64,000 bases of DNA from a virus. Every line of letters begins with the position of its first letter. Position 1 is the first letter of the stretch. The stretch spans positions 1 through 64,000 of the IMG/VR virus record IMGVR_UViG_3300018875_000004; one strand, 5' to 3'. Of the stretch, positions 1 through 64,000 are shown piece by piece. The notes under the pieces were generated by a model that was not told the origin of the DNA, searched no databases, and saw nothing but the letters and a program-made list of their open reading frames with translations. Position numbers and translations under genes: made by a program.

Positions 1-198
1 GTGCCTTTTACAGCCATTTCCGAGGGCTTCTCTGTGTTTGGATTCATGGATGCTGAAGTCGCCCTTAGCGATCGCGTAAACGATGGCATGGTGTCCTCGT
101 TCCAGGAGATGCTGCTGCAGGAGTCTCACAAGCCGATTCCAGCCGGCGCAGTTAAGGTCGTTACGCCACACGGTATTCGCACAAACATCATCGGGTAG
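1..198 (+). CDS. Partial hypothetical protein (C-terminal end)
   Basis: The reading frame is open from the first base and stops at a TAG at 196-198. Base 1 is GTG, but no ribosome binding site can be seen because the window starts there, so this is probably the last 65 residues of a gene beginning outside the window. No family was recognised. A GCCGTC/GACGGC hairpin follows the stop at about 203-217. The clamp gene lies 71 bp downstream on the same strand. Confidence 0.55.
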   Translation: MPFTAISEGFSVFGFMDAEVALSDRVNDGMVSSFQEMLLQESHKPIPAGAVKVVTPHGIRTNIIG

Positions 199-269
199 TT
201 GGCCGTCTGACGACGGCAAAGGCTTCTTGAAATATTAAAAACGAACCTATACCACAGGAGGTATTATAT

Positions 270-1601
270 ATGAAAACCATGGAAATGACGCATGACGCTC
301 AGCAAGAACAAGCCGCTGATTTGCAGATCGCAGACGCTGCAAGCAAAGAAAGCAAGATCACGATTAAAACATCCGCCCTGCTTAAAGCGGTGCAACGTGC
401 AGCATCTATTGTCAACCACGGACACTCTCTTGCTGTTCTCCAGAACGTTTACTTCTCGTATAGTGAAAGTGGCGTAACGCTGCGTGCCGCAAACGATCAC
501 TATTACATCGAGACGTATATCGCCCAGGAACATTGCGTATTGGAAGGCGAAGGACGTGACCTGCTGCTGCCAGCCAAGCGCTTCCTGGACATCATCAGCA
601 AACTGAGCGGCAGCAATACCACTCTGGTTGTCTCCGGCAAATCCGTTCGTATCAAATCCGGACGTGCGAAGATGGACATCACCAGCCTGGAAGCGGACGA
701 GTTCCCGGCATTCCCGACGATCAAAAAGGGCAAGTCGTTCGAGATCGATGCGCCTTCTCTGCTGCACATGTACACGGTGACGGAGTACGCAACATCTAAA
801 CTGCAAGACCAACCTGTACTCACCGGCGTATGCCATGACATTACCAAAAAGCAGTTCCGCTGCATTGCGACCGACCGCCACCGCTTCTCTCAGAACTACC
901 ATCCGACCGAAGTGGACTGCGAGGACATCCGCAGCAGCGTGCCGACTTCCACGATCAAAGAGGTCATGAAGCACCTGAAGACAGCTGACAATGTAACGCT
1001 GACTGTTGACGATAGCCATGTTATTTACAACCTGGGTGATGTGATCATCTTCTCCCGTGTTCTCGAAGGCAGCTACCCGGATACGGATAAGATCATTCCT
1101 GTATCTGCTGCAGCGACGATTACGATCCCGAACTCGGACTTCCTGGGCGCTGTGAAGCGTGCTGCGATCTTCCTTGACGAATCCGGTTCGTCTAAGATTA
1201 CCATCATGATTCACGGCAGCAACAACCAGATGCGCGTGCAAGCGGTAGACAGCGCGGACGGAACCATGTTGGAGGATATGACAACTGTCAAAGGAGAAGG
1301 CGACTTCGGTATTGCGACGATGAACGGTCGCTACCTGCTGGACGCACTCAGCAAGATTGCACCACAGTCCCATATTCAACTGAAAATCACGCCAAAAGCG
1401 CCGGTGGTCATCCGCGAGATGAACGCGCTCAATGGCGACGTGGCTGTTGTTGTTCCAGTCAAACACGCTAATGATAAGCTGACCGAGATCAACAACTTCA
1501 TGCCAAGCTACGATGAAGAAGTCGATCCGTTTGCAAAACAAGCGGAAAGCTACGCTGAGGAAGCGTCTGAAGCGAAAAACACAGAAGAAGATGCCGCATA
1601 A
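270..1601 (+). CDS. dnaN: DNA polymerase III sliding clamp (beta subunit)
   Basis: This protein of 443 residues matches bacterial beta clamps, the ring dimers that tether the replicative polymerase to DNA. The diagnostic LEGSYPDTDKIIP segment (about residues 266-278), which belongs to the second clamp fold, is present. The total length allows the usual three repeats, with an extra N-terminal tail of about 30 residues and an acidic C-terminal tail rich in Glu and Ala. The start is fixed by a strong AGGAGG at 256-261. A phage with its own clamp fits the DnaE polymerase at 21.3-25.9 kb. A new promoter with an operator follows directly, so the genes downstream look separately controlled. Bacterial clamps are about 370-380 residues, so the two tails are the main oddity. 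Confidence 0.93.
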   Translation: MKTMEMTHDAQQEQAADLQIADAASKESKITIKTSALLKAVQRAASIVNHGHSLAVLQNVYFSYSESGVTLRAANDHYYIETYIAQEHCVLEGEGRDLLLPAKRFLDIISKLSGSNTTLVVSGKSVRIKSGRAKMDITSLEADEFPAFPTIKKGKSFEIDAPSLLHMYTVTEYATSKLQDQPVLTGVCHDITKKQFRCIATDRHRFSQNYHPTEVDCEDIRSSVPTSTIKEVMKHLKTADNVTLTVDDSHVIYNLGDVIIFSRVLEGSYPDTDKIIPVSAAATITIPNSDFLGAVKRAAIFLDESGSSKITIMIHGSNNQMRVQAVDSADGTMLEDMTTVKGEGDFGIATMNGRYLLDALSKIAPQSHIQLKITPKAPVVIREMNALNGDVAVVVPVKHANDKLTEINNFMPSYDEEVDPFAKQAESYAEEASEAKNTEEDAA

Positions 1602-1623
1602 TCCATTTTTCTTAAAATAACTC

Positions 1624-1651
1624 TTGATTTTAGCTTGTAGCGTGTTATAAT
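1624..1651 (+). promoter_or_regulatory. Sigma-A-like promoter
   Basis: TTGATT at 1624-1629 and a perfect TATAAT at 1646-1651 are separated by 16 bp. The promoter faces the small genes from 1699 onwards and probably reads into the structured RNA region and the first tRNA. A palindromic operator starts 5 bp after the -10 box. Confidence 0.8.
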
Positions 1652-1656
1652 CAAAA

Positions 1657-1670
1657 TGTAACGCGTTACA
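1657..1670. promoter_or_regulatory. Palindromic operator, copy 1 (TGTAACGCGTTACA)
   Basis: A perfect 14-bp palindrome lies over the expected transcription start of the 1624-1651 promoter, the classic position for a repressor. The same sequence recurs ten more times in this window with changes mainly in the central bases. The protein that binds it is unknown. Confidence 0.75.
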
Positions 1671-1698
1671 AGCTCACACTATTAGGGAGCTGATAACT

Positions 1699-1914
1699 AT
1701 GGCAATGCCAATCGAACAACTCATGCAAAATACACCTGTACAAACTATCGTGCCAATCTTCGACTTTACCAATAAGCGGAGTGGAGACCAGGTTCAATGC
1801 GCAGACGGTCCGTATTCATTCGGGGAAAAAGTCTTCGTGGTTGAAAATGGAATGATCCAAAACGTATGGGCAGACGAAGAAGGCCAGATGGCTTTTGAAC
1901 TCGAAGGGATTTGA
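1699..1914 (+). CDS. Small hypothetical protein
   Basis: A 71-residue acidic protein, first gene behind the operator-controlled promoter at 1624-1670. GGGAGCT at 1684-1690 serves as the ribosome binding site. The middle holds a short stretch with alternating hydrophobic residues that could be a small beta domain. No family was recognised. The stop TGA overlaps the start of the next gene, so the two are probably translated together. Confidence 0.7.
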   Translation: MAMPIEQLMQNTPVQTIVPIFDFTNKRSGDQVQCADGPYSFGEKVFVVENGMIQNVWADEEGQMAFELEGI

Positions 1915-2156
1915 AGCGAATGACACCGGACGTTCAACGTTCGATCTTTGCAACTAACGCATTTGCATCGCAGTATCCGGAAGAGCATACAGCGCTTTGG
2001 CACCAGTTTGAAGAAGCTGTTCCTCAGCAGAAGCGATCCGGATACTACGGCGCAGACAACGCAGCTTACGTCAAATGGCTGCGCGAAACCAAACAACCCC
2101 TGTTCCTTTCCTTTTTGCAAGCGAGCATCGAGGGTAAACAGTTTGGACAACCATGA
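1911..2156 (+). CDS. Small hypothetical protein
   Basis: An 81-residue protein starting with TTG at 1911, overlapping the stop codon of the preceding gene by 4 bp; an in-frame ATG at 1920 is an alternative start. The sequence is rich in Gln, Ala and aromatic residues and looks helical. No family was recognised. It is the last coding gene before a long non-coding, highly folded region. Confidence 0.6.
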   Translation: MKRMTPDVQRSIFATNAFASQYPEEHTALWHQFEEAVPQQKRSGYYGADNAAYVKWLRETKQPLFLSFLQASIEGKQFGQP

Positions 2157-2749
2157 ATGATGCCGGGCAGGAGCCATCCTGTCACGCATGGAGCACATCA
2201 CCGCTGATTATTTATAATTGACCTGCGGAGGTAGGTGATGTGTTCCATGGGTAATCTTATCCCATTACCTATTGCAAGAATGTAATGCTGTGAGGCTGCT
2301 ACTACCGCAGGCTATAACCTGCTACAGTCAGATGGAATGCAGCCGTGCAGGGCCGCCACCTTGCACACATTCTTGCCTCTCATTCAGCGCACAAGTGTAC
2401 TGTCCCCCCGGTCTTAGAGGACAGCGGCTTGTAACAGAAACCGGTAAAGGAGCCGACCTTGTGCGTTGAATGAGGGTTTTGCATTAGCCTTTCCCCGTTC
2501 CCTCATCAAAAACTATGGAAGAGGCAGGTTACAGAGGTTCGCCTTCATGGAAACTCGCTTATTCGAGAGTAGGTCAGTAGGAGCTGCAGACCCGAAAGCC
2601 CAAAACGGTAAGTTTGTGGAAAGCAAAAACCAATCGATGTGACTATGCGCTGCATCGGCGTTGTTCAGAAGAGGATGTCAATCTCTGGCGAGTTTTCTGA
2701 ATCTGGACCGCGTACTACATAGCTTGCCGGCGATCTATCCCGGCATTGC
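2157..2749 (+). ncRNA. Large structured non-coding RNA region A
   Basis: About 590 bases without a convincing gene but with many perfect or near-perfect helices. A 16-bp stem pairs 2187-2202 with 2234-2249. A 10-bp stem pairs 2274-2283 with 2367-2376 and closes a branched domain holding hairpins at 2294-2344 (inner hairpin 2307-2322) and 2345-2366. A 17-bp stem pairs 2379-2395 with 2458-2474 and closes two hairpins (2400-2424 and 2425-2455) whose loops contain complementary CCGGT (2408-2412) and ACCGG (2440-2444), a likely kissing interaction. Further stems lie around 2551-2566, 2626-2656 and 2663-2697. It ends right before a tRNA. Size, phage setting and tRNA neighbour resemble the GOLLD and ROOL classes of large ornate phage RNAs; membership could not be tested. 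Region B shares one covarying helix. Confidence 0.7.
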
Positions 2750-2825
2750 GCTGGGATAGCTTAACGGTAGAGCGCTCGCAGCATCCAATTGCGAGAGATT
2801 AGAGGTTCGACTCCCGTTCCCAGCT
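2750..2825 (+). tRNA. Divergent tRNA with an enlarged anticodon loop
   Basis: A perfect 7-bp acceptor stem (GCTGGGA 2750-2756 with TCCCAGC 2818-2824), a 4-bp D stem with GG in the loop, a 5-bp anticodon stem (2775-2779 with 2791-2795), a TTCGACT T loop and a T discriminator identify a tRNA fold. No CCA is encoded. The loop between the anticodon stem arms is 11 bases (2780-2790) instead of 7. If A2780-T2790 and G2781-T2789 also pair, a 7-base loop with central TCC remains, suggesting glycine; reading T2784 as position 33 instead gives CCA, tryptophan. The T stem has two mismatches. Function and isotype are therefore uncertain. A 5' hairpin (CTATCCC 2734-2740) can also pair with GGGATAG 2753-2759. 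Confidence 0.6.
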
Positions 2826-2852
2826 TCAAAACAGACAATGGGGGAAATGGAC

Positions 2853-3512
2853 ATGAGCGAAATTTCAATGGTTACAGAAGAAGTTGTGGGTGTGAATTTT
2901 GGACTGGCGATCCGCACGTTCGATAAAGAAGCCGTACTGGATGCAGAAGGCGTCAGCGATCAACAGTTCCAGTCCGTAATCGACGGATTCTTCGCTAACC
3001 TGAATGGTGTAACGCCACCGCAAAGACCAGTATCTGAGGAGGGCATCAACGAAGCTCCGGCTGCAAAGCCTGAACCGCCTGTCGAAGCTGTTCCTAAAAA
3101 TACGTCTTATGAGCCTGCGGAAGCGAAGGCAGAAGTTAAGCAAGAACCGCAACTGCCGAAAGAGCAGACAGAAGACGAATATCACTACATTACAGAAGAT
3201 CGCGTGGGTCAACTTTCTAATGATGCACCTGATCACCTTAAAACAGGAATCAAAATCATCAACCATGTTGAGCACTTCAAAACCCGCTACGTATGTCCGA
3301 AATGCGAAAAAAAAGGTAGTCGCTATATTCCGGAAGGCGCTACGTCTACCGATTGTCACCATTGTATGACGACCATGCAAGTAAAGAAAGCTGTACCAGG
3401 AGTATACGGACTAGACAGAGACGCATTCGGCAACTTCTATGTTGCAGGTAGTCAAAAGCCGGTTAAAGTGGTTTCGGTTGATCAATACAAAAAATTGAAT
3501 AAACGTTCTTAA
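2853..3512 (+). CDS. Zinc-ribbon protein with a low-complexity middle
   Basis: A 219-residue protein. The N-terminal third is probably folded; the middle (about residues 60-115) is rich in Pro, Glu, Lys and Ala and looks disordered; the C-terminal part carries CPKC followed by CHHC about 25 residues later, a C4 zinc ribbon. Zinc ribbons commonly bind nucleic acid or RNA polymerase, but no specific role can be assigned. The ATG at 2853 is chosen because GGGGGAAA lies 6 bp upstream; in-frame ATGs at 2838 and 2847 are poorer. It follows the first tRNA by 27 bp and precedes the second, so it may share their transcript. Confidence 0.75.
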   Translation: MSEISMVTEEVVGVNFGLAIRTFDKEAVLDAEGVSDQQFQSVIDGFFANLNGVTPPQRPVSEEGINEAPAAKPEPPVEAVPKNTSYEPAEAKAEVKQEPQLPKEQTEDEYHYITEDRVGQLSNDAPDHLKTGIKIINHVEHFKTRYVCPKCEKKGSRYIPEGATSTDCHHCMTTMQVKKAVPGVYGLDRDAFGNFYVAGSQKPVKVVSVDQYKKLNKRS

Positions 3513-3528
3513 TATAATATGATATATT

Positions 3529-3550
3529 CTGCCTGGCTTCGGCCGGGCAG
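3529..3550 (+). other. C(TTCG)G hairpin before the second tRNA
   Basis: A 9-bp stem (3529-3537 with 3542-3550, one G-T pair) closed by an exceptionally stable C(UUCG)G tetraloop sits 6 bases before the 5' end of the second tRNA. There is no T run, so it is more likely a processing or stability element separating mRNA from tRNA than a terminator. Confidence 0.6.
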
Positions 3551-3556
3551 CATTAT

Positions 3557-3638
3557 GCAGAGGTAGCGAAGTGGCTTAACGCATGGGGCGCGCGCGATTT
3601 TTAACCCCATTTCGCAGGTTCAAATCCCGCCTTCTGCT
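3557..3638 (+). tRNA. tRNA-Lys(TTT)-like with a 16-base anticodon loop
   Basis: Acceptor GCAGAGG (3557-3563) pairs with CTTCTGC (3631-3637) with one G-T pair; the D arm has a 3-bp stem and the usual GG; the anticodon stem TGGGG/CCCCA (3584-3588 with 3605-3609) is perfect; the T arm has one A-C mismatch. Directly before the stem's 3' arm comes TTTTTAA, a normal 7-base lysine loop with anticodon TTT at 3600-3602, but nine extra bases, CGCGCGCGA (3589-3597), are inserted on the 5' side of the loop. No CCA is encoded; the discriminator is T. It could be a decayed tRNA, or a variant that escapes anticodon nucleases, which often target tRNA-Lys. The second idea is inference. Confidence 0.65.
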
Positions 3639-3662
3639 TATCTTTTTTAGGAGGTCTTCCTT

Positions 3663-3935
3663 ATGAATCCAGGTCAAGAAGTGTTTTGGGTGTCGCAATC
3701 TCAAGGAACAACTACGAAAAAGAGAGGCCGAGTAGTAGGAACTGTCGGAAGATCCAAGAGTGCATTTAATCTTCTCCCAGAGGGCTTGCCTAAATCTCGG
3801 ATCAAGTTTCAAGAGTTCAATCTTACAGGAACCCGTGTTATTGTCGAGGTGCCACGTGGTGGAAAAAGTAAACTTTCTGATTTTTATGCTCCATACGCAT
3901 CAATGATTAAACTTGTGGAAGACACTTCCGAGTGA
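3663..3935 (+). CDS. Small basic hypothetical protein
   Basis: A 90-residue protein with a Lys/Arg-rich first half (pI clearly basic) and a likely beta-rich core. AGGAGG at 3650-3655 fixes the ATG at 3663. It lies between the second tRNA and structured RNA region B. No family was recognised; a nucleic-acid role is possible from its charge but unproven. Confidence 0.7.
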   Translation: MNPGQEVFWVSQSQGTTTKKRGRVVGTVGRSKSAFNLLPEGLPKSRIKFQEFNLTGTRVIVEVPRGGKSKLSDFYAPYASMIKLVEDTSE

Positions 3936-4482
3936 TCGGAGCTTCCATTTAGCACACAAGTAAAGACCGTAGATCAGCCAGGAACCTCTGCAGATAGTGG
4001 AGTGACGCGGTGTTCGTCATTAAGCGATACTGTAGGCATGTGGCGCAAGCTGCTGTGAGTCCAATTGTTCTCTGGTGCATAAGCTTAAATTTGGGATCAG
4101 GTGCAACAAGTGCCAATGTGCAGGGTAGATTACCCGAATCGGTTGCTTTGAGTTTCCGCCAAGCGGATCGGATGAATGCTTGGACAGTTCGCTGTTCATG
4201 ACCGTGAAAAACACCTTTTATCTTATATACTCAAAGACCTGCAGCTTGTGTGTTAAATGGAGTATGTGGGGCAGATTAAGCTTCCATGGACAGGACGAGG
4301 GTAGAGCTGACAAACATTTAACAGGTAGGTTCTTCAGGCATCGAGCAGGTGGGTGCCTGAAGACTATCATTAAATTCCTACAGTGCCGAAAGGCCATGGT
4401 TTGTTGTCCCTAACGTAAACGATCCGAAGCTCACAGGTGATCTGCAGCCGGATAAGCGGTAAAGACCGGCACAATTTATTTC
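3936..4482 (+). ncRNA. Large structured non-coding RNA region B
   Basis: About 550 bases without a credible gene. An 18-bp long-range stem pairs 3943-3960 with 4244-4261, enclosing hairpins at 4003-4019, 4123-4135, 4155-4167 and 4182-4197. Downstream lies a second domain: ACAAAC 4310-4315 with GTTTGT 4399-4404, GTAGG 4325-4329 with CCTAC 4377-4381, and a 9-bp CTTCAGGCA/TGCCTGAAG hairpin (4332-4340 with 4354-4362). A GCC-GAAA-GGC hairpin (4385-4394) has a GNRA tetraloop, and GCCGG/CCGGC (4448-4470) closes the end. The long stem is a covarying relative of the 17-bp stem in region A. The region ends at the AGGAGGG of the next gene. It is probably a second copy or relative of the same class of large phage RNA. 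Confidence 0.7.
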
Positions 4483-4494
4483 AGGAGGGCGTCT

Positions 4495-4791
4495 ATGAAC
4501 ATCAAACTGCGTAACGGGAAGGAAGCTGTATATAAATCGTCCAGGGAAACCCGGATTCCTGATATGGGTATTGATGATATGACGGAAGTTCACTCCTACC
4601 ACATTCCATGCCCTGTATGTGACCACAGCGAAGAGAACATCGCGGTGTCTCAGGATGGAATCGTGTTTCTTAACAACCAGATTATTTGTCGGTTCTGCGG
4701 AGTCTTCTTCCGGCCAGTGATAGACCCTGATTTTATTAAGCAAAAGCGCACATTGCGTGATATACTGTTATCCAACGAAGCCGGCCAATGA
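4495..4791 (+). CDS. Zinc-ribbon hypothetical protein
   Basis: A 98-residue protein with CPVC at about residues 39-42 and CRFC at about 65-68, which together make a C4 zinc ribbon in the centre. AGGAGGG at 4483-4489 fixes the start. It follows structured RNA region B with no gap, so the RNA could also act as its 5' leader. A weak terminator hairpin overlaps its stop codon. No specific function is assigned. Confidence 0.72.
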   Translation: MNIKLRNGKEAVYKSSRETRIPDMGIDDMTEVHSYHIPCPVCDHSEENIAVSQDGIVFLNNQIICRFCGVFFRPVIDPDFIKQKRTLRDILLSNEAGQ

Positions 4792-4803
4792 GTCGGCTTT
4801 TAT
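4779..4803 (+). terminator. Weak hairpin terminator
   Basis: AGCCG (4779-4783) pairs with CGGCT (4794-4798) followed by TTTATT. The stem is short and overlaps the end of the preceding gene, so termination is probably partial. Confidence 0.4.
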
Positions 4804-4825
4804 TAATTTGCAAAGGGGATTTTCC

Positions 4826-5158
4826 ATGACTAACCAAAAAATCATTGCAAAATTGCAAAAGAAGTATCAAAATGTAGAGGTCAGAGTTTTGGAGCAATCC
4901 GAGGCTGATGATCGTGTAGATGTTGTCGGCCTGATTTATCAGAAGAATGGGCTGCCGAGCAAACCCAGCCCCGGCTTGCTTGAAGTGAACAAAATCTGGG
5001 ATCCAAACGGAGACCGTCCGACAGGATTCTTGATCTTCGATTCATTCGAGAGAGAAGACGGCGTTGTCATGTCTATTATGGTATCGATAGACTGGTTGGA
5101 CACCATCTCAAGCCGCAAGCCGTACCTTGAAAAGTGGAAAGCTGACTTCGTGCAATAG
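4826..5158 (+). CDS. Hypothetical protein
   Basis: A 110-residue protein starting at ATG 4826 behind AAAGGGGA (4812-4819). A longer in-frame extension begins at 4757 but has no ribosome binding site and overlaps the previous gene. The sequence alternates charged and hydrophobic residues and looks like a small alpha/beta domain. No family was recognised. Confidence 0.7.
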   Translation: MTNQKIIAKLQKKYQNVEVRVLEQSEADDRVDVVGLIYQKNGLPSKPSPGLLEVNKIWDPNGDRPTGFLIFDSFEREDGVVMSIMVSIDWLDTISSRKPYLEKWKADFVQ

Positions 5159-5172
5159 GAGGCCCACAGCAT

Positions 5173-5430
5173 ATGGATTTATTCGATTTTGCAAAAGAGC
5201 AGCAAGCTGCCGCAGCACCCGATCCGGAGTTCTACAAACCGGAGGCCGGACACCGTGTTATGGTGCCGTCGATCGGGCAAACCGGCGTAATTGATTATAT
5301 TGATCAGCGGACACTATTCGTTAATGAATACTTTCCAATCCAGGTCATTCTGGACAAACCATACGATGATTCCACGATGATTCGGACCAATCTCCGAGAT
5401 ATACAGAAGGAGGGAGAGTATGACAATTGA
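5173..5430 (+). CDS. Hypothetical protein
   Basis: An 85-residue protein preceded by AGGAGG at 5158-5163. The second half has the look of a small beta-barrel (repeated V/I-x-V/I with Gly and Asp turns). Its end overlaps the start of the next small gene by 11 bp, indicating coupled translation. No family was recognised. Confidence 0.7.
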   Translation: MDLFDFAKEQQAAAAPDPEFYKPEAGHRVMVPSIGQTGVIDYIDQRTLFVNEYFPIQVILDKPYDDSTMIRTNLRDIQKEGEYDN

Positions 5431-5560
5431 TTATATGCTTAAAGCTGTGCGCCAGTCAGGCAAGCACGGTGCTGTCCAATCTTATCTTCGCAACAGGCTA
5501 GGATTGGATCAAGTAGACAATGCCGCACGGATGCGAGCATTTTTAAGAAACAAAAAATAA
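5420..5560 (+). CDS. Very small basic protein
   Basis: A 46-residue, Arg/Lys-rich, probably helical protein in a frame overlapping the preceding gene by 11 bp. GGAGGGAG lies immediately upstream (5409-5416), tight but usable. It sits just before the receptor-peptide cassette and may belong to the same transcript. No family was recognised. Confidence 0.55.
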   Translation: MTIDYMLKAVRQSGKHGAVQSYLRNRLGLDQVDNAARMRAFLRNKK

Positions 5561-5592
5561 AGGAACAGTCTCAGGAGGAGAAGACACGAATC

Positions 5593-6426
5593 ATGCTTAA
5601 ACATTTAGAAGCCAGTGATTTGGATGCACTAATCAGTCAGCTCAAGAATACTTTTTCATTTGAAGATTGGAATAAGATACTTGTACTTTCAGATCAATTG
5701 ATAAAGTCGGTCGAAGTCATCCGGAATATATCAAAAATCACAGGTGTCCAGTTTGGTCAAGCCGAAAAAAGCCTGATGTATTATTATGGGTTTGCTTATA
5801 TGGCTGCCGGCACCGCTTATCAAAAGAAAGGCCTCTATGTTGAAGCAAGAGAGTGGATTCTCAAATACGGTGACTGGTCCTGGGTCGTTGATCCACAGTC
5901 GGAAGATTGCACCTGGATGGATTACTGGACACGTATCTCCGAAATCAATCTTGTCGTCATCGATCTCTTGATGGGCAAGCCTGATGCTTTGCGGCAGATC
6001 GTGGACTACATGTTCGCTCATCCGGAAGATGCTTTGGCTGGAATGATCACGATCCTTGAAGCTGCCAACCAAAACAACCTTAATGTCGATGCGGTCTTGG
6101 CAGAAATACCCTCTGACTTTTGGAAGAATGACGCCAGCGATGGCGTAGTCAACATGTCTTACCAGTACAAGTTCTTCTATCAGCTATCCCTATACGAACT
6201 GAAACGTAACTCGTTACATTTTAGTTTAGGTAACATCTTGCAAGCGATGAGATTAGCTGATAAAATGAAGAACGTGGAAGACTTTAGGGCATGTATTGAT
6301 GTCTACGAATCCCTTAAAGAGCAAGCAACTCCACAACAAGAGAAAGAATACAAACATATCTTAAAGGGAGCGATTAGACATGAAGAAATGGTTGCTGTCA
6401 GCATTGCTGGCATTCGGAGTACTTAG
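5593..6426 (+). CDS. TPR-like peptide receptor (RRNPP-like, putative)
   Basis: A 277-residue, almost fully helical protein with helix-pair periodicity typical of tetratricopeptide repeats, including an AYMAAGTAYQKKGLYVEA-like TPR segment near residues 65-85. It is followed, with a 47-bp overlap in another frame, by a gene for a short secreted pre-peptide. This arrangement is the signature of Rap-Phr, Alo and related peptide-sensing cassettes of Bacillota. It is shorter than Rap or AimR proteins (about 370-390 residues), and no N-terminal helix-turn-helix is evident, so it would act by binding a protein rather than DNA, or through another regulator. AGGAGGAG at 5574-5581 supports the ATG at 5593. 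It contains an internal promoter and a copy of the phage operator. Confidence 0.65.
   Translation: MLKHLEASDLDALISQLKNTFSFEDWNKILVLSDQLIKSVEVIRNISKITGVQFGQAEKSLMYYYGFAYMAAGTAYQKKGLYVEAREWILKYGDWSWVVDPQSEDCTWMDYWTRISEINLVVIDLLMGKPDALRQIVDYMFAHPEDALAGMITILEAANQNNLNVDAVLAEIPSDFWKNDASDGVVNMSYQYKFFYQLSLYELKRNSLHFSLGNILQAMRLADKMKNVEDFRACIDVYESLKEQATPQQEKEYKHILKGAIRHEEMVAVSIAGIRST
6205..6218. promoter_or_regulatory. Palindromic operator, copy 2 (inside receptor gene)
   Basis: CGTAACTCGTTACA matches the TGTAAYnnRTTACA consensus except for its first base. It lies 20 bp upstream of an internal promoter that faces the peptide gene, a position suited to control of peptide expression. Being inside coding sequence, chance cannot be excluded. 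Confidence 0.5.
6238..6266 (+). promoter_or_regulatory. Internal promoter for the peptide gene
   Basis: TTGCAA at 6238-6243 and TAAAAT at 6261-6266 with an optimal 17-bp spacer lie inside the receptor gene, about 115 bp upstream of the peptide start. Phr-type peptide genes are known to have their own promoter within the upstream receptor gene. Confidence 0.6.
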
Positions 6427-6535
6427 TGTAACTGCAGGTGCGGTAAGCGCTGCTGAACTGGAGAAGCCGGTTTCGCCAGTTGCTTCGGGTGAAGATCAAA
6501 TCATCAAACCTCTGAACTTTGGCTGGGGCGCATAA
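6380..6535 (+). CDS. Secreted pre-peptide (Phr/AimP/Alo-like signal precursor)
   Basis: A 51-residue protein too short for most gene finders. Residues 1-24 form a textbook signal peptide: KK near the N-terminus, a hydrophobic core LLSALLAFGVL and an AVSA cleavage site. A short pro-region follows, and the C-terminus ends in KPLNFGWGA. In Phr and Alo systems the mature signal is the last five to ten residues, which here would be around NFGWGA. AAAGGGAG at 6363-6370 gives a good ribosome binding site. It overlaps the receptor gene by 47 bp and has its own internal promoter. The exported peptide would be trimmed outside and re-imported by the host oligopeptide permease. The exact mature sequence is inference. 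Confidence 0.7.
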   Translation: MKKWLLSALLAFGVLSVTAGAVSAAELEKPVSPVASGEDQIIKPLNFGWGA

Positions 6536-6658
6536 ATAAAAAGAGTAGCCCCGGGTGCAACCAGGACTATTCAGACGCATCAAAATCATATTGGCATTCT
6601 CTTCAAAGAGGCGTATCTATCGGCGATTACCGTTAGAACAACAATAATATCTAAAAAA

Positions 6659-6690
6659 AGGCAAGGCTTACGAGTCTTGCCTTTTTTATT
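6659..6690 (+). terminator. Rho-independent terminator
   Basis: GGCAAGGCT (6660-6668) pairs with AGTCTTGCC (6673-6681), flanked by an A run before and TTTTTT after. It ends the receptor-peptide transcript; the 6536-6659 stretch before it contains no gene I can support. Confidence 0.85.
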
Positions 6691-6703
6691 TGGAGGAGAC
6701 GTT

Positions 6704-6961
6704 ATGAAGTATGAATTTCACTACCGACTAGAGAAGGAACTGAAGGCAGGGATAGACGAACAAGGAAACCCCGCGGAAGCCTATGCACAGTTCTCGTTTG
6801 AGTCACCACTTGATTTATCCGAAGAGAAGATCAAAAAGATTCACGAAGGCCCGGGCAGGCGCCAGATCGCCATGGGAGATGCGGAGTATATGAAATATGT
6901 AACGCCAATCACAAAAGAAGAATACGACCGCGAGGCAGCGGTAGAAGAGGAGACAGACTAA
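6704..6961 (+). CDS. Hypothetical protein
   Basis: An 85-residue acidic protein starting at ATG 6704 behind GGAGGAG (6692-6698), located right after a terminator. Its Tyr/Phe-rich start looks like a beta strand pair. The stop TAA overlaps the ATG of the next gene (TAATG). No family was recognised. Confidence 0.72.
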   Translation: MKYEFHYRLEKELKAGIDEQGNPAEAYAQFSFESPLDLSEEKIKKIHEGPGRRQIAMGDAEYMKYVTPITKEEYDREAAVEEETD

Positions 6962-7659
6962 TGAACCAAATGCCGCCACTTGATTTTAATAATGCAATCG
7001 CTGATACGATGACAAAGCTTACCGAGGAGAATTATATAGGCCAAGTCATCGAGAAACAGTTGAAAAAAACCATTGATGATATCGTCGAAAGTGCGCTCCG
7101 ATCTTACAGTGATTTTGGCAAGGGACTGAAGCAGCAGGTTGAAGCGCAGCTGCAGATCAATCTTGATAAGCTGGATCTTCCAAGCTATAACGAACTCATT
7201 ATTCAAACGATTAAAAGCGAACTCGATCGAACCGTTCACGAGATGGGTGTTGCCAAGATGACGGAACAGCTGGAGGAACTTCTGGGAACGAAGAAAGAAA
7301 CGATTAATTTCTCAGAAATTCTGAAAGAGATGGTCGAAAGAGATTGCGAATTGGAAGAACTGGAGTATGAAGAAACTCATGAAATTACAGTTCATGCTGA
7401 TCCAAATTCTCGCACACTGTCATTCATCTATTTTGACCCAGAAGCAGATCAAGAGAGCTATCGATGTAAATATCGTCTGGTGCTGGATAGTGACGGCACT
7501 GTGAATAGCTTCAGTGTTCGAGACAGGGAATTTAACCACAAGGAGATCATTGGCGGTCTCTATGGCATAGAAGCTACGCTCTTCAAAGCATACACACACG
7601 GAACTAAGATCATTATGGACGACTACGAAACCGAGTTCTCCAATCCAGAGCACGATTAA
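6961..7659 (+). CDS. Hypothetical protein with a long helical N-terminal half
   Basis: A 232-residue acidic protein. Residues about 1-135 are strongly helical and may form coiled coils; residues about 140-225 read as beta strands with a conserved-looking SYRCKYRLVLDSDG segment. The start overlaps the stop of the previous gene. No family was recognised. Confidence 0.7.
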   Translation: MNQMPPLDFNNAIADTMTKLTEENYIGQVIEKQLKKTIDDIVESALRSYSDFGKGLKQQVEAQLQINLDKLDLPSYNELIIQTIKSELDRTVHEMGVAKMTEQLEELLGTKKETINFSEILKEMVERDCELEELEYEETHEITVHADPNSRTLSFIYFDPEADQESYRCKYRLVLDSDGTVNSFSVRDREFNHKEIIGGLYGIEATLFKAYTHGTKIIMDDYETEFSNPEHD

Positions 7660-7686
7660 TCATCTCACTAATACGGAGGAATCCCT

Positions 7687-7911
7687 ATGAGCAAACGATA
7701 TATTCTGATTATTAAAAGAGGCAGTAAAGACGTCCGTGCGGACGATCGGAACAACCCTCGGTATGATCCGCCGCAGAAGGATGATGTAGTCCTGGAATTT
7801 GACAAGCAGCTTGAGATGGTCGATAAGGCCCGTGAGCTGCTGAATCAGGGCATGGCGATCTGCACGCGCGGAGACAGTAAGCAGCTGCGTCAGTTCAAGT
7901 CCGCGCTTTGA
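7687..7911 (+). CDS. Small hypothetical protein
   Basis: A 74-residue charged protein beginning MSKRYILIIKRG, behind ACGGAGGAA (7673-7681). A strong promoter starts at its stop codon, so transcription is renewed immediately after it. No family was recognised. Confidence 0.7.
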   Translation: MSKRYILIIKRGSKDVRADDRNNPRYDPPQKDDVVLEFDKQLEMVDKARELLNQGMAICTRGDSKQLRQFKSAL

Positions 7912-7936
7912 CAAAAGATGTAATAAATGCTATTAT
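7908..7936 (+). promoter_or_regulatory. Consensus sigma-A promoter
   Basis: A perfect TTGACA (7908-7913), 17-bp spacer and TATTAT (7931-7936). It is one of the strongest-looking promoters in the window. Its first product is a short structured RNA ending at a terminator near 8020, with read-through into the genes from 8044. Confidence 0.85.
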
Positions 7937-7942
7937 CAAGAT

Positions 7943-8020
7943 CCCAGTAAGAACATGTGGTACTTTGCATTAACCCGTTTTTTGCGCGAGCCCTCACTTA
8001 ATACGTGGGGGTTTTATTTT
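7943..8020 (+). ncRNA. Short structured leader or small RNA, copy 1
   Basis: The predicted transcript from the consensus promoter runs about 75 bases to a hairpin, CCCTCAC (7991-7997) with GTGGGGG (8005-8011), followed by TTTTATTTT. AACCC at 7972-7976 could instead pair with GGGTT at 8009-8013. The same layout recurs at 9061-9104 with compensating changes, so it looks like a duplicated attenuator-like element. Confidence 0.55.
7991..8020 (+). terminator. Terminator or attenuator hairpin
   Basis: A 7-bp stem with one G-T pair (7991-7997 with 8005-8011) followed by a T-rich tract, placed only 55 bp after a strong promoter and just before the ribosome binding site at 8028, as in attenuators. 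Confidence 0.6.
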
Positions 8021-8043
8021 ATTCAATGGAGGAAACTATAGAT

Positions 8044-8322
8044 ATGAGTATGCAAAAGAAGCTGGAAAAGGCAAGACGCGAAGGTTATTTGGCTGGTCTT
8101 AAAGCCAGCGCTGCTGCCGAGGAGATCCGGAACTCATTCCTGGAAGGTATCAAAGTTGGCGCCGATGCTGCGAACCAGGTCTGGGAATCTGCGATTAAGA
8201 ATACGCCAGGTGTTGGGCCAAAAACCGTTGATAAAATCCACAATCAGGCTAAAAAAGAACATAGCGAGCGAAAAGCTGAACGTGAATCGCTTGCCGCAGA
8301 GACCTTCGTCAAGGGAGCGTAA
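8044..8322 (+). CDS. Small helical hypothetical protein
   Basis: A 92-residue, Ala/Lys/Glu-rich, probably all-helical protein. Residues about 55-65 read PGVGPKTVDKI, similar to the helix-hairpin-helix DNA-binding turn (PGVGPKTA) of DNA repair proteins. The start at 8044 has GGAGGAAAC 7 bp upstream. It is first behind the attenuator-like leader and precedes the XRE regulator by 3 bp. A DNA-binding role is plausible from the GVGPKT turn; the rest is unassigned. Confidence 0.68.
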   Translation: MSMQKKLEKARREGYLAGLKASAAAEEIRNSFLEGIKVGADAANQVWESAIKNTPGVGPKTVDKIHNQAKKEHSERKAERESLAAETFVKGA

Positions 8323-8325
8323 CCC

Positions 8326-8829
8326 ATGCCTAAAAATAAAGTATTAATAGATTCACGTAAGAAGGCGAATCTGACTATTGCTGAAGCAGCTCACCAGATC
8401 GGAATATCTTACGGAATGCTCGCCATGCTTGAAAGCGGGAGCCGGAAAGGCGGAGATGCCACAAAAACCAAGATAGCTAAATTCTACGGGAGAACTGTAG
8501 CTGAAATTTTTTTCAATGATGACAATCAAGATTTGCCAATCCAACTTGAAGACTTTATTATCTGCAAGAAGGATGGAAAAGATGCTCTTTTGAAAATTTT
8601 TATTGATGAGTATAATTCTATCGATAATGGAAATCCCACATATGGAGTCATAGACATACTTGCTTCTGAATCCACTTTCGAGGGAGTGTATACTTCGATT
8701 GAAAGACTACTGGAAGCAATTAATGATATCTATGATAAGATTGAGATTGTTAAGTCCGCAGAGCTTTTTATCGGCCGGAAGAACCTTAATTCAAGATTCG
8801 ACGGATATACACGAATAAGTGGAGGATGA
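8326..8829 (+). CDS. XRE-family helix-turn-helix regulator
   Basis: A 167-residue protein whose first 60 residues fit the Xre/Cro fold: a first helix around RKKANLTIAEAAHQIG, a recognition helix around SYGMLAMLESGSR and the closing helices ending near TVAEIFF. The C-terminal 100 residues are a separate helical domain without a recognised family, possibly for dimerisation or ligand sensing. Such proteins usually bind palindromic operators as dimers; it is therefore a candidate for the factor that reads the 14-bp palindrome found across the window, but nothing in the sequence proves this. It follows the 8044 gene by 3 bp within the same operon. Confidence 0.8.
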   Translation: MPKNKVLIDSRKKANLTIAEAAHQIGISYGMLAMLESGSRKGGDATKTKIAKFYGRTVAEIFFNDDNQDLPIQLEDFIICKKDGKDALLKIFIDEYNSIDNGNPTYGVIDILASESTFEGVYTSIERLLEAINDIYDKIEIVKSAELFIGRKNLNSRFDGYTRISGG

Positions 8830-8832
8830 CTC

Positions 8833-9030
8833 ATGCGACGTTGGAGTTTCAGAAACAATGTCAGAAACGCGATACATGGCTCAGTGAGTCGATATAACCG
8901 GCAGCACAGCCAAAAGCGAAAAAAGAAACCAGTGCCACAAAATGGTATCTGGTCGTCAATCAAAATCATTTTAGGATCTATCCTGATTGCTTTCATAGCC
9001 TTTATGTACTTTTGGTATACGGGCCCTTAG
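8833..9030 (+). CDS. Small membrane protein with a basic tail
   Basis: A 65-residue protein: residues 1-38 are very basic (RKKKP-type clusters), and about 41-62 form one transmembrane helix rich in Ile, Phe and Ala. It starts 4 bp after the stop of the XRE gene, behind GGAGG at 8820-8824. The basic part would remain in the cytoplasm. Function unknown. Confidence 0.65.
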   Translation: MRRWSFRNNVRNAIHGSVSRYNRQHSQKRKKKPVPQNGIWSSIKIILGSILIAFIAFMYFWYTGP

Positions 9031-9054
9031 GCATTCTATTAAGATGTGTCACAT

Positions 9055-9106
9055 GATGAATAAGCCCGCTTATTGTGCGAGCCCTCACTGAAAAGTGGGG
9101 GCTTAA
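9055..9106 (+). ncRNA. Short structured RNA element, copy 2
   Basis: A second copy of the element at 7972-8013: the core GCGAGCCCTCACT is shared, followed by GTGGGGG. AAGCCC (9062-9067) can pair with GGGCTT (9099-9104), matching AACCC/GGGTT in copy 1 with a compensating extra pair, and CCCTCAC (9082-9088) can pair with GTGGGGG (9095-9101). Unlike copy 1 it lacks a T run, so it is not a terminator. Function unknown. Confidence 0.5.
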
Positions 9107-9110
9107 ACTT

Positions 9111-9200
9111 ACCTCCAGACATATGTACAAAATCCACCTTTGGTGAACATGTCTAAATTAAAGCGTTAAAGTGGTGCAGTAAATTCAACGGTCTGGAGCT
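9111..9200 (+). promoter_or_regulatory. Leader that can hide a ribosome binding site
   Basis: CTCCAGAC (9113-9120) is perfectly complementary to GTCTGGAG (9191-9198), which contains the GGAG used by the gene at 9209. An alternative pairing, AGACAT (9117-9122) with ATGTCT (9149-9154), uses part of the same left arm. The two folds exclude each other, so translation could be switched. No ligand or protein is suggested by the sequence. Confidence 0.4.
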
Positions 9201-9208
9201 GAAAAACT

Positions 9209-9556
9209 TTGAGTCAATTAAAGAAAAAATATTACCAAACTCGCAGACAATTTCGTATCGATCTGCACGCTGCTATGAAGAACAATCCGGCGATTGCTGT
9301 CGTCGTCATTAAAACATACCGGGCCAGCTACTACATGTCGCACATCGGCAAGATCTGGTGGATGATGCGCAATCACCCTGGCTTTCGTGAAGAATACAAC
9401 AATGAGCTTTTCGGAAAGATTCTAACCGGCGAAGATGCTCTGTTTCACTCTCTCCATTTTGCTGCACCTGATATTTGGAAGAAATATTATGGAAAGATTC
9501 CTGAGTGCTTTGCTATGGGCGATGCCTTGGGTATCGCCTATCGAGTCCTAAAATAA
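9209..9556 (+). CDS. Hypothetical protein
   Basis: A 115-residue, aromatic-rich, basic protein starting at TTG 9209 with GGAG at 9195-9198. No transmembrane segment or known motif was seen. The 5' leader can fold over its ribosome binding site, and a strong terminator follows at once, so it is a single-gene transcript unit or the end of one. Confidence 0.65.
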   Translation: MSQLKKKYYQTRRQFRIDLHAAMKNNPAIAVVVIKTYRASYYMSHIGKIWWMMRNHPGFREEYNNELFGKILTGEDALFHSLHFAAPDIWKKYYGKIPECFAMGDALGIAYRVLK

Positions 9557-9558
9557 AA

Positions 9559-9592
9559 CAGAGCCGCTTCCTTAGCGGCTCTGTTTCTATTG
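9559..9592 (+). terminator. Strong rho-independent terminator
   Basis: AACAGAGCCGCT pairs perfectly with AGCGGCTCTGTT around a 5-base loop, followed by TCTATT. It closes the + strand block ending at 9556. Confidence 0.85.
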
Positions 9593-9607
9593 TGCTCATA
9601 TTGTATC

Positions 9608-9790
9608 TTAATATACGTCCATCCACGGAGTCTTCTTCTTACAGCTTCTGTGCTTGGTTATAACTCCGCACTCGACATCAGTGAAACTGAATTTCTTCAC
9701 TTTCGGAACGTACTTTATTTTTGTAACATGCGTTTTGGTTATCTTCTTGAAGTACGTTTTCGGTTTTGGAATTTTGCAGCAATGCTTCAT
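9608..9790 (-). CDS. Small Lys-rich, Cys-containing protein
   Basis: A 60-residue, very basic protein (many K-T-x-x-K clusters) with four cysteines. AGAGGTGATC lies 5-15 bp upstream on the - strand. It is one of two - strand genes in an otherwise + strand region and follows 9851-10435 after a 60-bp gap. Its charge suggests binding to nucleic acid or cell-wall polymers. No family was recognised. Confidence 0.5.
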   Translation of the reverse strand: MKHCCKIPKPKTYFKKITKTHVTKIKYVPKVKKFSFTDVECGVITKHRSCKKKTPWMDVY

Positions 9791-9850
9791 GGATGATCAC
9801 CTCTTTGCAGTTTTAATCATTGTATTGCGCAACCGCGTGAGGTGATTGGA

Positions 9851-10435
9851 CTAATCCATTTTTCTCATGTAATATGGCTGATTCCTCAGCACATACCCTG
9901 AGTGAGCGATCATCGTGTACATCGTAAGCATGGAATCCGACATATCACCAATAACAGATACCGCAGTGGTTTCATCGGCATCATATGAGCTTTGGTCTTC
10001 ATACGTGTACAACGTGAATCCATATCGTTCGTCAGCTTTGATTCGATAGTACCTGTTGTAGCTTTTTTCATATTCGGTTCCCGGGCTTTGGACGATTTCT
10101 ATCACTCCATCCTCTCGGTATGTATTCCGCGAGGTGATCTTATCTGGATCTTCTGCGTTAAATATTTCCCATGTTCCATAGATGACCTCTCGATCAAAGC
10201 CGTCCGCTGAGCTGTCTACAGCTGCTACTTGCGACGGATCAGGGTCTGGTATCGATTCTGCGTCCCCTTCCTCCACTGCTTCCTGCGCGTCCACAGGCGC
10301 TTCAGGCGGCGCGTCTTCCAAAGTCGCCGTAACGGCAACAGCGTTGTCTTGTCTGCTCAGGACGACGATCGCCGTGATTGATAGGGTCACTGCAGTAATC
10401 ACAAGCATGATGGTAATCATTTTTAAAAACTTCAT
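9851..10435 (-). CDS. Membrane-anchored extracytoplasmic protein
   Basis: A 194-residue protein. Residues about 5-27 form one transmembrane segment or uncleaved signal anchor, followed by an acidic, Ala/Pro/Glu-rich linker (about 30-75) and a C-terminal domain with GTWEIF near residue 85 and many Tyr, reminiscent of small lipocalin-like beta domains that start with a GxW motif. No lipobox cysteine is present. AGGAGGAG precedes the start. It is transcribed divergently from the toxin-antitoxin operon, with TTATGT and TATGAT as a possible promoter near 10470-10500. It could be a surface or superinfection-related protein made in the lysogen; that is inference. Confidence 0.65.
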   Translation of the reverse strand: MKFLKMITIMLVITAVTLSITAIVVLSRQDNAVAVTATLEDAPPEAPVDAQEAVEEGDAESIPDPDPSQVAAVDSSADGFDREVIYGTWEIFNAEDPDKITSRNTYREDGVIEIVQSPGTEYEKSYNRYYRIKADERYGFTLYTYEDQSSYDADETTAVSVIGDMSDSMLTMYTMIAHSGYVLRNQPYYMRKMD

Positions 10436-10519
10436 GAGGTCTCCTCCTGGGTCAAATGGTCTATCAGAAATATATCATAAGTCCCTAACCTTTGGCACAT
10501 AAACTTCGACAACTTTCAG

Positions 10520-10548
10520 TTGTGAGCTTTCTATAAATTGGGTATAAT
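10520..10548 (+). promoter_or_regulatory. Promoter of the toxin-antitoxin operon
   Basis: TTGTGA (10520-10525), 17-bp spacer and a perfect TATAAT (10543-10548). A palindromic operator begins 22 bp after the -10 box. Confidence 0.78.
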
Positions 10549-10570
10549 CTATTAAAAGGCGGGAATACTG

Positions 10571-10589
10571 AATCTATCATTGATAGATT
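10571..10589. promoter_or_regulatory. 19-bp palindromic operator of the toxin-antitoxin operon
   Basis: AATCTATCA-T-TGATAGATT is a perfect palindrome with one central base, located in the 5' leader just before GGAGG. It differs from the phage-wide TGTAAY palindrome, so it is probably the site for autoregulation by the antitoxin, as in phd-doc. Confidence 0.65.
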
Positions 10590-10602
10590 GGAGGTATGCG
10601 CC

Positions 10603-10752
10603 GTGAAGAAGGAGGAAAAGAAGATGGCTATCCGCAAGGAAGACCTGATTGATACGAAGAAGAAACTCGATCGTAAGCAGCTGATTCGCTCTGTGACCAA
10701 GCAGGCGTGTCGCGAAAACGACGAAGGTCTTAGGAGGCTTTCGAAAAATTGA
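10603..10752 (+). CDS. Putative antitoxin partner of Doc
   Basis: A 49-residue basic protein from GTG 10603 (GGAGG at 10590-10594), or 42 residues from ATG 10624 behind AGGAGG at 10610-10615. It is charged and helical, with no clear Phd or AbrB fold. It lies directly before the Doc-like toxin, overlapping its TTG start by 4 bp, the usual order and coupling of antitoxin and toxin. The role is inferred from position; the protein itself was not recognised. Confidence 0.55.
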   Translation: MKKEEKKMAIRKEDLIDTKKKLDRKQLIRSVTKQACRENDEGLRRLSKN

Positions 10753-11147
10753 TTGAGCGGTTAACACCTGATGATATCAGGGACATTCATGACACTGCGC
10801 TGGAGCTTTATAACGGGCTTCCAGGCGAGAATGAGCCGGGGCTAATAGACTTTATTGCCGAAAAGCCTTTTATGGGTTTTGGCGACGAAGAATATTACCC
10901 CGGTTTATTTTTGAAGGCTGCCGTTTATATGGAAGGATTTGCTACACACCAGGTCTTCTGCGATGGTAATAAGCGAACCGGTTATTTGAGTGCGAAGGTC
11001 TTTCTTATGCTCAATGGCTACCATCTGAAGGTAACAGACGATGATCTATACAACACCACGATTGCCGTGGCCACGAAAGACATCGGTCTTCAGCAGTTGG
11101 CTGAATGGCTGGAGCAGAACTCCGTCGAAGAACCATTTGAATATTAG
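10749..11147 (+). CDS. doc: Doc-family toxin (Fic fold kinase)
   Basis: A 132-residue protein of the usual Doc length. The signature around residues 67-76 reads HQVFCDGNKR, followed by TGYLSAKVFLMLNGY, the conserved helix of the Doc group. In P1, Doc phosphorylates elongation factor Tu and stops translation until neutralised by its antitoxin. The histidine stands one residue further from the Phe than in P1 Doc, so the exact catalytic residue should be treated with care. It starts with TTG overlapping the antitoxin stop. On a phage it may stabilise a plasmid prophage or abort infection by competitors. Confidence 0.85.
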   Translation: MIERLTPDDIRDIHDTALELYNGLPGENEPGLIDFIAEKPFMGFGDEEYYPGLFLKAAVYMEGFATHQVFCDGNKRTGYLSAKVFLMLNGYHLKVTDDDLYNTTIAVATKDIGLQQLAEWLEQNSVEEPFEY

Positions 11148-11158
11148 GCGGTGACACA

Positions 11159-11422
11159 TTGCAAGCCTTATCCATATACTTAGCAATCGGCTCCATTCTT
11201 GGAGCCTTGTTTGTTCTATTTATTTACTACAACGCGCCACATGCGGATGAAGAATTATCTGCAGAAGAATGTAACAAGTTACAAACAACTTGGAATACGA
11301 TTTCTGCCGCTTCGGGTGGTGATCTACTTGCCTTATTCTTCTTATTCGCAATAATCGCCGTCGCGTGGCCGCTCTTTATTATTTATATCATTTATGACAC
11401 GATAACCAGTTCGAAAGGATAA
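11159..11422 (+). CDS. Small protein with two membrane segments
   Basis: An 87-residue protein starting at TTG 11159. Residues about 5-25 and 53-80 are hydrophobic membrane helices, separated by an acidic loop. It follows doc by 11 bp. A perfect copy of the palindrome TGTAACAAGTTACA (11270-11283) falls inside it. Function unknown; immunity-like or holin-like roles are possible. Confidence 0.6.
   Translation: MQALSIYLAIGSILGALFVLFIYYNAPHADEELSAEECNKLQTTWNTISAASGGDLLALFFLFAIIAVAWPLFIIYIIYDTITSSKG
11270..11283. promoter_or_regulatory. Palindromic operator-like site, copy 3 (in coding sequence)
   Basis: TGTAACAAGTTACA matches the consensus arms exactly, but it lies inside a gene and I see no convincing promoter beside it. 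It may be real or chance. Confidence 0.35.
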
Positions 11423-11428
11423 TGTAAC

Positions 11429-11788
11429 ATGATACAAAATGATAAGCGTGACCTTCGGCTCCTGTATCAGCCTGGCGATCGTGTCTTCTACCGCGCCATT
11501 GCTTTAAGGCAGCCGACCGAGACGTACCGCTCAGGAACCGTCATTCGGATCACCGAGCGGCTTCTTTTCGTCAAGCCAGATCTTCCGGAGAACGAAAGAT
11601 ACCTTTCTGGAAATTCCGGCATGCTTCGCTATCCTTATATTGGTGCTATGCGTGATGTTGTTAAATATACGCCGGAGAATGCCAAGATCGTCGAGGAGCT
11701 GTCTGCGATCAATGAACTGGTGACGTCCAGTATAGAAAAAGAGCTGCTGCTGCTGAAAAAACTAAAAGGAGAGCAAATCGATGAGTGA
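11429..11788 (+). CDS. Hypothetical protein
   Basis: A 119-residue protein. The first 80 residues look like a small beta domain (YQPGDRVFYRAI resembles an SH3-like or chromo-like start), and the last 35 are helical. It overlaps the next gene by 8 bp. No family was firmly recognised. Confidence 0.65.
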   Translation: MIQNDKRDLRLLYQPGDRVFYRAIALRQPTETYRSGTVIRITERLLFVKPDLPENERYLSGNSGMLRYPYIGAMRDVVKYTPENAKIVEELSAINELVTSSIEKELLLLKKLKGEQIDE

Positions 11789-12143
11789 TTCCAGAGATGA
11801 TGGCTTCTATGAATTATTCTGTCAGATAGAAAAAGAGAGAGATGATCTTCGAGACGGGATTCAGCGAATGAAAGAAGAATATGAGCGCATCCTTTCATCC
11901 GCACGTAATGATTTCACGGACCTTCGTTCGCAGCTGCAGGAGGCTCAGGATCTTGCCAACATGCGCTTGAAGAGTCTGGATGTAACCAATCAGTACTTGA
12001 ATGAAGCACGCGGGCAGATAAAGCTTGTTGCCTCCCATATTGCCAATCCTCGTCTGGATCCAGAGACCACCTTATCTATGTGCAGGACTCTTTTACAAAA
12101 ATGGACTACTCAACTGGAAGGCGGAAACAACAATGCAGGATAA
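11781..12143 (+). CDS. Coiled-coil hypothetical protein
   Basis: A 120-residue protein dominated by heptad-like Leu/Glu/Arg patterns from about residue 12 to 90, indicating a coiled coil. The start overlaps the previous gene by 8 bp and its end overlaps the next by 11 bp. No family was recognised. Confidence 0.65.
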   Translation: MSDSRDDGFYELFCQIEKERDDLRDGIQRMKEEYERILSSARNDFTDLRSQLQEAQDLANMRLKSLDVTNQYLNEARGQIKLVASHIANPRLDPETTLSMCRTLLQKWTTQLEGGNNNAG

Positions 12144-12948
12144 CGAAATCATCATCTTAGATGCCTGGATGCAGTTGGATCATGAAGGCAACTATATGAA
12201 TATGTATACGGATCGTAACGAAGCGATCACTAACCACCCCGATGATAATTTCATTCAAGGCTATACGCTTTCTGCCGGCTCTGATATGAACGACTTTATC
12301 GAGGACAACTTCGAGGATTTTTATCCGGAGCGCGGTGCCATGGACACGCTGCTGCGTAAGCATGATCTGATGCAGTATGTAAACGACATGACTGAGAGTC
12401 GTTGGACTCTGATTCATGTCGAGAACGGCATTCACACAGTCATGTTTCATGGGTTGCATTTGAACGCCGTCACACTGAACTTTGACGATGAATTGATGAA
12501 GATGAAATACCCTGGATGGAATAGTCCGTATGCTACAATTCGATGTCCTCATTGCCTTGCCTTATCTTCGGAGTTCAAATGGAACGTGGCCACATTGGTT
12601 GACTTCGACTCAGGCTATAATTTCACCCGTATTCAAAACATTGAAGAACACGAGCATGATACTGGATTTACTTGTCCGCAATGTTTTCGTGAATCGACAT
12701 CCAGCGAACTGAACTTCATTCCAGAAGGATATGTGCTGCTTAAATCCAACCCCGAAATTAAGATGTATCTTTCGGATGATGATGTGGTCGTCTATCTTCG
12801 TTTTGAAGGCGCGAAAGAATTGCTTAATACCAATGAGCCGTTTGCTTTTGCTATTGCCAGCGCCAAGGATATCTTCAGAGCCAACTACTTTGTCAAAAAG
12901 GAGGACTACCGTGGAGACGAATCCGGATCTGCAGCAGAAAATTCTTAA
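12133..12948 (+). CDS. Zinc-binding hypothetical protein
   Basis: A 271-residue acidic protein. CPHC near residue 138 and CPQC near 178 could form one zinc ribbon with a 36-residue insert. The first half holds an acidic region with DNFIQGYTL and FIEDNFEDFYPE segments. ATG 12133 is chosen (AAGGCGG upstream at 12118-12124) rather than the longer open frame from 12025, which would overlap the previous gene completely. No family was recognised. Confidence 0.65.
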   Translation: MQDNEIIILDAWMQLDHEGNYMNMYTDRNEAITNHPDDNFIQGYTLSAGSDMNDFIEDNFEDFYPERGAMDTLLRKHDLMQYVNDMTESRWTLIHVENGIHTVMFHGLHLNAVTLNFDDELMKMKYPGWNSPYATIRCPHCLALSSEFKWNVATLVDFDSGYNFTRIQNIEEHEHDTGFTCPQCFRESTSSELNFIPEGYVLLKSNPEIKMYLSDDDVVVYLRFEGAKELLNTNEPFAFAIASAKDIFRANYFVKKEDYRGDESGSAAENS

Positions 12949-13189
12949 TATTATACAGCTTAATTGCGATCATGGAGCTGTCGTAAAACTGGATGAGACT
13001 ATGTACGCTTACGGTGATTCCGATACGTTCGAGATCATTATGAGCGAAGTATGGGATGATTTTGGTGTGATTCTCTATGACCGGAATTACGAAAAAGACA
13101 TTGGCGATTTGAAGGTTTCTGAATTTATTGATCGAACAATTGAACTTATAAAGGAGCATCAAGCAAATGGAAAACCCGAGAAAGCTTGA
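12911..13189 (+). CDS. Small acyl-carrier-like protein (tentative)
   Basis: A 92-residue acidic protein from GTG 12911 behind AAGGAGGA (12899-12906). Its pattern resembles acyl carrier proteins: size, acidity, a DSDTFEIIM segment where ACPs have DSLDTVELVM, then DDFGV and a closing helix. The serine that would carry phosphopantetheine is present, but the following Leu is Asp. The similarity is by eye only, so a carrier function is not established. Confidence 0.5.
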   Translation: METNPDLQQKILNIIQLNCDHGAVVKLDETMYAYGDSDTFEIIMSEVWDDFGVILYDRNYEKDIGDLKVSEFIDRTIELIKEHQANGKPEKA

Positions 13190-13427
13190 AGACGTTATCG
13201 ACCAGCTGCTGGAAGCATCGACTGACGAGAAATTCAATGAGACTCTGAAGAAGATCCGCAGCCGTATTTTCTACACCCCACCTGAAGCGATGGGATTCCG
13301 TTGGGAGGAAGTGCAAGCTGCATTAACGAAAGCTGTGCCGGTTCCGATCCCAAATGATGAGGGATACAAGCTGGTCGGCATTTTCACCAATATGACAGAC
13401 GAACAAGTCCGAAAAGCTTTCGGCTAA
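13167..13427 (+). CDS. Small hypothetical protein
   Basis: An 86-residue charged protein, overlapping the preceding gene by 23 bp; AAGGAG at 13150-13155 precedes the ATG. The N-terminal half is helical; the C-terminus ends with a helix DEQVRKAFG. No family was recognised. Confidence 0.65.
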   Translation: MENPRKLEDVIDQLLEASTDEKFNETLKKIRSRIFYTPPEAMGFRWEEVQAALTKAVPVPIPNDEGYKLVGIFTNMTDEQVRKAFG

Positions 13428-13439
13428 GGAGGATGAATC

Positions 13440-13916
13440 ATGCCCTACACTCCGCTTAATCCAGGTATTAAGATTCGTGTTCGTGCTGATCGTCGAGCGA
13501 AGGATCGTGCAGCTGCTGCGGTGGCTGCCGGCCAGCGCTGGGAGTTCCGGCGCGGTATGTATGGCAACACCTACGAAGTTGTCGATCATGAGAACTTCCG
13601 CTGGTACCGCCAGGATCGTCCGGTTCATAACCAGGGAGATCTATTCGAAGGAACCCTTCCCTTCTGCTGCGACTACTGCAGGCAGATCGTTGATGAAATC
13701 GATCATGTTAATTATGAGATGATCTATGAGATGAAAGTTCGCCCCAAGCTGCCGACTGCCGCATGGAGTCGATCGCTGATCCCGCTGAAGTATGCAAGAT
13801 GTGTCGCTTGTCAAAACGGACCGCTCCCCTTCCCCTCTGCCCTTGTGGGCTATCATTTAACCGAGCTTCGTCAGAATGGAGAAGTCATATTACGTCAGGA
13901 GCGAAAAGAATCATGA
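13440..13916 (+). CDS. Zinc-binding hypothetical protein
   Basis: A 158-residue basic protein with CCDYC near residue 78 and CVAC near 120, likely one zinc site. AGGAGGA at 13427-13433 fixes the start. The region around RWEFRRGMYGNTYEVVDHENFRW may be a small beta domain. Its stop overlaps the next ATG (ATGA). No family was recognised. Confidence 0.65.
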   Translation: MPYTPLNPGIKIRVRADRRAKDRAAAAVAAGQRWEFRRGMYGNTYEVVDHENFRWYRQDRPVHNQGDLFEGTLPFCCDYCRQIVDEIDHVNYEMIYEMKVRPKLPTAAWSRSLIPLKYARCVACQNGPLPFPSALVGYHLTELRQNGEVILRQERKES

Positions 13917-14155
13917 AGCAAATCGACGAATGCTTTGACCGTCACTTCGCCGGTAAAAAGCCCTTGGCCAAAAAGTGGCAGGTCCGAAGGATTGAGCACT
14001 GCCTATTCCTCTTTCACTATCACCACAAGGTCCTCGTTTATGACACTAGGGAGAAGCGTGTAGCTTTTCAGTGGTGGGAGAAACCTGCAGACAAGCGAGG
14101 TCTCGATGCAGCAAAGGAATACCTGAAGAAGCACTTTGAGTCCAGCACGGATTAA
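13913..14155 (+). CDS. Small basic hypothetical protein
   Basis: An 80-residue basic protein starting at ATG 13913, overlapping the previous stop. It contains several His and Trp residues and a beta-hairpin-like centre. It is the last + strand gene before the replication origin. No family was recognised. Confidence 0.65.
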   Translation: MKQIDECFDRHFAGKKPLAKKWQVRRIEHCLFLFHYHHKVLVYDTREKRVAFQWWEKPADKRGLDAAKEYLKKHFESSTD

Positions 14156-14275
14156 GTCCGTCTTCTGCCATCCGTGGTTTTTCATTTCCTGTCATGCCAA
14201 ACATCTCCTCTCGAAAGCTTGTACTCTTTTTATAACCGATTCCTCGCTTGTTGACAACCCTTTTGCCGATTCGAG

Positions 14276-14602
14276 TTATCCACAGCAGCTGCATCTTTTA
14301 TATAAGATGATGTTATATGTAATTAATAAAGAGTAATTAATAGGCTTAAAATTTTTAACCCAGGGGGTTAAATTTTTTAAGGTAGAGAGACTACCTTAAA
14401 TTTTTTAAGCTAGGGCTTATCCACAGAAATCGCTACCTTAAAAATTTTAAGCTAGTGGTTATCCACAGAATTTACTACCTTAAAAAATTTAAGGTAGACA
14501 TTTTTTTCGCTACCTTAAAAATTTTAAGGTAGTAAGTTTTCATCCCGATTTCGCTACCTTAAAAAATTTAAGGTAGACGGAAAACCTACAAATTGTGGAT
14601 AA
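14276..14602. other. Iteron-type replication origin with DnaA boxes
   Basis: Five 23-bp near-perfect palindromes of the form CTACCTTAAAAATTTTAAGGTAG lie at 14391-14413, 14433-14455, 14475-14497, 14510-14532 and 14554-14576, with a degenerate sixth copy at about 14363-14385. Four consensus DnaA boxes (TTATCCACA or its complement) lie at 14276-14284, 14417-14425, 14459-14467 and 14594-14602. The region is very AT-rich and stands next to a Rep gene. Iterons plus DnaA boxes beside an initiator gene are the hallmark of theta-type plasmid origins. The 14156-14275 stretch holds no gene I can support. Confidence 0.85.
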
Positions 14603-14610
14603 CTTTTTTC

Positions 14611-14646
14611 AAAAAAAATAAGCAGAAGGACGAATCCCTCTGCTTT
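14611..14646 (-). terminator. Terminator of the rep gene
   Basis: On the - strand AGCAGAGGG pairs with CCTTCTGCT around six bases and is followed by TATTTTTTTT. It lies directly after the rep stop codon and before the iterons. Confidence 0.8.
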
Positions 14647-14650
14647 TCTC

Positions 14651-15628
14651 TTACATATATGACTGCAATGTCATGATTAATACCTTTCCATTTTCGTTGC
14701 CGGTCACACGTTGATATGAATGACGTACAATTTCTGTATACCGATCCTCGATCCAAGACGAAGCCATATCGTTTGGCGCAATCACAATCAAATGTCCATC
14801 ATCTATGATCGCGAAGGTTTCCCGGAACCAAGTGTCAAACGACATTTTGCTCATGGAGTCCTTGATAATCTCCATCATGTTCTCCCAGATCTGAACTTCT
14901 TCCTGGCTGCGATTCTTCAGCAGCTCCTCCCTTTTCATTTCCATCTGGACCACTGGAGGCGCCGTAACTTTTGACTTCGGAATCTCCCTGCTGATACCTT
15001 TGCTCATGAACTTCCGCAGCTCATCGGTGTGGTCATTCTCCTCCAGAAGGATGACCTCATGCGACTCAAACAATTTCTGCATGAATCGATTGTGTGATTC
15101 CAGCAGCCAGTCCGGCAGCTCGCTGATTTGCCTTTCGCTTAGGAAGGGAATACTGGACCGGACTTTTACTCGGGTGCTGTCATTTATCCCACCCCTATTC
15201 CTGTTTTGCGACCAGAACCGCATGACGAATCCGTACTCTTCTAAGATTGTTAAGTATTTGTTGAGTGTTACCGTACTGATTCCCATCATTTCGGCCATAT
15301 GTTCGAGTGACAAGGTTGAAACATGATCATTGATGCATAAGCTCAGGTAGTTGATGTACGTAATCGTGGCTTCTGCCCCGAGGAAGTACTGCCAATACTT
15401 GAGTAAATAATTGTCGATGATCGTCTTATTCCCGGACCGATACGGAAGGGATAAACCTAGATTCTCCAGTGAAAACCCCGCAACATCTCGTTCTGTGTAG
15501 TATACCTTTTTCATCTCATCCACCCACTCCCGCACCTCCTTGCCTTTGACTTTTCGGATGCGCTCAACCTTTTGTCCGGTTCTTTCGTAGCGATAAAAAG
15601 TAATATTGCTCTTGCTGCCTGAACTCAT
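14651..15628 (-). CDS. rep: Replication initiator with a C-terminal DnaA domain I
   Basis: A 325-residue protein. Residues about 85-150 form a winged-helix DNA-binding region (LSLEHMAEMMGISTVTLNKYL is a clear helix-turn-helix), as in plasmid and phage replication initiators. Residues about 240-320 match the N-terminal domain of DnaA: the segments MSKMSFDTWFRET and APNDMASSWIEDRY correspond to conserved DnaA domain I motifs, the part that contacts the DnaB helicase. The protein would bind the adjacent iterons and load helicase in cooperation with host DnaA at the DnaA boxes. It lacks an AAA+ ATPase domain. Two divergent promoters are visible upstream only for the + strand; its own promoter is not obvious. 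Confidence 0.85.
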   Translation of the reverse strand: MSSGSKSNITFYRYERTGQKVERIRKVKGKEVREWVDEMKKVYYTERDVAGFSLENLGLSLPYRSGNKTIIDNYLLKYWQYFLGAEATITYINYLSLCINDHVSTLSLEHMAEMMGISTVTLNKYLTILEEYGFVMRFWSQNRNRGGINDSTRVKVRSSIPFLSERQISELPDWLLESHNRFMQKLFESHEVILLEENDHTDELRKFMSKGISREIPKSKVTAPPVVQMEMKREELLKNRSQEEVQIWENMMEIIKDSMSKMSFDTWFRETFAIIDDGHLIVIAPNDMASSWIEDRYTEIVRHSYQRVTGNENGKVLIMTLQSYM

Positions 15629-15650
15629 TGCCCCAGACCTCCTTATTTCG

Positions 15651-15680
15651 TTGACAAGGAATGGTGAGCTCCGATATACT
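15651..15680 (+). promoter_or_regulatory. Strong promoter of a short divergent RNA
   Basis: TTGACA (15651-15656), 18-bp spacer, TATACT (15675-15680). It starts 23 bp from the rep start but points away from it, into a 140-base untranslated stretch ending at a strong terminator. Confidence 0.75.
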
Positions 15681-15686
15681 AGACCT

Positions 15687-15827
15687 AACCTAATAAAGCA
15701 AGACCCTTTTTTCTCTGTTTATACCAGGCCGCTTCTGATGATTCTCTCAAATTGTCAAAGATCTTTTTCGGTCTAGTATGATCGGAGTCTACCGAGCCAC
15801 CTGACCTGGGTGGCTCTTTCCTTTTTT
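15687..15827 (+). ncRNA. Short untranslated RNA upstream of rep
   Basis: The interval between a TTGACA promoter and a strong terminator contains no open frame of note, so a small RNA of about 140 bases is predicted. It is flanked by an inverted repeat: 15670-15685 is almost the reverse complement of 15770-15786, with one extra base. It is not antisense to rep, since rep lies to the other side. A role in copy control is possible but not shown. Confidence 0.5.
15794..15827 (+). terminator. Strong rho-independent terminator
   Basis: GAGCCACC (15794-15801) pairs perfectly with GGTGGCTC (15809-15816), followed by TTTCCTTTTTT. Confidence 0.88.
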
Positions 15828-15901
15828 AGATATTAACATATAAAGTTCGACTTTGGAATCCTAACCAAGAGTCACCATTCTACATAAAATTGAACAGCGG
15901 T

Positions 15902-15931
15902 TTGACAACCATTGGTTTAGTATATTATATT
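15902..15931 (+). promoter_or_regulatory. Promoter of the 15964 gene
   Basis: A perfect TTGACA (15902-15907), 18-bp spacer and TATATT (15926-15931), 33 bp before the start codon. Confidence 0.8.
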
Positions 15932-15963
15932 ATACCCAACAAGTCGTTGGGAGGAAACATTTT

Positions 15964-16506
15964 ATGAATTACGTCAAGGGACTAAATGAGGTATACTATA
16001 AATCCATCATCGTAGAGATTGACCAAAAGTTTCAAGCGCTCACAAAAAAGCTCAATATGTATGCACCAGGAATGAGTCTGATACCAACACCTGTTGTTTA
16101 TGATGGAATGCAGTACCCTTACCCTTTGGCTGCAGAAGTCAGACAAGTCTATCTTTATCTGGTCGGCAAGAGTGGTTTGCCCGAGGATATTGTAGACATC
16201 CTGGAACGGATCTGTGAACTTATCTGGGACAATACCTTCCTTAACGAAAGCAGGTATTCCATTGATTGGTTAAAATGGGAACGTACTTTGATAGGCAGGT
16301 TTGTTCGATGTGCGTACATACGGTTGATGCTGGACGCTGGCGAATCGATCACAGCCAAGCAACTTTCACTCATGGTTGGGATGACACCTGCAGGCGTGGT
16401 ACGGGCGATTACCAGCGGCAGACTCCAGGCAAAGAGAGACAAAAAGGAATGGTCAATCTCAGCCAAAGATGCGATTGAATTTATCAATCTGTATCTTCGC
16501 GGCTAA
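15964..16506 (+). CDS. Helix-turn-helix protein next to the origin
   Basis: A 180-residue protein. The C-terminal 60 residues fit an excisionase/MerR-like winged helix: ITAKQLSLMVGMTPAGVVRAI followed by a wing with GRLQAKRDKKEWSI. The N-terminal 110 residues are helical and were not recognised. GGGAGGAAAC at 15950-15959 precedes the ATG. Its place beside rep and the iterons, with its own strong promoter, suggests a role in copy control, partition or the lysogeny decision, by analogy only. Confidence 0.72.
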   Translation: MNYVKGLNEVYYKSIIVEIDQKFQALTKKLNMYAPGMSLIPTPVVYDGMQYPYPLAAEVRQVYLYLVGKSGLPEDIVDILERICELIWDNTFLNESRYSIDWLKWERTLIGRFVRCAYIRLMLDAGESITAKQLSLMVGMTPAGVVRAITSGRLQAKRDKKEWSISAKDAIEFINLYLRG

Positions 16507-16596
16507 CCAAAAAAAATCTGGTTTAGGACTGATAGGGGGAAGAGAAGAGTGAGGGACACTGAATTTGCGGAGGAAACGCCAAGGAGGAAAAGCGGC

Positions 16597-16869
16597 ATGA
16601 ATGACCCGGTGACGCAAATGGAGGTTGCAGACTTATCGAATGCTTCCCAAACACAAAAAGAGGCTGCCTTAGAGTTTTTGAGACATAAGACCGAGCTGCG
16701 TGATGATAGCGGAAACGTTGTGGGGAAAATCATCATGCCATATTTTGAAGGGAATATGCTGAAGGCGACGGTTAGGATTTTTAGCTCAACGATCCTAACT
16801 CGATCGATCGCAGAGGCCGCTAAAAACGTCTCTTCCGAAGTCTATGACCTGAAATACCTTCTGCAATAA
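16597..16869 (+). CDS. Small hypothetical protein
   Basis: A 90-residue protein starting at ATG 16597 behind AAGGAGG (16581-16587), preferred over an in-frame GTG at 16549. It follows the 15964 gene by 90 bp on the same strand. A beta-rich core (VVGKIIMPYFEG) is followed by a helix. No family was recognised. Confidence 0.65.
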   Translation: MNDPVTQMEVADLSNASQTQKEAALEFLRHKTELRDDSGNVVGKIIMPYFEGNMLKATVRIFSSTILTRSIAEAAKNVSSEVYDLKYLLQ

Positions 16870-16872
16870 AAA

Positions 16873-16902
16873 AGAGACCTGCCATCGGGCGGGTCTTTTT
16901 TA
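16873..16902 (+). terminator. Rho-independent terminator
   Basis: GACCTGCC (16876-16883) pairs with GGCGGGTC (16888-16895) with one T-G pair, followed by TTTTTTT. It ends the transcript of 15964-16869. Confidence 0.88.
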
Positions 16903-16971
16903 TGGGAACATGGGGATGTTCAAGGAGCAGGAAAAAAGGTTAGTATTTCCTATCCATATTCTACCTCATAT

Positions 16972-16985
16972 TGTAACGTGTTACA
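16972..16985. promoter_or_regulatory. Palindromic operator, copy 4
   Basis: TGTAACGTGTTACA matches the consensus fully, in an intergenic region. No good -10 box stands at the usual distance on either strand, so its target is unclear. Confidence 0.55.
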
Positions 16986-17146
16986 ATAACTATTTTTCAT
17001 ATTTCACTATTCGAAAAATTCACAACAGGAAGCCAAACATCGGAAAAAACGCAATTATGCCACACCCTTCCCAGCGGCGTCAAACCTTTTTTCAGCGGGG
17101 CCAGGTATTTTACCGCCTATCGGCGGTTTCATTTAATCGATAGCAT

Positions 17147-17178
17147 TAAAAAAGACCCCACGAATGAGGTCTTTTAAA
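17147..17178. terminator. Bidirectional terminator
   Basis: AAAAGACC and GGTCTTTT flank a 10-base loop with A and T runs on both sides, fitting termination of - strand transcripts coming from the dTMP kinase gene as well as + strand read-through. Confidence 0.65.
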
Positions 17179-17304
17179 TCATAAGCAGGGCGGCGTATCC
17201 TGATCTCTTATAACTTGCTGAACCAGCAAGCGTGTGGGGAACCTTTCCCACCTCGAATGATTTAGTATAGTAATAATAACATAAATATCTATATAAGTAA
17301 ATAT

Positions 17305-17910
17305 TTATCTATCATCCATACGATCCATTACGATGGTCAGGATATCCTCATGAATCTCATCGATTGATTTCATGCCATCGATCACTGGTGCCTTATAGTC
17401 CATGATCTTGTAAAGCATCCGGACTTTTGTCAGCAGATTCAGGTCTGACTCGTAGCGATCGTTCACGCCTCCGTTGTGCTTCCCCTTCCGCTCCATGCTA
17501 ACCTTAGCCGGAATATCAATCACGATATTCAGATCAGGCTTCCGCATTTGCTCCTGCAGGTCAACCGACCATGGAAGCGAAACTTCATTAGCTGCTGCAT
17601 ATACCAGCTGACTCATGGTATAGCGATCGAGAATCAGAACGTCAACGCCGGCTTCTTCCATCTCGACGAATTTGCCTTGCTGCGCTTGCTTATCGGCGGC
17701 CATAATCAGCTCGATCGTTTCCTGGCTGGCTTCGTATTCTTTCCGGAGCCACTTGGCGATCAGCTCGCCGGTTGGTGTATCATATCGGTGGAACTCACCC
17801 TGCTCGACTTTCAGACCCTTCTCTCGCAAGGCTTCAGTCAGCATGCGGGTCTGTGTAGCCTTGCCGCTTTTGTCCAGGCCTTCGATGGCCACAATGAATA
17901 GTTTACCCAA
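17305..17910 (-). CDS. tmk: Thymidylate kinase
   Basis: A 201-residue enzyme that phosphorylates dTMP to dTDP for DNA synthesis. The P-loop reads EGLDKSGKATQT near residues 10-21, and ILDRYTMSQLVYA matches the DR(Y/W) motif that binds the dTMP side; length is normal for the family. The TTG at 17910 is chosen as start because GGAAGG stands 9 bp upstream; it also overlaps the stop of the previous gene. A longer frame upstream lies inside the neighbouring gene. It complements the ribonucleotide reductase at 33.6-37.1 kb in supplying nucleotides. Confidence 0.9.
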   Translation of the reverse strand: MGKLFIVAIEGLDKSGKATQTRMLTEALREKGLKVEQGEFHRYDTPTGELIAKWLRKEYEASQETIELIMAADKQAQQGKFVEMEEAGVDVLILDRYTMSQLVYAAANEVSLPWSVDLQEQMRKPDLNIVIDIPAKVSMERKGKHNGGVNDRYESDLNLLTKVRMLYKIMDYKAPVIDGMKSIDEIHEDILTIVMDRMDDR

Positions 17911-18244
17911 CGGAACCATCCTTCCCGTACTTGCGCATAACAGCATCCACGATTGATTCACCAGGCAGCGTTTCGATAATATGAACGCCTCCTTGCGGTC
18001 CGATGTGGCCAAGCTCAGCCAGTGCAGACCATCCGGGCTGGAGCGGGTTTTCGGCACTTGCTCTCGAATCGATCAGCTGCTTGCCAATCAGGATACGCTG
18101 CTCGGAATTTCTGGATATGGCTTCTGCGATATATCCAAGAACTCGGTTATCTTCGTCAATGCCATCCAAGACATTCTCCATAATCTCTGCATCGGTTTTC
18201 GGCAGACTCTTCAGGATTGGCAGCGGTGTAAACTCATTTATCAT
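17903..18244 (-). CDS. Hypothetical protein upstream of tmk
   Basis: A 113-residue protein starting at ATG 18244 behind GGAGGAACG. The second half contains GGVHIIETLPGESIVDAVM, suggestive of a small alpha/beta domain. It overlaps both neighbours (11 bp upstream, 8 bp downstream), implying coupled translation with tmk. No family was recognised. Confidence 0.65.
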   Translation of the reverse strand: MINEFTPLPILKSLPKTDAEIMENVLDGIDEDNRVLGYIAEAISRNSEQRILIGKQLIDSRASAENPLQPGWSALAELGHIGPQGGVHIIETLPGESIVDAVMRKYGKDGSVG

Positions 18245-18470
18245 TTTTACGTTCCTCCGTTTGTTCCATAATGATCTGTAAAAGTTCAACTTGCACCGCC
18301 AGGGCAGCATTGGCCATCTCGCGGATATTCAGCTCTTTATCTGCAGTAACCAGCCGGATCTGCTCAAACATTTCGTCTGCTGCTTCCCCCGACCGTTCTA
18401 TCTCTGCCTGCGTCATTGCGCTTTGAAGGAGTCCTAAGAACCCCTTCGATTTGTTAAGAAATTCTTCCAT
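18234..18470 (-). CDS. Small helical acidic protein
   Basis: A 78-residue, Glu/Ala/Met-rich, entirely helical protein. It overlaps the next gene by 11 bp and the previous one by 37 bp. No family was recognised. Confidence 0.65.
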   Translation of the reverse strand: MEEFLNKSKGFLGLLQSAMTQAEIERSGEAADEMFEQIRLVTADKELNIREMANAALAVQVELLQIIMEQTEERKNDK

Positions 18471-18649
18471 GTTCTACGCTCCTCCAATAGTTCTTCGACA
18501 CTTTCAGCGGTGTCTGCCTGATCAACCAGGATGCAATACAAGGCGAGTCCGAATGCCCACATCGGGTCAACGAATTTATAAACAACCAGGATGACGCCGA
18601 TCGTGATCAGAATACGGATTCGATGGACAATACTTTTACTAATCTGCAT
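18434..18649 (-). CDS. Small membrane protein
   Basis: A 71-residue protein with two hydrophobic helices (about residues 8-25 and 28-45) and a charged C-terminal tail. GAGGAAC precedes the start on the - strand. Function unknown. Confidence 0.62.
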   Translation of the reverse strand: MQISKSIVHRIRILITIGVILVVYKFVDPMWAFGLALYCILVDQADTAESVEELLEERRTWKNFLTNRRGS

Positions 18650-18696
18650 AGTTCCTCCTTTGCTCTGGGCAGATGATGACAGCCCCTCCTCAAGGG

Positions 18697-18894
18697 CTAT
18701 TTACGGTTTTTCTTCCGCGACTGCTTGGCCAGCTTGGCCTTTTTCTTTTTGCCGGTATCCTTCTTGTGCTGCGGCTTGGTTTCCATGTACATCTGTTGGA
18801 AGTTCTTCCATGCCTTCGCTACTTGCTTCCGCTCTACGTCTGTCTGCAGATCAAGCATTTCATTGATTTGATCCGGATATTGTTCCTTGTGCAT
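18697..18894 (-). CDS. Small Lys-rich protein
   Basis: A 65-residue protein ending in an extremely basic tail (KKDTGKKKKAKLAKQSRKK). ATG 18894 follows GGGGGAACAGGGG; a longer TTG start at 18957 would overlap the preceding gene. The tail suggests binding to DNA, RNA or ribosomes. No family was recognised. Confidence 0.6.
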   Translation of the reverse strand: MHKEQYPDQINEMLDLQTDVERKQVAKAWKNFQQMYMETKPQHKKDTGKKKKAKLAKQSRKKNRK

Positions 18895-18914
18895 CCCCTG
18901 TTCCCCCTGGCGTT

Positions 18915-19208
18915 TTATTCTGGCTTCGGGAATCGCAGCAGCTTTTCCGTCGACCAATCTTCGAACAGTTCCAGCCCGGCCGGACCCAGCGTTAACGACA
19001 GATCGATCAGAGCATCAAGCTCGGCTTCTGTGCGGTAATGCTTAATCTGGTTCCAAGTGAAGCTATCGTATCCGTCTTCGAAGCGAACCAAGTAACGCAT
19101 TTTTGTATTGGATGCTTCATAGACTGTGCCGATCTTTCCTTCATGAGGAGAGAACGGGCAAGTGACAACAACTACATCTTTAGGCTGGTAACGAATAAAG
19201 TTCTTCAT
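18915..19208 (-). CDS. Hypothetical protein with an SH3-like start
   Basis: A 97-residue protein. The first 55 residues (KDVVVVTCPFSPHEGKIGTVYEA..MRYLVRFEDG) look like a small five-stranded barrel of the KOW/SH3 kind; the rest is helical. ATG 19208 follows GAAAGGGG. No specific family was fixed. Confidence 0.62.
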   Translation of the reverse strand: MKNFIRYQPKDVVVVTCPFSPHEGKIGTVYEASNTKMRYLVRFEDGYDSFTWNQIKHYRTEAELDALIDLSLTLGPAGLELFEDWSTEKLLRFPKPE

Positions 19209-19301
19209 CGGGAGACCCCTTTCAGAGTCCCTGTTATTTTCCCTTCCGGCTTCCCTTCTTCTTCCCTGGAACAAGGATCGTCGTGCCAGTCGTCATGGCC
19301 A

Positions 19302-20339
19302 TTATTGCAATGCCAGTGTCACTGTTTTTTTATCGCCATCCCACTTCGCTACGCGTTTCAGGGCGGCTGCGGCATCGCGCGATGGAACATAAGAGTCCTT
19401 GCCGACGAGTACCGTATTGCTCATGACTTGTTCATTCAGTTGTGCCTTTTTATCCTTGTTGTTGAAGCCATAGGATACGCCTGCTACAATGGCCACTGCG
19501 CGGACCGGCACGTAAGACTGGCCATCCCTCAAGAAGCCTTTCGTGGTGAGCGGTCGCATTGTTCCACCCTTCAGCTCAACAAGCACAGAAGCTTCAATGT
19601 CAGCTGCAGGTGCGTCCGCCTTTTTATCCGGAGCTGGTGCTGCCGGCTTCGTTACAGGAGCAGCAACCTGCTTGCTGTACTTGGCTTTCAGCTGAGCCAG
19701 TGTACCATTGAACTCGTTCAGATCGACAGGGCCGCCGATACCATTGACGCGGCGGCTACCGTTTGGACGTGTGCCGCCTACTTGGCCGTCAGAATATTGC
19801 CAGAAGTCCCACTCTTTCCATGCCTTGTTGTCCGTAGGCGGCATGGAAGCAGCGTAGCGAGCCATCCATACATCGTAAGCACTGTGGCTTGCGTCGAAGA
19901 TGTCGCCAAACGAGTTGCCTGTGTAGATGATCGGCTTGCGACCGGTCAGGCGCTCCACCTCTGCGAGGAATGCTTTGGAGACCTGATTAATACCAGCGTT
20001 GCTCAGGTTATTCGGATTGTTCTCGTAGTCCATAACCAGCGGGAAATCCAGTTTATCTGTACCGTATGCGTCGTTGACGGTATTCACGAAGTGGCGGGCT
20101 TCCAGAACGGCTGCATCAGCGCTGCCGGCTAGCAGGAAGTGATAAGCACCAACCATGAGCCCAGCGGCTTTCGCTGCCTTCACATGAGACGCGAATGTCT
20201 TATCTTTGAATGTCTTTCCTTCGGTTGCTTTCAGGAAGACAAAAGCGATATTGTCAGCTGCCACCTTGGCCCAATTTACTGTACCCTGGTGGTGCGAAAC
20301 GTCAATGCCTTGCACATTTCCTGCTTTACGTTTTTGCAA
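19302..20339 (-). CDS. GH25 lysozyme with a C-terminal stalk-type domain (endolysin)
   Basis: A 345-residue cell-wall hydrolase. Residues about 10-205 are a glycoside hydrolase family 25 domain: GIDVSHHQG at the start, VMDYEN with the catalytic acid pair near residue 100, and WQYSDGQV near the end. An Ala/Pro/Lys linker (about 220-250) leads to a domain with MRPLTTKGFLRDGQSYVPVRAV, as in the copper amine oxidase N-terminal-like domains of Bacillota surface proteins, probably for wall binding. There is no signal peptide, so release depends on a holin. The TTG at 20339 with AAAGGAG 8 bp upstream is the likely start. A TATAAT box followed by the phage operator stands just before it. Confidence 0.9.
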   Translation of the reverse strand: MQKRKAGNVQGIDVSHHQGTVNWAKVAADNIAFVFLKATEGKTFKDKTFASHVKAAKAAGLMVGAYHFLLAGSADAAVLEARHFVNTVNDAYGTDKLDFPLVMDYENNPNNLSNAGINQVSKAFLAEVERLTGRKPIIYTGNSFGDIFDASHSAYDVWMARYAASMPPTDNKAWKEWDFWQYSDGQVGGTRPNGSRRVNGIGGPVDLNEFNGTLAQLKAKYSKQVAAPVTKPAAPAPDKKADAPAADIEASVLVELKGGTMRPLTTKGFLRDGQSYVPVRAVAIVAGVSYGFNNKDKKAQLNEQVMSNTVLVGKDSYVPSRDAAAALKRVAKWDGDKKTVTLALQ

Positions 20340-20361
20340 GTAAAACACTCCTTTACCAAAT

Positions 20362-20375
20362 TGTAATGCGTTACA
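20362..20375. promoter_or_regulatory. Palindromic operator, copy 5 (lysozyme gene)
   Basis: TGTAATGCGTTACA lies 5 bp downstream of a perfect - strand TATAAT (20381-20386) and 22 bp before the lysozyme start, thus over the transcription start. No strong -35 is visible, so the promoter may need an activator or a phage sigma factor. Confidence 0.75.
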
Positions 20376-20417
20376 TTTGCATTATACTATAGCTTTCTGG
20401 AGAATACGACCTTATTC

Positions 20418-20900
20418 TCAAACTTTCCACTGAGAATCCCGCACCAGCAGAGAAAGCTTGATTACTGGACGCCCTACGTCAAGCGATGCACACTCCGCTT
20501 CTCGGATGTGACCGATCACGTAGAATGACTCAGACATTAGCTCGATGCTCTTTTTGCACCGGATTAAGAACTGCGCATCCCTCAGTTCTTCAAAGACAAG
20601 ATCCACGTCAATCGTCTCCTGCTGGCGGAATCCCTTTTGCGGATGCAGGTTTTGCCAGCTGTGGTCAAAACCAGCTGCGTAGATTGGCGTCCTATTGTGC
20701 GTCAGCGTTCTGGCATAGCATCTGCGCATAAAAGAGTCTTCCTCACAGCGGATCGCCATCGAAAGATTAAATCCGGACGCAAGTCCAAAATACTTGCGGG
20801 CTGCCTCCGGCTGTATATCCATCTTCTGTTCAAACAGATACCGGAGGACGTCTTGATCGTCCTCCAGAATGCTCTCCGCATAAATGGCCATGAGTTCCAT
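20418..20900 (-). CDS. Hypothetical protein with MEL-type N-terminus
   Basis: A 160-residue protein beginning MELMAIYAES, one of seven proteins in this window that share the start M-E-L-[M/L/I]-x-x-Y. The rest looks alpha/beta and was not recognised. AAGGAG precedes the start. It is 2 bp from the next upstream gene, which shares the same N-terminal motif. Confidence 0.65.
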   Translation of the reverse strand: MELMAIYAESILEDDQDVLRYLFEQKMDIQPEAARKYFGLASGFNLSMAIRCEEDSFMRRCYARTLTHNRTPIYAAGFDHSWQNLHPQKGFRQQETIDVDLVFEELRDAQFLIRCKKSIELMSESFYVIGHIREAECASLDVGRPVIKLSLLVRDSQWKV

Positions 20901-20902
20901 AA

Positions 20903-21244
20903 TCAGTTGTACTCCTTACAATTGAAGATGATTACCCAATCACCGTTATCCAGCTGCAGCTGCTCATGGTACAGGATTTGATAAGCCTGCACCGATTCAT
21001 TTAGAAAGTTCAGCACCAGAACCTTGAGGCGATCCAGCCACCCCTGCGTGACAGGCCCTTCGGATTCTTTCATAACCCAGTCTGCAATCGTCAGTGATCC
21101 TCTCATGACATTTGGGTATTCCGGATGCTTCGTAAATTCGGATACGCCCTCTATTTTCAGATCGACCACTTGCTTATTGCAATCTGTTATCCAGAGCGCG
21201 GCCGTATCGATGGTCTTTTCTGTGTATTGCTGCAGTAACTCCAT
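20903..21244 (-). CDS. Hypothetical protein with MEL-type N-terminus
   Basis: A 113-residue protein beginning MELLQQYTEKT, then an unrelated body with several Trp and Val-rich strands. GAGGAGAAGG lies just upstream on the - strand. It follows the second dnaE exon by 14 bp, so it may be co-transcribed with the polymerase. No family was recognised. Confidence 0.65.
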   Translation of the reverse strand: MELLQQYTEKTIDTAALWITDCNKQVVDLKIEGVSEFTKHPEYPNVMRGSLTIADWVMKESEGPVTQGWLDRLKVLVLNFLNESVQAYQILYHEQLQLDNGDWVIIFNCKEYN

Positions 21245-21258
21245 GCCTTCTCCTCCTC

Positions 21259-23220
21259 TTAACTGAACACGACGTTGAACTCAGAATCTTGAATTGGTGC
21301 GCCTGGCATCTGTGCCATTTCATCGACATACGTAATGCTGTCTACGATTAGGTCGTTGCCCGAGCGCGATCCGGAAACGCGAATCTTCCGGCCAATCATA
21401 AATTCACTCTCATGCTTCTTCCAAATCTTATTGAAGATGACCAGGCTCAGATCATCCTCTGCGGTTTCCATACGAGCTTTGCCGGTTACTTTGCCGCTGC
21501 TCTTTGCAGTGAACGGCTTCGACTCGGTGATGTGTCCGGTGAAGGCAACATTCTTCTTGCCGTCTTCGATCGTATCCCATCGGGAGCGAACGCTGACGTT
21601 AGTGCCGAGCATTTCACGTTCGAAAGCGATAATGTCGCGCTTCGATGTCTTGGCTGGAATCTCCATGTAGGAAGCGTCTCCGCGTCTTTCGAAGTATCTA
21701 CGCAGCAGCAGATAGCGGTTGTTGTACAGCGTATCGAAGCTGCCGGACTTAATCAGGTTGCTGACCTTGGTTTTGTTCAGCTTCATGGAATCGTTGCGAA
21801 CCAGGAAGTCGTCGAAGTCGTTAAACGGTCTGCCTTTGCTGATGACGTCTACGTCCTTGCTGCTGACGCCGGCGATACTGGCCAGACCATACAGAATTTT
21901 ACCCTTGCCTTCTTCACCTTCCCGAGCGGGGATTGGTGTCCAGCTATCGTTGGAATGGTTGATATCTGGCGGCAGGATGCTGATACCCATCTCTTCGCAT
22001 TCCTTCATGTAGATGACGCTGCGTGGCACGTCGTCTTTCTTGGCGCCTTCTGAGGTCGTCAGCAGGGCTGCCATGAACTCTGCCGGATAGTAAGTCTTCA
22101 GGTAAGCTGTTTGAACGGACAGGACCGCGTAGCAGGCGCTATGCGCGTAGTTAAAGCAGTAGTCACCGAACTTGATCCAGTCTTCCTTGATCTTCAGCAG
22201 GGCTGCTTCATCATAGCCGCGGCTGAGTGCTCCAGGAATGTTCTTCTCTTCGGACCCGTAAATCATGTAGCCGATCCATTCTTCCATCAGCTCATGCTGC
22301 TTCTTCGAGATCGCTTTCCGCAGGATGTCAGACTGACCGGTCGTAAAGCCGCCGAGAACCACGGATGCTTTCATAATCTGTTCTTGATAAACCCAGATGC
22401 CGTAAGTCTCACCCAAGATCGGCTGTAAGCTGTCGAATGGAAAGGTAACTTTCTCCTGCCCTTTCTTCCGGCGAATATAAGACGGAATCAGATCGAGCGG
22501 ACCCGGACGGCCAAGAGCTACGATAACCGAGATATCCTGAACATTCGAAGGTTCCATCTCTTTGATAATACCTCTGAATAGGTCTGACTCACATTGGAAG
22601 ATCCCCGATAGATTCAGTTTGTTATATACCTCTTCATAGATACGAGGGTCGTTGTAGTCGATATATTTCAGGTCGAAGTCTGCAATGCCGGCATTGATCT
22701 TGGTTTGCTTAATCAAGTCGAGCGTATTCAGCTTTAGGATATCGAACTTAACGAGGAACTTTTCAATCCAGCTCATGTCATACTGCGTGGTCGCCAAGCC
22801 TTCTTTATCCAGCCGGAGCGGTACCGTGTTGGTCAGTGGCTGCGGAGACAAGACGATTCCTCCTGCGTGAACCCCTGCGCTTCGTACATGGCCTTCCAGT
22901 GCGTTTGCGGCCTTCCACCAATCTGGATACTTGTCTGCGAACATGCGCGTCTCTGGCGACTCCTGATAAGCGCCGGTAACAACCTTGCCGTTCTTATCCG
23001 TGTACTGATCCAGTGTAATGCCTGGACGTGCAGGAATCGATTTAGCAAATGCGTCTTGATCCTGCGGACTGTATCCGAGAGCTTTACCTACAGAGCGAAT
23101 AACCGAACGTCCAGCGAGTGTGCCATACGTTCCGATCTGAGCCACATGACCAGCTCCGTATTTTTGTTTCATGTATTCCTGAACCGCGCGTGCGCCCTCC
23201 CAGGAAAAATCGACATCGAT
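21259..23220 (-). CDS. dnaE: DNA polymerase III alpha subunit, exon 2
   Basis: The 3' exon encodes residues 491-1143 of the spliced polymerase. It begins with IDVDF, completing the catalytic PD-IDVDF motif, and carries the third catalytic aspartate in KFDILKLN (about residue 650), the palm-fingers region, the beta-clamp-proximal part and a C-terminal OB fold around KKNVAFTGHITESKPF. The internal ATG at 23172 is not a real start; the frame is open back to the splice site at 23220. Together with exon 1 it gives a normal DnaE of 1143 residues. Confidence 0.9.
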   Translation of the reverse strand: MDVDFSWEGARAVQEYMKQKYGAGHVAQIGTYGTLAGRSVIRSVGKALGYSPQDQDAFAKSIPARPGITLDQYTDKNGKVVTGAYQESPETRMFADKYPDWWKAANALEGHVRSAGVHAGGIVLSPQPLTNTVPLRLDKEGLATTQYDMSWIEKFLVKFDILKLNTLDLIKQTKINAGIADFDLKYIDYNDPRIYEEVYNKLNLSGIFQCESDLFRGIIKEMEPSNVQDISVIVALGRPGPLDLIPSYIRRKKGQEKVTFPFDSLQPILGETYGIWVYQEQIMKASVVLGGFTTGQSDILRKAISKKQHELMEEWIGYMIYGSEEKNIPGALSRGYDEAALLKIKEDWIKFGDYCFNYAHSACYAVLSVQTAYLKTYYPAEFMAALLTTSEGAKKDDVPRSVIYMKECEEMGISILPPDINHSNDSWTPIPAREGEEGKGKILYGLASIAGVSSKDVDVISKGRPFNDFDDFLVRNDSMKLNKTKVSNLIKSGSFDTLYNNRYLLLRRYFERRGDASYMEIPAKTSKRDIIAFEREMLGTNVSVRSRWDTIEDGKKNVAFTGHITESKPFTAKSSGKVTGKARMETAEDDLSLVIFNKIWKKHESEFMIGRKIRVSGSRSGNDLIVDSITYVDEMAQMPGAPIQDSEFNVVFS

Positions 23221-24428
23221 CCTTTATACCCTCGGTTTCCCGATATTTATTAGGGGAGTAGACTATATCATCATCATATCCACGAATGAGTGGACTTAGA
23301 GCACAGCGCTTCGTTTTCACTACTGGTTCCCACACCATAGTCGTTGAACCTTGCCCTCATCAGGCTTTGGCTGCGAAGCGAAGGATTAATACCTTCCCGA
23401 TTATCCAATCCGATTCATTTTATGAGCGTTCACGTTTGGGCTTGTCTCATCCCTGCGTTGTAGCTGAATCGGCTCTAAGGACTTTCCCGCAATTCACTGT
23501 GTTACTCACACCTGCGTTTCCACAGGGGAGGACTGTGTTATTAAATGTTGATATCTTTCATGCTTACGATCCAGATAGATAGTGGCTGAGTCATACATGA
23601 GCGTTGCAAGCCTGATAACGTCTGACTGCTTTGTAACTGATAACTGCCAGTTGTTTTTGTCATCCTTGTTTCTTTTTTCAAGCTTGTTTTCATTACCAAT
23701 AATATTCATGAATCCCTTCAAGATTTCTCTTGTTCCGCAAATCTTGAGATTATAGGGTAAGTGATAATTGTCTGGACTGATGGAAAATGATCCATCGCCA
23801 TCAAAGTATCCTCTTAGAAAGTGTCTGACCAGGTGCGACGGCACTTGTTCTTCGCTCGGGAACTGGAGTTGAAGTGATTTATTCTCGATGACTCCTTTAC
23901 TCTTCAGATCGTCGAACAGTTGATCCGAAGTAACCAGCAGTCTTACGTATTCACATTCACCATATTCATTTTTTGAAGTGTAGGTATTGATTTTGTAGTT
24001 GGACTCCATGGATTTATTAATCTTTTCCAGGTGTCCTCTGTCGTCTGACTTAATTGCAATACCTATACACTTCTGTTTCGTCGAGCGAGCTGTGATATAT
24101 CCATCGGCGTATATGAATCCTAACCAGTAAGCCTTCTCTTCAGTATCAATCTCTTTAAAGAAAGAGTGATTGATTGAATATTTGCGGGAGTTTTGCTTGT
24201 TGCTTCTTGCGATCCCAGCGTGCGTAATCGTGTACGTCACCGCACCCAATGATAGGCCCATCTTTTTCGCAATTTTCAAGCTCGATAACCCGCCTTGGTA
24301 AAGCTCAATGATCTTTGCTCTGTCTTCTGTCATCTTCATCATGTTATTGCCTCCATTACAAAAGTCGATGTAACTAGATTAACATCGTTTTGTATAGGCG
24401 ACAACTAAGCTGCAACATTTAATTTCCA
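23221..24428 (-). other. Group I intron in dnaE
   Basis: 1208 bases separate the two polymerase exons. The 3' part shows the classic group I core: AATTGCGGGAAA (P/Q region, near 23480-23495), GTTCAACGACTA (R, near 23334-23350) and GATATAGTCT (S, near 23255-23270). The upstream exon ends in T and the intron ends in G, as required for group I splicing. Joining GAT to ATC restores the universal PDxDxDF sequence of DnaE. A LAGLIDADG endonuclease gene fills the middle. Confidence 0.9.
23506..24342 (-). CDS. Intron-encoded LAGLIDADG homing endonuclease
   Basis: A 278-residue protein. Residues about 5-45 form a helix-turn-helix (LSSLKIAKKMGLSLGAVTY). Two LAGLIDADG helices are visible: AYWLGFIYADGY (71-82) and LRGYFDGDGSF (176-186), each ending in the acidic residue that binds catalytic metal. 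Such enzymes cut intronless alleles and so spread their intron. GGAGG precedes the ATG. It lies entirely inside the group I intron and its codon use is more AT-rich than the flanking exons, which fits a recent mobile origin. Confidence 0.9.
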   Translation of the reverse strand: MMKMTEDRAKIIELYQGGLSSLKIAKKMGLSLGAVTYTITHAGIARSNKQNSRKYSINHSFFKEIDTEEKAYWLGFIYADGYITARSTKQKCIGIAIKSDDRGHLEKINKSMESNYKINTYTSKNEYGECEYVRLLVTSDQLFDDLKSKGVIENKSLQLQFPSEEQVPSHLVRHFLRGYFDGDGSFSISPDNYHLPYNLKICGTREILKGFMNIIGNENKLEKRNKDDKNNWQLSVTKQSDVIRLATLMYDSATIYLDRKHERYQHLITQSSPVETQV

Positions 24429-25898
24429 ATCAGGATAACCTGCACGTTCTGGATTCAGGAAACGTTCGAACATCAGGTTCCATTTGATCGGGTCGATATC
24501 GGTGATGCCGATGACGAAGGCAACCAGTGAACCAGCAGCCGATCCCCGTCCCGGGCCTACCAGGTAGCCGTTATCCTTCGCCCAGTTGATGTAATCCGCT
24601 ACGATTAGGAAGTAGTCGGCAAAGCCCAGCGGATTGATAACGCTCAGCTCGTATTGTAGCTGCTGGCAGTATTTCTCCAGATCAACCTCTGTGGTCATTG
24701 CGTAGGTGAACAATCGGTTCCAGGACAGCTTCTCCAGCTGCTGCTCGGCGGTGTCGCCTTCTTCGATGATGTATTTCGGGAATAGCGGTTTGTCCGGCAG
24801 ATCAACATTGATCATCTCTGCAATCTTCAGCGTGTTGGCGATCGCTTCATCGTCGTTCACGATCTGGCGGACTTCTTCTTCGGACTTCATCCAGAACTCG
24901 TGTGCATAAACCAGCCGGTCAGTATCATGAATACATTTATTCATGCTGGACGCTACCAGGACATCGTGAATGTCGCGGTCTTCTTTGTTTGCATAGTGAA
25001 CGTCTGTTGTTACAACTTTCGGAGTGTCCGTTTCAGCAGCCAGTCGGTCGATGATCGCGTTAAGGCGAATCTGCTCAGGAAGCCGCGTTGCCTGCTTTTC
25101 AAGATAGAAAGAATGAAACGTATCTTTGCATTCCTGTATAAAATTACGGCACTCGTCCAGATCGCCAGCCAAAGCGAAACGGGCAAAATAACTGCCAAGG
25201 CAAGCAGAAGTAGCGATAATGTGGCGACCAAGACCGCGCTCCCTAATAAAAGCCAGATCGGTGCGAGGATTACTATAAAAGCCCACAAGGTGAGCGTCTG
25301 AAATAATTTCATACAAGTCCTCCAGCCCTTGAGTATTCATGGCCATCAGGACAAGATGGAAGTTGTCGTATTTCACGAGGTCGTAATATTCTTTGCGGAA
25401 GTCGGCAATCGGATCGCCGGTTGAGAGGTCTTCTTCGAATGCTTGCGGCTCTGGGTCTTCAATCATGCCGATGTTGAATAGATCGAACTCGACTTCCGGT
25501 TCAGCTACCGCCTTCTTCTTGACGCCGCCCATCAGGAAGTCTTTCAGCAGCTCGCGGGCTTCGACTTCAAAGTCATCCGGATTATTACGCATCGCTTTGC
25601 GGAACGCCTTCCAGGCTTTATCCTTGATGCCATACTTGTCAAATATTTTTGTTTTCATTTCCTTCTGGAAGTCGCCCTTTAAGGTGCGGTCTTTGGTCAT
25701 GTATGCTTCGCAGCCGGGAATCGGTTTAATGCCTTCCTTTTTACAAGCGGTGATAAAATCGGGGATAGCCCCGCAAACGCCGTGATCTGTAATGGCGAGG
25801 GCGGAGCTACCGATTTCTTTCGCGCGCTTAACGAGTTGCTTTACAGTAGACAAGCCGTCAAGCTCGGAGTATTCAGAGTGTACGTGTAAGTGGATCAT
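24429..25898 (-). CDS. dnaE: DNA polymerase III alpha subunit, exon 1
   Basis: The 5' exon encodes residues 1-490. It starts with a PHP domain (HLHVHSEYS and ITDHGV, metal-binding histidines retained) and continues into the polymerase core with GPGRGSAAGSL near residue 452 and LFERFLNPER, ending at P489-D490, the first catalytic aspartate. Unspliced reading runs into a stop within the intron after eleven foreign residues. The enzyme copies the phage genome with the clamp at 270-1601. No proofreading exonuclease insertion was seen, so it is DnaE-like rather than PolC-like. Confidence 0.92.
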
Positions 25899-25916
25899 GG
25901 CTGTATCTCCTATCGT

Positions 25917-26210
25917 TTATTCGTTGGAGCCGCCTTCTCCGATGACATTCAGCATAGGCGCTTGACCTTGACTGCACGCTACGCGCTTCGCAATGGTTGC
26001 AGGCTGCGCAGCAGACCCAATCAGGATCGTACCGGTTGCATCATGGCTCAGGATAATCGAACGCGTTTTTCTTCCCTGCGTCAGGTCAACATAACGCTTA
26101 GAGTCCTTCGCTTCGCCCATCATTCTACGGATAGGCGAGCTGTCCGGACGGCTCACAGTGATAATTTTGCTCAGTTCTACATAGTTTCCAAATCCTACAT
26201 CGACAAACAT
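25917..26210 (-). CDS. remA: RemA-like regulator (DUF370)
   Basis: A 97-residue protein matching RemA, a DNA-binding protein of Bacillus that forms ring-shaped oligomers and activates biofilm matrix operons and others. The start VGFGNYVELSKI, SPIRRMM and GRKTRSIILS correspond to the conserved RemA segments, including the Arg-rich DNA-contact patch. Compared with host RemA it has about ten extra residues at the C-terminus. It lies between dnaE and the Cas4-like nuclease gene on the - strand. A phage copy could replace, rival or redirect host RemA; that is inference. Confidence 0.85.
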   Translation of the reverse strand: MFVDVGFGNYVELSKIITVSRPDSSPIRRMMGEAKDSKRYVDLTQGRKTRSIILSHDATGTILIGSAAQPATIAKRVACSQGQAPMLNVIGEGGSNE

Positions 26211-26213
26211 TGG

Positions 26214-27074
26214 TCATCCACCTTTTGAGAAAATTTTATTTTTCTCAGCTACTTCGCGCACGAGATCTCCATTCGTGTCGCCGGCGATTACGTTCGGAAT
26301 TGGTTTTCCTTCCCGTATTGCAGTGCGGATATTCTCGACATCCATATAAGCTTCGCTGCCGAAACTAAATGGATTCGGGTTGCGGATACTGCCATCATTC
26401 TTGGCACTGTCAGAATGGCAGTAGATGTTGAAAGGACAGCTTGTGCATTTATAATTGCTCGGCGTGTATCCTTTCTCTATTGGAGGAAGCACCCGGTCTT
26501 TAGCCATCTGTATACATTCGTTTGCCTTCTTCTCAAGGAACTTCCCGTATACAGGGTCATAATCCAGATGATACTCCCAGACTTCCTGGTCATCCTTGTT
26601 TTCCACGAAAATGATCCCTTTGTGGACGCCGGACAGGTGCATGTAAAACGTAAGCTGCGCCTTATGCTCGGCTTTCGGCATATTGTTTTCCTTCATCCAC
26701 TTAAAGCTTTTGCTGAACGCACTCTTCAACTCGACCAGATACAGTTCCCCTTCCGGGTTCAGGAAGCTGGTCAATTTGATCAATGCGTCCGTGTGGCCGC
26801 TGATGTTCTCTCGTTCCAGCTTCATCTCGGCTTGTACGAGAATGCCCATGTCAGCGAACAGCTGCTCATAGCGGTGATGCAGGCTATGTCCATTTTCGAA
26901 GATTCGGATAAGCTGCGGATCAATCTCTGGTTTGGGAACCATGAGCATGTCGAACACGATTCGCCGCTTACACATACCAATTGTAGACGGATGAAGCTTT
27001 CGCATCGGTCGTGTTTCATTGGCAGCTCGCTCCAAATGGTGGCGCTCGACCATGATCTGAAGTATGCCCGCCAT
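26214..27074 (-). CDS. Cas4/RecB-like PD-(D/E)XK nuclease
   Basis: A 286-residue protein. GHTDALI followed by YLVELKSA gives the D and ExK of the PD-(D/E)XK active site, and AEHKAQLTFYMHLSG matches the QxxxY motif. One cysteine near residue 34 (GMCKRR) and three in CTSCPFNIYC suggest the 4Fe-4S cluster of Cas4 and AddB-type nucleases. Such phage enzymes process DNA ends in recombination or host DNA breakdown. Strong promoter and operator stand directly upstream (27097-27145). Confidence 0.85.
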   Translation of the reverse strand: MAGILQIMVERHHLERAANETRPMRKLHPSTIGMCKRRIVFDMLMVPKPEIDPQLIRIFENGHSLHHRYEQLFADMGILVQAEMKLERENISGHTDALIKLTSFLNPEGELYLVELKSAFSKSFKWMKENNMPKAEHKAQLTFYMHLSGVHKGIIFVENKDDQEVWEYHLDYDPVYGKFLEKKANECIQMAKDRVLPPIEKGYTPSNYKCTSCPFNIYCHSDSAKNDGSIRNPNPFSFGSEAYMDVENIRTAIREGKPIPNVIAGDTNGDLVREVAEKNKIFSKGG

Positions 27075-27096
27075 TCTCCGACCTCCTTTATCTAAT

Positions 27097-27110
27097 TGTA
27101 ACGTGTTACA
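27097..27110. promoter_or_regulatory. Palindromic operator, copy 6 (nuclease gene)
   Basis: TGTAACGTGTTACA, 6 bp downstream of a perfect - strand TATAAT, covering the predicted transcription start of the Cas4-like gene. Confidence 0.78.
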
Positions 27111-27116
27111 ATATTA

Positions 27117-27145
27117 ATTATAAACGAGTAAACGGAAGAAAACAA
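27117..27145 (-). promoter_or_regulatory. Promoter of the nuclease-RemA operon
   Basis: On the - strand TTGTTT (27145-27140), 17-bp spacer and TATAAT (27122-27117). The operator follows. Confidence 0.75.
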
Positions 27146-27162
27146 GAGAAAAGCGGAGATAA

Positions 27163-27432
27163 TTAAATATTATCCCCGCTCATTGCCGCTTGTTGCTCAT
27201 TTATGAAGTCTTCGAAGAGTTGCTTATTGCAAGGCATTACATTCTGATAGAACTGTGCCGGCAGAATCAGCTTATCCCCGATCGTAATGTACTTGTCTTT
27301 GTCCTTAATATCCTTGAGTCGTGTTTCCTCGACCAGTGGGAACATGTGAAGCATGCCTTCCTGGTCTACCGTGGCGATACCGGCGATTACGACATGTGGG
27401 TTATAGGTTGGTATTCTGTTCATCTCAGACAT
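27163..27432 (-). CDS. Hypothetical protein
   Basis: An 89-residue protein overlapping the end of the sigma factor gene by 13 bp and thus probably translated with it. Beta-rich first half, helical end. No family was recognised. Confidence 0.65.
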   Translation of the reverse strand: MSEMNRIPTYNPHVVIAGIATVDQEGMLHMFPLVEETRLKDIKDKDKYITIGDKLILPAQFYQNVMPCNKQLFEDFINEQQAAMSGDNI

Positions 27433-28196
27433 TTAATTTCTCCCCTTACGCGCTTTTCGCGGAAATGATCTACAATGCGTTTGCGAATGCGATACACTGA
27501 TCGGTGATGCAATCCGTTAATCCTGGATATCTCCCGGTCCGTCATGCCCTCTTCATAAGCCTTGAGCAAGATGAATCGTTCACTGTATGTTAGCTCTTTA
27601 AACAAATCGCTGCCGACCGCGCCGTTGAGCCACAAAACATTATCCAGATCAGTATTCTCGTCGCCTTCGATATTCAGAGGCTCGTAATAATACTTATTCT
27701 CGATAATGCTGTCAATCGGTCGATCTTCCCCCGTGCAATACTCGTCTTTGTAGGAGTATGTTTCAAGCTCCATACTTTCAAACATCCTGTCGTCCACGAA
27801 GCGTTTCAATCGATAGCGGAAGACGCTGTACAGGTAATGGCTGAAGCCGTAGCCCATATCTTTGTACTTCCTGGCTGCTTCCAGCAGCAAGATCATCAGT
27901 TCGTGTTCGATTTCGGTAATGTCATATACGCTAAAAGCGTGTCGAATGTTTCGGATAACTTCTTGGACTTTTTCAATTGTTTCTGGCTCCGAGCTTCCAG
28001 CCTTACATAAGTCCTTGATAATGTCTTGTTCTGAGATGAAACAGGCGATAAATCGCTTAGCATCATAGCTCTTAAAATCCATTTCACCGTAGATGAGAAG
28101 CCGGCTGTACCGCTTGATCAGCTTGGTATATTTGCGGATCAGCGGCGCAGCGTCCTGCTCCTCGGTATATTTACGAAGCGGTTCGTCCTTGCTCAT
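27420..28196 (-). CDS. Phage RNA polymerase sigma factor
   Basis: A 258-residue protein. Residues about 95-135 resemble sigma region 2 (EIEHELMILLLEAARKY.. FSHYLYSVFRYRLKRFV), and residues about 200-250 form region 4: LTYSERFILLKAYEEGMTDREISRINGLHHRSVYRIRK is a canonical sigma helix-turn-helix. Regions 1 and 3 are missing, as in small phage and ECF-type factors. It would redirect host RNA polymerase to phage promoters, perhaps those in this window that lack a clear -35 box, such as the lysozyme promoter. It overlaps the RusA gene by 26 bp. Confidence 0.82.
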   Translation of the reverse strand: MSKDEPLRKYTEEQDAAPLIRKYTKLIKRYSRLLIYGEMDFKSYDAKRFIACFISEQDIIKDLCKAGSSEPETIEKVQEVIRNIRHAFSVYDITEIEHELMILLLEAARKYKDMGYGFSHYLYSVFRYRLKRFVDDRMFESMELETYSYKDEYCTGEDRPIDSIIENKYYYEPLNIEGDENTDLDNVLWLNGAVGSDLFKELTYSERFILLKAYEEGMTDREISRINGLHHRSVYRIRKRIVDHFREKRVRGEIKCLR

Positions 28197-28761
28197 ATTC
28201 CTTCCTCACGTCCTCCAGATCAATTTCATCGGCCTTCTTATAGATGCGAAGCTCAAAGTACGGGCGAACTTCGGAATCCTTTTCTAAATATTCGAAGTCC
28301 ATAATTCGCGGCAGCGCATAGTTATCGTCTTTGTAGATGACCTTTTCTAAGGCATCCATCATGAGTTTCAGCACATTATGCGTGTCGCGGACATGTTTGT
28401 CTGGAAAGTACGCGTACAGCTCCAGGACGATTTTTTCCTTGTCTGTCATTTCCCATCCGTTGCGGACTGCCCATCCATAAGCAAGTCCCTGCCATTTATC
28501 AAACAGTTGCTGCGCTGCTTTCGTCAGCTTCTTACCACCTTTGCCGGTGTTCAGATAGATGTGATTGACCGAAGGGTAAAATCCCATATCGCCGTTAGCT
28601 TCGACGTGCGTAATCTTCTTCTTTGCCGGTACCAGCTTGCCTTTGGCATTCAGCTTTTTCTTGATGATATATTTCTTGCCTGTTGGATCTTTCGGGTCTT
28701 TCTCCCGCTCGTAATCCATGTAGGAACCGAACATCATCATAGGTAGAATTAATGGTTCCAT
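28171..28761 (-). CDS. rusA: RusA-like Holliday junction resolvase
   Basis: A 196-residue protein. The segment RDTHNVLKLMMDALEKVIYKDDN (about residues 130-152) carries the spaced acidic residues of the RusA active site. An insertion of about 40 charged residues near the N-terminus makes it longer than RusA of lambdoid phages (120). ATG 28761 is chosen for AAGGAG upstream. It would resolve branched DNA formed by recombination-dependent replication before packaging. Confidence 0.82.
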   Translation of the reverse strand: MEPLILPMMMFGSYMDYEREKDPKDPTGKKYIIKKKLNAKGKLVPAKKKITHVEANGDMGFYPSVNHIYLNTGKGGKKLTKAAQQLFDKWQGLAYGWAVRNGWEMTDKEKIVLELYAYFPDKHVRDTHNVLKLMMDALEKVIYKDDNYALPRIMDFEYLEKDSEVRPYFELRIYKKADEIDLEDVRKEYEQGRTAS

Positions 28762-28774
28762 GATCTGCAGCTCC

Positions 28775-29035
28775 TTAGTAGTAGATGATTCGTACATTCG
28801 CGTCGCCGGCAACCAGAACCATCGGCTTGACGATCTCCAGTACGGCTGCATGCTTGTCCGATTCTTTCATCGAAAGAGGGATTAAGACTTTATCGTAACG
28901 GCTGCCACGCATGTTTTCACTCAGCATAGCGATCTTATCGAAGCCTACCACTTCCAAAAAGCTGTGCATGTTTGGAACGCGGTGCTTTGCTTCAACGCCT
29001 TCAACGATCATAAGGATTCGATTATTCTCTGCCAT
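28775..29035 (-). CDS. Hypothetical protein
   Basis: An 86-residue protein with alternating strands and helices (RILMIVEGVEAK.., KVLIPLSMKES.., MVLVAGDANVRIIYY). The ATG follows the previous stop with a TAATG overlap. No family was recognised. Confidence 0.65.
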   Translation of the reverse strand: MAENNRILMIVEGVEAKHRVPNMHSFLEVVGFDKIAMLSENMRGSRYDKVLIPLSMKESDKHAAVLEIVKPMVLVAGDANVRIIYY

Positions 29036-29487
29036 TATTTATTCACCTTCATTTCCATCGTGGGGATGTGCATATACGTGATGATCAGAGCTTCACCGAT
29101 AAAGCGGCCTTGTTCGTCATATCGCTTGCTGTAGTTGAGGTCTCTGCCGGTAAACTGGTCAGGAGACATGCTGTATTCCTGCTGCACATATTTGAGCACA
29201 GTCGCTTCCAGGATTGCATCCCGGGTAATGTTGACCTGATCCTTCATGCGCAGCTCCGGCCAGTCTCCTTCTTCTTCTTCGATGACTTTGTTAATCGCAT
29301 CGCAGTATTCATCGAACGTCAGGCGGCATTCGCGGCCCAGTTCATCGAAGCGCTCTGGCTCCAGAATGAAGTCGATGTTGGTAATCCCATGCTCCGACTT
29401 GCGTACCATCGTGACGATCTTATCATTTTCCTTCACTTCCTCCTGCTGGCTTTCCAGGGCGAAGTTCCGTTTGGGTCCGATTCTCAT
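29035..29487 (-). CDS. Hypothetical protein
   Basis: A 150-residue acidic protein. ATG 29487 is preferred because AAAGGAGA lies 10 bp upstream; the longer frame from 29526 lacks such a site. The body is mixed alpha/beta. No family was recognised. Confidence 0.65.
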   Translation of the reverse strand: MRIGPKRNFALESQQEEVKENDKIVTMVRKSEHGITNIDFILEPERFDELGRECRLTFDEYCDAINKVIEEEEGDWPELRMKDQVNITRDAILEATVLKYVQQEYSMSPDQFTGRDLNYSKRYDEQGRFIGEALIITYMHIPTMEMKVNK

Positions 29488-29572
29488 TTTCCTTGATGTC
29501 TCCTTTCTTAGGTGCCAGGTCTTCACTCAGTACACCGCGTCCAATATCTTCAATAATCCGGATTTGTTTCAT
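29423..29572 (-). CDS. Small charged protein
   Basis: A 49-residue protein, rich in Glu, Lys and Gly, disordered in its second half. ATG 29572 follows GGTGGTGA; an in-frame ATG at 29614 is possible but lacks a ribosome binding site. It overlaps the start of the next gene by 65 bp. It is the first gene behind an operator-controlled promoter. Confidence 0.5.
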   Translation of the reverse strand: MKQIRIIEDIGRGVLSEDLAPKKGDIKENENRTQTELRPGKPAGGSEGK

Positions 29573-29625
29573 GTTTTCACCACCGTTCTCTAGTAAAGTC
29601 TTTATATCTTTCATTTACTCGATAA

Positions 29626-29639
29626 TGTAATGCGTTACA
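29626..29639. promoter_or_regulatory. Palindromic operator, copy 7
   Basis: TGTAATGCGTTACA, 5 bp downstream of a perfect - strand TATAAT (29645-29650), upstream of the operon that leads to the RusA and sigma factor genes. Confidence 0.78.
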
Positions 29640-29665
29640 AACACATTATAACACAAATTTACCAT

Positions 29666-29697
29666 AAAAAAAGAGGGGATTTTTATCCCCTCAAATT
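29666..29697 (-). terminator. Terminator of the subtilase gene
   Basis: GAGGGGAT and ATCCCCTC form a perfect 8-bp stem around four bases, followed on the - strand by TTTTTTT. It separates the subtilase gene from the operator-controlled operon that follows. Confidence 0.88.
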
Positions 29698-30593
29698 TAG
29701 CTGATCAGCTTATGAAGATCGATCAACCCATCACCTGTATACGCATCGCGTCCAGGGGTTGCCAGATCCTCGCAAGATACCGCCAGCTTGGCATGGAGTT
29801 CTTCTAGTGTAGGACGTGGTAAGCCATTTGCCTTACAGAATCCAAGATACAAGGCAGCACACCCGGCAATAATGGGCGTTGCCATGCTCGTTCCAGAAAG
29901 TTTGGCATAACCTCCGTCCTTATACGTAGATAGAATATCCACGCCAGGTGCCATAATTTCATTTTTAATTCCATAATTGCTGAAGTTTGCTCTCTCCTTG
30001 CCGGGAGTCATAGCGGATACAGCGATTACTTCGTCGTACATGGCCGGCCAGCCTACGCCGGTGTTCTCATTGCCGGTTGCCGCAACAATGATAATGCCTG
30101 CTGCAGCAGCGTCCTTGATGGCTTCGTGCATTTCCTGCGGCGGCTCTGCGGCACATCCGAGACTCATATTGATGACGTCTACACCGAGATTGATTGCCCA
30201 GCGGATGCCGTCGATGATGGCCTGGAAGCTGCCTGTGCCGCGATCCCCAAGCACTTTGGCTGCGTACAGTTCTGCGTTCGGCGCGATACCAATGACGCCT
30301 TCGCCATTGTCAGCCGCCGCAATGATTCCGGCAACGTGCGTTCCGTGTCCTTGCTTATCTTCCGGACCGTATGGCGAACGGGTAAAGTCCGCATAGGCTT
30401 TCAGATTCGGCAGCAGATCGGGATGATCGCGGTCAATACCGGTATCAAGAATGGCGACTTTGATACCTTGACCGGTGGTTTTATCCCATACACATGGCGC
30501 ATGTGCGGCTTCAATGCCCCAGTCGATAATGTCCTTGCGCGCATCAGCGCCAAGCGAGTGGATCAGCTTGTGATCCGGGTGGGTGATTTCCAT
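29697..30593 (-). CDS. Intracellular subtilisin-like serine protease
   Basis: A 298-residue peptidase S8 protein with a full catalytic triad: D50 in ILDTGID, H86 in GHGTHVAG and S236 in SGTSMATP, and the oxyanion Asn175 in AATGNEN. It has neither a signal peptide nor a long propeptide, so it resembles the intracellular subtilisins of Bacillus and should act in the cytoplasm, for instance on host proteins or on phage precursors. Copy 8 of the operator lies 47 bp upstream of the start; AGGAGG precedes the ATG. Confidence 0.92.
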   Translation of the reverse strand: MEITHPDHKLIHSLGADARKDIIDWGIEAAHAPCVWDKTTGQGIKVAILDTGIDRDHPDLLPNLKAYADFTRSPYGPEDKQGHGTHVAGIIAAADNGEGVIGIAPNAELYAAKVLGDRGTGSFQAIIDGIRWAINLGVDVINMSLGCAAEPPQEMHEAIKDAAAAGIIIVAATGNENTGVGWPAMYDEVIAVSAMTPGKERANFSNYGIKNEIMAPGVDILSTYKDGGYAKLSGTSMATPIIAGCAALYLGFCKANGLPRPTLEELHAKLAVSCEDLATPGRDAYTGDGLIDLHKLIS

Positions 30594-30639
30594 GGATTCC
30601 TCCTGAATTTTTCACCCTGTATCCTCTCTATTCCCATAT

Positions 30640-30653
30640 TGTAACACGTTACA
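30640..30653. promoter_or_regulatory. Palindromic operator, copy 8 (subtilase gene)
   Basis: TGTAACACGTTACA in the gap between the wHTH gene and the subtilase gene. TAAAAT overlaps its - strand upstream edge as a possible -10, but spacing differs from the best copies. Confidence 0.6.
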
Positions 30654-30655
30654 TT

Positions 30656-31033
30656 TTAGTTTGCAGCATTTTCTGCCATATTAAATAGGTCTTGCTCTTC
30701 CATAGCCGCAGCAATCGAACCGACCATGCGGATGTGCTGACCTTCCGGAATAGCTTTGTATACGCCGCATGTCTTGCCGCTGATTGTGCATGTGCGTTTT
30801 TCTTCGATAAAGACGCGGTAGCCTTTGACCAGCTCATTCAAGCGAGGGTGTACAAAGTTGCGGTCCCAGCCTGGGATCAGACCGGCATTGTACATTTCAG
30901 AAGCCAACTCGTTTGCTGTCAGGCCTTCTTCGTAGTTAGACAGAAACTCGTATACGTTATTTTGACGAGACTCGATAGACAGCTGAATTTGATTGAAGGA
31001 TGCTCTGCGTGTTTCTGTTGTAATATTTGTCAT
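30656..31033 (-). CDS. Winged-helix DNA-binding protein
   Basis: A 125-residue protein. Residues about 20-95 fit a winged helix: YEFLSNYEEGLTANELASEMY is the first helix-turn, FVHPRLNELVKGYRVFIEE the recognition helix and wing, followed by CTISGKTCGVYKA, a strand pair often seen at the end of phage winged-helix proteins. It may be a second regulator candidate for the phage operators. TATTAAGAAAG with GGAGAG precedes the start. Confidence 0.72.
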   Translation of the reverse strand: MTNITTETRRASFNQIQLSIESRQNNVYEFLSNYEEGLTANELASEMYNAGLIPGWDRNFVHPRLNELVKGYRVFIEEKRTCTISGKTCGVYKAIPEGQHIRMVGSIAAAMEEQDLFNMAENAAN

Positions 31034-31062
31034 GGAAAAAACTCTCCTTTAGGTTTGGTTTA

Positions 31063-31272
31063 TTAAGAAAGTAGATTTGCGACAGAATAGATAATGCCTG
31101 TGGCGGCTACCAGGAATCCGAAAAAGATCGTGTAGATCAGCCAAGGCGGTGTGCGGTGAAAATCTATGTCTTCACTGGAAAACTGATCCGGTCGTCCTTC
31201 ATACAGAATGCGTGGCAGCGGTGACGTGGGCGGCGGGGCAGATTGGGTTTGATAGATCCGCATCAGCTCCAT
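31063..31272 (-). CDS. Small membrane protein with MEL-type N-terminus
   Basis: A 69-residue protein starting MELMRIYQTQ, with a proline-rich linker and one C-terminal transmembrane helix (about residues 45-67). ATG 31272 overlaps the stop of the previous gene (TAATG). It is one of the seven proteins with the shared M-E-L start. Confidence 0.65.
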   Translation of the reverse strand: MELMRIYQTQSAPPPTSPLPRILYEGRPDQFSSEDIDFHRTPPWLIYTIFFGFLVAATGIIYSVANLLS

Positions 31273-32015
31273 TATCGCCACTCCATGCAGTAGTTTTGTG
31301 CCGGGCAGTTATCACAGTGGAAACCTTCCCGGGGATAATACCAACCTTCATCCATGGCTTTCTTCATCATCCTGGCTGACTTATACAGCCGCTGGTAGTC
31401 TTTCTTCTTACGATCGACGTAAATGGACTGCGAGGTCTTCAGGTGGTGAAGGACGAACGTATCGACCTCCTTTTTGTACATGGAATGGAATGCCAACGCC
31501 TGCAGGGTAATCCCCATATCTGTTCGCTGGTAAAAGTCAGTTGGCCGCTGCGCACGCGTCATGAAATTGACGATCTCATGCTTGCCGCCAGCTGCTTCCC
31601 GGATGACGGGGATGCGGCCGATGATATGGAAGTCCGTATCCATCCGCAGCCGGAAATCTACGTTGACTCCGATCGTCTTATCCGGATTGTATTGCTGCTG
31701 CCGGTGGAAGAGGGCCAGCATCCCGAAGGCTTCCAGCTCTTTCTTCCGCTGACTTTGCTTCTGGTCAAATTTGATATTGAACACTTTGTCTTTGTCATAC
31801 CAAAGACTCGTGAATTTATCCTTCAGCTGCTCCAGCGTCAGGAATCTGCCCTCATGCAAGTTCACGTAGTAATAGCTGATGGTCGCCTGCAGGACTTGCC
31901 GGAGTCCTTTGCTCTCCTCCGTTTTCAGCCGCGGCAGCTTATCGATCTTCGTAAACTTGTATTGAAGTGGGCAGGTTTTAAAGTCGTACAGCTCCTCAAT
32001 GGTAATCTCCATCAT
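31272..32015 (-). CDS. Cas4-like protein with a degenerate nuclease site
   Basis: A 247-residue protein. FKTCPLQYKF near the N-terminus and CDNCPAQNYC at the C-terminus supply the four cysteines of a Cas4/AddB-type iron-sulfur cluster. The central region has the family order (HIIGRIPVIREA, then HEIVNFMTRA), but the expected ExK is not intact, so catalysis is doubtful. It may act as a structural or DNA-binding relative of the 26214-27074 nuclease. Confidence 0.72.
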   Translation of the reverse strand: MMEITIEELYDFKTCPLQYKFTKIDKLPRLKTEESKGLRQVLQATISYYYVNLHEGRFLTLEQLKDKFTSLWYDKDKVFNIKFDQKQSQRKKELEAFGMLALFHRQQQYNPDKTIGVNVDFRLRMDTDFHIIGRIPVIREAAGGKHEIVNFMTRAQRPTDFYQRTDMGITLQALAFHSMYKKEVDTFVLHHLKTSQSIYVDRKKKDYQRLYKSARMMKKAMDEGWYYPREGFHCDNCPAQNYCMEWR

Positions 32016-32317
32016 GGCATCAACCTTTCTACACCCACAGATTCGTTATTCTTATTCATGAAGCTCCACATCACGCGATAGTCGCCTTTGATGGTAATCA
32101 TCACGACAACTTCCAGGCGAAGCGACGGGTCAATAAGATCGCCCAGTTTCTCGCCTACTGCATCTGCGACCCGTCTATTAATGATATTGATGTTCTCGAT
32201 CGTCAACATTAGGTTCTCCATATCGTTGACGATCGACATCGTAATATCGGTAATCATTCGGTCGATTTCTTTATGATTCAGGATGGTTTGTTTCAGATAT
32301 TCCCGTAAAAGTTCCAT
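32012..32317 (-). CDS. Hypothetical protein with MEL-type N-terminus
   Basis: A 101-residue protein starting MELLREYLKQT, then a long helical stretch and a beta hairpin. It overlaps the Cas4-like gene by 4 bp and the upstream gene by 25 bp. No family was recognised. Confidence 0.65.
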   Translation of the reverse strand: MELLREYLKQTILNHKEIDRMITDITMSIVNDMENLMLTIENINIINRRVADAVGEKLGDLIDPSLRLEVVVMITIKGDYRVMWSFMNKNNESVGVERLMP

Positions 32318-32661
32318 GGCGCATGCTCTCCCCTGTTGTCTGATTGCATGGCTTGCATCATGATCCGCTCGATATCCGCCGCCATACGCGCCCTGGTGGC
32401 TTCGTCGTTTGGCATGCCGATATAGCTTTCCATTCTTTCATAGAGCCTTCGCTCGGCTTGGCTGCGTATGACGTCCGGAAATTCAGCATGGACGGAGGTT
32501 TCGGAAGATGGAGCGGCCATCACTTCACTGCTGAAATAAGACGCGCGCTGCGGAGCTTTGGGCTGTCTTTCGCCAAATATCCCTCGTTCACGTAATCTGG
32601 CGAGTGCGCTTTTCGCACTCTGTTGTGTGGTTTTTTCCTGATAGATTTGCATGAGTTCCAC
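32293..32661 (-). CDS. Hypothetical protein with MEL-type N-terminus
   Basis: A 122-residue protein from GTG 32661, giving the start MELMQIYQEKT; GGGGGTT lies 9 bp upstream. A longer frame from 32694 is possible but loses the motif. The rest is helical and Arg/Ala/Met-rich. No family was recognised. Confidence 0.6.
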   Translation of the reverse strand: MELMQIYQEKTTQQSAKSALARLRERGIFGERQPKAPQRASYFSSEVMAAPSSETSVHAEFPDVIRSQAERRLYERMESYIGMPNDEATRARMAADIERIMMQAMQSDNRGEHAPWNFYGNI

Positions 32662-32761
32662 GCTGTTCAACCCCCAATGCTGCGCGATACGCATCGGCTA
32701 ATCTGCTGATGCTGTACGGCGGATTCTGTATCTTGCGATTATATTGCTCTATGAGTTCCAT
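32588..32761 (-). CDS. Short protein with MEL-type N-terminus
   Basis: A 57-residue frame starting MELIEQYNRKI. It overlaps the next gene by 74 bp, and the ribosome binding site is weak, so its expression is uncertain; the conserved N-terminal motif is the main support. Confidence 0.45.
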   Translation of the reverse strand: MELIEQYNRKIQNPPYSISRLADAYRAALGVEQRGTHANLSGKNHTTECEKRTRQIT

Positions 32762-32909
32762 GGCTTTTGCTCTTCAATAGTCGGATGGCACTTTCCAGCT
32801 CACCGATACGCTGGTTCATGTTGTAGCTGGTTTTCATTCGGTGCTTTTTCATAAGGCGGAGGATTCTGACTTTTTCTTCAAGGTGGCGGATCGCGTTGTT
32901 ATATTCCAT
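32739..32909 (-). CDS. Small coiled-coil protein
   Basis: A 56-residue basic protein with leucine/isoleucine heptads along most of its length (AIRHLEEKVRILRLMKKH). It overlaps the following frame by 23 bp. AGGTATAGG lies upstream as a weak ribosome binding site. No family was recognised. Confidence 0.55.
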   Translation of the reverse strand: MEYNNAIRHLEEKVRILRLMKKHRMKTSYNMNQRIGELESAIRLLKSKSHGTHRAI

Positions 32910-32942
32910 GACCTATACCTATATGTAACCAAGAAGGCAGGC

Positions 32943-33383
32943 TTATGCCCCCTTCTGGTTCTCACTTTCTTTGCGCTGGCGCTCAATGGCAGCCTGCAGC
33001 TTTGGATATGGGTCTTCCCAGCCTTCCGGCTTCTTCACCTTGCCGTCTTCTTTGTAGTGCGGTTTGCCGTCTGGCCACAGCTTGGACATGTTCGCATGCT
33101 GCACGATATTCATCAGCTCCTGCGGTTTCACGCCCATTTCGACGAGTGTGCCGATGGCGAAGTAGATGGTATCGATCATCGCGTCTGCTTGGTCTACCAC
33201 GTTGTCGGAGTCCAGGAACTCCTGTACTTCTTCCTTGATCCAGTTCATACGCTTCTCTGCGCGCTCTGGCGTGATCAGAGTTGGCGTATCTTGATAAGGA
33301 TGGTTGAATGCTTTCTGGAAAGCTTTCACCTGCTCATATGCGTAGTCAAGGCCTTTGCCTTCATACTGTTTCATCAGTTCCAT
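32943..33383 (-). CDS. MazG-like nucleotide pyrophosphohydrolase with MEL-type N-terminus
   Basis: A 146-residue protein starting MELMKQYEGK. Residues about 20-90 fit the all-alpha NTP pyrophosphatase fold: KEEVQEFLDS supplies the ExxE metal ligands, and DQADAMIDTIYFAIGTLVEMG the later acidic residues. The C-terminal part (KLWPDGKPHYKEDGK) is typical of phage HisE/MazG-like proteins. Such enzymes hydrolyse (d)NTPs and in phages may lower ppGpp or clear unwanted nucleotides. It lies beside the ribonucleotide reductase operon. Confidence 0.78.
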   Translation of the reverse strand: MELMKQYEGKGLDYAYEQVKAFQKAFNHPYQDTPTLITPERAEKRMNWIKEEVQEFLDSDNVVDQADAMIDTIYFAIGTLVEMGVKPQELMNIVQHANMSKLWPDGKPHYKEDGKVKKPEGWEDPYPKLQAAIERQRKESENQKGA

Positions 33384-33384
33384 G

Positions 33385-33594
33385 TCATTTATTCCCCTTT
33401 GGTCTCTTATTGTATTTTTCTTGTACGAATTGGAAGAATGCAGTTTGAATTTTGAGCATCTGAAGTCCGGTCATAAATAGATAGGCCCATACGTTGTAGA
33501 GGAGCCAGACCAGCCCGGCAACAATCAATGCTGCTCCCAGGGCTGCTGTAGTGTACAGAAACCATTGCAAAATGATAGCGGGTACCTCTGGCAT
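33385..33594 (-). CDS. Small membrane protein
   Basis: A 69-residue protein with one long or two short hydrophobic segments between about residues 8 and 45 and a basic C-terminus. It stands between nrdF and the MazG-like gene. Function unknown. Confidence 0.6.
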   Translation of the reverse strand: MPEVPAIILQWFLYTTAALGAALIVAGLVWLLYNVWAYLFMTGLQMLKIQTAFFQFVQEKYNKRPKGNK

Positions 33595-33605
33595 CGTAAT
33601 CCTCC

Positions 33606-34625
33606 TTAGCGGATGCGTCCTCTTTCAAAACGTGCTTTCATACGAGCGATCGATTCATCGGTTACTTCGGTTACGTTCAGGGCTTTGTTGTAGAAGCCCT
33701 TCTGGCTGAAGAAGTCATGTGTGATGTGTGTTGCATTGTCACCGGTACCGTTCAGCACCAGGGAGTTGATCGGCTCTTCTTCGAACATTGGATCAAAGCC
33801 CAGGTTCATGAGTGCGCGGTTTGCGTTGTAACGGACGTATGCTTTTACCTGTTCAACCAGTGGCTTCTCGCCTTCCGGCAGCAGGATGTTGTTGTACAGC
33901 TCTTCGGTGTAATTCATTTCTACTTCGTGCAGCTGGCGAAGCAGTGCGTAGGTTTTCTTCTTCACGCGCTCCTGCTGCTGCTTGTCCATCATGTTGTAGA
34001 GTTCCTGTGCCAGCACACCGATGTACAGGCCGTGAACGGCTTCGTCACGCAGGATTGCGCCGATGATTTCGCCCGAGCTGGTCATAAGCCCCTGCCCTTG
34101 CATATAAACCGGCAGGAAGAATCCAGAGTAGAATTGATAGGATTCCAGGAATACGGATGCCACACGCTGCATGAATTGATCTTCGAGTGTATTCGCCACC
34201 GCATAGTAGGAGCTGATGATGTTTACCTTCTCGTTCAGGATCGGGTGATTGGTTGCCCAATCGTCCAGTAGGTAGTTCACGTAATTACTGTCGGTAATAA
34301 CCGTTGTAAAGATTGTGGAGTATGATTTCGCATGAACATGCTCCATCATTTGCATAAAGCTCAGCGTGGATTTACGCTGCAGCTTCTTCTCCGTTGCGTT
34401 GATCGCCGGCAGCCCGACATTCCCCTGCAGAGTATCCAGACCGGTCAGACCAGCGAGAGCTTTGGAATAGCCCTCCTGGAACATGGGATGCAAGTTCTCA
34501 TAAACCTGCTTATCGTCAGAAGGAACGTGTTCTTCATCGCTCCACATCTGTGTCATATTTTGAGTCCAGATGCGCGGGGTAAACGCATCATCCGGACGAT
34601 TCCAGTTCACTACATCAATTGCCAT
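33606..34625 (-). CDS. nrdF: Ribonucleotide reductase class Ib, small subunit
   Basis: A 339-residue ferritin-like protein that makes and holds the tyrosyl radical. Metal ligands are visible: the Asp in LTGLDTLQ, Glu and His in MMEHVHAKSY with the radical Tyr four residues after the His, Glu in LESYQFYSGF, and Glu and His in DEAVHGLYIG. Length is normal. With nrdE and nrdI directly upstream on the same strand it forms a complete class Ib system, which uses manganese and NrdI for activation. The operon supplies dNTPs for a large genome. Confidence 0.93.
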   Translation of the reverse strand: MAIDVVNWNRPDDAFTPRIWTQNMTQMWSDEEHVPSDDKQVYENLHPMFQEGYSKALAGLTGLDTLQGNVGLPAINATEKKLQRKSTLSFMQMMEHVHAKSYSTIFTTVITDSNYVNYLLDDWATNHPILNEKVNIISSYYAVANTLEDQFMQRVASVFLESYQFYSGFFLPVYMQGQGLMTSSGEIIGAILRDEAVHGLYIGVLAQELYNMMDKQQQERVKKKTYALLRQLHEVEMNYTEELYNNILLPEGEKPLVEQVKAYVRYNANRALMNLGFDPMFEEEPINSLVLNGTGDNATHITHDFFSQKGFYNKALNVTEVTDESIARMKARFERGRIR

Positions 34626-34644
34626 CTCTTTTTATCCTCCCGTA

Positions 34645-36729
34645 TTACACTGCGCAGCTTTCGCAGTCTTCTTTTTGTAAGTCTCTGGAGCGAGTGTAAT
34701 ACAAGCTCTTCAGGCCTTTCATTTCAGCGTACATATACAAGTTTGCGATCTCAGCCGTTTCCATGTTGGAATCGACGAACAGAATGCAGCTGATACCTTG
34801 GTCAATATGAACCTGTGCCGCTGCTACAACATCGATTACGTTGTACGGATCCATGTGATACGCCGACTTATACAGGAAGTTCGTTCTTGGAGACAGGAAC
34901 GGCATTGGATAGCAAGTTTTCGCATCGCCGTAAGTCCGCGTCTCAACCTGATCGGTGATTGGCATGATCGACTGTGTAGCATTCTGGATATAGGAAATAC
35001 TCTGTGTCGGAGCGATCGCCAGGCGGTATGCGTGCCACAATCCATTTTTCATAACCTGTGGTTTCAGCGCAGCCCAGTCTGCTGGTCCTGGAAGCTTCAT
35101 GCCTTCGAACAGTTTCTGAACGGTTACGTCTGTCGGACGATAATCATTCTCTAAATAGTGGTCGAAGTATGATCCGTCCGCATAGGATGATTGCTCAAAG
35201 CCTTTGAACGTTTCGCCTTTCTCGACCGCGATCTCCATCGAACGAACCAGACTGTGGTAGTTCATCAACATGGTAAAGACGCTGATCACTTCCAGTGCGC
35301 GGTCGGATTCGTAAGGGATGCCGACGCTGGCCAGATAGCCGTGGAAGTTCATGACGCCAAGACCGGTGCTGTGCATTTCATCGTTGGCTTTCTTGACGGA
35401 AGGAACCGTTGTGTTATTGGAACGCAGGATTACGTCTGTCAGCAGGTCCATCGCATTATAGACAGCTTCCTGAATGCTCTTGTGCATCATGATGTTATAC
35501 ATGTTCAGGGAGCTCAGTACACAGTTGATGTCGCGTTTGATTTGGTCTTCCTCGAAGTAGTCGTTAATCTCCGAAGCTTCAGACAGCTGGAAGATTTCCG
35601 TACAGAGATTGCTGAACGATACATCGCCCAGGGCAGCCAGCGGATGGAACTTGTTAGCGTTCGTCTGGAACATGATGTACGGGTATCCGGATTCGATCTG
35701 AACACGGGACAGGTCATTCATGAACTTCCGTGCGCTTTCCGGCTTGGACTTACGGACATTCGGGTTATTCAGAGCATCTTCATACAGCTCATCGAAGTTG
35801 AATTTACTCATCGGCACGCCGTATTCTTTCTTGATGTCGTAAGGGCTGAAGCGAACGAAGTCTTCGCCTTTATCCATCAGCTCGAAGAATTTACGTGGGA
35901 TGATCACGCCGACCGACAATGTTTTCAGGCGGATCTTCTCGTCTGCGTTGAATTTCTTACTGTTGATCAGGTCAGGTGTATCTGGGTGGAAGATGCTTGC
36001 GTAAGCTGCGCCAGATCCTTTACGCTGCCCCATTTGGTCTGCGTAGGAGAATGCGTCTTCCATCAGCTTCGCTACAGGCATCAGGCCTTTGGCTGCGCCT
36101 TCGACGCCTTTGATTGGGTCGCCGCTTGATCGTAAATCGGTCAGGTTGACGGATACGCCGCCGCCGACTTTACTCAGCTGCATGCAGGAGTTCAGTACAT
36201 AGTTGATCGAGTTCAGGCTATCTTCTGCATGAAGCAGGTAGCAGCTGATCAGCTCGCCTCTACGGGCGCGTCCGGCATTCATATACGATGGTGTGGCTGG
36301 TTGAACGTCCTGAGCCATCAGGCTGTGCAGGTAACGTTTCGCACGTTCGAAATCGCCTTTCGCATAGAACAGTGAAGCGATAACGTTTTTGTCTTCGTAA
36401 TGCTCCAGGTATTCTTTGCGATCGTCAGTCCGCAGCGCGTAGTTCTTGTAGAACTTCGACATAGACATGTACGACTTGTGTTCAAAGTTGTAGCTTTCAG
36501 CGATGGCGTGCATCTGCTTAATTTGACTGATGTTGTATTCATGCAGCAGTTCTGGATAGTAATAGTCATTGGCTACCAGCCAGACGATGCGTTCACGGAT
36601 GCTGTTAAATCGTCTGTACTTCGCATCCACTTCTTTTTTCAGTTCTTCCATAGCCAGCTTGTCGTAATGCAGCTGGTAAAAGCCGTCAAGCTTTTGAAGA
36701 ACCATACCGTTGAGTTCCTTATGGTTCAA
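34645..36729 (-). CDS. nrdE: Ribonucleotide reductase class Ib, large subunit
   Basis: A 694-residue protein of normal NrdE length without intein or intron. The active-site cysteines are visible: SCYLLHAED, the N-x-C-x-E site in NLCTEIF, and CVLSSLNMY; the C-terminal CESCAV pair is the shuttle that is reduced by NrdH or thioredoxin. It converts ribonucleoside diphosphates to deoxy forms using the radical of NrdF. It overlaps nrdI by 11 bp. Confidence 0.94.
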   Translation of the reverse strand: MNHKELNGMVLQKLDGFYQLHYDKLAMEELKKEVDAKYRRFNSIRERIVWLVANDYYYPELLHEYNISQIKQMHAIAESYNFEHKSYMSMSKFYKNYALRTDDRKEYLEHYEDKNVIASLFYAKGDFERAKRYLHSLMAQDVQPATPSYMNAGRARRGELISCYLLHAEDSLNSINYVLNSCMQLSKVGGGVSVNLTDLRSSGDPIKGVEGAAKGLMPVAKLMEDAFSYADQMGQRKGSGAAYASIFHPDTPDLINSKKFNADEKIRLKTLSVGVIIPRKFFELMDKGEDFVRFSPYDIKKEYGVPMSKFNFDELYEDALNNPNVRKSKPESARKFMNDLSRVQIESGYPYIMFQTNANKFHPLAALGDVSFSNLCTEIFQLSEASEINDYFEEDQIKRDINCVLSSLNMYNIMMHKSIQEAVYNAMDLLTDVILRSNNTTVPSVKKANDEMHSTGLGVMNFHGYLASVGIPYESDRALEVISVFTMLMNYHSLVRSMEIAVEKGETFKGFEQSSYADGSYFDHYLENDYRPTDVTVQKLFEGMKLPGPADWAALKPQVMKNGLWHAYRLAIAPTQSISYIQNATQSIMPITDQVETRTYGDAKTCYPMPFLSPRTNFLYKSAYHMDPYNVIDVVAAAQVHIDQGISCILFVDSNMETAEIANLYMYAEMKGLKSLYYTRSRDLQKEDCESCAV

Positions 36730-37117
36730 GTTTATTCACCTCTTCTAAGAATTTATCAACATCAGACGCAAGACCTTGCAGCTCGAACTTGTGCAGCAGC
36801 GGCACGTCGTACTGTTTAGAAATAATATCGCCGGCTCTCGCGAACATGCCGGGGCTGAAACGATCCCAGTTCCGATTGCCACTTGCGGCGACAGCAACCA
36901 TGTAAGCATGGTTATGTACCAAAAAGTCTGTGACTTCTTCCGGAACCTGGCCCATGCCGACTGTGCTTGTAATCAGAATGAAAGGATGCCGCATCCGTAA
37001 AGCAGGTGTAATCTTGATGGCTCGCATGCCTGTCTTCTTTACAAACGTTTCGACTTTGCCAGTCAGGGAGAAATAGCAGATCATGGGACGATCTACAGAT
37101 GTCTTTTTCAAATCCAT
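36719..37117 (-). CDS. nrdI: NrdI flavodoxin-like activator
   Basis: A 132-residue flavodoxin-like protein. ICYFSLTGKVETFV is the flavin-phosphate loop, and TSTVGMGQVPEEV and ASGNRNW are typical NrdI loops. It supplies oxidant to the di-manganese centre of NrdF. It is the first gene of the nrdI-nrdE-nrdF operon, 22 bp after operator copy 9. Confidence 0.9.
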   Translation of the reverse strand: MDLKKTSVDRPMICYFSLTGKVETFVKKTGMRAIKITPALRMRHPFILITSTVGMGQVPEEVTDFLVHNHAYMVAVAASGNRNWDRFSPGMFARAGDIISKQYDVPLLHKFELQGLASDVDKFLEEVNKLEP

Positions 37118-37138
37118 TTTATCATTACCTTCCCATTT

Positions 37139-37152
37139 TGTAACGCGTTACA
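37139..37152. promoter_or_regulatory. Palindromic operator, copy 9 (nrd operon)
   Basis: TGTAACGCGTTACA, 22 bp before the nrdI start. On the - strand TATGCG stands 5 bp upstream of it as a poor -10; TTTCAT-17-TAAAAT a little further up is an alternative promoter. It is not the known NrdR box. Confidence 0.7.
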
Positions 37153-37208
37153 ATGTGCGCATAGACTATTTTATTCTAAATTTTTCTTGAATGAAAGACT
37201 TGACATTT

Positions 37209-37240
37209 AAAAAACCCCAACATATTGTGTCGGGGCCTTT
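37209..37240 (-). terminator. Terminator before the nrd operon
   Basis: On the - strand CCCCGACA pairs with TGTTGGGG around five bases, with one mismatch, followed by TTTTTT. It ends the transcript of the 37258-37659 gene. Confidence 0.8.
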
Positions 37241-37257
37241 CGATAGATACTACAAAA

Positions 37258-37659
37258 TCAAGCTGGGATCGACGGATAGATGCCGATTGACACCCCGTAT
37301 TCGTATTCAGCAGCAAGCACGGCTTTAATCTGTTCGATGGTCAGGCCGGTCTCCTTCAGGCGCTCATGAACGAACTGGTCACGACCTGCTTCGCTGTATA
37401 CCGGCGCATCCAGCAAGCCTTCGCTGTCTTCCATCGTATTCGCAAGCAGGCGTGTTGTCAGATCCATCATATCTTCCAGCAGCTCCAGACCACCAACATG
37501 CTCCGAGTATTCTTCCAGTGCGCGGCACAGGTATCCGCCAGCGTGGGAACTTCCGAAGGTCATGTCCGTTAGACCGGCGATCTCGTCAAACATTTCATCC
37601 TCAGCTTTACCTTTCAGGGTGTTAAGGTTATGCAGATATTGTTCGTATACTTGTTTCAT
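37258..37659 (-). CDS. Hypothetical protein
   Basis: A 133-residue acidic, helical protein. It is transcribed alone between an operator copy (37686) and a terminator. GAGGAAA precedes the start. The segment FGSSHAGGYLCRALEEYSEH was not matched to any family. Confidence 0.68.
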   Translation of the reverse strand: MKQVYEQYLHNLNTLKGKAEDEMFDEIAGLTDMTFGSSHAGGYLCRALEEYSEHVGGLELLEDMMDLTTRLLANTMEDSEGLLDAPVYSEAGRDQFVHERLKETGLTIEQIKAVLAAEYEYGVSIGIYPSIPA

Positions 37660-37685
37660 GGCTATTTCCTCTTTTCGTTTTGTTT

Positions 37686-37699
37686 TGTAATGCGTTACA
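37686..37699. promoter_or_regulatory. Palindromic operator, copy 10
   Basis: TGTAATGCGTTACA, 27 bp before the 37659 start. It overlaps the stop of the small zinc-finger gene upstream. No good -10 box is seen at the usual distance. Confidence 0.6.
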
Positions 37700-37817
37700 A
37701 TTCTTCGAATCCCTCTTTATCCTCTGCTTCTTCTTCGGTTGTTTGGCAGCTTGGACAGAAAGAGACATTACAGCATGGACAGGTAGTAAAATATTCCAAA
37801 CATGACTGACAATACAT
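37695..37817 (-). CDS. Very small cysteine-rich zinc-finger-like protein
   Basis: A 40-residue protein with CxxC at residues 3-6, CPCC at 13-16 and CPSC at 21-24, followed by an acidic tail. Spacing suits one or two bound zinc ions. GAAGGA precedes the ATG. It is missing from size-limited gene calls; its stop codon lies within operator copy 10. Confidence 0.55.
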   Translation of the reverse strand: MYCQSCLEYFTTCPCCNVSFCPSCQTTEEEAEDKEGFEEL

Positions 37818-37924
37818 ATTCCTTCGTCCTTTCAGATGAAATAAATCGACCAGTTGTTCAGATCCGAAACTAAAAATCGCTTAGAAACGAAACTGCGCAT
37901 AATCTTAATTATACGCCGTTTTTA

Positions 37925-37976
37925 TAGATCGATTATCCTCGTACCGATGGCCGTGAAAAGTATAATAATCGATCTA
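37925..37976. repeat. 12-bp inverted repeat
   Basis: TAGATCGATTAT (37925-37936) and ATAATCGATCTA (37965-37976) are perfect reverse complements separated by 28 bp. There is no T run. The 37818-38010 stretch around it has no gene; a GCGCCAAA/TTTGGCG hairpin at about 37988-38008 probably helps end the transcript from 38011. Confidence 0.5.
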
Positions 37977-38010
37977 AAAGGAAAGGGCGCCAAACGCTGA
38001 TTTGGCGTAC

Positions 38011-38184
38011 TTATCCAGCGATGCTCTGCAGATAGAAGGAAATCATGCAAAGGTATGCCACCATTGCGATTCCGTCCACGACAACGCCTAGAGGAGCCTT
38101 TTCTTTCAGGTATTTCACCACGCCAAGGCCAGACATCGCGGCTGCAAAAAGCAAGAGTACGACAACGATCCAGGGGTCGATCAT
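38011..38184 (-). CDS. Small membrane protein
   Basis: A 57-residue protein with two hydrophobic helices (about residues 4-24 and 34-52). Its ATG overlaps the TGA of the preceding gene. Function unknown; size and topology would allow a holin or accessory membrane protein. Confidence 0.62.
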   Translation of the reverse strand: MIDPWIVVVLLLFAAAMSGLGVVKYLKEKAPLGVVVDGIAMVAYLCMISFYLQSIAG

Positions 38185-38492
38185 GCTTGGACCCCGTATC
38201 CCTTGAACAGTTTGCGGACGCTGCGCTCTGCTACTTCCAACTCGATCGCGGCCTTCTTCACTTCCGCATCGTTTGGCATCTTCTTCAGCAGCATTGCTGC
38301 ATCACTCAGCAGCTTCTGGATATTGGTGTGCAGCACAGTGAAGTCATAGGTATGTTCCTCCACTCTCGCGCGGGTTGCTGCATCGTTCTCCATCAGACCG
38401 CGGCCGATTGCTTCGACCACAGTCCCCGTTTTTACATCGATCATAACGACATCGCCGTTATCCAATTTCTTGGCTACGGTATTTTTACTCAT
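38181..38492 (-). CDS. Helical hypothetical protein
   Basis: A 103-residue protein with a short N-terminal beta hairpin (GDVVMIDVKTG) and a long helical remainder. GAGGAGAG precedes the start. It is coupled to the small membrane protein downstream. No family was recognised. Confidence 0.65.
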   Translation of the reverse strand: MSKNTVAKKLDNGDVVMIDVKTGTVVEAIGRGLMENDAATRARVEEHTYDFTVLHTNIQKLLSDAAMLLKKMPNDAEVKKAAIELEVAERSVRKLFKGYGVQA

Positions 38493-38520
38493 GATGATTC
38501 TCTCCTCTTGTTGCCGGCAT

Positions 38521-38679
38521 TCAACCGGTGATGATTTTGATCATGGATGTAGAGATGAAAACTGCACCCAGCAGCAGGCCGTAGATACCCACTGCGTATT
38601 CCCTTTCCTCGACAATCTTGACTGACCCCGCACTGTAAGCAAATATCCCGAGAATCAGACCTCCGATCCCAGACAGCAT
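38521..38679 (-). CDS. Small membrane protein
   Basis: A 52-residue protein with two hydrophobic segments. ATG 38679 overlaps the stop of the Tad2-like gene (TAATG). Function unknown. Confidence 0.6.
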   Translation of the reverse strand: MLSGIGGLILGIFAYSAGSVKIVEEREYAVGIYGLLLGAVFISTSMIKIITG

Positions 38680-38972
38680 TACTCTACTGTCGTCCAGTCT
38701 TCCGCAAGAATGTCTGCATGGGAAGGCAGCCAGCCTGGTTGCCATTGTTCTGCAGCAGTAAACTGTGCGATATACGGCTGAGAATCAAGTGGCGTATCGA
38801 CGCCGATATGCTTGGCAGTGCGGTCGTTTACTTTCGGGCCTGGCTCTTGCTGGGAGTGTGGCGGCAGGAACAGGGATGGCATCAGCACGATCCATACTCC
38901 TTGTCGATTCCAGCCTTGACGTGCTACTTTTCTTCCTGCCTTCATGACTTCAATTGCTTGTCCAAAGTTCAT
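38679..38972 (-). CDS. DUF2829 protein, Tad2-like anti-Thoeris candidate
   Basis: A 97-residue protein beginning MNFGQAIEVMKAGRKVARQGWN, the standard start of DUF2829, and ending with PSHADILAEDW, the standard end. Proteins of this family called Tad2 bind the cyclic ADP-ribose-like signal of the Thoeris defence system and so keep its effector silent. Not every DUF2829 protein has been shown to do so. The central loop is typical in length. Confidence 0.8.
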   Translation of the reverse strand: MNFGQAIEVMKAGRKVARQGWNRQGVWIVLMPSLFLPPHSQQEPGPKVNDRTAKHIGVDTPLDSQPYIAQFTAAEQWQPGWLPSHADILAEDWTTVE

Positions 38973-39013
38973 ATGATTGCTCACTTTCTGCAGCCGTGCT
39001 GCGGTAGGTTTTT

Positions 39014-39502
39014 TTATGCGTTGACTGTTACACAATCCAGGCGAACGAATTTGTTGGCGAATGCCAGAAGGAATGCGGTGTTCGTTGGCTTCGGCTCCAA
39101 CAGCGGCGATGGAGAATTGTCTGCTTCGTGTCCTTCAATCATGCCAAGAATGGTATCGAAGATTGGACCGCTCAGGTCTTTGCGGATCGGCTGCAGCAGC
39201 GTGCGAACCATGACCGGATGGATGCGGCGGTATTGGTCGCCTGTCTCATTATGGCAAAGGTCTTGCAGCAGCACAGCCGCGCGGAAGGCGTCCGCCAGTC
39301 CAGGTGCGCCGGCTTCTTCGCCCAGCAGGCCCATCAGAACCGCGTAGGTCTTCTTGGTGTGCGACAGCAGCTCCTCGTCTTGATAGAAGCTTTCAGGTGC
39401 CATCGACAGAGCATTCACGACGAAGTTTTTAATCTCCGGCGTTTTGATTTCTTCAATCTGGTCTTTCATTTCAAGTACGGCTGGTTTCAATTCGGTTGTC
39501 AT
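39014..39502 (-). CDS. HD-domain-like protein (tentative)
   Basis: A 162-residue helical protein. HTKKTYAVLMGLL, AVLLQDLCHNETGD and HPVMVRTLL follow the order of an HD phosphohydrolase, but the HD pair itself reads QD, so at least one metal ligand is changed and activity is doubtful. It lies two genes from the Tad2-like protein. Confidence 0.5.
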   Translation of the reverse strand: MTTELKPAVLEMKDQIEEIKTPEIKNFVVNALSMAPESFYQDEELLSHTKKTYAVLMGLLGEEAGAPGLADAFRAAVLLQDLCHNETGDQYRRIHPVMVRTLLQPIRKDLSGPIFDTILGMIEGHEADNSPSPLLEPKPTNTAFLLAFANKFVRLDCVTVNA

Positions 39503-39504
39503 TG

Positions 39505-39738
39505 TTATCGTCTCCCCACGTTTTCTCTTGCACAGCTTGCATGCGATTTATTGGCGATCTCCCAATCCAGGTTGATCTTCCATGATCCATTGCTGCCACC
39601 CGGTGACTTGCTGGATGGCTCCTTTACATTGAAGCCGCAGAACCGGCAGTAGACCGGCTCCTCGACAGCTTTGCGCGTTTGTTGCATCAGGATTTGCTCG
39701 AAGCTCATTCCTGGGATGCCACTATTCTTTCTGGCCAC
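39505..39738 (-). CDS. Small zinc-finger-like protein
   Basis: A 77-residue protein with CRFC near residue 31, plus a later His and Cys (HASC), which could make one zinc site. It overlaps the upstream gene by 17 bp. No family was recognised. Confidence 0.62.
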   Translation of the reverse strand: MARKNSGIPGMSFEQILMQQTRKAVEEPVYCRFCGFNVKEPSSKSPGGSNGSWKINLDWEIANKSHASCARENVGRR

Positions 39739-40030
39739 TTTCCTTCACCTCTTCCGGCACGTCCGTCCAATTCATGTCGATGGCTCTCACACCATTGATC
39801 GTGCGGTCGATATCCATGAGGACGCCGATCTTATTCAGCTTGCCGTCACGATAGTATTTGACGCCTTCTCCGATAAACGGGCGGAGCGGTTCAAAGTTAA
39901 TGCGGTCTTGCTCGTGATTGTAATGAACGATTTCACCAGTCGGCAGCGTGTAGGATTCAATGAACCCTGCATTCTCTCCGACTTCCGGCACAGCAACCCA
40001 TTGGATGGTGATCCATTTCTCTTGACTCAT
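39722..40030 (-). CDS. Hypothetical protein
   Basis: A 102-residue protein starting at ATG 40030, overlapping the stop of the previous gene (ATGA). Beta-rich, with a TLPTGEIVHYNHEQD hairpin. No family was recognised. Confidence 0.6.
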   Translation of the reverse strand: MSQEKWITIQWVAVPEVGENAGFIESYTLPTGEIVHYNHEQDRINFEPLRPFIGEGVKYYRDGKLNKIGVLMDIDRTINGVRAIDMNWTDVPEEVKESGQKE

Positions 40031-40206
40031 GCGCGGCTTACCCGCATAGACGGAACCGAACCATCGTTTGTGCATCTCGGGTTGATATACTTGTCCTCAA
40101 AGGCAGTCACGGCAGTAAGTAAGTTGCTTTCCACACCAGTAACGCCCGCCTTCTTTGCGTCTACCAGTGATTTAATGTATTGCAGATGCTCATCGATTTT
40201 CAACAT
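40027..40206 (-). CDS. Small helical protein
   Basis: A 59-residue protein from ATG 40206 behind GAGGAGAG. A longer frame from 40269 lacks a binding site. No family was recognised. Confidence 0.6.
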   Translation of the reverse strand: MLKIDEHLQYIKSLVDAKKAGVTGVESNLLTAVTAFEDKYINPRCTNDGSVPSMRVSRA

Positions 40207-40228
40207 GACAGAATCTCTCCTCGTATGA

Positions 40229-40810
40229 TTATTGTTTGATTTGGTAGATGCCCAGGTGATCGGCGTCAACCAGTGTGAATTTGCCTTGACTTACGTTGTT
40301 GATGAAGTATTCCAGCTGCTGTCCGATGTATGGGATCATCTTGGATGTGTCAGCATCGGCTTCGCCCTCAGCGCGCATGATTACTTCGCCACCCGGCAGG
40401 ATGATTTTATGAACGCCGCCGTGGCCGCTTTCACATTCGACATAGAACAGTCGGAAGTCAATTCCGTCCAGGTCAATACGCTGTCTGCGGATCATCATGT
40501 TCAGGACTTTCTCGTTGTGCTTCTCGGTGTTGCAGATGGAACCTTCTTCATACAGGATGCAGCTGCGGCATTCCATGTTGGAAGAATTGAAGTTTCTGCA
40601 TTTGAAGCACAGCGGGCATTCGTGGAAACGAATGCACTCGCCGTACACTTGATGTCTTGGCATATTCAGCGGATCTTCCTTGGACAGAACCTTTCCTTTT
40701 GGCGCCTTAAAGGTCTCCTGCTTCATTTGACCGGCTTTGTATTGCTCAAGCATGTCTCTGCGATCGGTGGCCGATAAGTTGCCTTGGTAAGCTTTCTGTA
40801 AGAAATCCAT
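40229..40810 (-). CDS. Cysteine-rich hypothetical protein
   Basis: A 193-residue protein. Between residues about 59 and 95 stand seven cysteines (CIRFHECPLCFKC, then CRSCILYEEGSIC), enough for two zinc sites or an iron-sulfur cluster. The C-terminal half is beta-rich. No family was recognised. Confidence 0.65.
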   Translation of the reverse strand: MDFLQKAYQGNLSATDRRDMLEQYKAGQMKQETFKAPKGKVLSKEDPLNMPRHQVYGECIRFHECPLCFKCRNFNSSNMECRSCILYEEGSICNTEKHNEKVLNMMIRRQRIDLDGIDFRLFYVECESGHGGVHKIILPGGEVIMRAEGEADADTSKMIPYIGQQLEYFINNVSQGKFTLVDADHLGIYQIKQ

Positions 40811-40826
40811 CTGTGATATCCCCTTC

Positions 40827-41189
40827 TTATTCTTCTTCTTTGGCTTCTTCTGCTGGGTCTTCTACGCCCAGGCGGATCATGTCATTCAGAGACAGCATCG
40901 AACGCTGGTTGGCTACATTCGGGTCTTTCTCGATGGCTTTCTCCGCTTCTTCGACTTTAACTTCGAGCCAAGAGATTTCGTCGGCCATGCCTTCGATAGT
41001 CTCCTGCAGGGCTTTCAGCTTCATCGGACGTTCGTCGTCGCGGTTCTTCTGCGGCGGATTGGTGGACATCTCGCGAGACATCTCACCGTATTCCTTTTGC
41101 AGCTTGCGGGACTGCATATCCAGATCTGTAATGCGGTCGTTCATGATGACGACCAGTTGTGCTGTTGTAAAGTGTTTTCCGATTAACAT
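40827..41189 (-). CDS. Coiled-coil protein
   Basis: A 120-residue protein from ATG 41189 behind AAGGAG, with long Glu/Lys/Leu heptads (about residues 20-95). It is the last small gene before the virion structural block. No family was recognised. Confidence 0.65.
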   Translation of the reverse strand: MLIGKHFTTAQLVVIMNDRITDLDMQSRKLQKEYGEMSREMSTNPPQKNRDDERPMKLKALQETIEGMADEISWLEVKVEEAEKAIEKDPNVANQRSMLSLNDMIRLGVEDPAEEAKEEE

Positions 41190-41200
41190 GGTAAGTCTCC

Positions 41201-42946
41201 TTATTTGTAGAATTTGATAACCAGGTTGTCGAGGTAAACCGGTATGCGGTTTGTCCAATCGATTTCCGGTTCTTCCAGAATGAATGTGACGGCTTCGCTT
41301 GCTGGCGATACGATCGTGCCGGACTTAGCCGTCACCTGAACCAGGTACTCTTTGTCCTCGATCAGGTTGGAGAGGATCGCTTCATTGACTCCCTCCACCT
41401 CAACACCAAGATAGATGCTATGGTTGAAGATGCGGAACTTGGCAGCTGGCCCGTCGTAATCCCACGTCAGCTTCACGCTGTTGTCGTCACGAACAATGGC
41501 CTTCACGTTGTACGGCGCCGGCAGCGCTTCTTCGAGTGCCTGATACATCTGCACATCGTAGATAATCCAGGATTGGTCGATCATGCGTTGATCCCACGCT
41601 TCGCCGGTATCCGGGAACGTGACGATCGGAGACGCTGCAGTCAGGCGCCAGTAGCGAGCTATCGCGTTTACACTCAGGTCAATGGATACCAGCGGCTGGC
41701 TATGGGTGCTGACGGACTCGACATACGTCCAGGTGTTGCCATCCTCAGACGTTTCAATCTCTACCAGATCCACGCCGTAGTCAGCGGATTGCAGGAAGGT
41801 AATGTTCCGCAGCCCGGTCGGAGCTTTCAAGTCAAAGCCAATCCAGGCCAGGCCGTCTACGTTACCGGCTTGCAGGGAACCCCATGCGGTTACGCCGCTG
41901 TCATCAATTACATTCTTGGCATCCCATTCACCAGCAATGCCAAGCCGATCGCCGCTGCTGAATACCTCAGCGCCCGGTGTGATATCAATATCCGTGTCTG
42001 CCACCAACATACGAATGGTTGGAACAGCAGACTCTTGTCCAATCAGGTTGATGAATTGGATCGACTGCCCGGCATTGTAGTCCACGATGAATTGCTTGCC
42101 GAAGTAGGTGATCGTCAGCTTGCCGGTACCGTTGCCGGAAATCGTCAGCTTGGATGCAGGCAGGAAGCCGTTGTTCTGGTAGAACATATCCCTTGTCAGC
42201 GTGACGCCCAGTGGAATCTTCACGGCGTGAGCCGGGCTGTCGCCCTCGTTCGTGTAAAGCATGTTGTCCTTCTGGAAGTCGAAGCGTCCTACGCCATCGA
42301 TATTCAGCCAGAAGATGGAGTCAGCCACCGGTATCACATTGCGCGGTGCGATATTCATCTCCACGGAGAATGCGGTGTACGCATCGATCTCCTGCGGCAG
42401 CACCTGCTTGAATCCCTTGAGCTGATACATCAGTCGCTCGCTGTTGTATTCGGCCGTATCAGAGCTGAATCCAATCGGGTATTCCGGTGTAGCGAACGTG
42501 GTGTAAACCAGCGTCTGCGTCAACACAGGTGGCTGGTATTCTTGCTCCAGCATCGCCAGGTTGTTTGCTTTCAGCTCGGCATTATAAGTCGGCGTGACGT
42601 GGTAGATGTCTTCGCCCAGCGGATTCGTAATGGCCGTCTTGCTGATCAAGCCGACGATGACATCCTGGGATACGTCCTTGTTGTTTTTCACATGGAATAC
42701 CCATTTGTTCTGTTCTGCAATGCGGATACGCTGCAGATCGACATCGTGACTGGTGTTGCCTGCTGGGAAGACGAATGTGCCGGTTTTGGATTCCGTCCGG
42801 ACGCTTTCGTTATCGATCAGCTCGGTAACTCTGGCAATAAAGATCATCTCAATATCTCCATTATCCCGAGCCTTGTAGCTTTGCACTTCGAAGGAAAACT
42901 CGATTCGATGTGACTTGTCTTGGTTGAAGAAGTATGCGTATTTCAT
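41201..42946 (-). CDS. Virion fibre-like protein with discoidin and fibronectin III domains
   Basis: A 581-residue beta-rich protein. About residues 340-475 form a discoidin (F5/8 type C) domain: KNVIDDSGVTAWGS, then VEIETSEDGNTWTYV and ARYWRLTA are its standard landmarks. A fibronectin type III domain follows (about 485-565: APYNVKAIVRDDNSVKLTWDY). Such domains bind sugars and stand in tail fibres and baseplates. It is one of five discoidin-bearing proteins in this window. Confidence 0.78.
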   Translation of the reverse strand: MKYAYFFNQDKSHRIEFSFEVQSYKARDNGDIEMIFIARVTELIDNESVRTESKTGTFVFPAGNTSHDVDLQRIRIAEQNKWVFHVKNNKDVSQDVIVGLISKTAITNPLGEDIYHVTPTYNAELKANNLAMLEQEYQPPVLTQTLVYTTFATPEYPIGFSSDTAEYNSERLMYQLKGFKQVLPQEIDAYTAFSVEMNIAPRNVIPVADSIFWLNIDGVGRFDFQKDNMLYTNEGDSPAHAVKIPLGVTLTRDMFYQNNGFLPASKLTISGNGTGKLTITYFGKQFIVDYNAGQSIQFINLIGQESAVPTIRMLVADTDIDITPGAEVFSSGDRLGIAGEWDAKNVIDDSGVTAWGSLQAGNVDGLAWIGFDLKAPTGLRNITFLQSADYGVDLVEIETSEDGNTWTYVESVSTHSQPLVSIDLSVNAIARYWRLTAASPIVTFPDTGEAWDQRMIDQSWIIYDVQMYQALEEALPAPYNVKAIVRDDNSVKLTWDYDGPAAKFRIFNHSIYLGVEVEGVNEAILSNLIEDKEYLVQVTAKSGTIVSPASEAVTFILEEPEIDWTNRIPVYLDNLVIKFYK

Positions 42947-43468
42947 TTACTTGGTGCCTCCCTTCGTCAGCGTGATCTTGAGCTGGGAGCTGTCTTTCCA
43001 CGAAGAAAGGGAAGTCCCGATGATCGCTTCCGCGCTGCCGTCTGGCTTGAGTGTGAGCCCCTGTGACTGTTCATCAAACTCAGCATTTGCTCGCAGTCCG
43101 AACAGCAGGGCAACGAATCCGCCTTGGTCAATCTCAATCTCCGACAAGGCAACCATATGGGCTTGTCCGTCCTCGATCATCTGGAGGTTGCGCTCTTTCA
43201 GCAGCTGCAGATTGCGATAGACATTCAGCTTGATGGATTCAAGGCGATTAAGCCGCCCTTCAACCACACGCTTCTTCTCCAGGTCACGCATGGCGCGTGC
43301 TGTCTCGGCTTCATCGACCACCGATTCCGTCAGCTTGTCCCATTCGGCTTCATACAAAGCAATCGCGCTTTCGAGTCTGATCTTTTGCGTAATGTCCTGC
43401 TGCAGATACGTCCGCAGATAGTTACGGTTCTGATCCGGGGTGTTGGCCATAATTCTGATTTGGTCCAC
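42947..43468 (-). CDS. Putative structural protein with a coiled coil
   Basis: A 173-residue protein. Residues about 20-105 form a long coiled coil; the C-terminal 60 residues are beta-rich (GGFVALLFGLRANAEFDEQS). It sits directly between the helicase and the first fibre gene and is probably a virion or assembly component. No family was recognised. Confidence 0.6.
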   Translation of the reverse strand: MDQIRIMANTPDQNRNYLRTYLQQDITQKIRLESAIALYEAEWDKLTESVVDEAETARAMRDLEKKRVVEGRLNRLESIKLNVYRNLQLLKERNLQMIEDGQAHMVALSEIEIDQGGFVALLFGLRANAEFDEQSQGLTLKPDGSAEAIIGTSLSSWKDSSQLKITLTKGGTK

Positions 43469-43480
43469 TTGGGTACCTCC

Positions 43481-44587
43481 TTAGCTTTGGTGAATCTTCG
43501 AGAGGAAGCGGCGCTGAGCTTCATCTTCAGCTTGGATGAACAGGGAGTAGTCCGGGATGAAGTTAAAGAATTTAGTGCTCTTCATGGAAGCGTGTTTGTT
43601 CTTGGCGAACTTCACTTCCGCGACCGGCATCTTCTTATCTTCGTCTTCGTCCAGCCAGTAGATCTCGGCTGTCTCTTCTTTGATACCGACCTCGTTGTAC
43701 ATCAGACATACCATGGTGGCTTCGTAGCGCAGCGTGATGGTGTCTTTCAAGTCATCCTCGATTGGACGTTTGCCGTTCGTTTTACGCAAGTGAACGGTAC
43801 ACATAACGACTGCATTGTAAGCTGTAGACCATTTCTTAATAGCCTTCGCTACGTAGGCATTCTTGTCATCGGAGTTACTGAACTGCTTGTCTTCGACCGT
43901 CAAGTCATTGAAAGAGTCAATCGCAATAACGATACGAACGCCTTCTTGCATAGTCATGATAATGTCTTTGATGTGCTGCTCGATCGCTTCAACGCTGGTC
44001 ATTTCATTGGAGTCAAACATCCCGAAGCGGTCTACCCTGCGATACAGGTTCTTGATCCCTTCATTCCGTTTCTCCATAATCTCTGGCTGATCCTCGTACT
44101 TCGCCGGAGACTTCGCCTGACCAATCGTAATCTGCTGGTCGTTGGCAATATAGCGCGGCATCAAGTCATTGTTGGCATCATCCAGTGAATGATATGACAC
44201 ATAAACGTTGTCGTTGAGTTCGGACATTCCCTTACATACCTGCAGCATGTACGCCGATTTACCGACGTTTGGTGCTGCGCCGAACAGAATCAAGCCCGGC
44301 TGCGCTCCGCCCTCAAAGGCGTCATCGAAGGCTTGTAGCCCCGATTTTAATCCCCCGTCTTTCCCTCTGGCCCAGGAGTGAGCGTCTACGTTCATAATGT
44401 TGCGGACCATCTTCTGCTCGATCATATTGAGCGGACGCCCGAGAATACCTTCTGCATTCTGAACGACGACCTTTTTACGGGTTTCCTCGTCGGTGCCGAA
44501 TGCGTTCGGGTCTTCGGCCATTTGGCGCTCGACCTGGTTCATGATAGCGCTAAAGTCAAATTGTCCTGGTTGTATGTGATCGTTCAT
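43481..44587 (-). CDS. DnaB-like replicative helicase
   Basis: A 368-residue RecA-fold ATPase. Walker A reads GAAPNVGKS (103-111) and Walker B IVIAIDSFNDL (near 207); an HLRKTNGKRPIEDDLKDT segment matches the H4/arginine-finger area of DnaB. The usual DnaB N-terminal domain is replaced by a short 70-residue helical part. It unwinds DNA ahead of the polymerase and works with the primase encoded just upstream. ATG 44587 is chosen for AAGGGAGC upstream. Confidence 0.85.
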   Translation of the reverse strand: MNDHIQPGQFDFSAIMNQVERQMAEDPNAFGTDEETRKKVVVQNAEGILGRPLNMIEQKMVRNIMNVDAHSWARGKDGGLKSGLQAFDDAFEGGAQPGLILFGAAPNVGKSAYMLQVCKGMSELNDNVYVSYHSLDDANNDLMPRYIANDQQITIGQAKSPAKYEDQPEIMEKRNEGIKNLYRRVDRFGMFDSNEMTSVEAIEQHIKDIIMTMQEGVRIVIAIDSFNDLTVEDKQFSNSDDKNAYVAKAIKKWSTAYNAVVMCTVHLRKTNGKRPIEDDLKDTITLRYEATMVCLMYNEVGIKEETAEIYWLDEDEDKKMPVAEVKFAKNKHASMKSTKFFNFIPDYSLFIQAEDEAQRRFLSKIHQS

Positions 44588-44709
44588 AGCTGCTCCCTTC
44601 ATTACGGCGTTTCTCTCCCCCGTGTAATACCAACGAAACGAGTCGCAGGCATTACACAGAGGATGAAGCCTCTGTGTGTTGTGTTGGAGGTGTGAGTTTC
44701 GGGCAGGGT

Positions 44710-44775
44710 CCTAAGCTGCCCCTTACAGGGTTACATAAGATTAATTATGTCAAACCCTCTAAGGGATCGCTTAGG
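44710..44775. repeat. 66-base imperfect palindrome between primase and helicase genes
   Basis: CCTAAGC, CCCTTA, AGGGTT and CATAA on the left match GCTTAGG, TAAGGG, AACCCT and TTATG on the right in order, with small internal loops and a 6-base apex. It overlaps the stop codon of the primase gene. A shorter ACACAGAGG/CCTCTGTGT hairpin lies at 44654-44677. Neither has a T run. Confidence 0.7.
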
Positions 44776-45871
44776 ACTTCTGCTCTTCACCCTCTGGTTT
44801 CTTGTTCAGCTCTTTATTGAAGAGCGGACACTTATCTTTATCGCATACGCCGCTGAGTCTTGCGAAAGCTTCGCAGCCGTATCGGTATTGTCCGTTGTAA
44901 ACGGAGTTGACGATGATCTCCATATCCCGCTTGGATAAACGCGGACTGCAGTTCTCTTCACCCCATACAATCATTCGTGCCATTGCTTCGTCTCGCGGCA
45001 TGCCCTGCTGCATATAGAAGCTGGCAAGTGCGGTGCCGGAGTTATTTCGCTCGTCGATCGTCTCTCTGAAAGTACGCTCGATCATGGTCTTAATGCACGG
45101 CGGCAAGGCTTCCAGCTTCTTGATCTTGCCTTGATATTCGGTAGCCCGATTATTCCGTTCCGTCCATTTTTGAATATATTTCTCCAGTGCGATCTTTGCT
45201 CGGTTCGAAGGAATCAGTGGCGCCGGCTGTATGAACCTTGGCTCTTTCGCCAGCGCTCTGACTTCTTCCAGCGAACACTTTCTTAGTTCTTCCTGGGTAA
45301 TCGGCACTTTGAAATAGCCGCCCTTTTTGTTGAATGAATTGACCATGCGGAACATCCGCTTGTCATCATAGATGGCTGTATCCATCGTATCGAAGAGGGT
45401 GTATTTCGATATGTCCAGCGCGATCTCTCGGTAAATCTGGTTGAGGGAAACGTGCGGATTCAGCCCCAGTACGTGACCGCTGACGGTCAAGTGAATCCCT
45501 TTGTGTCCGGAATAGAATACGTTGATTTGATCCGGCTCAATCGACAGAATGTTTTTCAGGTAGCGGAAGGCGATGTATACGTCATGTCGCAGCTTGTTGT
45601 AGTCATCTTCGCTTTCCAGCGGCCGATCAAAGTCCAGGTAGAGGTCGCCCCACTTCAAGGCGTCTCTGGCATTCAGAACCCATTTACCGCGCTCATTCTG
45701 GAAGAACTCCGGATTGATGTACTGCATAACCGTTTCGTAAACGCCAATGTTTCCGTAGTGATTGCGGAACTTGACTGTTTCCGAAGGGTGCATATAATGT
45801 TTGCGTGTGAATGGGAACTTCTCCGAATTGGTGTCCGCTCCGCATTCCACAAAGAGTTGGAAACTGCTCAC
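44771..45871 (-). CDS. Archaeo-eukaryotic-type primase
   Basis: A 366-residue protein. DLYLDFD supplies the DxD metal pair (D80, D82) and FYSGHKGIHL the SxH motif; a later Asp in AIYDDKRMFR completes the AEP active site, together with FRMVNSFNKKGGYFKVP. The C-terminus ends with a four-cysteine zinc site (YGCEAF..GVCDKDKCPLF) as in primase-helicase proteins. It makes primers for the DnaE polymerase. GTG 45871 overlaps the previous stop. Confidence 0.85.
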   Translation of the reverse strand: MSSFQLFVECGADTNSEKFPFTRKHYMHPSETVKFRNHYGNIGVYETVMQYINPEFFQNERGKWVLNARDALKWGDLYLDFDRPLESEDDYNKLRHDVYIAFRYLKNILSIEPDQINVFYSGHKGIHLTVSGHVLGLNPHVSLNQIYREIALDISKYTLFDTMDTAIYDDKRMFRMVNSFNKKGGYFKVPITQEELRKCSLEEVRALAKEPRFIQPAPLIPSNRAKIALEKYIQKWTERNNRATEYQGKIKKLEALPPCIKTMIERTFRETIDERNNSGTALASFYMQQGMPRDEAMARMIVWGEENCSPRLSKRDMEIIVNSVYNGQYRYGCEAFARLSGVCDKDKCPLFNKELNKKPEGEEQKS

Positions 45872-46551
45872 TGCGTGATCACCTGTTTTCGTATCACTCG
45901 GTTGATTCCATGCAGCTGGTGGATATTCTTTTTCGCAAGGATGTATTCTCTTGCTTCTTCCATATATTTTTCAATATCAAAAGCATTTCGTAGAAGGCTT
46001 CGGGATTGAGTAAGCCGGGCTTTCTTCGCCACATCAATCGCAAAAAGAATTTCATCCAGATCATAGACGCCGAGTAAGTAATTGAATTTGCCTTCGTCTT
46101 GCTTAATCATGTGTGGATTGCTCTCGATGTTCATTTTCTCGTACCAATATTGCAGCAGCTCGTCCATCGTGAAGCGTTTCTTCATCTCAAGGAAGAAGGG
46201 TTCCACTTCCTGAATGTATTTTCCGTCCACTTTACGCATCTTTGGTGGCGGCGGTACTTCCCGCAGCCGGTTGTGATAGTAAAAGATGTCCGGGTTCATA
46301 ATGTTCTTCGGCGGCTTCTTGTTATCGAATATCTCTTCAAGCATGTAAACGCGTTTGACCATTTCCGGGTATAGGCGGGCAAACTCTTCGATCTCTGCTT
46401 GAATTTCTTCCAGCTCCCATCCGGCTGCGACCAGTTTCTTGATCGATGCCGTGTTCGTCCGGATGCGGCTGTCGGATCCCTGATAAGGAATACCGACGAC
46501 CGTACAAACGAACCAGCCTGCGAGCTGATAGATGATTTGATCTTCGTTCAT
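45868..46551 (-). CDS. Replication-associated protein of unknown type
   Basis: A 227-residue helical protein overlapping both the primase gene and the stop of the recombinase gene, so it is translated together with them. A PPPPKMRK segment separates two helical parts. It could be a helicase loader by position, but no ATPase motif or other signature is visible. Confidence 0.6.
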   Translation of the reverse strand: MNEDQIIYQLAGWFVCTVVGIPYQGSDSRIRTNTASIKKLVAAGWELEEIQAEIEEFARLYPEMVKRVYMLEEIFDNKKPPKNIMNPDIFYYHNRLREVPPPPKMRKVDGKYIQEVEPFFLEMKKRFTMDELLQYWYEKMNIESNPHMIKQDEGKFNYLLGVYDLDEILFAIDVAKKARLTQSRSLLRNAFDIEKYMEEAREYILAKKNIHQLHGINRVIRKQVITQ

Positions 46552-47861
46552 TACGCTGCAAACTTCTCCAGGAAGATATTGAACTCAGCCAGATTGCCCG
46601 GAACAAGATCGGCTGGAATAGCATCGTCTTTCTTCAAGAAATCTCTCAGGTAAGGCAAGATGTCGTTATCAGTTTTGATGCCGAGACGCGCCCGATGCTG
46701 GTGGATTTTCTGAATTTCGATTTGATCCCACTGTGCCGGAATGGCGCTTGGCTTCGGCTCTTCAGGAGAAGGAGCTGCAGCAGGTTGTTGTTGCTGGGTT
46801 TGGACCGGCGCGCCAACTGGTTGTGCAGGTTCAGCCTGGAATGCTTGCGGCGTTGCCTCCGCTTGCGGAGTTGCCTGGAATGGCTGCTCCTGCGCACTCA
46901 CGGGTTGCTGGGGCATATTACGCTGATCCCACGCATTGGCTGCTGGTGTGTTTGGCTCATGAGGGTTGAATGGAAACTGATCCTCATGCAGCTCTGGCGC
47001 TTGGTTAAAAGTCCCGTTTGCCTCGTTATTCATATCCTGCGCCCAGTTGCCTTGCTGCTGCGGCTGACCGAAAGGTTGCTGCCCGGCAAAGCCTTGCTGT
47101 GGCTGCTGGAATTGCTGCTGTTGTTCAGGTGTTGGCTGGAAGTACGATTGCTGCTGGTTCGGATCAACGTAAGGCTGACCGAATGTCTGCTGCGGCTGTG
47201 CGTACTGTTCTTGCGGAGCTTGGAAACCGCCTTGAGGTTGACCGTAGCTTTGTTGCTGGCCGTATCCTTGTTGCGGCTGGAAGCCTTGCTGCTGCTGGAA
47301 ACCTTGTTGCTGATCGTATTGCGGCTGCTGCTGGAATTGATACTGTCCGCTCTGCTGCATTTGATCGTATTGGTTCTGCTCGTAATCAGCTTCTGTTTCT
47401 ACTTTGATTTTGGAGTAGATGGATTCCCCTACACCAAATAAGGATGCAGCTTTCACAAGCACGTTGGATGCTGCTGCTTTATATGCGCTGTCTTGGTTGT
47501 CTTTACCGCCGATGGCGATCTTGCAGCCGTACTGCTCACGATGGCCAAGGCCTGGAATAAAGAGATAACCGCGGACGTGATAAACGTAACCATCGAACAA
47601 CCATGTTTTCGTATTGTCCTTATCGAACTTGTAGACTTCTTCTTTCCATTGCTCAATCAATCCGAAGTCCCAGTACGTCATACCAGATACGGCGTTGTCC
47701 AGAATCTGACGAACCGTGTTGACGCCCATGTATTTACCGCCCGGCTTGCCTTTACCGCCTGGCTTCGTTTCCAGCCATTCATCCTTACATTCCTTCAAGC
47801 TATCGCGGATCTTTTTAATCTGATCCAGCTCGGGAAGGTACTTTTCAATTGTCGCTCTCAT
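46551..47861 (-). CDS. Rad52-like annealing protein with a Q-rich tail
   Basis: A 436-residue protein. Residues about 1-165 resemble Rad52/22 single-strand annealing proteins: a helical start, MTYWDFGLIEQWKEEV, the YHVRGYLFIPGLGHREQYGCK strands, and SAYKAAASNVLVKAASLFGVG. Residues about 175-380 are an extreme low-complexity region of Gln, Pro, Gly, Tyr and Phe, like prion-like domains. The last 60 residues are an ordered helical part. It would anneal single strands during recombination. ATG 47861 has GGAGGC upstream; the frame is open to 47921 but without a site. Confidence 0.75.
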   Translation of the reverse strand: MRATIEKYLPELDQIKKIRDSLKECKDEWLETKPGGKGKPGGKYMGVNTVRQILDNAVSGMTYWDFGLIEQWKEEVYKFDKDNTKTWLFDGYVYHVRGYLFIPGLGHREQYGCKIAIGGKDNQDSAYKAAASNVLVKAASLFGVGESIYSKIKVETEADYEQNQYDQMQQSGQYQFQQQPQYDQQQGFQQQQGFQPQQGYGQQQSYGQPQGGFQAPQEQYAQPQQTFGQPYVDPNQQQSYFQPTPEQQQQFQQPQQGFAGQQPFGQPQQQGNWAQDMNNEANGTFNQAPELHEDQFPFNPHEPNTPAANAWDQRNMPQQPVSAQEQPFQATPQAEATPQAFQAEPAQPVGAPVQTQQQQPAAAPSPEEPKPSAIPAQWDQIEIQKIHQHRARLGIKTDNDILPYLRDFLKKDDAIPADLVPGNLAEFNIFLEKFAA

Positions 47862-47930
47862 ATGTTGCCTCCTGTTTGCTGACTGCTTTCTTATTATAGT
47901 CTTCAAAGTAAATTGAAGCAATACTCAAAA

Positions 47931-47944
47931 TGTAACACGTTACA
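47931..47944. promoter_or_regulatory. Palindromic operator, copy 11 (recombinase operon)
   Basis: TGTAACACGTTACA, 5 bp downstream of a - strand TATATT, covering the expected start of the recombinase-primase-helicase transcript. Confidence 0.78.
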
Positions 47945-47949
47945 TTCTT

Positions 47950-47978
47950 AATATAGCATGCTATTTACTTGCGTTCAA
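47950..47978 (-). promoter_or_regulatory. Promoter of the recombinase operon
   Basis: On the - strand TTGAAC (47978-47973), 17-bp spacer and TATATT (47955-47950), followed by operator copy 11. Confidence 0.78.
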
Positions 47979-47989
47979 GAGCAAATACG

Positions 47990-48038
47990 AAAAAACGCAA
48001 GCTATTGGGAGAAAACCCGAGATAGCTTGCGTTTTATT
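47990..48038 (-). terminator. Terminator after the holin genes
   Basis: ACGCAAGCTAT (47995-48005) pairs perfectly with ATAGCTTGCGT (48022-48032); on the - strand it is followed by TTTTTT. It separates the lysis and fibre genes from the replication operon. Confidence 0.85.
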
Positions 48039-48045
48039 GGTTTTA

Positions 48046-48312
48046 TTAAGCTGTCTGCTTTTTAAAGGTGCCGACAAGGTTGTGGAACGAAACCGCGATG
48101 TCGATGGTGATGGCTGCGACCTTCAGCACGAATGCTTTATCGACCGTCAGGTTGAGCGTTGCGGCGAGTTCGGCATACGTCTGACCGACTGTATCCAGAA
48201 CCGCTTGTTTCTTCGCTTCACCGTTGCCTTCGGTTTCAAACAGTCCGACGAGTGTAAATACCAGCTGTACGATCGCTGGTGTCAGTGCCAGGTATTGCAG
48301 TGCCTTTTTCAT
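48046..48312 (-). CDS. Small holin-like or membrane protein
   Basis: An 88-residue protein with a hydrophobic N-terminal segment (residues 5-25), a charged middle and a hydrophobic, amphipathic C-terminal half ending in KKQTA. It follows a holin gene with a 4-bp overlap, so it may be a second holin, an antiholin or a spanin-like partner. Confidence 0.6.
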   Translation of the reverse strand: MKKALQYLALTPAIVQLVFTLVGLFETEGNGEAKKQAVLDTVGQTYAELAATLNLTVDKAFVLKVAAITIDIAVSFHNLVGTFKKQTA

Positions 48313-48812
48313 TCTTGTTTGTCCTCCTGTTTGGTGTCGTTCTTTTGCGAACGATTTGTTTTATTTTCAATCTCTGACTGGACAAACGTGATCACGCTGT
48401 TGGGAATCCATTTCTCCCAGCCTGCGCGAACGGAGTTTGCTGTCAAGCTATTGAATGTGTGGAAGATAAGTCCTGATGTGACAAAGTAAAAGACAACGCC
48501 GGGGGTGTGCAGGACGTAATCGAGCATGTTGGCTGCTGCCGGAAAGCACAGGATAAACAGGGTTCTCAGTACACCGTTAATCCCATATTCAGAACTGTAC
48601 GATCCGTCTTTCTTGGAAGCAGCAATGCCGCTGATCCAATCCATAAAGATGAAGAATGCGTACACGCCAATCATGAGTTTTCGATCCTCTCCACCGCCAT
48701 AGACCAGTTCAATCACGCTTCCGGAAATAGCACCGAGGGTTGCGAACACGGCATGGCCGGTTGTATTAATATTGTCCAGCGAAAGCGTCTTGGTAAATGC
48801 GAAGCGGTTCAT
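48309..48812 (-). CDS. Phage holin (TcdE/BhlA-type, holin family 4)
   Basis: A 167-residue protein with three or four membrane helices. IGVYAFFIFMDWISGIAASKKDGSYSS is the signature region of the toxin-secretion/phage-lysis holin family. It would make holes in the membrane so that the GH25 lysozyme (19.3-20.3 kb) can reach the wall. ATG 48812 follows AGAGGTGAAA. The last 25 residues are very polar and charged, as usual for holins. Confidence 0.85.
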   Translation of the reverse strand: MNRFAFTKTLSLDNINTTGHAVFATLGAISGSVIELVYGGGEDRKLMIGVYAFFIFMDWISGIAASKKDGSYSSEYGINGVLRTLFILCFPAAANMLDYVLHTPGVVFYFVTSGLIFHTFNSLTANSVRAGWEKWIPNSVITFVQSEIENKTNRSQKNDTKQEDKQE

Positions 48813-48826
48813 CGGTTTCACCTCTC

Positions 48827-50065
48827 TTATCGTGAGTAGTTTAGGCGGACCGCATGTAAGCATGGGTTCACGCCGTTGTACATTAGCAGCTTCGTCCGGA
48901 CCCAGATCCGTTCGGCAAACTGCCCTGACCATTCGTTGTTCTTTAGCGGTGTCAGGAAGCCGTCTGCTTCTTCTCTCAGCAGTTCATACTCGAAGACCCG
49001 GCCCTCCATCAGTTGATCCAGGTTGCGGTCGATACCAAACGCGCTACGATTGAGGAAGACATGTTCTACAGACTCGATGTTGTAGATGCCGTCCATATCG
49101 AATGCCGTTAGGATCGTGCCGCCGCCTGGCTCAAACATGGTCAGGTAGACGCCGATCTCCTGCGCTCCAAGGACGAAAACTTTCTTGCCGCCGATATCGA
49201 GAGGGTTCTTCTGAACCAACGTAATCCGCACCTTCTGTACCGGCACGCTCGGGAAGAACCATCGCTTCCGCGGCGAATACTCATTACTGTTTACGGCAGC
49301 CATGTCCGGCTGCACAAAACCCTGGATGGTATTCCAAGCGCTGTTATAATGAATCTCCACATTCTTGATCTGCACGCCGCGTTCCGGATGCGGGTGAACC
49401 TGAAGCATATTGATATTCAGATTGTTGACCAAGTGGCTTGGCAGCTCGATCTCCAGGATGACATCCTCTTGATCGGGGCATTCGGCAATGTTATACGTTA
49501 CCGTGCGGTGCCAGTAGGATTCATTATCGCCATTGAAAGCGTTGAACAGGTTGTTGTCGATGACTTCGCCTTTCGTATTCGTTCGTCCGATCTGGACTTT
49601 GAGTTCCGATGGAACAACGACAGCGCCCGTCTTCTCGTTGATGGTATGCGTCTTTGGAATCTGGTGAATGAGCGGCACCGTTGCGTACCGGTAGTTTAAG
49701 TCCACATCGCAGCGCAGACTGGTTTCTCCGTTCTCCTGGGAGACGTTCGGGTAAACCGTTGTCATGTCCTGCACGAATCCGGTCTTAAAGAAGATCGGGT
49801 CATACGAGCCTGCTGATTCGATTCGATCCATTTGCGCTGCCAACTCCACGACTCTACGCTCAAGCATCATGGCGTAGTTGTGGAGTGCTGTGTTCTCTGC
49901 AAGGACAATCTGATGGGCCTCAGAGAGGTTCTGAATGTTCAGGTTGCTTTGACGATACAGCTCCACAAGCTCCAGATACTTGTCGTCTTCGTTTTTATTA
50001 TAATCCGAGGAAGAAGTAGCGCCCCGGAACTGGGCGCCTCCTGGTTTACTTGTAGGCATTCTCAT
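48827..50065 (-). CDS. Virion structural protein with coiled coil and discoidin-like domain
   Basis: A 412-residue protein. Residues about 25-85 form a coiled coil (trimer-like), after which a beta-rich region contains NLFNAFNGDNESYWHRTV, the typical opening of a discoidin domain. Likely a baseplate or fibre subunit. It overlaps the next gene by 20 bp. Confidence 0.68.
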   Translation of the reverse strand: MRMPTSKPGGAQFRGATSSSDYNKNEDDKYLELVELYRQSNLNIQNLSEAHQIVLAENTALHNYAMMLERRVVELAAQMDRIESAGSYDPIFFKTGFVQDMTTVYPNVSQENGETSLRCDVDLNYRYATVPLIHQIPKTHTINEKTGAVVVPSELKVQIGRTNTKGEVIDNNLFNAFNGDNESYWHRTVTYNIAECPDQEDVILEIELPSHLVNNLNINMLQVHPHPERGVQIKNVEIHYNSAWNTIQGFVQPDMAAVNSNEYSPRKRWFFPSVPVQKVRITLVQKNPLDIGGKKVFVLGAQEIGVYLTMFEPGGGTILTAFDMDGIYNIESVEHVFLNRSAFGIDRNLDQLMEGRVFEYELLREEADGFLTPLKNNEWSGQFAERIWVRTKLLMYNGVNPCLHAVRLNYSR

Positions 50066-51992
50066 AGCTCTGACGTCTCCTCTCTATTTCGGCCAGTCGT
50101 TCATTCATCTGATTCATCCGCTGCGAGGTCGGATATAAGCCCTGCATGGGTGTTTCAGCTACAGCAACGGTTACGGTGTAGTTGACTTCCATCGTCCCAC
50201 TTTGTAATACGTTACGATTTAGCTGGATATATCCGTTTTCGAGCATAAAGTCCCCAGGACTAATGAGTTCTGCTCCATTTAAGGATACCACAAGCCTGCT
50301 GAATGAGCTTTCTTCCACTCCGGGGATCAGGGGATACGCTGCCTGCTCTTTGTGCGTGGTGATTGTTTTTGTTGCAGAATACGTAATATTTTCCGATTCT
50401 GCTCCATTTTCCCCGTGAAACCACGATTTTACTGCAACGTCTTGATTCTTCGTGTGATTTTCAATAAGAATATGATTCAGTCGGATGTCCAAAATCTGCT
50501 CCTGGTGATCGGACAATACCTTCTCGGATTCGCGCTGTCCACGGTAACGGGCATTGCGCTTCATTACATTCGGGTAGTGGTAGTTATCATCCCGGCGCTC
50601 CACGATCTCCAGCTTGTAGCCATCGTCTGCTGTGGCCAGCCAGCGCAGCTCGTAGAAGCGTGTGAGTGATTGCCCTTGGTCATCATTCATAATTGCCTTC
50701 AGGATGATCGTGTATCGTTTGCGGGCATCGTACTCATGCAGTGCAGCGTGTATCTTGTATTCTCCACCGGCTGCAATCGTTACGGTATCCTGGATGCGTG
50801 TGCGGCCGTCCATGTACATAAAGGAGTCGGAGCCGACTTCCACGTTAAAGTCAACCTTCGTCCATGTCGATTCGCCGCTATTTTTGTAGATGAGCAGAAC
50901 GTCATCCTTATTTATCGGATGCTCATTCATCATCAATGAGGGGTTTACCTGAATCCGGTTGCTGTCCAGCCCTACCCATAATTCTATTCCTGGTTTTTTC
51001 TTCGGAGGCTCCACGACGGTAACGATCACGCTATCTTCTGCAGATGAACCTTCGATATTTTCTGCGCGGAAAGTGATGGTGTATGTTCCGAGCCTGTCAA
51101 AGCTCAGCACAGCCTGATCTCCGTTCTGGTTCAGAATCCCTACCCCATCTGGGATACGCCACTGACGCAGGCTGATAGCCACCGCAGAATCGGCTTTAGC
51201 ATCGAGGGTCAAACTCTCCCCTTGATACAAGCGCGTGTTGTCTTGGAGGATATCCGCCGTAATAGGCGCGGGATCGGCAACAATGATGGTGGCTGCTATT
51301 GTGAAATTTTCACCTGTTGAATTTGTCACAGTATACGTGCAGTGGTACGTGCCCGCTTGCTTGAATTTTACAGAGCTGCCCAGGTTGCTGATCGACAGCA
51401 GCGTCATGTAATCTGGGCCGGCATCGTAGAACCAGTTGTAATCTGCGATCGTTGTATCGTCGCCGTGCAGTGTGATTGTGAAGTCCACTGTGCTGCCGAT
51501 GCGAACCCGGGCTTCTGCTGGGTCGATCGTTGCGGTCAGAGGAACGTGCGGCGGCGGTGGATCCCGGTACGGTTCAATTTGATACTCTACATAGTCCTGT
51601 GCTTCCACGTATCCGATATACGGTTTCCGGTAGCGGTAGTCTGCGCGAACCTGCTGGATCGTCTTTCCGTCCACCCAGTTGCCGATGGCCACTTCCAGGT
51701 TGCTGGAGTTCGGGCCATAGCGCACTACGTCCTGCACCCAGCTCTTCACGCCGTTGTCGTAGACGTAAGCGATAGCAAGGATGCTACCAAACTTATTACC
51801 CGGTGCAGACGCTGGTGGCGCAAAGTTAACCATCCGGATCGTCAGGTTGTCTGCGCTTTGAATCTCTGGCACTACACTGTATCCCTCGGATGTGCTGATC
51901 CCGGTGTTACCCAGGACGTCAGCAAAATCCATCTCGTAAGGAAAAACAGCATCGTCATCGAAATAAAATAGAACCTTTTGTATTGTTGGCAT
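50046..51992 (-). CDS. Large virion protein with PKD/Ig-like domains
   Basis: A 648-residue beta-rich protein. Two Ig/PKD-like repeats stand between about residues 150 and 330 (SVKFKQAGTYHCTYTVTNSTG; LSFDRLGTYTITFRAENIEG). The C-terminal part ends in a coiled coil with QRMNQMNERLAEIERRRQ. A near-match to the operator palindrome (50203-50216) inside the gene is probably chance. Likely a fibre or tail-surface protein. Confidence 0.7.
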   Translation of the reverse strand: MPTIQKVLFYFDDDAVFPYEMDFADVLGNTGISTSEGYSVVPEIQSADNLTIRMVNFAPPASAPGNKFGSILAIAYVYDNGVKSWVQDVVRYGPNSSNLEVAIGNWVDGKTIQQVRADYRYRKPYIGYVEAQDYVEYQIEPYRDPPPPHVPLTATIDPAEARVRIGSTVDFTITLHGDDTTIADYNWFYDAGPDYMTLLSISNLGSSVKFKQAGTYHCTYTVTNSTGENFTIAATIIVADPAPITADILQDNTRLYQGESLTLDAKADSAVAISLRQWRIPDGVGILNQNGDQAVLSFDRLGTYTITFRAENIEGSSAEDSVIVTVVEPPKKKPGIELWVGLDSNRIQVNPSLMMNEHPINKDDVLLIYKNSGESTWTKVDFNVEVGSDSFMYMDGRTRIQDTVTIAAGGEYKIHAALHEYDARKRYTIILKAIMNDDQGQSLTRFYELRWLATADDGYKLEIVERRDDNYHYPNVMKRNARYRGQRESEKVLSDHQEQILDIRLNHILIENHTKNQDVAVKSWFHGENGAESENITYSATKTITTHKEQAAYPLIPGVEESSFSRLVVSLNGAELISPGDFMLENGYIQLNRNVLQSGTMEVNYTVTVAVAETPMQGLYPTSQRMNQMNERLAEIERRRQSYENAYK

Positions 51993-52000
51993 ATGCTACC

Positions 52001-54067
52001 TCACTTTGCTTGCAGCTGCAGCCGCATGATCTTCGGTGTAATGTGGGGAATGCTTTCGTCCCGCTTCATCGAAGCCCGGGCTACAACCTGATTATTCTGA
52101 ATAGAGCTATCAATGACTTCATAGACCAGTTGGAAGATGCAGTTGGTCGGCAGGTAGTTTAGGACAACCTGGTTTTCATAGATGGCAAAGTAGTCTCGGT
52201 TGTTTGGCGAGATATTGTAATACAGCGAATGCTCGTCCACGATTTTAAGACTATCCTTATCTGCCCTTACCCGTTTCTCCATCAGGAAGTTAAACTTGCC
52301 AAGCAGGGTTTCATTCGGCAGATTGCTGTCGGCAAAGTCTTGCCGCAGCTGCATATCGCCCCAGTGAAACAGGATTTGAATCTCACTCCAGCCGGCAGCC
52401 AGTGTCAGCGTGACTTCTTCGTTGGATGGCACCATGCGTTTGCCGTCTACATAAACTGCATACGTGCCGATTCGTTTACGGACTCCGGATACCGTCTGAA
52501 TGACAGCCAGGGATAAAGGTTCGACTCTGGCTTCTTCGCTATATACACAAGTTGTAAAGCGATACATATTGTCGGACTTTCCGCCGTTTTCCCGGCGCAA
52601 GCTCAACTGGTTGCCGATTGGAATATAGTCGGTACGGATCATCTCCGGCCGGTTATCGTACTGGGTTTTCCATGCGCTGTTCAGCGGAATCGTGCCGTCA
52701 AACTTCACATACGTCCGCTCTCTTCTCCACTGGTTAATGCCGCGCAGCAGGATTGGATTCTGGATGTCGTCAAAGCTGTCCGGCAGTGTGCCGTCTTTAT
52801 CATCCTTGAGCAGCCGGAACACCTTCATGCCGTTCTTTACTTCCTCTGTCGTTTCTGCTTGTCCGAACTCGATGTTCTTCGATGCTCGTGCGTTGAATGC
52901 CACCGTCTTGGAATACTTCGGTGTGCTGTCTTCTGAGGAGCTGATCGGATACCAGATGAGGTTATCCAGTGCAGTCGTATCATTCGTCAGGGCGACTTCG
53001 TAATCAATCGATGTGCCGAATGGAATATCGTGCGAGGCAGTCAGGGAAACCATGTTGATGTTATCGGAGCTGAAGACGAAAGGCTGCGTGATCATAACCC
53101 CTTCGCTCAGATAACTCTTCTTGGAGATGGAAATGGTTTTAGCACCAAAATAATAATTGTAGACGCCAGCCGAGTTGTCATCGTGGTCTTTCTTCTCATA
53201 CGTAAACTTGATGGCCTTCACCTTCAGCTGGGAGAAGTTCCAGATGGCTCGATCGCTGACAGACTGTTTATTATTCTTTTCCGGAAGCGGCGTAAACGTC
53301 GATCCATCCAGGGAGTACTCCACCTGAATAAGCATTGCCTTTCCGTGGTGGGCGACATATTCCACTTCGTTGATTTCTTCTTGCCCGGCCAGACGGATCG
53401 TAAGCTCTGCCTTCACCGTTCCCGGACTGGTCGTCTTGACCACATGCCACCAGGCGGTATTGACGTTATCATCGAATGCGTTGTTGATCGTCTCGATGGC
53501 CGCCGTCTTCAGGTTCGGCGTGAGCGCGGTAAACGTCGCTTGTGAGCCGTTGATCAGAACCTTATTACTCTGCCTTTGATTTTCTTTCAGTGTGATCTGA
53601 CCGTTATTCAGATCGATGGCCGTCGTGCTGTTCGCGGTATTCACCCGACTGGTATCGATGAAGTCTTCGATTACCGTATCCAGGTAGCTGCTGCCGGCGC
53701 CTGACACAAGCAGAAGCTGGTCAATCTTTTTGGAGAGCGTGGCCAGCTCATGGCTGATTTTATCCCGCTCCGTTTCCGCAAAGTTGAAGTCATTCATAAT
53801 GCGGATGGTTTGGTTAATCGTGGCGTCATACAAGTCGCCAATGTCCTGGTGGATCATCGTCACATTATCATTGTATCTTTCGCTGTCAGACTTCTCTTTA
53901 CGGAGAACCTTGAGCGGCGAAAAGGACGGAGCCCCGGGAGTGTGTTCCCGGAGCCATTGTCCCAAATGATAAGTGATGGTTTGAATACTGGGGTACCGTC
54001 CGCGCTGCAGGTAAGACCTTACGATCTTCTCGACGACGCGGGATAGCTGTGTCTGCCGGATGCCCAT
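52001..54067 (-). CDS. Large virion protein with discoidin domain
   Basis: A 688-residue protein. It starts with a basic helical segment, then a coiled coil (about 80-120), and a discoidin domain at about 180-300 opening with NNAFDDNVNTAWWHV. The remainder is beta-rich. Its plan (helical start, discoidin, beta body) is shared with the 59058 and 60886 genes, so the three are probably paralogues. Confidence 0.72.
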   Translation of the reverse strand: MGIRQTQLSRVVEKIVRSYLQRGRYPSIQTITYHLGQWLREHTPGAPSFSPLKVLRKEKSDSERYNDNVTMIHQDIGDLYDATINQTIRIMNDFNFAETERDKISHELATLSKKIDQLLLVSGAGSSYLDTVIEDFIDTSRVNTANSTTAIDLNNGQITLKENQRQSNKVLINGSQATFTALTPNLKTAAIETINNAFDDNVNTAWWHVVKTTSPGTVKAELTIRLAGQEEINEVEYVAHHGKAMLIQVEYSLDGSTFTPLPEKNNKQSVSDRAIWNFSQLKVKAIKFTYEKKDHDDNSAGVYNYYFGAKTISISKKSYLSEGVMITQPFVFSSDNINMVSLTASHDIPFGTSIDYEVALTNDTTALDNLIWYPISSSEDSTPKYSKTVAFNARASKNIEFGQAETTEEVKNGMKVFRLLKDDKDGTLPDSFDDIQNPILLRGINQWRRERTYVKFDGTIPLNSAWKTQYDNRPEMIRTDYIPIGNQLSLRRENGGKSDNMYRFTTCVYSEEARVEPLSLAVIQTVSGVRKRIGTYAVYVDGKRMVPSNEEVTLTLAAGWSEIQILFHWGDMQLRQDFADSNLPNETLLGKFNFLMEKRVRADKDSLKIVDEHSLYYNISPNNRDYFAIYENQVVLNYLPTNCIFQLVYEVIDSSIQNNQVVARASMKRDESIPHITPKIMRLQLQAK

Positions 54068-54081
54068 TACATCACCTCATA

Positions 54082-57000
54082 TCATGGATATATACTGTTG
54101 TGTTTTTCTTTTCTTATTGTAATGTCGGAGAGCTTCGTTTGACCAGCGCTTTTTAGAAGGATGTCGCATACAGCAACGGAGCCTCCGCTGAAATCCTCTG
54201 CTGCAAGTGGGATAACCTGCAGAACGCTATTGGTTGCTGCATTCACGATCTCTACTTGCGGCAATCGATCCAGCTGCTCTGCTTTTGCCCCTTGGTAGTG
54301 ATTCACGACAAGCGTCAACACCCGGCCGACAAAGCCATCAACGGTAATGATCTCTACCTGGTTGGACCAAGGATCATCCTGCCCTGCTCGGTGAGCCGTG
54401 TAATCATAGTTCAGGTACAGTTTATTGGTGCCTTCCACATAGGATTTATAGTTTGGATACTGTGCATCCGGTGGGGAATTGTAGAATAGATGCTTACTTG
54501 AATCCCGATCGAGGAAAGCATGGAAGTCAAAGTCGGATGCTTCTGTTCCCGGAGCCACACCCCAGCGGAGCCGGAACAGCATGTCGTAGCTGTTTTCGAT
54601 ATTGCCTTCATCCGGAGACGGTGCTGGCGCCGGCACGCTGCAATCGTGTACGTTGATCTGAATCTCCCGAGTCAGTGTTCTGCCATCTGCGCCGGTAGCC
54701 GTGATGATGACCTTGCCGGAGTTCAGCTCACCAGCGTCTTCAGAAATCTGGCCAGAGATGCCTTGCAGCTGGCTGCCGTAGTTACCCATGATATCTACGT
54801 ACTGTCCGCCTGTTGCGTCAGCCATCGGCTTCAGCTGGTTGTATGGCTCACCGCTCATAGGCCCGATGACGTGCAGCTTGATATTATTTTCTTTCAGTTT
54901 ATTAATTGTTTGTGTAACGCCATACACAGAGCGACCATCCCCGTCTTTATCATGAACCGGTGCATCCGTCAGCAGGATATAGTGCCTTGCTGCTCCTGTC
55001 CGGAAGCCGTAGGTCAGTGCGCCATTGGTCGGGTCCATGATCGATTCCAACCCGGATTCGTTCGTGTCGCCGCCGCCGCTGACTGCAATCGACCGCAACA
55101 TACTGATGAAGTTGTCTGCATTGTCGGTCTGGCCAATCTTCACGATCGGCTGCCCGTCATTGACTTCGCTGTACTGGATACAGCCCAGGCGATAGTTTAC
55201 ATTGTCGGCCTGCAGCCTTGAAATGAATACGGCCAGGTTGTCTGCCACTTTGCCGATTGGTGCCGACATGCTGCCGGAGTAGTCGATCAGGAACGTAATG
55301 TCAGCCCTGCCGTTGTCCGTGGTTGTGCCGCCACCGGTACCGAATGCCGATGATGGAATCGTAAAGCGGAAGTCCTCATGTACTTCATCCCCATCTTGGC
55401 TATATACCTGGCTGCCCCGATAGGTCGCTTTGATGTTTGCAACGCTTGGGAACATTTCAGCAAAGCCGCCGATCGTCAGGGAATCCGTATTACATTGTTC
55501 GATAACAGTTGGATTCGAGGATGGCTCCGTAATCTCCAGCTTCGGATCACGCCCTGCGCCTGTCTCAGGGTCAGAGTTGTGAATCGGATCGATGGAGCAG
55601 ACCATATTTGTAAACAGGTCAACGTGCTTACTTACTACGAAGTCTCCTGTCTTGCCGATGATTGGTGCGTTGCTGTAATCGCCGGCTTGCACTTCTGCTA
55701 CCCATGGCAGATTGCTCATGGTCTTCGGCCCGCCGATCATCCACTCCTTCCGTTTTACCCCAGCCGTTTTAAAGTTAATATCCGTTGCCCATGCCGTTTG
55801 TGTCCGGTCATAGTAATCCTTGAAGATGACCCCGATACCGGTCAGCTGGATATTGTTCACGCCGGTTGCGCCCCGGATCAGCAGCGACACGCCTTTGTAG
55901 TAATCCGACCATCCAGCGACCAACCGCACGTCTCCGGCTTTTGTTGGAACCGTCAGCTCCTGGGTGACGAGCCATTCCAGCGGCACGATGTTCGTCTGCA
56001 TCTGATTATCCACGTCGCTGTAGTACTGGAAGATGATCTTGTCCAGCAGCAGGCAGTCTCGCACCGGATTCTTTGTTGGGTCGTATGGCGGCACGTCCGG
56101 GCTGGTTGGGTCATCCGTATTCGGTCCGGCATTCTCCGGATCAATGACGTCTTTGTTAATTGGACACTGGTTCGTCGTGAACTCATTCGGGAACGAGAAC
56201 TTCACGTAGTCCCCTTTGTATCCAAGGGATGGACTCATGCTGTAGTTGCCGTATGCTTTGATCTGCTGAATCCAGCGGCTGTTGTCTTTCTCAGCCGGAT
56301 CGCCAATCATACGCTCACTGTTCTTCACGCCTTCGGACTGGAAGAAGATACTGTTTGCCCATGCCGTTTTTGCATTATTGTGTTCATCCAGATAGTTAAT
56401 CCCGATGGAACTCAGCTGGAATCCGTAGCCGGTATTGTTTCCGCCGTCTCGGAACCATGCGGCAATCGTGTTGTCGTCGCCCCATCCGAACATAGCCGTT
56501 GCACCATCGCCGTTATCGATCTCATACGGCAGCCAGTCGGCAGGGATATCGAACTTCTTAATATCCTGGATGTTGGCATCGTAATACTCGACATGTAGCG
56601 TATCGAACATCAAGCAGTCTCTCACGGTTGGCCCGTTCGGATCGATGGAGCAGTCCTTGATTGTCACCGTCATGCTGTCAGATGCTTCGTTGCCTTCGCT
56701 GTCGTAAGCCTTCACCTCAACCACGAAACTGTCTCCGACTTCCCAATCCAGTGTCGGGTACCGGAAATTGAACGTCTGTTCATACGGCGATGTGGCCATC
56801 CAGAATGGGCTGTGGTATCCATCGATGACAATTGTCTCGCCTGTGCTTTCGATGCTGGCCGTGCTCACAGGACCAATCGACTTCAGGTTCTTGACGTACT
56901 TCTCCATGAAGGCGAACTGCTGCGGGAAGTTGGCTCTCAGGAAACCCGGGTTGATGATATACAGTCTGTAAGCTTCTGCAAAGCCCTCTGCCGGCTGTGT

Positions 57001-59061
57001 GCATCCGTAGGCTGTAACTGGGGCTTCCTTGCCATTGTCGAGCTTGGTGCCAGCGCTGCTCTTCTTCAGCTTGTAATACTGGCTCATGCCAGACCAGTTG
57101 ATCGCATCCCACCCGCTGATCTCCTGCCACTCTTTGTAGTCGTGCAGGTTCAGGCCGATGTCGCTGGCGTATTTATGGCCAGCATTGGAAGTGTAGTAGT
57201 CTGCTCCGTAGAACGCAACGGCGTGTCCGATTTCGTGGATGGCGACTTCTCCGGCAATGTATGGCCGGCATACGACCTGGTTTTGATCCAGTGTGTACAG
57301 GTCGGCATTGCCCAAGCTGCCGATTGGGAGCCAGTAGCTCTTGTATACGTCCAGCGGGGTCAGCGTATCACTCTGATCAGTAGATGGATTCGACGTGTAA
57401 TCAGTTGGCCGGTGCGCCATCAGGTTAATCACGCTGGCGTTCAGGGCATCAGGTTCAAAATTAATATAAGAATAGAATTGCGGAAGCTCTCCGTCCTTGG
57501 CCCATGCAGCAACACTCGGATTCGTCTTGATGTCGTTAAAGTCGATCCAGTGGTACGTGTAGGTGTTCGTCTTCGCCACCAGGTCAGACAGCGTATCGAT
57601 GATGTCTCCATCCAGGTAAGCACTCGCGCTGCTGAAGAAGAAGCAGATGTTCTTGATCTTGTAGGTCGCATAGATACTGCCCAGCTGCAGCGTGGTCAGC
57701 CCCGGGAGGTTTGTCTGCGCCCAAGACTTAAAGCTACTCCACGGCTGCGGCAGTGTCACGAGGCCCTTGAGGTTATCCTGGTGCATCTTCCAAAGGAAAG
57801 CGTGGAAGCTCTGAATGGTCAGGTCACTCTTGCTGTAGATGGCATCCTCACCCGGCGCCAGCTTCTGTCGGACGGCTTCCATAAAGTCCAACCACTCGTT
57901 GCGTCCTTTGAAGAAGTTCGGCTCGATCGTCAGTGGATAAATATATCCATTTGTAATTTGTACATTGCCGCTGAACGCTTTGTTGCCTGTCCAGTAATCC
58001 TGGTTGATGCTCGATGGCGATACGGATCCGTCTACAAAGTAGCTGATGCCATTGCTCGTTGCTGGCGGTGTTGTCGGATTCGTTGGTGTGGGATTCGTTG
58101 GTGCTGTACCGCCGCCCGATGTACTTTCATCGATCGCGCTGCCGTTAACCAGCATAACCACTTTCGTAATCGGATACGGTCCATCCACGACGCCGGATAC
58201 CATCAGGTCGTCACCGTAACACAGTTCGGTCGTCTTTGGCGTGATCGTTACCTTTAGCTCGTCCGGCTGATTTGGATTCGGGTCGTCTTTATCTGGAATG
58301 CCATCCCCATCAGAATCCTTATTTGGATCATCCTCTTCATTACAGTCAACGAAGTATACGAAGTCTGTTGTCGTTGCAGACTCTCCGTCCTGTGAGTAAG
58401 CCGTGGCCACCAGCTGCAGATACGTATCTTTCACTACGCCCCATTCGGTAAGCTGGGCCAGCGTTATGTTATCTGTGATGGCTTCCTCTGTGCTGCCGGC
58501 ATAGTTGTATTCCTTAAATGGAATCTCTGTACGAGCGGCAGAACCTTTCTTGCCGATCTTGAACTTCAGCACGACTTTAATCAGTCGGGAATCACCATGC
58601 GCTTTAGCTGTAACCTTGATTGGATAGTCGATGCCCAAGCAATACTTATCTGGACTATCTTTTCTCTCCAATATCCGGATCGTCACCTTGCCGCCTGCAG
58701 ATACGCCATCGGACGGATCATCGTCTGGTTCTTCTCCGCTACCTGGCGTACCCGGTGTGCCGTTATCGCCGCCGCCCGGATTAGAAGGGTCGGTGCCGCC
58801 TCCAGGATTACCTGGGGTGCTGCCGCCGCCACCTCCGCCAGGATTCCCGGGATTACTCCCTCCCCCGCTTCCGCCGCCCGCATCTGGGTCGGTTGGGTTC
58901 GGTGGTGTTGGTGGGAAGTAGGGCGGGTCAGTAACTTCGGTGCCGGTGTCCTTCTCCCCTGCTGCTCGTCGCAGGGAAGCTTCACTGTCAGAAGGGACGC
59001 TACCGGTATAAGCTTTGATGGTGAATCCTTTTAAGAGTGGTGTTTTATTTTTCTGCGTCAT
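54082..59061 (-). CDS. Giant virion protein with zincin and VWA domains
   Basis: A 1659-residue protein. Order: a Gly/Pro/Asn-rich low-complexity stretch (about 55-120), a DSDGDGIPDKDDPNP calcium-binding repeat (near 250), a metallopeptidase-like region with HEIGHAVAFYG at about 608, several repeated beta domains each opening with CLMFDTL or CLLLDKI, and a von Willebrand factor A domain at about 1245-1430 with the metal-ion site DYSGSMS (near 1258). The C-terminal 120 residues are another beta domain. This combination points to a surface adhesin that can cut protein and grip ligands through a metal-dependent site, probably part of the tail or fibres. It has no signal peptide. Confidence 0.8.
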   Translation of the reverse strand: MTQKNKTPLLKGFTIKAYTGSVPSDSEASLRRAAGEKDTGTEVTDPPYFPPTPPNPTDPDAGGGSGGGSNPGNPGGGGGGSTPGNPGGGTDPSNPGGGDNGTPGTPGSGEEPDDDPSDGVSAGGKVTIRILERKDSPDKYCLGIDYPIKVTAKAHGDSRLIKVVLKFKIGKKGSAARTEIPFKEYNYAGSTEEAITDNITLAQLTEWGVVKDTYLQLVATAYSQDGESATTTDFVYFVDCNEEDDPNKDSDGDGIPDKDDPNPNQPDELKVTITPKTTELCYGDDLMVSGVVDGPYPITKVVMLVNGSAIDESTSGGGTAPTNPTPTNPTTPPATSNGISYFVDGSVSPSSINQDYWTGNKAFSGNVQITNGYIYPLTIEPNFFKGRNEWLDFMEAVRQKLAPGEDAIYSKSDLTIQSFHAFLWKMHQDNLKGLVTLPQPWSSFKSWAQTNLPGLTTLQLGSIYATYKIKNICFFFSSASAYLDGDIIDTLSDLVAKTNTYTYHWIDFNDIKTNPSVAAWAKDGELPQFYSYINFEPDALNASVINLMAHRPTDYTSNPSTDQSDTLTPLDVYKSYWLPIGSLGNADLYTLDQNQVVCRPYIAGEVAIHEIGHAVAFYGADYYTSNAGHKYASDIGLNLHDYKEWQEISGWDAINWSGMSQYYKLKKSSAGTKLDNGKEAPVTAYGCTQPAEGFAEAYRLYIINPGFLRANFPQQFAFMEKYVKNLKSIGPVSTASIESTGETIVIDGYHSPFWMATSPYEQTFNFRYPTLDWEVGDSFVVEVKAYDSEGNEASDSMTVTIKDCSIDPNGPTVRDCLMFDTLHVEYYDANIQDIKKFDIPADWLPYEIDNGDGATAMFGWGDDNTIAAWFRDGGNNTGYGFQLSSIGINYLDEHNNAKTAWANSIFFQSEGVKNSERMIGDPAEKDNSRWIQQIKAYGNYSMSPSLGYKGDYVKFSFPNEFTTNQCPINKDVIDPENAGPNTDDPTSPDVPPYDPTKNPVRDCLLLDKIIFQYYSDVDNQMQTNIVPLEWLVTQELTVPTKAGDVRLVAGWSDYYKGVSLLIRGATGVNNIQLTGIGVIFKDYYDRTQTAWATDINFKTAGVKRKEWMIGGPKTMSNLPWVAEVQAGDYSNAPIIGKTGDFVVSKHVDLFTNMVCSIDPIHNSDPETGAGRDPKLEITEPSSNPTVIEQCNTDSLTIGGFAEMFPSVANIKATYRGSQVYSQDGDEVHEDFRFTIPSSAFGTGGGTTTDNGRADITFLIDYSGSMSAPIGKVADNLAVFISRLQADNVNYRLGCIQYSEVNDGQPIVKIGQTDNADNFISMLRSIAVSGGGDTNESGLESIMDPTNGALTYGFRTGAARHYILLTDAPVHDKDGDGRSVYGVTQTINKLKENNIKLHVIGPMSGEPYNQLKPMADATGGQYVDIMGNYGSQLQGISGQISEDAGELNSGKVIITATGADGRTLTREIQINVHDCSVPAPAPSPDEGNIENSYDMLFRLRWGVAPGTEASDFDFHAFLDRDSSKHLFYNSPPDAQYPNYKSYVEGTNKLYLNYDYTAHRAGQDDPWSNQVEIITVDGFVGRVLTLVVNHYQGAKAEQLDRLPQVEIVNAATNSVLQVIPLAAEDFSGGSVAVCDILLKSAGQTKLSDITIRKEKHNSIYP

Positions 59062-60893
59062 TGCTCATCCTCCGGTCGTTCGAATAGCATTCTCAGTCGC
59101 AGGCTGTATACTGGATATTCAGATTCGATATACCCTGCCTTATTGGTCAGCGCCTGACTGGATTTGTCCACTTGCTGGACAGTGTAGATTTTTGGCGGCG
59201 CTTCTTTCCCGCCTGCGCTGTACTCCTGATGCTCCAGTGGCGAGATTGGGTACCAGGTGGCTCCGTCATCGATGGACACAAAATACTTAATCCATTTGTA
59301 CTCCGTGCCGGGTTCCGCACTTTCAATCATCAGTGGATTATCCTCGTCCACAGACAGCGTAATCTTCTCCAGCGGCTGGTCGAAGTAATACGGCTCTGTG
59401 ACGATCTCTCCGCTCGTTTCATACTCGTAAGAGTAAATGTTAATCCCACGGATTCCGATGCAGTAGCGCCAGCCCTCGAAGCGCTCTGTGCCAATATCGA
59501 TGGTCTGTTGGGTGATCCCTCTTGATAGGGATGTGATCACATCATCCAAGATAGCGCCAGAAGCATCCTGACCTTGCAGTGGATAGTAGGCTTCGACGCT
59601 GGAGTCCTTCACGCTGACTTCGACTCCAATATCCTGCAGGGCAACCAGCGGACCGTCTACGCGCGGCAGATAGCCGGGCTTTACCTGCTTGGTGACGGTG
59701 TTCATCGCGTAATCCACATCGCCGCCTGTCTGCTGATTCTGCTCATAATACTCATGACCGATGTCGGTATAGTATTTGGTCTTCTGCTCGAACAGTACGG
59801 AGATGACCTTCGCTTTCTGCGGCGAGAAGTGGAATATATAATCATCATCTTTTTTATTTGCCCCGATAACCGATACCGGTACGCCGCTGCCATCTGAAAT
59901 CAGAATGTCTTTGACGATGGCCGTCTTCGCCCCCTGGTTCGGCGGCGTGTACATCTCCACGTCGATCGCATTCACGGTAGACGCTTCGTCGAGGACGATC
60001 TGCATGTGCAGCTTCAGCACACCGTTGTCCGGATCCCGAGCCCATTTTAATTTTTGATTTCCATTCACCTGATAATCGAAGCCGAGATTCTTGGCCACGT
60101 TCTGTTTATCATGATCGCGGACGTTGACCAGTTCGAACTCGAACCAGGTGTCGGGGTTACCATCCAGTACCGCACCGTAGGCAGCGTGGTTGTTCTTGCC
60201 GCCGACATACTGGTACGTGTAATCGTTCTGGGTGTTGCCGGCACCGACTGTCACCTCGTGGTTGTTCCCTGGGAAGCCGTTGGACTCTGTACCCAGGATG
60301 AAGCTGTCATACGTCTTGTTTCCGGGAATGATCGTTACCTGTGCGCTCTGACTCAGGTTGATGCTGTCTGTTTGCGGCAGCGTCACGATTCCGTTGTTGA
60401 TACTGGCAGCATTGCCGGTCGTCCGGTCGTAGTCGATCTTGTCGTTGTTCACGAAGTCGTTGCGGCGGAAGGTAATCTTCCCGTTCGATTGCATGTTGGA
60501 AGACAGCAGCTGCAGGTCTTTCAGCTTATCCTGAATGACGCTGAACTTGCTTTGCAGAATACTCTGCTGCACCATGTTGTGGTTGAAGTCGGTGTATAGC
60601 GCACGTCCGATGATATCGATCTCCTGATACATCATAACCAGGTCACGCTTGATCTCGTCCATCATGTTATTGTAATCTTCCGACCATGGAGGCCCGCCTT
60701 CCGGCGCAAGCCGCAGCATCATTTGCGGCTGGCCGATCGACGTGAAGAAGGCTTCGAATGCCTGGAAGACATTCTGAATCAGCTTGGTGTTGGTCTTGAT
60801 GCTGCCGTCATTGAATGCAGCATGGGCTGCATCGAACTGGGCTTTCGCCTGCTCATAGAGCAGCTGCGAGTTATTCTTAATAGGCTCACTCAT
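59058..60893 (-). CDS. Large virion protein with discoidin domain
   Basis: A 611-residue protein. The N-terminal 150 residues are helical; about 165-330 form a discoidin domain containing GAVLDGNPDTWFEFELV; the rest is beta-rich. The stop overlaps the next ATG. It is a probable paralogue of the proteins at 52001 and 60886. Confidence 0.72.
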   Translation of the reverse strand: MSEPIKNNSQLLYEQAKAQFDAAHAAFNDGSIKTNTKLIQNVFQAFEAFFTSIGQPQMMLRLAPEGGPPWSEDYNNMMDEIKRDLVMMYQEIDIIGRALYTDFNHNMVQQSILQSKFSVIQDKLKDLQLLSSNMQSNGKITFRRNDFVNNDKIDYDRTTGNAASINNGIVTLPQTDSINLSQSAQVTIIPGNKTYDSFILGTESNGFPGNNHEVTVGAGNTQNDYTYQYVGGKNNHAAYGAVLDGNPDTWFEFELVNVRDHDKQNVAKNLGFDYQVNGNQKLKWARDPDNGVLKLHMQIVLDEASTVNAIDVEMYTPPNQGAKTAIVKDILISDGSGVPVSVIGANKKDDDYIFHFSPQKAKVISVLFEQKTKYYTDIGHEYYEQNQQTGGDVDYAMNTVTKQVKPGYLPRVDGPLVALQDIGVEVSVKDSSVEAYYPLQGQDASGAILDDVITSLSRGITQQTIDIGTERFEGWRYCIGIRGINIYSYEYETSGEIVTEPYYFDQPLEKITLSVDEDNPLMIESAEPGTEYKWIKYFVSIDDGATWYPISPLEHQEYSAGGKEAPPKIYTVQQVDKSSQALTNKAGYIESEYPVYSLRLRMLFERPEDEQ

Positions 60894-63357
60894 CTCTTAC
60901 CTCCTGATCGTAAGTCTGGCAACGGATAGACCAACTATAGACAGACGGTGTAACGCTCTCGTAGCCGGCGCTATTGCGGCGCAGGATGGCTTTCAATCGA
61001 ACGTCTGTTGTCAGATAGTAATAGTCCACGGTAATGTTCTTCAGCTCACCGTCAAAAGCGGATATCGGGAAGTACAGCGTGTTGCCGATCTGTGCAAAGT
61101 TCTTTCCATCATTTTCATTTTGCAGCCGGTTCTTATCGTAGGTTCCGCTGGCGTAGTCTGTAATGTTCTGGTATTCTACGCCGCCGACCCGGACGATCAC
61201 CGGATAGTAAAGCTTATCCATGCTCAGTTGGCTGCTGTCCTGCGTATAGCGGTCATCGTGCGAATTGTAGTCGAAGATTTCGCTCCGGTACACATACGGG
61301 ATATGCTGAAGCGTGACCGTGTTGTTGGCGCTCACCGCATTGAAGTATTCGCCAGTCTCACCCTGTGGATTGATATACTGCATGGGCTGCACCTTGTCAG
61401 CATCCACATCCACAAAGTACGCTTCGTTCGCTGGTTTGTAGTCCACGGTGTAAATGCTTGATGCCGAGTAATACGTCTGCCGGATCCCGATGCGTTTTCC
61501 ATCATCAGTGATGACGTACTGCTCCCCGCCGATCGGCACGCCGTCTCTGCGGACGGTCACGGTGTCTTTCGAGATAGCCGGGAAGCGGAAGCTGAAGTTA
61601 ATCGTGTTTTGCAGCAGGTAATCATCTCCGCCTACAGTGCTGCCGAGCAGCAGCTCTCCCTTGACGTAATCCTTGTTCGCCGGCATGATCGGCATCCATG
61701 CAGTCGGCTCCGGATTCTTCTTGTAGCTGATGTAATACTCGATATCGGTGATCCGTGCCTGGTCCCCATTCTCTAAATCCATATCATGGTGCTTCTCTTC
61801 GGTGGTCAGCGACATACGTTTCACGTTGCCGGATACCGGCAGCCCCTCGGAGACGTAGATTGATCGCGGCAGATACTTCCGCCCGGTGATGCCGATGTTG
61901 TAGAAGCCGTACAGGTACGACAGCTTATTGGCTGCGATGTATTGCTGGCTGAGTGTGCCTTCGCTCGCGGCCGCTTCATTCATATTGGCGCTCACTGATC
62001 GCAGCGCAAGCATCATCGGGTTTTGGTAATTGCCCATGCGGACTTGCTCCATGGCGCTCTTGGCTGCGCTCAGTACGGACTTGGCTTTATCGCCCTGCTT
62101 GGCTGCCCAATCTTGAAGGGCGCTCAGGTACTGGCTCCAGCCGGTCAGTTGATTCTTTTTATCGAACTCTGCAATACTCTCCCCCGGCTCCCGCTTGTCT
62201 GCGATCGCATCGGTACCGAGACGCTGCAGCTCTGCATTGCCGGCAATTTTATTCCATAGTTCCATGTTATTCTGTTCATCCACATTCACCAGGTAGTTCT
62301 CTTTGATGTAGTTCTCCTGACGAACCAGGATGCGCAGCTTCGCAATGTCCACCGATGGGAACTGGAATGTCATTTGACCGACCGACTTCTTGCTGCGCTG
62401 GTATGGATTCTCGTGATCCGGAGTCACCAGCTTGTAGGTCTTTCCGGCGTAGTCCGAAGACTCATAGCCGTGGATGGCCACAATCTCCAGCGGGTAAGAC
62501 GCATACGGATCGAAGGAGATTTCGGATACGGTAGTGATGCCGTTAAGCTGAATCTCCAGCTCGCACATCGCCCCATCCATTTCATATCCTTCATAGTCGT
62601 GCGTCCACAGGTCGCTGATGTCCTGCGTGATTACATCGTCAGCCAGAATGACTTCTGCCCAGAAAGTTTCCTGGGAGCCATCGATCGCATTGTTGATGGG
62701 GTTGTTCGTATTTGTGGCTACGGTGCCGATTCGGTTCAGCACCTGAATCGATGCCAGCTTCCGGCCGTAAGGGTTCTTCAGCTGGTCGATCGTCTCAAAG
62801 GAAGCCAGCTGCAGCGCATCGCTGACAATCTCGGCTCCGTATTTGCTGGCGAGAAACTGTCCGTACCGATCCTTGCGCAGGATGGCCAGATTGGTTTCGT
62901 CGGTCTCGGTATACTGCGGTGCTTTGTATTGCTCATGGACGCCTTCCACAAACCCATCTGTATTTTTCATGATCAGGGTCTGCTTATCAACTTCGGCATT
63001 CAGTGCCGATATCTTCTTGCGGATGTCAGCCAGCATCGATCTGGCCAGCCGCTGGTTATCATTCATCAGACTATCAATCTGATTCGACGCGGCAAACAGC
63101 GTGGAAAGATCGAAAGCAATCTCCTCCAGGTTGCTGTTGTATCCCTTCGAGTCTGTCTTGCCGGTTTGATGCCGAGCCTGAAAGGTTGGCGTGGCGTTGG
63201 TGGAATCCAACTGCTTCAGCAGCCGCTCCAATTCCGCTTGAAACTCGGTATCGCTTTTGATATATCCTTCTTTCTGCTTCAGCTCCAGAAGCTCCATGAG
63301 CTTTTGCCTCTGGGTCTGCGGCAGCGTGGACAGGAATTGATCTAAATAATTAGACAT
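60886..63357 (-). CDS. Large virion protein with discoidin domain
   Basis: An 823-residue protein. A helical N-terminal part with coiled coils (about 10-150), then NNAIDGSQETFWAEVIL as a discoidin opening near 225, more helices (about 360-450) and a long beta-rich C-terminus with KDTVTVRRDG-type strands. It overlaps the next gene by 8 bp and is a probable paralogue of 59058 and 52001. Confidence 0.72.
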   Translation of the reverse strand: MSNYLDQFLSTLPQTQRQKLMELLELKQKEGYIKSDTEFQAELERLLKQLDSTNATPTFQARHQTGKTDSKGYNSNLEEIAFDLSTLFAASNQIDSLMNDNQRLARSMLADIRKKISALNAEVDKQTLIMKNTDGFVEGVHEQYKAPQYTETDETNLAILRKDRYGQFLASKYGAEIVSDALQLASFETIDQLKNPYGRKLASIQVLNRIGTVATNTNNPINNAIDGSQETFWAEVILADDVITQDISDLWTHDYEGYEMDGAMCELEIQLNGITTVSEISFDPYASYPLEIVAIHGYESSDYAGKTYKLVTPDHENPYQRSKKSVGQMTFQFPSVDIAKLRILVRQENYIKENYLVNVDEQNNMELWNKIAGNAELQRLGTDAIADKREPGESIAEFDKKNQLTGWSQYLSALQDWAAKQGDKAKSVLSAAKSAMEQVRMGNYQNPMMLALRSVSANMNEAAASEGTLSQQYIAANKLSYLYGFYNIGITGRKYLPRSIYVSEGLPVSGNVKRMSLTTEEKHHDMDLENGDQARITDIEYYISYKKNPEPTAWMPIMPANKDYVKGELLLGSTVGGDDYLLQNTINFSFRFPAISKDTVTVRRDGVPIGGEQYVITDDGKRIGIRQTYYSASSIYTVDYKPANEAYFVDVDADKVQPMQYINPQGETGEYFNAVSANNTVTLQHIPYVYRSEIFDYNSHDDRYTQDSSQLSMDKLYYPVIVRVGGVEYQNITDYASGTYDKNRLQNENDGKNFAQIGNTLYFPISAFDGELKNITVDYYYLTTDVRLKAILRRNSAGYESVTPSVYSWSIRCQTYDQEVRDE

Positions 63358-63359
63358 GA

Positions 63360-63671
63360 TTACTCTCCTGTTCTCGGTTGTGGTGGTTTAATAGAGGAGT
63401 GTCCTTTTGGTGGGGGCTTGATTGTGATCGACTCAAGAAAAATACCGTGGCACTCATCGCAGTATGGACCCATTACCATCCCGCTTTTCGTAACCGTCAC
63501 ACGATGTTTGCCTGCGTTCGCCCAATATCTTTCATTGCAAAAGTTGCATGTCCAGAATCCGACGATCCAAAGCATAAATCTATAGGTGGCGACTACGAGC
63601 AGAAGAGCCAGTCCAATGTTCCACGAAAACAAAAGCCAAAAGGCTGGTATCTTGCATAGGGTTTTCAACAT
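63360..63671 (-). CDS. Membrane protein with a zinc-ribbon-like tail
   Basis: A 103-residue protein from ATG 63671 behind AAGGAGG. One or two membrane helices (about residues 8-40) are followed by CNFC and CDEC pairs about 30 residues apart, a likely zinc ribbon, and a Pro/Lys-rich tail. No family was recognised. Confidence 0.62.
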   Translation of the reverse strand: MLKTLCKIPAFWLLFSWNIGLALLLVVATYRFMLWIVGFWTCNFCNERYWANAGKHRVTVTKSGMVMGPYCDECHGIFLESITIKPPPKGHSSIKPPQPRTGE

Positions 63672-63692
63672 ACTTATCCTCCTTTCGTATGT

Positions 63693-63716
63693 AAAGACAG
63701 CCAGTACGGCTGCCTT
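63693..63716 (-). terminator. Weak terminator hairpin
   Basis: GACAGCC and GGCTGCC flank five bases with one mismatch; on the - strand TCTTTAC follows. It may partly end the transcript of the 63718 gene. Confidence 0.4.
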
Positions 63717-63717
63717 C

Positions 63718-63993
63718 TTATTTGGAGACGACTCCTGCCTGTCCGTCAAACGGCTCATACTCGTTCGTATCTGGATTCAATTTCTCCAGCACAAAGTGGC
63801 TGAGATTCGGATGATCGTTGTAGCTGAACATCGCGTGGACGTTTCCGTTTTGAACTTCGACCTGCAGGCCTTTCGGTGTAATGCTTTCCAGAAGAATGTC
63901 CTTCCGGTTTCGAGCGATGGAGTAGTCCGCCGTCCAGTTCGTTCCCTTCATCTGCTTGATGTCGCTGACGACTTCGGTCACGACAGCTTCCAT
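63718..63993 (-). CDS. Hypothetical protein at window end
   Basis: A 91-residue protein starting at ATG 63993. Only seven bases are visible upstream, so the true start may lie outside the window. Beta-rich, with a KGLQVEVQNGNVHAMFSY hairpin. No family was recognised. Confidence 0.55.
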   Translation of the reverse strand: MEAVVTEVVSDIKQMKGTNWTADYSIARNRKDILLESITPKGLQVEVQNGNVHAMFSYNDHPNLSHFVLEKLNPDTNEYEPFDGQAGVVSK

Positions 63994-64000
63994 GCGCTGA

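Follow-up and report, generated by a model that had tools for sequence, protein, structure and literature searches.

A large Paenibacillus phage, probably a phage-plasmid, encodes what is very probably an HTH-less Alo-type pair of the RRNPPA superfamily, in which the gene for a short AloR-type TPR receptor is overlapped by a gene for a secreted AloP-type pro-peptide. The window we analyzed is the whole 64,000-nucleotide stretch taken from IMG/VR record IMGVR_UViG_3300018875_000004 (positions 1 to 64,000), and the cassette has counterparts in two related phages, the circular Paenibacillus urinalis element NZ_CP118109 and IMG/VR contig IMGVR_UViG_2609460327 (L022). The explanation we favor, with a probability of about 0.7, is that the cassette provides a peptide-sensing receptor that works via a protein partner, not DNA. 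Part of this explanation is a peptide near NFGWGA that is quite probably private to the phage. What is new is the HTH-less variant of Alo; peptide receptors as a category are already known.

A preliminary description of this DNA had proposed a 277-residue TPR receptor gene overlapping by 47 bp a 51-residue pre-peptide gene ending in NFGWGA, and both open reading frames, the overlap and the C-terminus are present as described (Table 1). The receptor cannot be longer from an ATG, GTG or TTG start, since none lies in frame between the previous stop codon and position 5593. Pfam, PHROGs and NCBIfam gave no significant match to it. Using tblastn, we found a full-length relative with 63.5% identity on the P. 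urinalis element, and AloR-like proteins of about 22-30% identity in Brevibacillus phage SecTim467 and on plasmids of Paenibacillus and Brevibacillus; two of the records with such matches carry the genus name Brevibacterium. The receptor aligns to the C-terminal TPR half (about 270 aa) of ~470-aa proteins that open with an HTH region; it is about 25% identical to HTH-bearing AloR members, with E values down to 2e-24, and homologous across the whole TPR half. We take the ~470-aa relatives to be AloR because of their receptor length, their HTH-TPR order, the overlapping pro-peptide, their taxonomic range and, in several cases, an adjacent spo0E gene. Judged by this homology, the window receptor is the TPR half of the AloR family without its HTH.

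Structural modeling is consistent with this assignment. AlphaFold2 with a 72-sequence alignment returned the all-helical, TPR-like fold that had been anticipated, with 12 helices, a pLDDT of 89.4 and a pTM of 0.84; the single-sequence model was poor (pLDDT 59) and was left out of the analysis. The Foldseek neighbors of the model in the PDB are mainly TPR proteins, every one with E above 1e-3 and with Rap of pLS20 at rank 48, and the best viral structural neighbor is S5MC02 (E 3.6e-4, TM 0.66 by query). The earlier proposal that the receptor has no DNA-binding domain also holds: Pfam found no HTH family match in the receptor, and a search for a separate AloR N-half (HTH plus first TPRs), for which phage SecTim467 was the positive control (E 1.5e-64), found none in the source record, the P. 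urinalis element or the L022 contig. We therefore rejected a split receptor with its HTH half encoded elsewhere. Two further receptor families were rejected as well, Rap because there is no PF18801 (RapH_N) match in the source record, NZ_CP118109 or the L022 record, and AimR because there is neither an NF038310 match nor the N-terminal domain. Among the Rap-Phr, Alo and arbitrium layouts to which the cassette had been likened, it is the Alo comparison that stands.

By its arrangement and its predicted product, the 51-aa gene is an AloP-type pro-peptide gene. The 47-bp overlap is the most frequent one in Alo loci, occurring in 30/59 AloR loci with a candidate peptide ORF. The mature peptide of AloP13, SHGRGG, was predicted by MS to be the C-terminal hexapeptide (PMC7425212), and NFGWGA, together with the C-terminal hexapeptides of the two homologs, TFGWGS and AFGWGS, are therefore the predicted mature forms here. 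An [HN]G near the C-terminus is present in 73/75 distinct Alo peptides of other loci (55/57 from HTH-bearing loci and 18/18 from short loci), and the three phages have FG there.

The preliminary description had suggested looking for homologous pairs in other phages, and both related phages retain a signal-peptide ORF with an FGWG[A/S] C-terminus. Neither of the two outcomes that it had named as telling against it, a receptor model lacking TPR repeats or a short gene not kept as a secreted peptide in related phages, was observed. In the P. urinalis element, a 277-aa HTH-less receptor with 64% identity is followed by the pro-peptide MKKLFLSALLTLGILSVTAGAVSASDVTKPVVVSNQEDAVITTMTFGWGS with an overlap of exactly 47 bp; L022 encodes a 277-aa HTH-less receptor with 59% identity and the pro-peptide MKKLFLSALLTLGVLSATAGAASAAECVEPVVYKEDTLVRPLAFGWGS, again with a 47 bp overlap. 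The window and the two other phages thus agree in the receptor, an overlap of 47 bp, an FGWG C-terminus and a palindrome at offset 613. Across the three pro-peptides the middle is divergent, and conservation is highest in the signal peptide and the five C-terminal residues. The receptors of P. urinalis and L022 diverge with a dN/dS of about 0.10. Viral and genome scans with the window receptor alone as the query returned zero matches; L022 was reached by a search with an alignment of the window receptor and its P. urinalis ortholog, and further scans of other viral contigs found no HTH-less AloR.

Table 1. Features of the cassette and of related elements. Positions are those of the window unless another record is named.
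Feature	Position	Strand	Basis
Receptor gene, HTH-less short AloR-type TPR protein, 277 aa	5593..6426	+	tblastn, orthologs, AlphaFold2, dN/dS, tree
Phage-wide palindrome copy GTAACTCGTTAC inside receptor gene, putative operator	6206..6217	.	over-representation; conserved offset
Putative internal promoter for peptide gene, TTGCAA-17-TAAAAT, TG before -10	6238..6266	+	-10 invariant in three phages
Ribosome-binding site AAAGGGAG of peptide gene	6363..6370	+	sequence; identical in three phages
Pro-peptide gene, AloP type, 51 aa, MKKWLLSALLAFGVLSVTAGAVSAAELEKPVSPVASGEDQIIKPLNFGWGA	6380..6535	+	47-bp overlap with receptor gene
Probable Sec signal peptide, residues 1-24, ...AVSA/AE	6380..6451	+	hydrophobic core and A-x-A-type site read from sequence
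Predicted mature hexapeptide NFGWGA	6515..6532	+	invariant C-terminal FGWG; AloP13 precedent
Probable bidirectional terminator AAAAAAGGCAAG...CTTGCCTTTTTT, closes cassette	6654..6688	.	read from sequence; loop exceeds the limit of the scan
Palindrome GTAAYNNRTTAC sites in window (12-13), examples	1658, 6206, 16973, 20363, 27098, 29627, 30641, 37140, 47932		
Flagellin and CsrA gene pairs	L020 (NZ_CP118109) 12050-13349; L152 9224-10396; L153 19093-20218		

Short receptors of this kind also occur outside phages. In a survey of 400 Paenibacillaceae genomes, 159 had a match at E 1e-25 or better. The open frames around the best matches mostly run for about 265-330 codons, which leaves no room for the HTH form. 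A candidate peptide ORF sits at the receptor end in 27 of the 31 loci that were fetched, mostly with an overlap of 44 or 47 bp. AloR-AloP pairs with a short, HTH-less receptor are thus not phage-specific but a common feature of Paenibacillus chromosomes, and the window receptor belongs to this sister HTH-less subfamily, not to AloR as published. The preliminary suggestion of a new branch thus survives in that an HTH-less branch exists, and fails in that this branch is a widespread chromosomal AloR subfamily, not one special to the phage. In a 65-row tree, the short receptors fall on one side of a branch supported at 97/94 with 20 rows, or at 87/7 when the long-branched pPlas3 row is included (21 short rows). 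Support is 100/99 for the grouping of the HTH-bearing receptors and 100/100 for a clade of the three phage receptors, whose stem is long (1.47 changes per column). The best tree makes all HTH-less receptors monophyletic, with weak support once the pPlas3 row is counted, and a single HTH loss common to the phage branch and the other short receptors is likely. A tree constrained to hold the 18 short receptors from outside the phages together, to the exclusion of the phage branch, could not be rejected (p-AU 0.236), and the phage branch may therefore have lost its HTH separately.

The literature holds every Alo receptor to carry an HTH (PMC7425212), names Rap proteins as the sole RRNPPA members without one (PMC9765709) and adds one Anoxybacter subfamily to the HTH-less RRNPPA (PMC12700828). 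In searchable papers, supplementary tables aside, we found no description of HTH-less AloR-AloP pairs. The AloR-like genes of L122 and L129 occupy frames of 346-414 codons, branch between the short and long groups and are possible HTH-loss intermediates. On P. larvae pPLP3 (L009, 1432-2914), AloR is present as two overlapping genes, an N-half and a TPR half, followed by the peptide gene, in a split or frameshifted arrangement. A stand-alone XRE-type HTH gene lies near several AloR loci, short ones and HTH-bearing ones (L121, L132, L149, L150 and L007; also L068, L070, L071, L077, L085, L088 and L097); because it occurs near some HTH-bearing loci too, it is not specific evidence of a partner.

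Rap-Phr systems are frequent on mobile elements, and the window cassette resembles those of Bacillus in pairing a peptide receptor that has no HTH with a secreted peptide encoded downstream. Moreover, Rap is carried by Bacillus members of the window phage's own phage-plasmid family. The window receptor nevertheless differs from Rap in lacking the RapH_N N-terminal module, and its sequence is that of AloR. What the window does have is a TPR-like C-terminal domain and an adjacent gene for a predicted secreted short pro-peptide, as in RRNPPA systems. With AloR-AloP (Voichek et al. 2020, PMC7425212) it shares receptor homology, a receptor gene followed immediately by an overlapping peptide gene with a 47-bp overlap, a signal peptide and a glycine-rich C-terminal hexapeptide. 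Unlike AloR, however, the phage receptor has no N-terminal HTH and first TPRs (277 versus about 470 aa), the peptide core is FGWG instead of [HN]G, which is usual but no part of the published definition, and the cassette is phage-borne with no spo0E gene found. Brevibacillus phage SecTim467 (KT151957) also carries a phage-borne AloR, 28% identical over the shared half, with an annotated short gene that overlaps the AloR end by 46 bp, but its AloR is full-length (474 aa, with the HTH region) and adjoins a spo0E gene. The arbitrium system AimR-AimP of SPbeta-group phages likewise combines a phage-borne TPR receptor with a secreted peptide, and AloR and AimR fall in one structural clan (PMC12700828). 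In contrast to AimR, whose N-terminal domain binds DNA, the window receptor has neither a match to the AimR model nor a DNA-binding N-terminus, and we found no aimX-like evidence in the window phage.

In the mechanism we propose, whose steps are drawn from characterized Alo and Rap systems, the 51-aa pro-peptide would leave the cell through Sec and be cut down to a C-terminal hexapeptide near NFGWGA, which the oligopeptide permease would bring back in for binding within the receptor's TPR groove. The receptor would bind and control a phage or host regulator, and the peptide, as in Rap-Phr, would turn this binding on or off. For AloP13, secretion of the peptide, its maturation to a hexapeptide and a transcriptional effect are documented (PMC7425212). 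Since the receptor has no DNA-binding domain, a protein partner is its most likely target, and by analogy we think it probable that the receptor acts through one. The proposed arrangement would most closely match Rap of pLS20 controlling Rco, where Rap directly binds this repressor and peptide binding releases it (PMC7430634). RapH_N, the target-contacting module of Rap, is absent here, and any partner would therefore be held by the TPR body itself. This absence counts against the explanation, as do the departure of FGWG from the [HN]G core, the lack of a PDB match below E 1e-3 and the missing cassette in the P. rhizovicinus relative. The odds that the target is a phage regulator or a host developmental regulator are roughly equal, and the output may be lysogeny maintenance, lysis timing or host sporulation.

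The regulatory sequences within the receptor gene bear on the choice between these targets. A palindrome had been described as phage-wide and as having a copy inside the receptor gene, and both points hold: there are 13 sites with up to one mismatch in the window against 0.88 expected, with 0/100 shuffles as high. Many copies sit directly 3' of a -10-like box, an operator-like placement. The receptor-gene copy recurs at a matching codon offset in P. urinalis and in L022 (L003:6614 and L022:5614; AATGTAATGAGTTACATT). The palindrome also occurs 19 times in about 148 kb of the P. urinalis element and directly after dnaN in P. rhizovicinus, and none was found in 29-kb stretches of two Bacillus relatives. 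The proposed internal promoter sequence is present, but the match alone is at chance level, as the window has 3 such sites against 2.6 in shuffles. Synonymous codon identity is raised over the palindrome and promoter (6193-6268) when the window is compared with each relative (11/15 vs 50/119, p = 0.028, and 13/15 vs 46/112, p = 0.0015), and is raised over the gene overlap too (p = 0.006 in each comparison), with the element boundaries picked after the profile was seen; the two comparisons are not independent, because the window is common to both and the partners are related. To judge from its enrichment and positional conservation, the palindrome inside the receptor gene is genuine and conserved.

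These observations would fit an arbitrium-like switch, one version of the partner mechanism, in which the receptor binds the protein that recognizes the GTAAYNNRTTAC operators and the peptide alters phage-wide repression, including that of its own gene via the internal copy. The strong over-representation of the palindrome, its placement 3' of -10-like boxes, the copy at a matching codon in three phages and the synonymous conservation over palindrome and promoter all speak for such a switch. However, the internal copy lies upstream of the putative peptide promoter and not over it, unlike many other copies, and the nearby HTH gene at 8326-8829 has no match in three P. urinalis stretches (about 148 kb), on which ground we rejected its product as the partner. 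We consider the switch conceivable but doubtful. Rap proteins act on Spo0F or ComA, and we entertain with similar reserve a hijacking of host development, the other version of the partner mechanism, in which the receptor, like Rap, would target phosphorelay or sporulation regulators of the host, with an effect that depends on phage density. The Rap-family receptors in Bacillus relatives of the phage-plasmid family point this way, as do the spo0E gene adjoining the full-length AloR of phage SecTim467 and the fact that in P. polymyxa a Spo0E-like gene is the target of Alo13, which bears an HTH (PMC7425212). Yet no Spo0E-like gene was found in the source record or NZ_CP118109, and the receptor has no RapH_N-like module.

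Two other readings deny the cassette a sensing role, and we regard both as very improbable. The receptor could be a relic, an AloR shortened by loss of its HTH that now serves only to carry the peptide gene, as might be suspected from the statement that all Alo receptors carry an HTH (PMC7425212) and from the long stem of the phage branch. But the start point and length are equal in three phages, a broad group of HTH-less genomic relatives exists, most with an intact peptide gene, and the purifying selection indicated by the low dN/dS between two of the phage receptors largely refutes this reading. The short gene could instead encode an antimicrobial or cell-envelope peptide whose overlap with the receptor is incidental, a reading to which NCBIfam lends sub-threshold matches to a bacteriocin-like family (E 0.13 and 0.018). 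Against it, the 47-bp overlap and the C-terminal glycine-rich motif are common to dozens of AloP, and the best-conserved parts of the phage peptides are the signal peptide and the C-terminal end.

A broad group of HTH-less Alo receptors would show that peptide receptors working without DNA had a further origin, in another family. The occurrence of short AloR and Rap across one ~200-kb phage-plasmid family suggests repeated recruitment of protein-acting density-sensing receptors. Tentatively, we speculate that the HTH-less AloR subfamily could be an independent invention of protein-acting, Rap-like receptors that phage-plasmids recruit according to host lineage, Rap in Bacillus and short AloR in Paenibacillus; with its private FGWG dialect and a peptide gene wired into the phage operator regulon, the cassette would then be a non-DNA-binding counterpart of arbitrium. 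Because the predicted peptide has six residues, the idea is cheaply testable.

The source record is 96 kb long and syntenic with 110.8-208 kb of the P. urinalis element, a circular phage-plasmid of 214,846 bp; 79/112 ORFs of the record match that element, on a mechanical ORF list that includes antisense frames. L022 is a 206-kb contig. The source record, which encodes virion structural proteins, DnaB, primase and a sigma-like factor, is probably part of a larger phage-plasmid of about 200 kb, and one virion protein used as a query led to seven plasmid records of 200-229 kb from Paenibacillus and Bacillus. In P. rhizovicinus NZ_CP048288, a relative within this family, neither an AloR match nor RapH_N was found, so the cassette is accessory. 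Rap is present in 5/5 Bacillus relatives (RapH_N over the cut-off). A Phr-like peptide ORF adjoins the Rap gene in the B. halotolerans relative, and in B. licheniformis NZ_CP014843 a 41-aa signal-peptide-like ORF overlaps the end of the Rap gene. In the two Bacillus records examined for this, Rap is encoded in broadly the same region, past dnaN and the DnaA-like gene, though not at the exact aloR position. Near Rap-Phr, Bacillus members encode an LXG (T7SS) polymorphic toxin with a YezG-type immunity gene (L152 13192-15720; L153 14161-16608). In both Paenibacillus and Bacillus relatives, a flagellin gene adjoins a carbon storage regulator (CsrA) gene. The window itself carries a Fic/Doc family gene at 10749-11147, which matches a Doc-like toxin PHROG at E 9.5e-27.
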